IMG/VR virus record: IMGVR_UViG_3300042905_003734
Location: 1 to 21,009 of that record
Reading direction: 5' to 3' (one strand)
Source: a virus
Length of the DNA: 21,009 nucleotides
In this document: positions 1 to 21,009 of the stretch, piece after piece
Numbering within the stretch: position 1 is the first letter of the stretch
How the letters are laid out: each line of letters starts with the position of its first letter
Notes under the pieces: generated by a model
Told to the model about the DNA's origin: nothing
Database searches by the model: none
What the model saw: only the letters and a program-made list of their open reading frames with translations
Program-made: the position numbers and the translations under genes

Positions 1-24
1 TTCTAATGTAGCGGACTAGACAGC

Positions 25-47
25 AAAAAGCCCCAGTTGCCTGGGGC
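25..47 (-). terminator. Rho-independent terminator after the major tail protein gene
   Basis: On the minus strand a 7-bp GC-rich stem (30-36 with 41-47, 4-nt loop) is followed by five T residues (25-29 on the plus strand read as A). It lies just downstream of the tail protein stop at 70, so it probably ends the head-tail transcript. The first 24 bases hold nothing I can assign. Confidence 0.85.
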
Positions 48-69
48 CGTGTGCTGATTTTGAGTTGGA

Positions 70-840
70 TCAGGACTGGGAGAAGTCGAAGGTGGGGGTG
101 CCAGCCGGGCGGAAGTTGACGGTCACCGATTGGGCGTCGTCGGGGTTGATGTTCAGGCTGGCGGAGGTCAGCACAGCGTCGAAGCTGATCGAGCGGCTGA
201 GGGTCTCGCTCAGGCTGCCGCCGCTGAACACCCGGTCGGTGTACAGCTTGAAGGCGGCGCCGTCTTGCTGGCGCTGCAGCACGTCCTGGATCATGCGGTT
301 GGACAGGGCGACGTCCTCGTTGGTCATGTAGACCGTGGCGGTGCCGGTGCCGTCGCCGAAGCCGCTGATGTAGGTGCGGAAGGGCACGTACTGACCAGGG
401 GTTTGGCCGATGGTGGTGACGTCGATTTCAGCGCGGCTGATCTCGAAGCTCCAGTCGCGGACTTGGCCCACAACGGCAAAGTCGGCGTAGGCGACTTGGA
501 ACTCGTTGGGGGTGACGGCGGTGCCGTCGTCGGTGATGGCGAGGATGGTGCCACCGGCGCTGGTGGAGACAGTCAGTTCACCGGTAGCGGCGGTGTAGCT
601 GAGCACGTAGTAGGTGGTGGCCGAAGAAATAGGAGCAGGCAGGGTGCCGGTGCCGGAGCCGCCGGTTTGGCCGTTCACCACGCTGAACTTGACGGGATCG
701 CCGACTTTGAAGTTCAGGTAGGGCTGCACCGTGATGATGTCGGTGGCGATAGCGACGCCGGACTCACCAAATGTTCCGGTGGTGCCAGCGGGCTTGTAGT
801 AGAGAGCGCCGGACGTGCCGGACAGAACGGTGGTGGCCAT
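70..840 (-). CDS. Major tail (tube) protein
   Basis: A 256-aa protein, last gene of the head-to-tail series and directly after the tail terminator gene, which is where the siphovirus tail tube protein normally sits. The sequence is rich in Thr, Ser, Gly and Val, as expected for a beta-rich tube subunit. The C-terminal half (about 115-256) carries the likely core, with phrases such as VGQVRDWSFEISRAEID and a DVTTIGQ segment typical of tail tube proteins. Residues about 30-110 look like an extra beta-rich insertion (KVGDPVKFSV, ATTYYVLSYT). The ATG at 840 has no obvious Shine-Dalgarno sequence. Function is inferred from position and composition rather than from a catalytic motif. Confidence 0.8.
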   Translation of the reverse strand: MATTVLSGTSGALYYKPAGTTGTFGESGVAIATDIITVQPYLNFKVGDPVKFSVVNGQTGGSGTGTLPAPISSATTYYVLSYTAATGELTVSTSAGGTILAITDDGTAVTPNEFQVAYADFAVVGQVRDWSFEISRAEIDVTTIGQTPGQYVPFRTYISGFGDGTGTATVYMTNEDVALSNRMIQDVLQRQQDGAAFKLYTDRVFSGGSLSETLSRSISFDAVLTSASLNINPDDAQSVTVNFRPAGTPTFDFSQS

Positions 841-901
841 AAGGGCGTACCAAGAGGTGGGGTTTCTGGGCGGGCACTGCCCGGCTTATCACAGGTTAGC
901 G

Positions 902-928
902 CCTGTCCTAAACATTATCTAAGACAGG
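902..928 (-). promoter_or_regulatory. Hairpin spanning the tail-terminator stop codon, upstream of the major tail protein
   Basis: On the minus strand an 11-bp stem (two of the pairs G-T) with a 5-nt loop spans 928-902. It contains the stop codon of the upstream gene (919-921). No T-tract follows, so it is not a normal intrinsic terminator. A second small hairpin (CGGGCA/TGCCCG) follows at about 873-888, before the tail gene ATG. It may protect or process the highly expressed tail mRNA. Confidence 0.5.
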
Positions 929-1350
929 ACAGTTGCAACGAAGGAGGTGTCAATTCGACCCACGAAATGGGGCGCATCTTCTGTGGCGGAGAACGTTGGG
1001 CCATTTATTTCACCGACGCGGAAAAAGACGCCGCTATTTGTTTTGGCCGTATTGTTTAACGTTTCAAGGGCGTTGACTGCTGTGGTCAGCAGGGTTTGGT
1101 TGCGGGCGGGGCCGCGACCTTTTTCCGTAAAAATGCGAATGATTATTGCGCCACGGGCATTATCCACGCTGGAAGTCAGCGTTGGTTCGTTGGTGATGCC
1201 GAAGGTGACGTTGACGCGGATGTATTCAGTCGTTGTGTTGGGTGGGACGGCGGTGATGTTGTCGAAGTAGACAGGGACCGCTGGAACCAAGGCGCCGAAC
1301 GCTGTCAGCAGCGGGTTTTCGACGGTGGCGCGGATGGATTGGTAGTTCAT
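919..1350 (-). CDS. Tail terminator protein (DUF4128-like)
   Basis: A 143-aa protein beginning MNYQSIRATVENPL, with the pattern of the phage family related to DUF4128 and gpU/gp17 tail terminators: an N-terminal helix, a VPVYFDN strand, then NVTFG and RGAIIIRIFTEKG strands and a helix ending in a beta-rich C-terminus. In siphoviruses such proteins cap the tail tube and join it to the neck. The ATG overlaps the stop of the preceding gene as ATGA (1347-1350), indicating translational coupling. It lies directly before the major tail protein, the expected place. The assignment comes from position plus family resemblance. Confidence 0.7.
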   Translation of the reverse strand: MNYQSIRATVENPLLTAFGALVPAVPVYFDNITAVPPNTTTEYIRVNVTFGITNEPTLTSSVDNARGAIIIRIFTEKGRGPARNQTLLTTAVNALETLNNTAKTNSGVFFRVGEINGPTFSATEDAPHFVGRIDTSFVATVLS

Positions 1351-1886
1351 AACTTCACATTACGAAGGGACTGGTCCATGTACAAGCTGATGGTTTTGTC
1401 GATCGCTCCACCACGCAAATAAGTGGTGTACCAATCCAATGGGGCAGTGCGTCTGTTGGGTCCAGTTGGGTTTACAGCAAGATCACCGCGCAGGCCGCTG
1501 ACTCGTTGACCTCTTTCTGCTTTTTTAATAGGTTCGTAGCCCGGATAGCGGTAGTTACTTTCAACCAAGTCGAGGGCTACATCTGCGTGAGGAGCTTTGT
1601 TTGCTATGTAGTATTTAATTTCTGGTTTGAATTTAAATTCATCGACGGTAAGAACTGGGGCTTTAAGTCGTTGAGCTTCGCCAGATGCACCGGTGCCAGT
1701 GGATACTTTGCTGGGGGTAGCTATTTCCCAAGAGTTTGAGAACTGGCCGGACCAAGCTGGTCCTTGTTGTTGTAGTTGGAGGACGATGTTTTCGGCGCTG
1801 CGTGCCACGCCAATAATGAAGGGGGCAAGGAAGCCGGCTTCGATATTTTTTGCCAAACGCATGAAGTCGTTGCGGCGGCGTGCCAT
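1347..1886 (-). CDS. Neck / tail-completion protein (HK97 gp10-like)
   Basis: A 179-aa protein starting MARRRNDFMRLAKNIEAGF. It has a basic N-terminal helix, a GPAWSGQFSNSW segment resembling the 'WTGxFxNSW' region of gp10-like head-tail joining proteins, and a YYIANKAPHADVALD stretch. This fits the family that connects the head-closure protein to the tail. It is less GC-rich in the centre than its neighbours. It overlaps the next gene by ATGA and shares one base with the stop of the upstream gene, so the five genes 2795-919 form a tight translationally coupled block. Start at ATG 1886. Confidence 0.65.
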   Translation of the reverse strand: MARRRNDFMRLAKNIEAGFLAPFIIGVARSAENIVLQLQQQGPAWSGQFSNSWEIATPSKVSTGTGASGEAQRLKAPVLTVDEFKFKPEIKYYIANKAPHADVALDLVESNYRYPGYEPIKKAERGQRVSGLRGDLAVNPTGPNRRTAPLDWYTTYLRGGAIDKTISLYMDQSLRNVKL

Positions 1887-2263
1887 TACTGGGGCCTCGC
1901 TATGACGATGTGGAGCACGGGGGCGTCGCCTCGGTAAGTGTTGACGTTGAGGATTTTGGCTTCGCGGGTTACGCCGGCTTGGGTGTACTGGATGCGGTCG
2001 GCCTCGGTGGGGTAGTACGTTCCAAGCTCGCTGCTGCCGAAAATAAATTTGACGTCGGTGGCTTGGTATAGACCTTCGGATTCGCGGGGTGTGACGCGGG
2101 TGATAACGGCTTTGACTGTGACGTTGGTGTCAGAGCCCGTGACGTTGCCGGTGGTGGGGTCGTAAGTGCGGGGTGTGGTGGTTTTGATGTACGTGATGTT
2201 TTGGCCCCAGTCCGCTAGGACTGAGGTGGGGATTGGGGCAAAAGTGTCGTCGATTAGGCCCAT
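1886..2263 (-). CDS. Head closure protein
   Basis: A 125-aa beta-rich protein (TYIKTTTPRTYDPTTGNVTGS, VTVKAVITRV, REAKILNVNTYRGDAPVLHIVIARPQ). Size, position (second gene after the capsid-side adaptor) and the 'YDPTTGNVT' and C-terminal barrel strands match the SPP1 gp16/HK97-type head-closure group. Such proteins plug the portal and adaptor ring after packaging. It starts at ATG 2263, one base beyond the upstream stop, and its stop overlaps the next ATG by one base. The role is inferred mainly from gene order. Confidence 0.6.
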   Translation of the reverse strand: MGLIDDTFAPIPTSVLADWGQNITYIKTTTPRTYDPTTGNVTGSDTNVTVKAVITRVTPRESEGLYQATDVKFIFGSSELGTYYPTEADRIQYTQAGVTREAKILNVNTYRGDAPVLHIVIARPQ

Positions 2264-2264
2264 G

Positions 2265-2795
2265 TCACCCTCGGAAGAGGCGGACGGCGTAGTTGGCGGC
2301 GCCGCCCATGCAATAGGGGCCTAGGTAGGTCTGGAGCCAGGGGTAGACGTCGAAGACGTTGTTGATGACGCCGCTGGTTTGGCTGGATTTGTTGTATTTG
2401 ACCTTCAGTTCGCCTAGTTCCACTTGGTCGTAGATGCCGGTGGTGCCAGTGCTGCCGGTGATGGCGTCGGTGTCGTTGGCGAAGGCGCGTGCCAGCTCGT
2501 AGGTGGCGGTTTTGATGCCGTCGGGGATCAAAGTGCAGGCGAGGTCAACGCCGTCCACCGTGTAGTTATCACGGGGCCATTTCAGAGCTTGGGTGTCGGT
2601 GCAGCGGTCGCCGTAGAAGCTCAGCGCGTCGATCCAGCGGGTGGCGGAGATTAGGGCGCGGTTTTTTTGGTCGGTCGTCTTGGTGGTCCAGGTGCTGGAA
2701 TCAGGCACCGTTTCAAAGTAGGTGTCCGCAGCCGCCAGCGTCACATAGCTGTTGGCCGAAGCTCCACCCACTGTGGCGTCAATGGCGGCGGGCAC
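2265..2795 (-). CDS. Head-tail adaptor (DnaT-like/gp6-like connector)
   Basis: A 176-aa protein with the sequence pattern SANSYVTLAAADTYFET near the N-terminus, TTDQKNRALISATRWIDAL after it, and WPRDNYTVDG in the middle. This pattern is shared by the phage proteins often labelled 'putative DnaT-like ssDNA binding protein', which occupy the head-tail adaptor slot next to the portal ring; the adaptor role is the more plausible one here. The chosen start is GTG (2793-2795) because no ATG lies in frame near the conserved N-terminus. It lies 3 bases after the stop of the 64-aa gene. Confidence 0.65.
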   Translation of the reverse strand: MPAAIDATVGGASANSYVTLAAADTYFETVPDSSTWTTKTTDQKNRALISATRWIDALSFYGDRCTDTQALKWPRDNYTVDGVDLACTLIPDGIKTATYELARAFANDTDAITGSTGTTGIYDQVELGELKVKYNKSSQTSGVINNVFDVYPWLQTYLGPYCMGGAANYAVRLFRG

Positions 2796-2798
2796 GGC

Positions 2799-2993
2799 TT
2801 AATACAGTCTTTTCTTGAGTTTAGCTCCAGAAGTAGATCTTCTTGTTTTAGGGGGTGGACTCAAGATGACGGCGTGGTAAACCTTGCCGCCGGTCATTTC
2901 AATATCAGCTTGGATTTCGGCGTGTTGGTCGTAGGGGACGTCAATAAAGCTGCGGAGGTTATCCTGTAGTACGAAAAGCCGGACTGTACTCAT
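2799..2993 (-). CDS. Small protein between capsid and adaptor genes
   Basis: A 64-aa protein beginning MSTVRLFVLQDNLRSFIDV and ending in a strongly basic tail (PPPKTRRSTSGAKLKKRLY). The reading frame is open further upstream to 3194, but that extension is Ser- and Thr-rich and antisense to a convincing plus-strand gene, so I take ATG 2993. That ATG shares its AT with the ATG of the divergent gene (CATG, 2991-2994). It is the first gene of the downstream head-tail block and must be expressed across or from within the plus-strand gene. I recognise no family. The basic tail could contact DNA or an acidic partner, but that is a guess. Confidence 0.55.
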   Translation of the reverse strand: MSTVRLFVLQDNLRSFIDVPYDQHAEIQADIEMTGGKVYHAVILSPPPKTRRSTSGAKLKKRLY

Positions 2994-3276
2994 GCCTGCT
3001 CGCAAACTTGTGGACGCTGATGCCAGCGTAGAAACAAAGGTGGCTTCTGTTCCATCGGCGGCCCCCGGAAAGACCGTGCGGTCGCTGGAAGTGGTGGCTA
3101 ACGCTATTCGGGAACGGTTCTCCAGTGGGGAATCTGCTGAGACGATCCTGCAGGATCTGCAGGTCAGTGAGCACGTATTTAGAGAACTGCTCACCCAGTC
3201 GTACCAGCTGGTGGGGCGGGCTCCAGTGATTTTTGAGTATCAGGAGAAAATGCGGATTGGGGAAATTGAAGGCTGA
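2992..3276 (+). CDS. Small helix-turn-helix-like protein set into the head module
   Basis: A 94-aa plus-strand gene inside an otherwise minus-strand morphogenesis operon. After a flexible N-terminus (1-28), residues about 29-70 (SLEVVANAIRERFSSGES, then AETILQDLQVSEHVFRELL) have the spacing of a helix-turn-helix such as those in transposase-like or terminase-small-like HTH domains. It ends 18 bases before a strong bidirectional terminator. Its ATG overlaps the ATG of the divergent gene, and no clear Shine-Dalgarno sequence is visible, so GTG 3010 is a possible alternative start. Placement resembles a moron gene. A regulatory role is only inferred. Confidence 0.6.
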   Translation: MPARKLVDADASVETKVASVPSAAPGKTVRSLEVVANAIRERFSSGESAETILQDLQVSEHVFRELLTQSYQLVGRAPVIFEYQEKMRIGEIEG

Positions 3277-3293
3277 GTAGTTTTTGGTAAAAG

Positions 3294-3325
3294 AAAAGGC
3301 CCCCGGTTTGGGGGCCTTTGTTTTG
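3294..3325. terminator. Bidirectional terminator between the capsid gene and the plus-strand insert
   Basis: A 9 to 10-bp stem rich in G and C (3295-3304 with 3310-3319, 5-nt loop) has T-rich flanks in both directions (TTTGTTTT rightward; TTTTCTTTTACC leftward). It can end both the plus-strand gene stopping at 3276 and the minus-strand capsid gene stopping at 3340. This implies that the head-tail genes beyond it need read-through or their own promoter. Confidence 0.85.
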
Positions 3326-3339
3326 GCGCGTACTGAGGA

Positions 3340-4446
3340 TCAGTATGCGCTGGTGTCGAACGGGGTGTTGACCAGCAGGCGAGCGATGGGCACTTGCTTG
3401 GTGGTGCTGTACACCAGGCTCCAGGAGGCGGTGTCGGCCAGGTTGCCGGTGGTGGCAGCGTTGGTCGGGTTGTCGCCGGCCACGTTCCACTTGGTACCAG
3501 TGATGTGGTAACCGTAGTGGTAGTCAACGGCCAGGATGTCCTGCATGGACAGGATGTTGCGGTCTGCACCGAGGCGCAGGTCCTGCTGGATGCCCTCGGA
3601 AACCACACCCGACTTGAAGAGGTACACGGGGTACTTCTTGGCGTGGGTGGAGGTGCCGCCGGTCAGGGCAGTCAGTTGGTCGTCGATGACGACGCGGAGG
3701 CCAGCGAACGTAGCCACTTCAGCAGCGGTAACGCCCACGCCGCCGCCACCCCAGGTGATGGCGCCGCCGGTGGACAGGGCCGAGGTGCTGAAGGTCAGCA
3801 TCCCAATTTGCTGCAGGTAATAAGCCACGTTGGAGTGCATGGCGATCGAGTCCAGCTCGTCACCGCGCTCACCCAGCAGAGCCTTGGTGCCAACCACGTT
3901 GGCCACGTTCAGGAAGTTGGCCTCGGTCATGGAACCGGGGACACCAGCGAACGATTTGTTGCTCTGGTTGGGGCCGAGCACGCCAGCGCCGGAGATGCCG
4001 CCGAACAGACCCAGCAGTTGGGATGCCAAGGTGGCGGTCTTCAGCTTGTTGATGGCTGCAGACAGTTGGTTGCGGACGTGGGCCAAGGGGTCGGCGCCGG
4101 AGCCGAGTTTGCTGAGGTCGTCGGCCGCATAAGCGAAACCACGGTGCAGAATCGTCATGATCTGCTCGTCGGCAGTGACGTTCTGGGCGGTCAGATAACC
4201 CAGGCCACCGTTCCAGCTGGAGGTGGATAGGATTTGGGTTTCGGTCGGGGCGATGGGATCGAAGAAGGGCACGCGCACGCGGGTGCCGCCAGCGCGGGCG
4301 TCGAGGGCAGCGTTGCGCTGCACAATGCCGCTCTGGATCCACTTCGATTGCTCGAAGATGCCTTCAGCGGTGTACTGAAGAAACTCAGGACGGGTAACAA
4401 GGTTCGAGAGAAAAGTTCCCCCGAAGTTGCTGTTAGAAGCAGACAT
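3340..4446 (-). CDS. Major capsid protein
   Basis: A 368-aa protein immediately after the scaffold gene. It has features of the HK97-fold capsid group found in cyanophages and related phages: N-terminal FLQYTAEGIFEQSKWIQSGIV, a beta-hinge region ARAGGTRVRVPFFDP, a spine-like helix DDLSKLGSGADPLAHVRNQLSAAI, and the P-domain phrases DELDSIAMHSNVAYYL and GLRVVIDDQL. The C-terminal strand region YHYGYHITGTKWNV is also typical. A GGAG Shine-Dalgarno sequence sits 8 bases before ATG 4446. A hairpin lies in its leader and a strong terminator follows, as expected for an abundant product. I see no fused protease, so maturation, if any, depends on another protein. Confidence 0.88.
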   Translation of the reverse strand: MSASNSNFGGTFLSNLVTRPEFLQYTAEGIFEQSKWIQSGIVQRNAALDARAGGTRVRVPFFDPIAPTETQILSTSSWNGGLGYLTAQNVTADEQIMTILHRGFAYAADDLSKLGSGADPLAHVRNQLSAAINKLKTATLASQLLGLFGGISGAGVLGPNQSNKSFAGVPGSMTEANFLNVANVVGTKALLGERGDELDSIAMHSNVAYYLQQIGMLTFSTSALSTGGAITWGGGGVGVTAAEVATFAGLRVVIDDQLTALTGGTSTHAKKYPVYLFKSGVVSEGIQQDLRLGADRNILSMQDILAVDYHYGYHITGTKWNVAGDNPTNAATTGNLADTASWSLVYSTTKQVPIARLLVNTPFDTSAY

Positions 4447-4480
4447 GGGTTAGCTCCAGTGGAGTCAGGGTTGGGGAGGT

Positions 4481-4493
4481 GCCCCACAGGGGC
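4481..4493 (-). promoter_or_regulatory. Small hairpin at the scaffold stop, in the capsid mRNA leader
   Basis: On the minus strand, GCCCC and GGGGC pair with a 3-nt loop. The stem begins at the last base of the scaffold stop codon (4493-4495). No T-tract follows. It mirrors the hairpin over the tail-terminator stop at 902-928. Confidence 0.4.
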
Positions 4494-5200
4494 TAGAAAC
4501 CGGCTTCTGTTTTCAACAGCCTGGCTTTGTCGGGGTCGCTGGCGAGCATCATCATTTGCTGAGTGACGTTCCAGGCGTCCTTGGACCAGGGGTTGGATTG
4601 GCCGGGGAGGGCGGTGGCGCGGGCACTACCCGTGACACCCATACCGGCGCGGTTCGTAGCCGCAAAGTGGTGCTCGTAACCGCTGCCGGGGTTTTTTAAG
4701 TTGGCGATATACTCGCCAATCGGAACTTCCACGCCGCCGACATAAGCCACAGGCTGTCCTTCTTTGGCGCGTAAGTTCTCCTGCACCAAACGATACAGCT
4801 GATCGGGTGCAAGCGCACCAGCAGAAGAGAGTTGGGCGATGGCGCCGGCGCGGAGTTGCTCTTTTGAGTAACCCTGGCGGATTTGCTCGACTTCCGCTTC
4901 TTTTGCCGCCATTTGTTGCTTGAGGTCAGCAACAGTTTGTTGGGCCTCTTCCCAGAGGGTTTTGAACTCGCCAGATTCGGCCAATTTGGCGGTTTTGGCG
5001 GATTCTTGCGCTTGGCGCAATTCTTCCAGCTGGGATTGGAGGGATTCGCGGTTTTCGCGGTCCTTGCGGCGTTCGGCGATCAACTCTTGGTTTTTCGCAC
5101 GAAGCGCTTCGAGTTGGGCGGCCAGATCGGAGCTTTCAGCCACAGGCTGAGGGGCAACAGGCTCCACGGGAGTGACTGCTGCTTGCTGTTCTTCGGGCAC
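4493..5200 (-). CDS. Capsid scaffolding protein
   Basis: A 235-aa protein lying between portal and major capsid genes. Residues 1-25 are acidic and Pro-rich; about 26-110 form a long charged coiled coil (LAAQLEALRAKNQELIAERR, LQSQLEELRQAQESAK). A less charged C-terminal third follows, with YVGGVEVPIGEYIANLKNP and NPWSKDAWNVTQQ. This layout of coiled coil plus capsid-binding C-terminus is that of phage scaffolds. The start is GTG 5200, since no in-frame ATG precedes the acidic N-terminus. It probably guides capsid assembly and is then lost from the shell. No Ser-protease motif is visible. Confidence 0.8.
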   Translation of the reverse strand: MPEEQQAAVTPVEPVAPQPVAESSDLAAQLEALRAKNQELIAERRKDRENRESLQSQLEELRQAQESAKTAKLAESGEFKTLWEEAQQTVADLKQQMAAKEAEVEQIRQGYSKEQLRAGAIAQLSSAGALAPDQLYRLVQENLRAKEGQPVAYVGGVEVPIGEYIANLKNPGSGYEHHFAATNRAGMGVTGSARATALPGQSNPWSKDAWNVTQQMMMLASDPDKARLLKTEAGF

Positions 5201-5235
5201 GGTTGTGTATTACTTGGACGGTTCTAGATTAGCAG

Positions 5236-6675
5236 TTAAGAATTGAGTTCCTCTTCGCGCTCTTCCATGTCCTCGTCGCCGGTGTTCTCGGCGGCTTCGG
5301 GCAGGGCGAGGGCGTTCTCGGTGGAGACTTCCAGCTCGTCCTCAATGTTGATGTTGTCGGGCAGGACTTCGCCGCGGCGCAGGACTTCCAGCAGCATGGC
5401 GTCGCTGATCTTGCCTGCTTGGTTGAGTTGGGTCAGGACGGCGACGTCTTGGCCGATCAGACGGTAGTAGTCGAAGTCGCGGTCGATTGTGATTTCGGGG
5501 GCTTCGATGCCGACGTACTGGGCGGCAAACTCAAAGGCTTGGTTGAGGGCGCTCTCCAGCTCTTGACTGATGATCGACAGCACGCTGTTGGATTGGGCTT
5601 GGTCGATGCGCTTGGCCTCGGCAGACTCGGCGACAAACTTTTGGCCGAAGAGTTTGGTCACGCCCAGCGTGGACATTTGAGATGCCAACGACTCCAGCTC
5701 GGCCATTTGGGCGTCAAAGCTGGTGGCGTCGGCCTGGACGTAGTACGCCTTGTTGCCCGGTTGCATGGCGATGGCGTAGTTGACGCCCATCGTTGCCGAG
5801 CCGGTGGTGTCATCCCAGCCCTCTAGGACGAGGGTGGGCATTGCGGCGATGTGGAGGGCGTGGATTAGGTCGGCTTGGCGTTGGTAGTGGGTGATGTTGA
5901 GGTTGGCGATGTCCAGCAGTGGGGGCTGGGAGATCAGCAGGCCGCGGCGGTTGCTGTAGATCGGGACCAGGGGGATTTCGTCGAGGCTGTAGCCGCCGGT
6001 GGAAGTGAACTCCACGATCTCTTGGCCCAGTGTGTAGAGGTCGTAGCGGCCGGGGTAGATGACGCGCATTTCCTCGACCTGTTCTTCGCCGAACTCGTTG
6101 AGGGGGCGGACGTCGTAGTCGTGGATGCGGACCTGCAGCAGGCGGTTGGTGCCGGGTTCCTTGCGCCAGCCCCAGATCTGGGGGGCATCGACGTGGACGA
6201 AGTAGGGGCGGCGGCCCATCGCACGCTCTTCCGCCAGATTCATCGCTCCAGCGGCGGCTGGGTAGTCAACGAGGATGGCGCTATGGCCGTAGGTCAGGCT
6301 GCTGACCAAGGCGCGGCGGGCGTATTCGTTGATGTTGGAGCCCAGGCCGTCGATGTTTTGGATCAGGTCCAGCCAGTAGGGGTCGCCTTCGACGTGGATG
6401 GGCTTGCGGAGGATGGCGCCAGCGGCGGTTTCGATGAGGCGGCTGGTGTAGGGGCTCAGGACGCTGCGGTCAACGCGGGTTTGGTAGGCGTCGTCGTCTT
6501 CGCGGGGTTCTTGCGGGAGATAAGTTTCACTCATGTCCCGCAGGTAGTTGGTGCCGTTGGTGACGGCGGCCATCACGCTCCAGTCCGGCATCATGGCGAT
6601 GACGTCCAGGCTGCGGACAAACGGGGATTCGCTGACTACAGCACCAGTTGGTGGGATATTGGCGCTGTAGACCAC
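5236..6675 (-). CDS. Portal protein (DUF4055-like)
   Basis: A 479-aa protein of portal size, following the terminase and before the scaffold. The N-terminus (DVIAMMPDWSVMAAVTNGT), the YTSRLIETAAGAILRKP segment at about 85-105, ARRALVSSLTYGHSAILVDYP at about 120-140 and a long helical C-terminal half (SQELESALNQAFEFAAQYVG) match the DUF4055 family, which occupies the portal position in many phages. A very acidic tail (EDMEEREEEL) ends it. The start is GTG 6675, supported by an AGGAG sequence (minus strand, 6687-6683) seven bases upstream. The dodecameric ring through which DNA enters the head is the expected product. Confidence 0.85.
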   Translation of the reverse strand: MVYSANIPPTGAVVSESPFVRSLDVIAMMPDWSVMAAVTNGTNYLRDMSETYLPQEPREDDDAYQTRVDRSVLSPYTSRLIETAAGAILRKPIHVEGDPYWLDLIQNIDGLGSNINEYARRALVSSLTYGHSAILVDYPAAAGAMNLAEERAMGRRPYFVHVDAPQIWGWRKEPGTNRLLQVRIHDYDVRPLNEFGEEQVEEMRVIYPGRYDLYTLGQEIVEFTSTGGYSLDEIPLVPIYSNRRGLLISQPPLLDIANLNITHYQRQADLIHALHIAAMPTLVLEGWDDTTGSATMGVNYAIAMQPGNKAYYVQADATSFDAQMAELESLASQMSTLGVTKLFGQKFVAESAEAKRIDQAQSNSVLSIISQELESALNQAFEFAAQYVGIEAPEITIDRDFDYYRLIGQDVAVLTQLNQAGKISDAMLLEVLRRGEVLPDNINIEDELEVSTENALALPEAAENTGDEDMEEREEELNS

Positions 6676-6719
6676 GGCTTGACTCCTACTTTGTACCTAT
6701 TTTGGCACTAGAGATCTAG

Positions 6720-6917
6720 GTGTGTCTCGTGCGTGAGTGGAACACGCCCGTGCGGGAGCCGTGGAACGCGCTCATTCACCAGTGTTTGAGGGGCGTTGAT
6801 AATCACATGCACCAGTACATGGAGACTGGGAATGTTTGGCATTTAGAGAAGGCAGATACGTTGAGAAAATATGTGTTGGAGTTGAAGATGTGGATTCATA
6901 AAGTTGAGGGGAGATAG
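6720..6917 (+). CDS. Small Trp-rich hypothetical protein, plus strand
   Basis: A 65-aa protein (ending LKMWIHKVEGR) with WNTPVREPWNALIHQCL, VDNHMHQYMETGNVWHLEKAD and LRKYVLELKMW. Amphipathic helices and scattered His and Trp residues make it look real, not a shadow. The start is GTG 6720 or, perhaps better, GTG 6729, which has AGG 8 bases upstream. It diverges from the portal gene and converges on the 90-aa gene. The two stop codons abut with no base between (TAG 6915-6917; minus-strand stop 6918-6920). It is a second plus-strand insert in the minus-strand module. No family recognised. Confidence 0.6.
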   Translation: MCLVREWNTPVREPWNALIHQCLRGVDNHMHQYMETGNVWHLEKADTLRKYVLELKMWIHKVEGR

Positions 6918-7190
6918 TCACCATTTCACCTTATTTGCCCAGTAGGCGGCACTCATTTTGCCCTTGGAGATATTTTGGGCGTGACGCGCCTTGAACGATG
7001 CCCTTCTGGCCTTGTCTGCTGCTGACTCTCCTTTTTGTGCTGGTGAGCCAGATACGCCCTGTTGGCCGAAACGGATGAGTTTTACCGTGTCGCCTTCCTT
7101 GGCGAGGACGACGTGGGATTTTTTGGGGTGGTTGGGGGTGCGCTTGGGCTTGTTGTAGCCCTCGAATTTTTCGCCGCGATACTCAATCAT
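6918..7190 (-). CDS. Conserved phage protein of unknown function (YRGEKF type)
   Basis: A 90-aa basic protein starting MIEYRGEKFEGYNKPKRTP, with SHVVLAKEGDTVKLIRFGQQ in the middle and SFKARHAQNISKGKMSAAYWA near the end. I recognise this as a small conserved protein frequent in cyanophages and other aquatic phages near structural or terminase genes (possibly the family catalogued as DUF5872; not certain). Its biochemical role is unknown to me. ATG 7190 overlaps the end of the upstream gene by 8 bases. A longer open frame upstream to 7337 is antisense-like in composition and rejected. Its position between the structural protein and the portal suggests a head or packaging link. Confidence 0.75.
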   Translation of the reverse strand: MIEYRGEKFEGYNKPKRTPNHPKKSHVVLAKEGDTVKLIRFGQQGVSGSPAQKGESAADKARRASFKARHAQNISKGKMSAAYWANKVKW

Positions 7191-7380
7191 CGTCTTCCTC
7201 CTCGTCTTCGGGGTTTTCGATGGGCACCAGCACTTCGATGCCGAGGGCGAGCATCTTGATAAAGTTGCCCAAGGTGTCGGGGATTGAGGGGGTTTTGAAT
7301 ACAAACGTGGCGTGCGTGGTGCCTTCCTCGTTGTCAATTTCGATGTGGAGGCAGCTGCCGGTGATTGTCTGGATGGTCAT
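7183..7380 (-). CDS. Small acidic hypothetical protein
   Basis: A 65-aa protein, MTIQTITGSCLHIEIDNEEG at the start and a run of acidic residues at the end (NPEDEEEDDD). The ATG overlaps the stop of the 415-aa structural gene by one base, and its 3' end overlaps the next gene by 8 bases. All three are therefore probably translated from one message. The acidic C-terminus next to several basic phage proteins could hint at charge pairing, but no function can be given. Confidence 0.65.
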   Translation of the reverse strand: MTIQTITGSCLHIEIDNEEGTTHATFVFKTPSIPDTLGNFIKMLALGIEVLVPIENPEDEEEDDD

Positions 7381-8627
7381 CAGCGGCTGATTTCCTCCCA
7401 GTCCATGGATGCGTGCACATTAGACGTTGCCACGCTGGCTGTAACAACAAGGCTTAGTTCGTAAGGGGTGGAGGTGAGGCCGTTGCGTTCCAGCTGGAAT
7501 TTGAATAGGGCTTCTTTGAGGATGTCTACGGATGCTGTGCTTTGGTTGGTGGAGCTGAAGTAGCCCTGGGCCAGGATGCGGCCGCCGGTTGTGGCGGTGC
7601 CGGTGAGGTTGTATTCGACGCTGGATTCGCTACCGGCACTTGTCCAGGTGCCGCCGGTAGTGGTGGTGTTAGCCATTACGCGCCAGTTGTAGTTGGCGTT
7701 AGCGGTGGCGCCCAGGATGGATAGAGCGGTGAGAATGACGATTGCGTCTAGTGCAGCTGCTTTAAGACGTAAAGAAATAATCGGGTAGTAAGTGCCGGCG
7801 ACGATAAGGGCGTAAGGAGCGGTGATGGCGGTGCCGATGGCTTGTTGGAGGCCACGGAGTTCGTAGCCGCCTTCGGAAAGTACAGTCGAGCAGACCTGCT
7901 TGAGGGTGCTGGCGCTTGCTGTAGCGGCGGTGTTGGTGATTTCGTAGCGGAGGGGAAGTGAGGCGGTGGTGATATAAGTTGAAGTAATGATGTTGGCGTG
8001 GTGGAAAGAGTGGCAGTGAATAAATTTGCCGTTAATAACGAAACCCATGCGGACGGTGCCGAGGCCCAGCCATTCGATGTCCATCCACAGGATTTGGGAC
8101 TTTGTGATGTCCAGTTCCAGGTTGGAGGGGCCGTCGCCGTTTAGGGGGTCGGTGTTCCAGTTGGATTGGGAGACGCGGGTTTCGACCAGGGAGCCGGTGG
8201 AGGAACTGCGTTCGACGAAGGAGAGGGTGTTGTCGGCAAGTTCCAGGTACATGCCGTTGGCGGCGCCGTAGTAGCCGACGCGCTGGCGGAGGCCGGTTTT
8301 GGCGGGGTTCAGCGTAAAAGTGGACATCACCAGCAGGGATTTGCCCGGCTGGTATGAACAGCATTTGGTGGTTTCGCGGATGACCTCGGAGCCGGAGCTG
8401 GTGGTTACGGCGAGATCGACGAGGCCGGCGTTGACGTCGAACGTGGATGTTCCCCCGGTGGCGGTGGAGGTGGCCCAGAGGCCGTTGTCGTGGTATCGGT
8501 GGCTGGAATCGAAAAGAGTAAGTGGGTTAGATGTGCGTAGACGTCCAAAAGCATCTCCGACACCAACGGGTAGAGCCGTGGTTACAAAGGGGTTGGTGTA
8601 GGAGGAAGTCTGGACGAATAAGGACAT
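7380..8627 (-). CDS. Putative virion structural protein (AFGRLR type)
   Basis: A 415-aa beta-rich protein. The N-terminal phrase VGDAFGRLRTSNPLTLFDS at about 22-41, followed by RYHDNGLWATSTATGGTSTF, is a hallmark I remember from large structural proteins in many cyanophages and pelagiphages. The rest is Thr- and Ser-rich strands with a central segment ILWMDIEWLGLGTVRMGFV resembling a jelly-roll, and a C-terminal KFQLERNGL. It sits between TerL and portal, unusual for a tail fibre, so a capsid-associated or decoration role is possible. ATG 8627 has no obvious Shine-Dalgarno sequence. Confidence is high that it is a gene and moderate for the role. Confidence 0.7.
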   Translation of the reverse strand: MSLFVQTSSYTNPFVTTALPVGVGDAFGRLRTSNPLTLFDSSHRYHDNGLWATSTATGGTSTFDVNAGLVDLAVTTSSGSEVIRETTKCCSYQPGKSLLVMSTFTLNPAKTGLRQRVGYYGAANGMYLELADNTLSFVERSSSTGSLVETRVSQSNWNTDPLNGDGPSNLELDITKSQILWMDIEWLGLGTVRMGFVINGKFIHCHSFHHANIITSTYITTASLPLRYEITNTAATASASTLKQVCSTVLSEGGYELRGLQQAIGTAITAPYALIVAGTYYPIISLRLKAAALDAIVILTALSILGATANANYNWRVMANTTTTGGTWTSAGSESSVEYNLTGTATTGGRILAQGYFSSTNQSTASVDILKEALFKFQLERNGLTSTPYELSLVVTASVATSNVHASMDWEEISR

Positions 8628-8630
8628 GGC

Positions 8631-8786
8631 CTATTTCTTGCCTTTTTTGGCGGTTTTGGCGGATGCTTTGAAGGCAGCGGCGGTTGGGGCGCCCTTGGTG
8701 CCAGGCTTACGCATTTTTTCACCGCTGCCGGCGGCGATGCGCTTGCGTTTGGCCGCGATATTGGCGTAAAGACCGCGTTTAGCCAT
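8631..8786 (-). CDS. Tiny basic phage protein (51 aa)
   Basis: A 51-aa protein, start MAKRGLYANIAAKRKRIAAG, then SGEKMRKPGTKGAPTAAAF and a Lys-rich end. It is very basic, with the MAKRGLYANI-(x)-AKRKRIAAGSGEKMR pattern that I recognise from small proteins next to terminase or structural genes in many aquatic phages. Its ATG shares a base with the stop of the preceding gene (TAATG). It ends 3 bases before the structural-protein ATG. The charge suggests DNA binding or a virion DNA-associated role, but this is unproven. Confidence 0.75.
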   Translation of the reverse strand: MAKRGLYANIAAKRKRIAAGSGEKMRKPGTKGAPTAAAFKASAKTAKKGKK

Positions 8787-8974
8787 TACTTTTTGCCTTT
8801 TTTGGTGGATTTTTTGGGTTTTGCCATGCCGGCTTCGCTCATGGCGATGGCGATTGCCTGTTTGCGGGACTTCACCACGGGACCTTTCTTGCTGCCCGAG
8901 TGCAGTTCGCCTTTGCCGTACTCACGCATGACCTTGGCGACCTTTTTCTGGGCCTTAGTTGGTTTTTTGGCCAT
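8786..8974 (-). CDS. Small basic protein (DUF6496-like)
   Basis: A 62-aa Lys-rich protein from ATG 8974: AKKPTKAQKKVAKVMREYGK, then GELHSGSKKGPVVKSRKQAIAIAMSEAG and a Lys tail. The 'KVMREYGKGxLHSGSKKGPxVKSRKQAIAIAxSEA' pattern is that of the small phage family I know as DUF6496. A longer frame to 9034 overlaps the terminase coding end and lacks family character. It is coupled to the next tiny basic gene by a one-base overlap. A DNA- or terminase-associated role is plausible but not known. Confidence 0.75.
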   Translation of the reverse strand: MAKKPTKAQKKVAKVMREYGKGELHSGSKKGPVVKSRKQAIAIAMSEAGMAKPKKSTKKGKK

Positions 8975-8987
8975 GGTTTTTACGCTG

Positions 8988-10238
8988 TTACCACACACGA
9001 TAGGAGGTCTTTCCCAGGTTCTCTGGCTTGGCAAGGTTGAAAGTTTGTAGGCAGAGGTAGCCCAAGGCGTCGAATGCGTGGTCTACGCCGAGATTTTTGT
9101 TGGGGAGGCCGGTTCCAGGGGCATAAGTCAATGTGCGGAGGGATTTGATTAGCTCTTTGCACTTTGGGTGGATGAAAAGGCGGCGCGTTCCAGAGGCATC
9201 GAGGAGGGCGGTGTTGACGCAGGTGATTTTGTCGCGGATTTTCCAGGGATTTCGGGGGCTGGAGACCGTGAAGCCGGACTTTCGGAGGATGTTGTGGTCG
9301 GTGGCGCCAACGCCCGATGTTTTGCGGGCGCCGCCGGTGGGGTCCGGGCAGGCGATGATTCGGCGCTCCACGCCGTAGCGGGATTGGATTTCTTCGCAAA
9401 GGTCCCAGGTGGTGGCGCCACCGGTCATGATTATTTCGTCGAAGACCCAGAGCACGTCGCCTTTTTTGACCGCGCATACGGCGGACATGGGGTCCACGTT
9501 GAAGTCAACGCCCAGCAGCAGGGGCAGAACAGGCAGGTCTTGCACCACGCTGTCGATGTTTTCGTCGCTAAATGAGACGGCGACGAGACCGCTGAGATTC
9601 TCGAAGCTAGCCTCAAATTCTTGGCGGAAGGTGCGGGCGTCGAGTTGGGCGCGGGCGGCTTCGATTTCTTCCGGTGGGACGTTATCTCCATCGATCGTGG
9701 TGAATTGCCACCGGTGCCAGTCCGGGTCGTCTTGGTCGCAATAGCACCAGAGGTCATAAAACCAGCTGGCGGTGCCATCGGGGGTGGAGATAAACAACGC
9801 CCAGCCCTGTTTGTCGGCAAGGGCGGGGCGGATGACCTCGAACCAGACGTCGCTGGACATGAACGCGGCTTCGTCGAGCACCACGCCAGCCAGACTGCGG
9901 CCTCGCAGGGCCATGGCGTTTTCAGTGCCCTTCAATTCGATGGTGGAGCCGTTCACCAGCTCGATTTTCAGGTCGGTCTCGTTTTTGGATTTGATCCAGG
10001 CTTTTGGGACCAGCTTTTTTAGTACCTTCCAGGCGATGTCTTTCGCCATGCGGTAGGTGGGGGCGGCGTAGAAAAAGGTTTCGCCGGGGCGTTCGATTGC
10101 CCCACGCAAGAGTTCGATGCAGGAGAGGTAGCTCTTGCCGAAGCGGCGGCCGGCAACCAAGACACGGAAGCGTTTACGGCTGGAGAACACTTGCCCCTGG
10201 GCGTAGCGGAGCGAGAGGGTTCCAGCCGTGTCGGTCAC
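8988..10238 (-). CDS. terL: Terminase large subunit
   Basis: A 416-aa packaging motor. The N-terminal ATPase has a Walker A-like GRRFGKS at 30-36, a hydrophobic Walker B ending in VVLDE (119-123, with catalytic Glu 123) and the coupling motif STPDG at 151-155. The C-terminal RNase H-like nuclease shows GVDFNVDP (Asp 245 and 249), CPDPTGG near 298-303 and DHAFDALGY (Asp 386, Asp 390). It is a complete domain set at ordinary length. The start is GTG 10238, with no stronger ATG nearby. The enzyme translocates DNA into the prohead through the portal and cuts concatemers, probably with the protein at 10917 as its small subunit. Confidence 0.95.
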   Translation of the reverse strand: MTDTAGTLSLRYAQGQVFSSRKRFRVLVAGRRFGKSYLSCIELLRGAIERPGETFFYAAPTYRMAKDIAWKVLKKLVPKAWIKSKNETDLKIELVNGSTIELKGTENAMALRGRSLAGVVLDEAAFMSSDVWFEVIRPALADKQGWALFISTPDGTASWFYDLWCYCDQDDPDWHRWQFTTIDGDNVPPEEIEAARAQLDARTFRQEFEASFENLSGLVAVSFSDENIDSVVQDLPVLPLLLGVDFNVDPMSAVCAVKKGDVLWVFDEIIMTGGATTWDLCEEIQSRYGVERRIIACPDPTGGARKTSGVGATDHNILRKSGFTVSSPRNPWKIRDKITCVNTALLDASGTRRLFIHPKCKELIKSLRTLTYAPGTGLPNKNLGVDHAFDALGYLCLQTFNLAKPENLGKTSYRVW

Positions 10239-10292
10239 TTTTTCGGGTACGGGTACCTTCTAGGGTATTACAGGAATTGAACCCCTGCCCCC

Positions 10293-10502
10293 CTAAGGGT
10301 TGCGGTAGCCGGTGCAATAGCCGTTGTTGCGGTACGTTCCAACCGGGCAGGTGTTGCCGGAGGAGTTGATGGACTGGTTATGCGAGTTGATGGACTTGGT
10401 GGGGATGCAGTAGCCGGTTTGGCCGTAGTAGCCGACGGGGCACATCGAGTTGACTTGCGTCAGGGGGATGACTTGGGCGAGTACCAGGGGCAGGAAAAAC
10501 AT
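10293..10502 (-). CDS. Small secreted protein with two Cys repeats
   Basis: A 69-aa product with a hydrophobic N-terminal signal-like segment (MFFLPLVLAQVIPLTQV) followed by two similar units, CPVGYYGQTGYCIPT and CPVGTYRNNGYCTGY. Each has two Cys separated by nine residues, a CPxG motif and aromatic residues. A linker rich in Ser and Asn (KSINSHNQSINSSG) joins them. This suggests export, with disulfide-linked or surface-exposed mini-domains. It is monocistronic, between TerL and a small membrane protein gene. I do not recognise the family with certainty. A host-derived or envelope-acting factor (exclusion, lysis help) is possible but speculative. ATG 10502 is the only good start. Confidence 0.65.
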   Translation of the reverse strand: MFFLPLVLAQVIPLTQVNSMCPVGYYGQTGYCIPTKSINSHNQSINSSGNTCPVGTYRNNGYCTGYRNP

Positions 10503-10662
10503 GGGGATGTAGTACAGAAGAGGTTAGTTTAGCACAGTAGAAGGAAATGCGAATGTATCAGTAGGTTCCCTGGGACCCACTCCCACCCCGCCAGAACTCG
10601 AACCCTGCCCCCCGTCAAGGGGGAGGGTCGGATCTGTCACAGACTGCAACAGCCGCAGCGGC
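10503..10662. other. Intergenic region with tRNA T-arm-like segment and hairpins
   Basis: No gene seen. It holds a 5-bp hairpin (GGTTC/GGACC, about 10564-10577) and a CCCCC/GGGGG hairpin near 10606-10621. On the minus strand, around 10586-10612, a GCAGGGTTCGAGTTCTGG segment resembles a degenerate tRNA T-arm. A related stretch lies at about 10272-10300, so the two bracket the secreted-peptide gene. No full tRNA cloverleaf can be built from either. Confidence 0.4.
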
Positions 10663-10800
10663 TCAGCGTGCGGCGTCTAAGTACAACGCACCAGCACCAG
10701 CCAGCACGAGGAAGCCGGTCAGCGGCAGGAAGCTGCAGCAAGCGGCACCAGCGAACAGAAGGCCAGCAGCGAGCTTGGGGTTGATGGAGGGGTGGGCCAT
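10663..10800 (-). CDS. 45-aa membrane protein
   Basis: A short frame (start MAHPSINPKLAAGLLFAGAA) that is almost all hydrophobic: one or two membrane segments, AAGLLFAGAACCSFLPL (about 11-27) and TGFLVLAGAGALYL (about 28-41), with a short end DAAR. It is much more protein-like than the overlapping Arg- and Cys-rich frame in another register. It lies downstream of the putative small terminase. A TATACT -10-like box lies on the minus strand at 10833-10828, about 28 bases before the ATG, without a good -35. A membrane-acting role (holin-like or exclusion) is possible. Nothing shows which. Confidence 0.6.
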   Translation of the reverse strand: MAHPSINPKLAAGLLFAGAACCSFLPLTGFLVLAGAGALYLDAAR

Positions 10801-10916
10801 GGGTCGGCGTCCGTTGTTGTCTTGCACAGTATAGAGACAGAAGCAGCACGCGCCAGGGCAGTGGCTGCCGGTTCTGCAGCTGTCTACTGTTTTAACCTAA
10901 GACGCCGGATCTCAGC

Positions 10917-11360
10917 CTAAGACTCTGCGTTGCGTTTGTCGTCAATCTCCACACGCAGCACGGGGGCCGCAGCGGCTTGCGCTTCCGGTGCGACCTCGCC
11001 CACCACTGCGCCAAGGTCACGCATCAGCAGCTGCGCCGATCCCACCTGACCCTTCCGAAGGGCCAGTTCGATCGCTCGCATCCGCATCCCCTGCAAACGT
11101 GAAACTATACTCTCGCGATCCTTGCTCCAATCCTCCTCGTTCCACTGTTTGACCGCATCCCAGTCCCTCCAAGCGGTAATTTCGCCGATGCCTTCACGAT
11201 CGGCATGATCTAGCACCAGCTGCCGCGTGGGTAATCCGCTCAACTGCCGCTTGTACAACCGCTTGCGCCGCTCCTCGATCACCGCGTCAGGATTGCGCTT
11301 CCCATACGGCCGCTGCGGTTTGTTTACTTCCTGGCCGGTGGAATCCTCCACGGTTTGCAT
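10917..11360 (-). CDS. terS: Putative terminase small subunit
   Basis: A 147-aa protein from ATG 11360 (a GTG sits immediately before it). Residues about 25-70 (RKRLYKRQLSGLPTRQLVLD, then HADREGIGEITAWRDWDAV) look like an N-terminal helix-turn-helix. Residues 80-115 (RESIVSRLQGMRMRAIELAL, RKGQVGSAQLLMRDLG) look like the central oligomerisation helices of TerS. A disordered Ala-rich end follows. Size, domain order and place upstream of terL support the call, although two small genes and about 700 bases separate them. It would recognise the packaging site and regulate TerL. A plain DNA-binding regulator is the alternative. Confidence 0.65.
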   Translation of the reverse strand: MQTVEDSTGQEVNKPQRPYGKRNPDAVIEERRKRLYKRQLSGLPTRQLVLDHADREGIGEITAWRDWDAVKQWNEEDWSKDRESIVSRLQGMRMRAIELALRKGQVGSAQLLMRDLGAVVGEVAPEAQAAAAPVLRVEIDDKRNAES

Positions 11361-11400
11361 CACAAACGATCTGCGCTCATGCTAACCTCCACCGCCCATA

Positions 11401-11425
11401 AAAAAGACCCGGCACAGTGGCCGGG
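11401..11425 (-). terminator. Terminator after the ArdA-like gene
   Basis: On the minus strand a 6-bp CCCGGC/GCCGGG stem (11408-11413 with 11420-11425) is followed by five or six T residues. It lies 24 bases after the stop at 11449, so it separates this gene from the terminase region. Confidence 0.8.
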
Positions 11426-11448
11426 CCGTTAGTCGATGGGGGTGCCAG

Positions 11449-12111
11449 TCAAGCAGAGCGGAAGACTGCCCACTGGGCGCCGTTGATCCGTTGCAGCCAG
11501 TAACCGTCGCCCAGTTCAAGCTCGCGCCAGGCTTCTTCCCAGTCGATGCACGTATGGGGCCACTGGGCTGTGGCTTGGATCATGCCTGCATCTTCTGCCA
11601 GCTGAGCGGCATAGTCTGCCCCGGCCTCCGTCTCGTTGTAGCCTTCCGCCTCTCCCTGATAAAGGTCTTCGTAGGTGTCAGGATCGACGCCAGTAGCCAG
11701 TAACTCCTGAACCGTAACGGTTACCGCTTCGGGGTCAGCATCGAAAGCACAGCCGCAATGCTCCAACACTTCGCGCCAGCTGTTATCGAGCCAGAAGCCG
11801 AAAGCGGCGCCGTCTCCCTCGCTGGCTCCGAAGTAGAAGCCAGCCGGGGCGGCGTCATCAAGTGCCAGGCTGAGATCTTCGAGAGTAAAGTTGGCCTCCT
11901 CGTCGTTCCAGTTCGACTCCTTGGAGTCTTCGCCAACCAACTTGGTCAGGCTGGCGAGCGTCTCGGCGTTCAGCAGCTGGGGACGATCTGCCAGCACTGC
12001 CACCATCTCAGCAACCTGCCAGAACTTCGGCAGCAGATCTTGAGCCTTGAGGGTGTCACAGCTGGCGATCCAGGGGAACTGTGCCAGCTGTTCGGAGGTG
12101 TAGTTGTGCAT
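11449..12111 (-). CDS. ArdA-like anti-restriction protein with an extra N-terminal region
   Basis: A 220-aa acidic protein from ATG 12111 (an in-frame ATG at 12150 would add 13 residues). The C-terminal third, with TYEDLYQGEAEGYNETEAG, AAQLAEDAGM, CIDWEEAWRELELGDGYW and a final WAVFRS, resembles the C-terminal domain of ArdA, a DNA-mimicking inhibitor of type I restriction enzymes. The middle phrase FYFGASEGDGAAFGFWLDN suggests another small domain. The N-terminal 75 residues are unlike classical ArdA, which is about 165-175 aa. The high Glu and Asp content fits DNA mimicry. It is monocistronic with its own terminator and divergent from the gene at 12266. Early anti-host expression is plausible. 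Confidence 0.6.
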   Translation of the reverse strand: MHNYTSEQLAQFPWIASCDTLKAQDLLPKFWQVAEMVAVLADRPQLLNAETLASLTKLVGEDSKESNWNDEEANFTLEDLSLALDDAAPAGFYFGASEGDGAAFGFWLDNSWREVLEHCGCAFDADPEAVTVTVQELLATGVDPDTYEDLYQGEAEGYNETEAGADYAAQLAEDAGMIQATAQWPHTCIDWEEAWRELELGDGYWLQRINGAQWAVFRSA

Positions 12112-12265
12112 GGTGGGCCCACTGGTCGGTGGGTGCGTCGTGCCTGCCAATCATGCACCAGCAGTCAAGCTACCTGGGTCTGGTGTTGTGTAACTTAACA
12201 GATTGGCTAGGGGCTGGCGGTGGTCTGGTAGTATGTAACAGCAAACCCACAAACCAAGGGGGGCC
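12112..12265. promoter_or_regulatory. Divergent intergenic control region
   Basis: This is the only space between the divergent ArdA-like gene and the 12266 gene, so promoters for both probably lie here. Candidate elements are weak. On the plus strand TTGGCT (12203-12208) and TAGTAT (12229-12234) have a long 20-base spacer. On the minus strand a TTGACT lies about 50 bases before ATG 12111. Two TGTAAC words (near 12188 and 12234) may be operator half-sites. Confidence 0.35.
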
Positions 12266-12484
12266 ATGCACTACGGCAACAGACCACTAGGACCACTGCA
12301 GCGGAACTGGCTCAACTTCCTCCGCCGCAATCCGGGACCGCATTACGTGGCGATGCCCCAGCGTGACCACCGAATCGCGGAATCGCTGCGTGACCGTGGC
12401 CTCATCACCATGGCCCCAGCGCCAGTCGCCGACCCCAAGGGGCTCCCGGTGTTCATCGTTGAAGCCCTGGAGGTCCAGCCATGA
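12266..12484 (+). CDS. Small hypothetical protein, winged-helix-like
   Basis: A 72-aa protein, start MHYGNRPLGPLQRNWLNFLR. The arrangement 'LQRNWLNFLRRNPGPHYVAM, RDHRIAESLRDRGLI' followed by a beta strand (GLPVFIVEALEV) looks like a compact winged helix in which a final helix precedes a wing. A purine-rich AAGGGGGG Shine-Dalgarno-like sequence sits just before ATG 12266. It overlaps the next gene as ATGA (12481-12484), so the two are coupled. No family recognised. It may regulate the early region. Confidence 0.65.
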   Translation: MHYGNRPLGPLQRNWLNFLRRNPGPHYVAMPQRDHRIAESLRDRGLITMAPAPVADPKGLPVFIVEALEVQP

Positions 12485-12903
12485 GTGGCGGTGAGTGGAC
12501 CACCACCAGGGAGCGCAAAAGCTCCAGGGAGGCGGAGCGCGAAGCTGCCCGCCGCCTCAAGATCGAATGGGCAGACAAGCTGTGGCTGGCCCAGAACCAC
12601 CCTTGCGATGATGCTGTCCTGGCGTGGCTGTCAGAGCACCGGGCGGAAGCCTCGAAAGTAGGCTCCAGTCGTTGGAACCTGGAGACCTTGCCAGACCTTC
12701 ACAACAGGCAGCAGAAGCTGCGGCAGGTTGCAGCGTTCCAGGCGGTTTTAGATCGCGCCAGCGTCAGCCAGCAGACCCTCACCGCTGAGGCGGTGCTGGC
12801 GGCTGGCGGTTTTCCACAGAATCCCCAGCCGGAAGTTGTGGAAAACAAAAAACGCCGCGCACACGCTGGCAAGGCCCAGCCATCCCGGAAGCGTTCCAGC
12901 TAA
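12481..12903 (+). CDS. Hypothetical basic, helical protein
   Basis: A 140-aa protein translated by ATGA overlap with the 72-aa gene. Residues 1-35 are strongly charged (TRERKSSREAEREAARRLKI). The middle is helical (DDAVLAWLSEHRAEASKVGS, LHNRQQKLRQVAAFQAVLDR). The end is Lys- and Arg-rich (NKKRRAHAGKAQPSRKRSS), as in DNA-associated proteins. The 3' part contains a pair of inverted TTTTCCACA boxes. Its last four bases overlap the convergent HNH gene. I do not recognise the family. Confidence 0.6.
   Translation: MSGGEWTTTRERKSSREAEREAARRLKIEWADKLWLAQNHPCDDAVLAWLSEHRAEASKVGSSRWNLETLPDLHNRQQKLRQVAAFQAVLDRASVSQQTLTAEAVLAAGGFPQNPQPEVVENKKRRAHAGKAQPSRKRSS
12809..12846. promoter_or_regulatory. Inverted pair of DnaA-box-like sequences
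   Basis: GTTTTCCACA (12809-12818) and its exact reverse complement TGTGGAAAAC (12837-12846) are separated by 18 bases inside the 140-aa gene. TTTTCCACA is the form reported for cyanobacterial DnaA boxes. The pair could also act as a 10-bp RNA hairpin. Confidence 0.45.
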
Positions 12904-13370
12904 CTCAGGACAGGCAACCCCGCCGCCCTGCAGGCTTCCCGGTAAGCTTGCTGGGCGGCTTCCCTTGTCTTGTGGCGGCCCAGGTATTGAAGCCTGCCGC
13001 CGATCCTGATACGGGCCTGCCAGCACTGCTCACGCTCCAGCCAATGGCCGAAGTTGGCGCGGTTTTGGCAGTTCTCCCGGTTGGTCACGTCCCGGAGGTT
13101 ATGAATGCGATTGTCGCGTGGGTTGCGGTTGATGTGGTCAATCTGATGAATGGGCCACGCGCCAGTGCACCAGGCGTAGACAACCCGGCCATAGCTGGTC
13201 TGAATGCGCTGGCCGTTCCAGGTCAGATGAATGCACCAGCCGCGCTTATTCGAGGTTGGAAAGCCCTTCACTTGAATGCCGCTTTTACGCTTGTGCAGCG
13301 TTCCAGTGAATGGGTTGTAGCTGTACTTCTCCCAGAGAAGCTCGACAGCAGGGTATGTAGACTGTGACAT
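12900..13370 (-). CDS. Free-standing HNH endonuclease with AP2-like domain
   Basis: A 156-aa protein. Residues about 60-104 form the HNH core: GRVVYAWCTGAWP, then IDHINRNPRDNRIHNLRDVT (metal and catalytic His 79, Asn 87/91) and NRENCQN. Residues about 109-148 (GHWLEREQCWQARIRIGG, YLGRHKTREAAQQAYREA) match an AP2-type DNA-binding domain, a common pairing in phage homing endonucleases. It lies between the plus-strand pair and the PD-(D/E)XK nuclease, overlapping the former by 4 bases in convergent orientation. It probably cuts and spreads within related phages and could be an accessory packaging nuclease. Start ATG 13370. Confidence 0.85.
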   Translation of the reverse strand: MSQSTYPAVELLWEKYSYNPFTGTLHKRKSGIQVKGFPTSNKRGWCIHLTWNGQRIQTSYGRVVYAWCTGAWPIHQIDHINRNPRDNRIHNLRDVTNRENCQNRANFGHWLEREQCWQARIRIGGRLQYLGRHKTREAAQQAYREACRAAGLPVLS

Positions 13371-13445
13371 GACGGCCTGTCAGAGAGGTTGTCCGGCCTG
13401 AGGTGGGTGCGAACCACGCTCAGGCAACCATTGTACCAGCGGGTC

Positions 13446-14288
13446 TCAAGCTGAGACTGGAGTGGGATTCTGGAGAGCGGAGTAATACTGTTCCACCCTG
13501 GTCATGAATGACTTCTCAGCCTGCTGCAGTTCTTCGGGGGTCATCCAGTGAATGTTTGGCGCTCCACAACGGCGGGCCAGAACGATCACAGCTCCAGTCG
13601 GTTCCAGTCCGGTCAGGTGTTTTAGGCCGAGGCTGTAAGCCCCACACTGGTCGATGTATGAATGGCCCGGCGGTAAACGTTCCAGGCCATCTTCATCTTT
13701 TTTAGTTTTGCGCCCGACGCTGGTTTTCCAGTCGGCAACCACGATGGAGTTGTTCTTGAATCCCAGCAGGGCATCTGCCGTTCCAGCAAATCCTGCCGGG
13801 TGGTGGATGGAAAATTCACTGGCGAAAATTTCGGTGACGTTTTCGGCGATCCAGTCAGACAGGCTGCGGGCATAGCCGGAGGCGCTCCAGCCAACTCGGG
13901 GGACGTTGGGGCGGACCCTCTTCAGGGCCCATTGCGTGATGGGGGACGGAATCCGGGCTAGTCCCTGATCGTCCCAGCGGATCGCGTTGCGCTTGTTTGC
14001 AGTGGATCGTGCCAGCTGCATCGAAGTCTTAAGCAAATATTCAGCCTGACTGTGGGCCATGTTGCCTCGGGTGGCGGCAACGTTGCGCTGGCAGCTTGCC
14101 TCCACTGGTCCCAGGCGGGCTTCCCAGCGCTCCAGCCCGGTTTTGTCGCTTGTTTCCTTCAGGATGTGTGTAACACTATGGTATACATTACCTTTGATGT
14201 CCCTGTAGACCCGGAAGGGGCCACTGTTGTCTTGCTCCAGCCTCCACTTACGCAGTCCTGCCAGCGTGTCTTGGGTGTTGGAAGGCAT
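13446..14288 (-). CDS. PD-(D/E)XK exonuclease, RecB/MGME1-like
   Basis: A 280-aa nuclease from ATG 14288 (an upstream TTG at 14309 is possible but less likely). The signature runs in order: RGxxxHxxxE-like RGNMAHSQAE (Arg 74, Gly 75, His 79, Glu 83), Glu 158 in ASEFS, GFAGTADALLGF with Asp 172, VADWKTS with Asp 186 and Lys 188, and a Q-motif YIDQCGAYSLGL (Gln 214). This is the active site of RecB-family and MGME1-like exonucleases, which process DNA ends in phage recombination and replication. It lies next to the ssDNA-binding-like gene. A perfect TGTCCCACC site is 11 bases upstream of the ATG, suggesting shared control with the primase-helicase. Confidence 0.85.
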   Translation of the reverse strand: MPSNTQDTLAGLRKWRLEQDNSGPFRVYRDIKGNVYHSVTHILKETSDKTGLERWEARLGPVEASCQRNVAATRGNMAHSQAEYLLKTSMQLARSTANKRNAIRWDDQGLARIPSPITQWALKRVRPNVPRVGWSASGYARSLSDWIAENVTEIFASEFSIHHPAGFAGTADALLGFKNNSIVVADWKTSVGRKTKKDEDGLERLPPGHSYIDQCGAYSLGLKHLTGLEPTGAVIVLARRCGAPNIHWMTPEELQQAEKSFMTRVEQYYSALQNPTPVSA

Positions 14289-14298
14289 TTGAATAGTT

Positions 14299-14307
14299 TG
14301 TCCCACC
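14299..14307. promoter_or_regulatory. Single TGTCCCACC site before the nuclease gene
   Basis: A perfect copy of the nonamer repeated in the primase-helicase tail lies in the short gap between the nuclease ATG (14288) and the next terminator. It is the only perfect copy I found outside the cluster at 17449-17621. It is probably an operator. Confidence 0.45.
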
Positions 14308-14340
14308 AATAGATTACCTAGTCAAGCGAGGGTTGGCAAT

Positions 14341-14363
14341 AAAAAGCCCCCGGTTAAAGGGGC
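14341..14363 (-). terminator. Terminator of the ssDNA-binding-like operon
   Basis: On the minus strand GCCCC (14363-14359) pairs with GGGGC (14350-14346) across an 8-nt loop, followed by five T residues. It follows the 64-aa gene stop at 14374 by 10 bases. Confidence 0.8.
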
Positions 14364-14373
14364 CTAGATCGGC

Positions 14374-14568
14374 TTACTTGCCTTCAAAATCAGAACAAAA
14401 GTCGTCCCATTCGGTTTCGTACCAGACGGTTACAAAACGTTTTGCAGTCCCGCGTATTCCTATAGGGCCGGGGGCATACCGACGGCAATACCCAAACCCT
14501 TTTGGTGGATCCCCAAAAATAGGGTCCCAGTGGCGGCACATTTCGCAGGCTTTTTCCTGTTCATCCAT
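14374..14568 (-). CDS. Small Cys4 zinc-ribbon-like protein
   Basis: A 64-aa protein, start MDEQEKACEMCRHWDPIFGD. Four Cys are placed as CEMC (8, 11), GYCRRYAP (28) and WDDFCSDFEG (58). The C-x2-C...GxCRRYxP...DDxCxxFE pattern is one I know from small zinc-ribbon proteins of phages and prophages. Its function is not established. It begins one base after the stop of the ssDNA-binding-like gene and ends before the terminator, so it belongs to that operon and may assist replication or recombination. Confidence 0.75.
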   Translation of the reverse strand: MDEQEKACEMCRHWDPIFGDPPKGFGYCRRYAPGPIGIRGTAKRFVTVWYETEWDDFCSDFEGK

Positions 14569-14569
14569 G

Positions 14570-15151
14570 TCATGCAGCCTTGAAGGGGTTGCCTCCTGTC
14601 AGCAGACGGCTGATGTCGAAACCTTCGGCCTTGGCTTCCAGCCAGGCGGCATCGACGTGCTCTTGGCTGCCCTTTTTGCGGGGGACCGGGCGGACGGTGT
14701 ACTCGGTGAGCAGGCCGCTGCCCTTCTTGCTGATGGTAAAGTCCCACTCCAGCAGATTTTCGTAGTCCTCCATCTGGGAGATCTGGTCGATTTCCTTGAG
14801 GATGGACTTCTGGGTGATCTGCAGGACTTGGACTTTGCCGGACTCGTAGTTGTAGACCGGGCAGGCGATGGCAAATTTCACGTCGGCGGTGCCAGGGCCG
14901 CCGCGGCCTTCGCGGGGCTCGAAATCGCCCATCTCAGTCGTCACGTCCTCATGGGTGGGCTCGTAGTCGAAGCGAAAGGGCTTGGAGGCGCCGTTGGCTT
15001 GGCCCCAGCACTCGTAGAACTCCAGGGGTTCGTCGGTCAGCAGCGCGAAGCGGACGGAACCGCCGTCGGGGAGCTTGCTGAGGCTGAGGTAGCCGCCGCC
15101 GGTGCTGTTGGACGTAACAGCAGCAGAGGCTTGCTTGGAAAGGAAAGGCAT
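14570..15151 (-). CDS. Putative single-stranded-DNA-binding protein
   Basis: A 193-aa protein from ATG 15151 (the open frame to 15277 has an Arg- and Pro-rich non-conserved extension). The start MPFLSKQASAAVTSNSTGGG, then YLSLSKLPDGGSVRFALLTD, QITQKSILKEIDQISQMEDY, RKKGSQEHVDAAW and ISRLLTGGNPF resemble a conserved cyanophage replication-module protein that I associate with ssDNA binding. An OB-like beta-rich core (VRFALLTDEPLEFYECWG, FAIACPVYNYESGKVQVLQI) fits. It lies between an exonuclease and a primase-helicase, the usual place for an SSB or annealing partner. Confidence in the gene is high, in the biochemical role moderate. Confidence 0.65.
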   Translation of the reverse strand: MPFLSKQASAAVTSNSTGGGYLSLSKLPDGGSVRFALLTDEPLEFYECWGQANGASKPFRFDYEPTHEDVTTEMGDFEPREGRGGPGTADVKFAIACPVYNYESGKVQVLQITQKSILKEIDQISQMEDYENLLEWDFTISKKGSGLLTEYTVRPVPRKKGSQEHVDAAWLEAKAEGFDISRLLTGGNPFKAA

Positions 15152-15297
15152 TGTGGTTTCCGGTGTTTTGGTGGTCGCCCGAGGGCAACGTCTATGACAG
15201 TAACACGGGATTGACGGGACGGCTAGCCTAGTAAAACGCCCCAGCCGCGGAAGGCGGCCAGGGCGCAAGTCAAACATTCCTGTAGGAGTCTAACACT
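15152..15297. promoter_or_regulatory. Divergent control region of the replication genes
   Basis: It separates the minus-strand ssDNA-binding-like gene from the plus-strand primase-helicase. TTGACG (about 15211-15216) and TAAAAC (about 15232-15237) form a weak plus-strand promoter candidate with a short 15-base spacer. AGGAG at 15284-15288 is a clear Shine-Dalgarno sequence nine bases before GTG 15298, which decides that start. Confidence 0.4.
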
Positions 15298-17706
15298 GTG
15301 TCTCGTGCGACGCAAGAGCTGTTGAATTTCGTGCGCCAGTTGCCGGAGGGCATGGCGTACGCACCGATTTACTGCGCTGGCAGCAAGCTCCAGTCCGGTA
15401 AGGAGTCAAAGGGGAAGGCGCCGCTGGAGCGCAGCCACCATCAAGTGTTGAATCCGGCTGACGTTGCTCTGCAGATTGAGCGGCGGCCTGAGGTGTTCCA
15501 GGCGGTTGGGGTTTTTACCGGGGCTCGCAGCGCGGGACTCGTGATTCTCGACGTGGATCGCAACCTTTCCCGGCTGTTGAAGAAATGGGGCGAGACGCTG
15601 GAGGGGGCGCCGAAGGTCACCAGCACCAAGGCCAACGCGGCGAAGTACCTGTTCCGCGTCCCAGAGGCCCTGTGGGGCGATGTGAAGGGCTTCGGGCTGT
15701 CAGATACCGGAGCGGGGTATGAGGTCCTCTGGGGCCGTCAGGGGCTCCTCTACGGGGCTTATCCGGGCTCCAGTGATGGGAAGGCGCCGGCGGGTGAATA
15801 CGGCTTTGAGGGCGATCTGGAGGCCATTCCAGAGGCTCCAGGGTGGTTGCTGGCGGAGATGCGCGATCACTCCGGTAAAGAGGTGGCTGATGGTGGCTTC
15901 ATCAGGAACCGGAAGGCGCTGGATTTCTCGGATCGAGATCCGGCTGAGATTGCTGAGATTGTGCAGTCGGCGCTGAAAGTAATTCCAGGGCAGGGGGCTG
16001 GCAGCCGGGATCACTGGGTAAAGGTGGGGATGGCGATCCACAGCGAGTTGCCGACTGACCTAGGGCTGACGCTGTGGTCGGCGTGGTCTGCCGAAGATCC
16101 CGAATTTTCACAGGAATGGGCAGATAGCAACCCCTGTGAGGAGGTCTGGAAGAGCTTTCGCAAGGGGCCGGTGAGTCTGGGGACGCTGTTCTGGATGGCG
16201 GACCAGCAGATGCCGGGCCGACTGTGGCTGTCGGAGGATCTGCGGAAGGTGGTGGCCGATGTTGAGGCCGATAATGTCACCCGGATTCGCCAGGTCGTCA
16301 TCACTTACGCCGAGGTGATTCGGCGGGCGAAGGAGATCCAGCAGATTCAAAACCCGGCTGAGGCGGCCCACGCCATGAACGTGTTGGCGCTGGAGGCCGG
16401 TTATCGGGACGCTGGGGCGCTGGAGCGGCTGCTGATTGCCCAGATGCAGTTCGAGCAGCAGGATGACGAGATGGGCCTCGACAGCTTGCTGGATAAAGAT
16501 CTCAAGTTCGAATACTTGATCCCGGATCTGCTGCCGTGTCCTGGGACCGTGATGGTTCATGGTGCTGGTGGTGATGGCAAATCCATGTCGGCCTGGACCA
16601 TCGCCAAGCACGTTGCACGCGGGATTCCGTTCTCGGTACGGGGTGACCTTGTGCCGGTGCAGGCTGGACCGGTGCTGATCCTCAACGGCGACCAGAGCGA
16701 GGTGCAGGTCCAGCAGCAGATGCGGGATCTGGAGTTTCTACGCACCGATCCGGTGACCGTGGTGATGGGGTGGGACCTGAACTGGTACTACCGCTTCGTC
16801 AAGTTGATTGAAAAGCACCGGCCCAAGCTGGTCATCATCGACTCGATCACCGGCTGCTCCAGGGGTTCGGCGTTCGATGAGAACAAAAAGGAGTTTGCGA
16901 GCCCGATCTACTGGTTGGCCAACAACAATGGGCGGCTTTTCCCGGCCTGCACGATCCTGCTGATTCACCACGCCAACAAAACCGGTGGCTTCCGGGGTTC
17001 CACGGCCATCAGGGACGCTGTGGATGAAGTGTGGGGCCTGCGGCGGCCTGACAAGAAGCAGGTGGAGCAGACCGGCTACAACGCCCGCCTCATCACCGTG
17101 GAGAAGTCCAGGGCTGGCCGCGACGGCAGCAAGTTGTTGATGAAGCTGGAGAGCGACCTCACCTTCTCCCTGGCGGACTACGTGGAAGTCGATACCGACA
17201 GCGCCAGCCCGGCCTCGATTGTGGATCGGGTGCTCCAGCGCCTGAGGGCTGCGTATCCCCGCGCTCTGAGCCGCTCTGACCTGGCTGCGGATCCGCTGTG
17301 CGGCGGCAGCGTCACCGCAATCCGCAAGGCGCTCCAGAGGCTTGTCTCGCGGGGGTTGATCGAGGCGGTGGGTAGTGCTGCTGGAGTTGGCGGGCAGGCC
17401 AAGGTGTTCCAGGCTGTTTCTGCCTCGCGTGATATGTGTGTAAATAGTTGTCCCACCTTGGAAAAACCCAGTCAGGGACTGGAAAGAGGGGTGGGACAGC
17501 CTGATGACGTGTCCCACCTTGTCCCACCTTCGGTGGAGAGAGATGGGACAAGCTGGGACAACGCACCTACCTGTCCCACCCCTAAAACCAGTCGTGCCAA
17601 CGGATCTGCCCAGGTGGGACAGCTTTTGGAGGACTCCCCAAAGGAAGAACGCTCCGCCGGCGAACTGGATCAGCTGATGGAGGAAGCGGCGCGGATGTGG
17701 GATTAG
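15298..17706 (+). CDS. Primase-polymerase / RepA-like helicase fusion
   Basis: An 802-aa replication protein. Residues about 1-195 are a bifunctional primase-polymerase (Prim-Pol) domain with the metal motif ILDVD (Asp 85, Asp 87), a STKANAAKYLFR strand near 105-115 and VLWGRQGLLYGAYPG. Residues about 215-305 match a PriCT-2 module (HWVKVGMAIHSE, WSAWS, SLGTLFWMA). Residues about 395-600 are a RecA-fold helicase with Walker A HGAGGDGKS (421-429), Walker B KLVIIDS (510-516) and a HHANKTGGFRGS sensor region (from 557). A winged helix follows (about 645-705). The last 85 residues are low-complexity, and their DNA carries the TGTCCCACC repeats. It should prime and unwind phage DNA, probably initiating at its own gene. 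Start is GTG with AGGAG. Confidence 0.9.
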   Translation: MSRATQELLNFVRQLPEGMAYAPIYCAGSKLQSGKESKGKAPLERSHHQVLNPADVALQIERRPEVFQAVGVFTGARSAGLVILDVDRNLSRLLKKWGETLEGAPKVTSTKANAAKYLFRVPEALWGDVKGFGLSDTGAGYEVLWGRQGLLYGAYPGSSDGKAPAGEYGFEGDLEAIPEAPGWLLAEMRDHSGKEVADGGFIRNRKALDFSDRDPAEIAEIVQSALKVIPGQGAGSRDHWVKVGMAIHSELPTDLGLTLWSAWSAEDPEFSQEWADSNPCEEVWKSFRKGPVSLGTLFWMADQQMPGRLWLSEDLRKVVADVEADNVTRIRQVVITYAEVIRRAKEIQQIQNPAEAAHAMNVLALEAGYRDAGALERLLIAQMQFEQQDDEMGLDSLLDKDLKFEYLIPDLLPCPGTVMVHGAGGDGKSMSAWTIAKHVARGIPFSVRGDLVPVQAGPVLILNGDQSEVQVQQQMRDLEFLRTDPVTVVMGWDLNWYYRFVKLIEKHRPKLVIIDSITGCSRGSAFDENKKEFASPIYWLANNNGRLFPACTILLIHHANKTGGFRGSTAIRDAVDEVWGLRRPDKKQVEQTGYNARLITVEKSRAGRDGSKLLMKLESDLTFSLADYVEVDTDSASPASIVDRVLQRLRAAYPRALSRSDLAADPLCGGSVTAIRKALQRLVSRGLIEAVGSAAGVGGQAKVFQAVSASRDMCVNSCPTLEKPSQGLERGVGQPDDVSHLVPPSVERDGTSWDNAPTCPTPKTSRANGSAQVGQLLEDSPKEERSAGELDQLMEEAARMWD
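17449..17621. repeat. TGTCCCACC iteron cluster inside the primase-helicase gene
   Basis: Perfect TGTCCCACC copies start at 17449, 17510, 17520 and 17572. Perfect reverse copies (GGTGGGACA) are at 17490-17498 and 17613-17621. One-mismatch reverse copies are at 17542-17550 and 17552-17560. Two tandem pairs have a 10-bp period and face each other (17510-17528 and 17542-17560), giving a near-perfect inverted repeat about 20 bp long with a 13-base spacer. The copies fall in different reading frames (CPT, VGQ, SHLVPP), so selection acts on DNA and not on a peptide repeat. The likely role is a replication origin or operator. Confidence 0.8.
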
Positions 17707-17715
17707 GTTGACAGA

Positions 17716-17780
17716 TGCTCGGAAGTGTTGGTAGCGTAATGACGCTCTGGGCATTTCCGAGCACTTTCTCGCTACCAACA
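17716..17780. repeat. Interleaved inverted repeats in the leader of the 17784 gene
   Basis: Arm A TGCTCGGAA (17716-17724) matches A' TTCCGAGCA (17755-17763). Arm B TGTTGGTAGCG (17726-17736) matches B' CGCTACCAACA (17770-17780). The order is A, B, A', B'. An AGCGT/ACGCT hairpin is also possible between B and A'. B' ends 3 bases before the ATG at 17784. A consensus -35 TTGACA (17708-17713) lies just upstream, without a clear -10. The arms may form alternative hairpins, a pseudoknot-like fold, or protein sites. Confidence 0.7.
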
Positions 17781-17783
17781 GTT

Positions 17784-18374
17784 ATGACCATCACGCTTCC
17801 ACGCCGCGAAAGAGCGGCTGCCAAAGTCGGGCCTCGTCTCGATATTTCACCTTTGGATGTAAAAGAGCTGTTGAAAACTCATCAACATGCACTTACACAT
17901 CTGATTTCAACAGCAGAATCATGGGAACCTTTTGCGTGGAAAGGTAATGATCTCTCTGCTCCGTTGCGTGCTTTGTATGTAGCGGAATCGCGTGGTCTTC
18001 TTACGTCTCGTGGTGATCGTGCGGTTAATGTTGCTATCGCCGACATTACTGCCGACATCAATGGTTACCTGGCAAGTTTCGGTAAAACACTTGTTTCCGA
18101 AGCAGCAATCATGAACAATTTGCGCCAGGCATCTTTGTACGTTCAGGCTGCTATTGGCGTGGCAGTGCTACCTGATCGTCGCGCTATGACTGTGCGCTTT
18201 GTTGATGAATACCAAACTGTTGAAAACATCAACAGGTATTTTGACTCGATTAAAGGCAAGCTCCAGCGCCTGGGTTCGCAACTTAAGCACGCCGAGGCTT
18301 GTGGTTATGACGTAAGTCATGTACTGCAAACTGCAGAAAGCAGCACCGGTGTACGGCTTCTTGCTGCTGTCTAA
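17784..18374 (+). CDS. Hypothetical protein
   Basis: A 196-aa protein, start MTITLPRRERAAAKVGPRLD. I prefer ATG 17784 over the in-frame ATG 17715, because the extra 23 residues lie wholly on the inverted-repeat DNA. The protein is mostly alpha-helical (SPLDVKELLKTHQHALTHLI, VAIADITADINGYLASFG, NINRYFDSIKGKLQRLG). Its codons are more AT-rich than those of the primase gene. No family recognised. It lies in a run of three genes that share the CTACCAACA leader, followed by its own terminator. It is probably an early or accessory gene of the replication region. Confidence 0.7.
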   Translation: MTITLPRRERAAAKVGPRLDISPLDVKELLKTHQHALTHLISTAESWEPFAWKGNDLSAPLRALYVAESRGLLTSRGDRAVNVAIADITADINGYLASFGKTLVSEAAIMNNLRQASLYVQAAIGVAVLPDRRAMTVRFVDEYQTVENINRYFDSIKGKLQRLGSQLKHAEACGYDVSHVLQTAESSTGVRLLAAV

Positions 18375-18388
18375 CAGAAACTACCCTC

Positions 18389-18416
18389 GCCCCCGTGTAT
18401 AAGCGGGGGCATTTTT
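18389..18416 (+). terminator. Terminator after the 17784 gene
   Basis: A 7-bp stem GCCCCCG/CGGGGGC (18389-18395 with 18404-18410, 8-nt loop) is followed by ATTTTT. The next gene's CTACCAACA leader starts two bases later, so this hairpin may also belong to that leader. Confidence 0.85.
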
Positions 18417-18417
18417 A

Positions 18418-18426
18418 CTACCAACA
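18418..18426 (+). promoter_or_regulatory. CTACCAACA leader motif, second copy
   Basis: A perfect nonamer 6 bases before ATG 18433, immediately after a terminator-type hairpin. It replaces any visible Shine-Dalgarno sequence. The other copies are at 17772-17780 and 19453-19461. Confidence 0.6.
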
Positions 18427-18432
18427 CACCAC

Positions 18433-19425
18433 ATGACAACCGCAATCATTCCCGAAGTTCTTGGGCTTAAGACACAAGTCCTTGAAACTTCACCGATGAC
18501 TAGTGCCGAAGAAAAGGAACTTGTCATCGTAAAAACGGCGATCCGAACCGCGTATGCCGACAAGCTGGAGCGCGACCTGGCTATTGGTGCAGGGCTGCTG
18601 CAGATCTTCCGCCGCAAGCTCTACCGAAGCAAGGAAGGTGGGCGCAAATGGGAACAGTGGCTAAAAGACGAATCCGCCGACCTGACCGGAGGCCGTGGCG
18701 CCATTGCAGAAGACACCGCTCAATACTTGCGCGGCTTTTATCGGTTCCGTTGCGAAGTGTTACAGCCGCAGGGCCCGGGCCCTGGCAGTTTGCCTCTTCC
18801 GGCCTCACCCAAACAGGTTCGCCCCTTACTCGGTCAGCTCGATAACCACCCTGATGCAGCGGTGGAGATGTGGAAAGCGGCTGTGGCCGACGCCAAAGGC
18901 AAGGTGCCGACCTTTGATCAGGTAAATCGCGCCGCTCTGGCATATAAAGCCAATGAGGCCAACGAGGCGCGGCGTTTATCTGCTGCTCAGCAGGCATCAC
19001 AGCAAAAAGCGGTAGCTGCTAGTCGTGCTGCAACCGCTTCAACAATAGAAAGTGAGCCGTCTTACGACTTCCACCAAGCGGCGCCAAGTCCCAATATTCC
19101 CGCTTGGGAATTGGAAAAAGATGACAGCGCCATAGATGCTGGTGCTGAGTGTAAACGGATTACACAAGCCCTTAATGATGCCCATAAAGCGATCGGTTTA
19201 CTGCGTGGAATCCTTTACAGCCAGATAAACAAATATGGCCGCGACTATTTGGGTTTTTTACGCCAGGTAGACGCTGGTATTTACAGCCTGCACAACATTG
19301 ATAGCCAGGTTCATCAGATCGGCGATGACATTGCCTTTGTGTCTGAACTACTGGTTGCTGATGTGGGTGAAGGCGAGCTGGCGGCTTCCACAGTGCAGGT
19401 AACTAGCCTTCCCACTAGAGAGTGA
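18433..19425 (+). CDS. Putative DNA-binding protein, ParB/KorB-like pattern
   Basis: A 330-aa protein. Residues about 40-100 (ADKLERDLAIGAGLLQIFRR, KLYRSKEGGRKWEQWLKDES) and the LPLPASPKQVRPLLGQLDNH segment with VEMWKAAVADAKGKVPTFDQV resemble plasmid or phage DNA-binding proteins of the DUF3102/ParB-related sort. In those an 'S-x-V-R-P-L' motif precedes a W-x-x-A-V helix. A Gln- and Ala-rich linker (about 175-225) leads to a C-terminal helical domain (LNDAHKAIGLLRGILYSQIN). It could bind the nearby repeats and regulate replication or partition. That link is inference. Start ATG 18433. Confidence 0.55.
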   Translation: MTTAIIPEVLGLKTQVLETSPMTSAEEKELVIVKTAIRTAYADKLERDLAIGAGLLQIFRRKLYRSKEGGRKWEQWLKDESADLTGGRGAIAEDTAQYLRGFYRFRCEVLQPQGPGPGSLPLPASPKQVRPLLGQLDNHPDAAVEMWKAAVADAKGKVPTFDQVNRAALAYKANEANEARRLSAAQQASQQKAVAASRAATASTIESEPSYDFHQAAPSPNIPAWELEKDDSAIDAGAECKRITQALNDAHKAIGLLRGILYSQINKYGRDYLGFLRQVDAGIYSLHNIDSQVHQIGDDIAFVSELLVADVGEGELAASTVQVTSLPTRE

Positions 19426-19429
19426 AAAA

Positions 19430-19449
19430 GGGTCGGTTTAACCCGACCC
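19430..19449 (-). promoter_or_regulatory. Hairpin between the ParB-like gene and the 19475 gene
   Basis: GGGTCGG (19430-19436) pairs with CCGACCC (19443-19449) around a 6-nt loop. The A-run is on the left (19425-19429), so as an intrinsic terminator it would work only on the minus strand, where I see no gene to end. On the plus strand it lies 3 bases before the third CTACCAACA. Confidence 0.55.
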
Positions 19450-19452
19450 CAT

Positions 19453-19461
19453 CTACCAACA
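19453..19461 (+). promoter_or_regulatory. CTACCAACA leader motif, third copy
   Basis: A perfect nonamer 13 bases before ATG 19475, just after a 7-bp hairpin. The following leader (CTCCATTACACC) has no Shine-Dalgarno sequence and resembles the CACCAC stretch after the second copy. Confidence 0.6.
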
Positions 19462-19474
19462 CCTCCATTACACC

Positions 19475-19951
19475 ATGAAATCGACCACCAAGAACCTCCT
19501 TCGTAAGGCGGTTACAGAGGCACTTGACGCCAAAGATGACGCTGCTGCTTTTGAACTTCTCGGACTGTTGCTGGATTCTCCATCGCAACGCGATGTGGAA
19601 CCTGTTGTTCCAGCTTTACCTGCGGCCTGTGATGTTGTTACTGGACCAGCTCATGACTATCATCATTGGGCTAAATTTATTAGGGAACATTTTATTCCTT
19701 TTATGCATATGAACGGGCGTAGTCGTTTTACAAGTTATGAGTTGTTTTCTTGGATGCAAAATTGCGGCTTACTTTCCTTAACTACAGGTGATATAGAAAC
19801 ACATCAGGACGGAAAACCTGTGTGGAGAAACATAACATCTAATGCATTAAAAAACCTCAAACAGCAAGGTATTATTCACGCTCCGGCTTGGGCTAAGGAC
19901 TACACAATTCAAACTGCTAAGTCTGTGCAAGGTTTGCTTAATGGCACCTAG
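19475..19951 (+). CDS. Hypothetical protein with winged-helix-like C-terminus
   Basis: A 158-aa protein, start MKSTTKNLLRKAVTEALDAK. The N-terminal 35 residues form an acidic helix. From about 70 on, HHWAKFIREHFIPFMHMNGR, FTSYELFSWMQNCGLL, VWRNITSNALKNLKQQGII and HAPAWAKDYTI read like helix-helix-wing DNA-binding architecture, where 'NALKNLKQQGII' would be the recognition helix. The gene is visibly more AT-rich than its surroundings, suggesting separate acquisition. It is the third gene with the CTACCAACA leader. Family not recognised. Confidence 0.65.
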   Translation: MKSTTKNLLRKAVTEALDAKDDAAAFELLGLLLDSPSQRDVEPVVPALPAACDVVTGPAHDYHHWAKFIREHFIPFMHMNGRSRFTSYELFSWMQNCGLLSLTTGDIETHQDGKPVWRNITSNALKNLKQQGIIHAPAWAKDYTIQTAKSVQGLLNGT

Positions 19952-20054
19952 GCTGCGTTAATCGTACAACCGGTTTCCGGCGCCCGATCCGAAAGTGCCT
20001 AACTTTTTCCTAGGGCTCATGCGGGTTGCCGCGTGGCTGATCTGGAGGGACACC

Positions 20055-20324
20055 GTGGCTAAACCTGAACCGCCTCAGCCGAAGCGTCCCAGGAAGCCAA
20101 CCCTGGGTTACACCGTCGGTGACATCCCCTTCGAGCTGCTGGCCGTCGTGCGCGTTCAGTGGTACCGAAGGGGCCGGGCGTATGAGGTTGAGGAGTACCA
20201 GATCGTCGAGTCAGACGATGCCCACGGGCAGTTTCACTACATTGTTGGGACGGCGCTCAAACAGGGCGCTGACGTCTGTGTTCTGACTCAGTACCAGCCG
20301 GAAGACCTGGGGGTTCCAGCGTGA
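20055..20324 (+). CDS. Hypothetical protein, beta-rich
   Basis: An 89-aa protein from GTG 20055, chosen because GGAGG (20044-20048) is spaced six to seven bases upstream. In-frame ATG 20019 and GTG 19995 would add 12 or 20 residues. A Pro- and Lys-rich start (KPEPPQPKRPRKPTLG) precedes a small beta domain (DIPFELLAVVRVQWYRRG, AYEVEEYQIVES, FHYIVGTALKQGADVCVLTQY). No catalytic motif seen. Its stop overlaps the following tiny gene as GTGA. Confidence 0.6.
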   Translation: MAKPEPPQPKRPRKPTLGYTVGDIPFELLAVVRVQWYRRGRAYEVEEYQIVESDDAHGQFHYIVGTALKQGADVCVLTQYQPEDLGVPA

Positions 20325-20407
20325 TTCCGCCGGTGGTGGTCTTTGGGTTGACGTGGCTGCTGGGGATGCTGGTAGTCACTGTCTACCTCACCCAATGGGC
20401 CACATGA
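20321..20407 (+). CDS. 28-aa single-pass membrane peptide
   Basis: A GTG start overlaps the upstream stop as GTGA (20321-20324). The peptide is nearly all hydrophobic (VVVFGLTWLLGMLVVTVYL) with a short end (TQWAT), which forms one membrane span. It is followed by a terminator some 50 bases later. It is too short to be assured by length alone, but the start-stop overlap and single clean hydrophobic segment support a real gene. Function unknown. Confidence 0.45.
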   Translation: MIPPVVVFGLTWLLGMLVVTVYLTQWAT

Positions 20408-20458
20408 AGAATTGCAACAGCCCGGCTGGACGCCTAGCTGGCTGTGTGCAACAGTAAG

Positions 20459-20484
20459 GGCACGCCCGCAACGGCGTGCCTTTT
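20459..20484 (+). terminator. Terminator after the membrane peptide
   Basis: An 8-bp stem GGCACGCC/GGCGTGCC (20459-20466 with 20473-20480, 6-nt loop) is followed by TTTTA. Confidence 0.85.
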
Positions 20485-20497
20485 ATTACTGATTGAC

Positions 20498-20740
20498 ATG
20501 GACGATTTCACCTGCACCAAAGTTGACAACACCAAGCTCAGCCCGTGGTACTTCGCCGTCCACTGGTCTGCGATTCAGCTCCAAGAAAAAATCGTCGATA
20601 GCGAGCGTCTCGGTGTAGACCCGACCTACGACATGCTCCAGCTCCAGCAGCTGCAGGACCTAGAACAGTTCTTGAAGATGAGCTGGGATGCCTGGATGGA
20701 CGGCATCGAAGCCCGCCAAACTGCACGGGAGGTCAAATGA
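20498..20740 (+). CDS. Hypothetical protein
   Basis: An 80-aa protein from ATG 20498, just after a terminator, so its promoter must lie within or before the hairpin; no Shine-Dalgarno sequence is visible. The sequence is acidic and helical, with aromatic residues (FTCTKVDNTKLSPWYFAVHW, YDMLQLQQLQDLEQFLKMSW). The longer frame from 20444 runs through the terminator and is rejected. It overlaps the next gene as ATGA. Function unknown. Confidence 0.65.
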   Translation: MDDFTCTKVDNTKLSPWYFAVHWSAIQLQEKIVDSERLGVDPTYDMLQLQQLQDLEQFLKMSWDAWMDGIEARQTAREVK

Positions 20741-21000
20741 GCCAGGTACTGGAAATTGAGGATCTGTGGTTTGAAGATGGTGGTACTCGCCTCTGTGTCA
20801 ATGCCGTTGTTGACGACATGGTTGTGGTCATTCCGCAAAGCCACCTTTATCCGGCAGAGTGGGGGCCTGCCTTGTGCAGAGGCTCCTTCGACCTTCACGA
20901 AGAGGATCTGATCCCCGCCAGCGATGACGGACTCCGCCAACTCCTCACCAACAGAATCGACGACTGGGCCCCAATCGACACGTCTGATTGGGACGACTGA
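20737..21000 (+). CDS. Acidic hypothetical protein
   Basis: An 87-aa protein coupled by ATGA overlap. It is acidic (VLEIEDLWFEDGGTRLCV, SFDLHEEDLIPASDDG) with a final DDWAPIDTSDWDD, mostly beta-like in its first half. Such acidity can point to protein interaction or DNA mimicry, but no motif supports this. It ends 9 bases before the window edge. Confidence 0.65.
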   Translation: MSQVLEIEDLWFEDGGTRLCVNAVVDDMVVVIPQSHLYPAEWGPALCRGSFDLHEEDLIPASDDGLRQLLTNRIDDWAPIDTSDWDD

Positions 21001-21009
21001 AGCCCGCGA

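Follow-up and report, generated by a model that had tools for sequence, protein, structure and literature searches.

Whether two interleaved inverted repeats in front of a phage gene act in RNA, by masking the start of translation, or in DNA, as part of a promoter, is the question raised by the window analysed here, the whole of a 21-kb viral contig with a structural protein similar to those found in Synechococcus phages. Both repeats, of 9 bp (A/A') and 11 bp (B/B'), are perfect and lie before the ATG at 17784 exactly where an earlier note on this DNA had placed them (Table 1). Arms A and B are 1 nt apart, B' ends 3 nt before the ATG, and together they constitute the sole interleaved pair with arms of at least 8 within 80 nt in the window. 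Among 2000 dinucleotide-preserving shuffles of the 78-nt stretch, an inverted repeat of at least 9 arose in 9, one of at least 11 in 1, and an interleaved pair with arms of at least 7 in 3. The sequence of arm B is present only in the window phage and in L002, and a two-arm DNA pattern search recovered L002's contig along with only two loci, both without the cassette context described below. ATG 17784 is supported as the start by the protein alignment, which begins there, and by a stop 9 nt upstream in the related locus L004.

Table 1 Features of the cassette and its control region in the window
Feature	Positions	Strand	Remarks
Inserted three-gene cassette	17707-19994	+	2288 nt; between primase stop and next phage gene p109
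Candidate -35 box TTGACA	17708-17713	+	from sequence; spacing and similar boxes in relatives
Arm A	17716-17724	+	TGCTCGGAA; in promoter spacer; outer arm of 48-bp dyad
Arm B	17726-17736	+	TGTTGGTAGCG; inverted leader-word copy; overlaps candidate -10; perfect 11 bp with B'
Candidate -10 box TAGCGT	17732-17737	+	46 nt to ATG; distance common to relatives
Palindrome AGCGT-N4-ACGCT, candidate operator core	17733-17746	.	AGCGTAATGACGCT; axis 17739.5
Candidate 5'-terminal stem-loop of promoter transcript	17744-17762	+	GCTCtGG GCATTT CCGAGC; from folding; weak here
Arm A'	17755-17763	+	TTCCGAGCA; 3' arm of candidate stem-loop; perfect 9 bp with A
Arm B'	17770-17780	+	CGCTACCAACA; contains first leader word
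Leader word, first copy	17772-17780	+	CTACCAACA; within B', 3 nt before ATG 17784
p196, first cassette gene	17784-18374	+	196 aa; relatives at 62-75% identity
Terminator-like hairpin, then T run	18389-18410	+	before second leader
Leader word, second copy	18418-18426	+	CTACCAACA; 6 nt before ATG 18433
p330, second cassette gene	18433-19425	+	mostly helical
Hairpin before third leader	19429-19450	.	terminator-like on - strand
Leader word, third copy	19453-19461	+	CTACCAACA; 13 nt before ATG 19475
p158, third cassette gene	19475-19951	+	predicted winged-helix-like protein; weak HTH/winged-helix Pfam matches

The inserted cassette and its genes

The repeats stand at the upstream end of a three-gene insert. 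In 70 of 80 listed primase relatives (primase 75-100% identical) the junction is empty, with p109 following 8-23 nt after the primase stop, while in 8 it is filled by inserts of 946-2288 nt, one of which, L073, is the same contig as L002 and near-identical to the window; 2 were not decided. DNA identity to sister phages breaks at 17700-17715 and resumes at 19997/19998. The cassette is one that this cyanobacterial phage has acquired and that is missing from most sister phages, and the junction shows where genes are inserted in picocyanobacterial phages, the empty and the filled state being both clear. The same junction holds other cargo in L074, L075/L076, L127, L135, and L146/L150. Candidate promoters head four of these cargos, with an exact TTGACA in L074, L075, and L135 and TTGCGC in L127, and in the L075, L135, and L127 cargos a 9-10 bp stem begins 1-4 nt after the -10 (p 0.0005-0.001); candidate promoter and stem are weaker in L074, and no such promoter is evident for the L146/L150 insert. 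In L075 and L135 a further inverted repeat brackets the -35 box (GTGGTGC/GCACCAC; ATAGGCGC/GCGCCTAT). In L127 and L075 a T run comes behind the stem downstream of the -10, so that this stem could be an early terminator.

Going by the definition of Hendrix et al. 1999 as relayed in the account of cyanophage P-SS2 (PMC2784084), a moron is a transcriptionally autonomous extra gene in tailed phages. Morons are further characterised by a promoter and a terminator of their own and by independent expression, for example from a prophage. The cassette resembles a moron so defined in lying between genes that are adjacent in sister phages (70 of 80 junctions empty) and in having its own candidate promoter and terminator-like hairpins. 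It differs in comprising three genes that have one leader word in common and in the dyads at its candidate -10/+1 region, its own transcription being predicted. The terminator-like hairpin with a T run is situated inside the cassette, and no + strand terminator was found at its 3' end.

Relatives of the cassette comprise 15 viral loci encoding the 196-aa protein, L029 recovered via alignment, and seven more recovered via the 330-aa neighbour. The three genes form a block in most of them, with no p158 match in L040, L041, or the L042 group. p196 matched no Pfam or PHROG family, the p158 model (mean pLDDT 78) has no confident fold match, and fold searches of p158 and p330 returned nothing at E 0.001 or better. 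No member of the same protein family was found in named phages or in bacterial genomes, the genome scan having used degenerate patterns on a single genome from each species. In L008 (6653-7726) the central region of p330 differs from that of L004 amid close neighbouring genes, as if a domain had been swapped. A serine recombinase and an HTH gene lie upstream of the cassette in L008 (L048, 13510-15969) and also in L004, suggesting a temperate phage.

Candidate promoter, palindrome, and 5' stem-loop

Upstream of p196 we identified a candidate sigma70 promoter, TTGACA-N18-TAGCGT, which matches 6 of 6 positions at -35, has TAnnnT at -10, and has a spacing of 18 nt, inside the 16-19 nt taken to define such box pairs. 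Its score is matched by 1.8% of shuffles, and a stricter promoter scan did not list it. From the end of the TAnnnT -10 to the ATG there are 46 nt in the window, L009, L013, L015, and L041 and 45 nt in L029, a distance of 45-46 nt in six divergent p196 lineages. The -35 match is good (at most 3% of shuffles) in the window, L009, L029, and L040 and weak elsewhere, as in the L005 group, L006, L041, and the L042 group; no more than about half of the lineages have a promoter score above that of 95% of shuffles. From the position of these boxes we infer that transcription starts at approximately 17744, within the repeat region, which would leave A and B outside the mRNA.

A third dyad, AGCGTAATGACGCT, missed by the earlier note, shares its axis with A/A', and the two together form an imperfect dyad of 48 bp, symmetric at 17 of 24 half-positions, that is among the window's two best of that size. 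Across 16 related records there are eight AGCGTN4ACGCT sites, seven of them just upstream of p196 and the eighth within an ORF of L008's contig; the palindrome is missing in L003, L005/L006/L010, L009, L013, and the L042 group. L040 and L041 have AGCGT/ACGCT half-sites spaced at 9-nt intervals upstream of p196. The suggestion in the earlier note of a two-site operator at the DNA level thus came closer than its RNA proposal, in that a palindrome of conserved sequence overlaps the predicted -10/+1 region, and a promoter with an operator is likely here. The HTH gene of L004/L008, sought as a repressor gene, was only distantly matched in three other records and had no match in the window fragment. 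p158 was rejected as the operator-binding protein, having no match in the L040/L041 loci, which retain the palindrome.

In relatives the predicted mRNA frequently opens with a stem-loop whose sequence varies. The stem near the predicted +1 is strong in L009, L029, L015, L013, and L005. The window, L003, L004, L040, L041, and L042 have a weak stem or none, and none of these six, the window's own stem included, reaches significance in an ungapped test. Over 11 lineages, +1 stems of differing sequence give a combined p of 9e-7 in a test framed after the folds had been seen. The 3' arm contains TCCGA, placed at -28 for the window, L009, and L015 and at -27 for L029.

We consider it fairly likely that this stretch is the control region of a moron-type cassette in a picocyanobacterial phage, combining a sigma70-type promoter, dyads around -10/+1, and start-associated leaders. 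TTGACA-N18-TAGCGT would start transcription near 17744, and the 48-bp dyad centred on AGCGT-N4-ACGCT would most likely be a regulator site, a bound regulator shutting the promoter, with A and A' as its outer arms in DNA. The main transcript would hold only A' and B', of which A' would close a short 5'-terminal stem-loop and B' would supply the leader word that also precedes the other two genes; B is a lineage-specific inverted copy of that word over the candidate -10.

A leader word shared within each phage

The word CTACCAACA precedes all three cassette genes of the window. Relatives have leader words of their own, namely CTATCAAC in L009, GTCCCACC in L004 and L008, CACTACA in L015, and CTACCAAC or close forms in L003 and L029, always on the same strand and in one orientation before start codons; the p330 gene of L009, which abuts its upstream gene, has no leader word. 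The within-genome sum of shared-word lengths is 162 against a permuted mean of 117 and was reached in 0 of 20,000 permutations, for seven hand-chosen lineages that are not seven independent words, since L003 and L029 share the window's word. No such signal appeared in five neighbouring control windows. Sequence comparison leaves both the insert and the leader words well supported, and the more unusual feature of the cassette is that the leader word is shared within each phage and often different between phages.

The nearest known cases are the SAS/ESAS elements of cluster K mycobacteriophages and the stoperators of cluster A phages, and neither fits fully. In cluster K the SAS is a single word of 13 bp, GGGATAGGAGCCC, that includes an SD core, is present in 11-19 copies per genome, and is conserved across the cluster; some copies carry an added inverted repeat (ESAS), and the function is unexplained (PMC3203893). 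Like SAS/ESAS, the leader is short and asymmetric and precedes the start codons of only some genes by a few nucleotides, in one orientation and at 3, 6, and 13 nt from the ATG in the window. Unlike SAS/ESAS, it is 7-11 nt long, occurs in three copies, and varies between phages; the window has CTACCAACA and relatives other C/A-rich words in place of GGGATAGGAGCCC, with no SD core. Inspection of other genes showed that many phage genes here are without an SD. Stoperators are defined by a bound phage repressor that blocks elongation. The sites also resemble cluster A stoperators and operators in being asymmetric, directional, and phage-specific in sequence (PMC6550527), but are far fewer, stand beside the start codons of one cassette only, and would be bound by a repressor that is itself putative.

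Alternative readings of the repeats and leaders

The earlier note had A:A' and B:B' as mutually exclusive hairpins, or as a pseudoknot, opening and closing the p196 start from the 5' leader, a reading we regard as very unlikely. The repeats exceed chance expectation, and read-through RNA from the primase gene, the immediate upstream neighbour on this strand, could hold all four arms. In modelled read-through RNA spanning both arms the two folds are within 3-5 kcal/mol; of four contexts, three favour the A hairpin, by 3 to 5 kcal/mol, and one favours B, by 3 kcal/mol. Against this, the leader is largely unpaired (0.71-0.77) in long read-through models, where the start would not be clearly masked. 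For the modelled promoter transcript the leader is approximately 0.8 unpaired when folded to 17830 and 0.3-0.4 when folded to 17880, indicating that accessibility depends on the length of coding sequence folded. Compensatory change, the check that the note had set, was not borne out among relatives, where an ungapped comparison anchored at the ATG leaves 2-5 of the 9 A pairs and 1-8 of the 11 B pairs intact, and the repeat pairs are missing from approximately 12 divergent relatives. The note had also named a transcript start inside the repeat as grounds for abandoning the switch, and the candidate promoter would place the start 3' of both A and B. An H-type pseudoknot calls for both stems to be transcribed, which that start would prevent, and for compensatory change, which the relatives do not show; bridging an 11-bp stem with a first loop of 1 nt is also difficult. 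The RNA switch is unlikely because half of each repeat would lie in the promoter DNA of the cassette; the interleaved repeats probably form no such switch, and a testable promoter model takes its place. An Rfam search for a known RNA family gave three matches up to E 1, all below the gathering score. A further RNA-level account, in which the dyads around +1 are only a 5' stem-loop shielding the mRNA from decay with no DNA-binding regulator, seems to us unlikely but worth keeping in view. Several lineages have a stem that starts close to the predicted +1 or right at it, with sequence fully turned over and pairing kept, also in unrelated cargo, and 5' stem-loops that stabilise bacterial mRNAs are documented (PMC7509114). 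The window resembles those mRNAs in having a stem-loop at or near its predicted 5' end, and differs in that its own stem is weak and any effect on decay would be putative. AGCGTN4ACGCT, however, is conserved in sequence and not just in pairing in seven records and, for the window, L015, and L029, begins 5' of where transcription would start, and the stems of L127 and L075, with their T runs, look terminator-like instead.

For the leaders, we tentatively suggest that a travelling cassette carries a set of start-associated words that is swapped wholesale between phages, which would imply a co-evolving trans-acting factor, protein or RNA, licensing or blocking these genes only; we hold this as a possibility rather than as the expected outcome. 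If such a factor reads the leader words, they would resemble the unexplained SAS/ESAS of mycobacteriophages, and the natural variants CTACCAAC, CTATCAAC, GTCCCACC, and CACTACA would permit direct specificity swaps. It is rather improbable that the words are stoperator-like, with a DNA-binding protein encoded by the cassette or phage bound at each gene and B and B' as two such sites in opposed orientation on either side of the promoter. Asymmetry, constant placement on the coding strand between genes, and phage-specific sequence are traits that the word shares with L5-type stoperators (PMC6550527), and B sets a second, inverted copy over the -10. Yet there are just three forward, gene-tied copies in this cassette only, compared with up to approximately 30 in cluster A phages, relatives have no inverted copy, and the binding protein is putative. 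The central region of p330 was rejected as the leader reader, since L004 and L008 have different versions of it but the same leader word, GTCCCACC, and B was rejected as a trans antisense to the leaders, there being no inverted copy beside the cassette in relatives.

Upstream of the cassette, the 3' end of the primase gene (17450-17620) contains a possible origin-type array of six GTCCCACC copies on both strands, inside which, at 17535, lies the window's other strongest 48-bp dyad. The placement of the repeats next to a putative origin, as the earlier note had it, may be fair in view of this array, although the array is part of the primase gene and the repeats are part of the separate inserted cassette. 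Similar arrays are found within the primase gene of many relatives (L053-L072).
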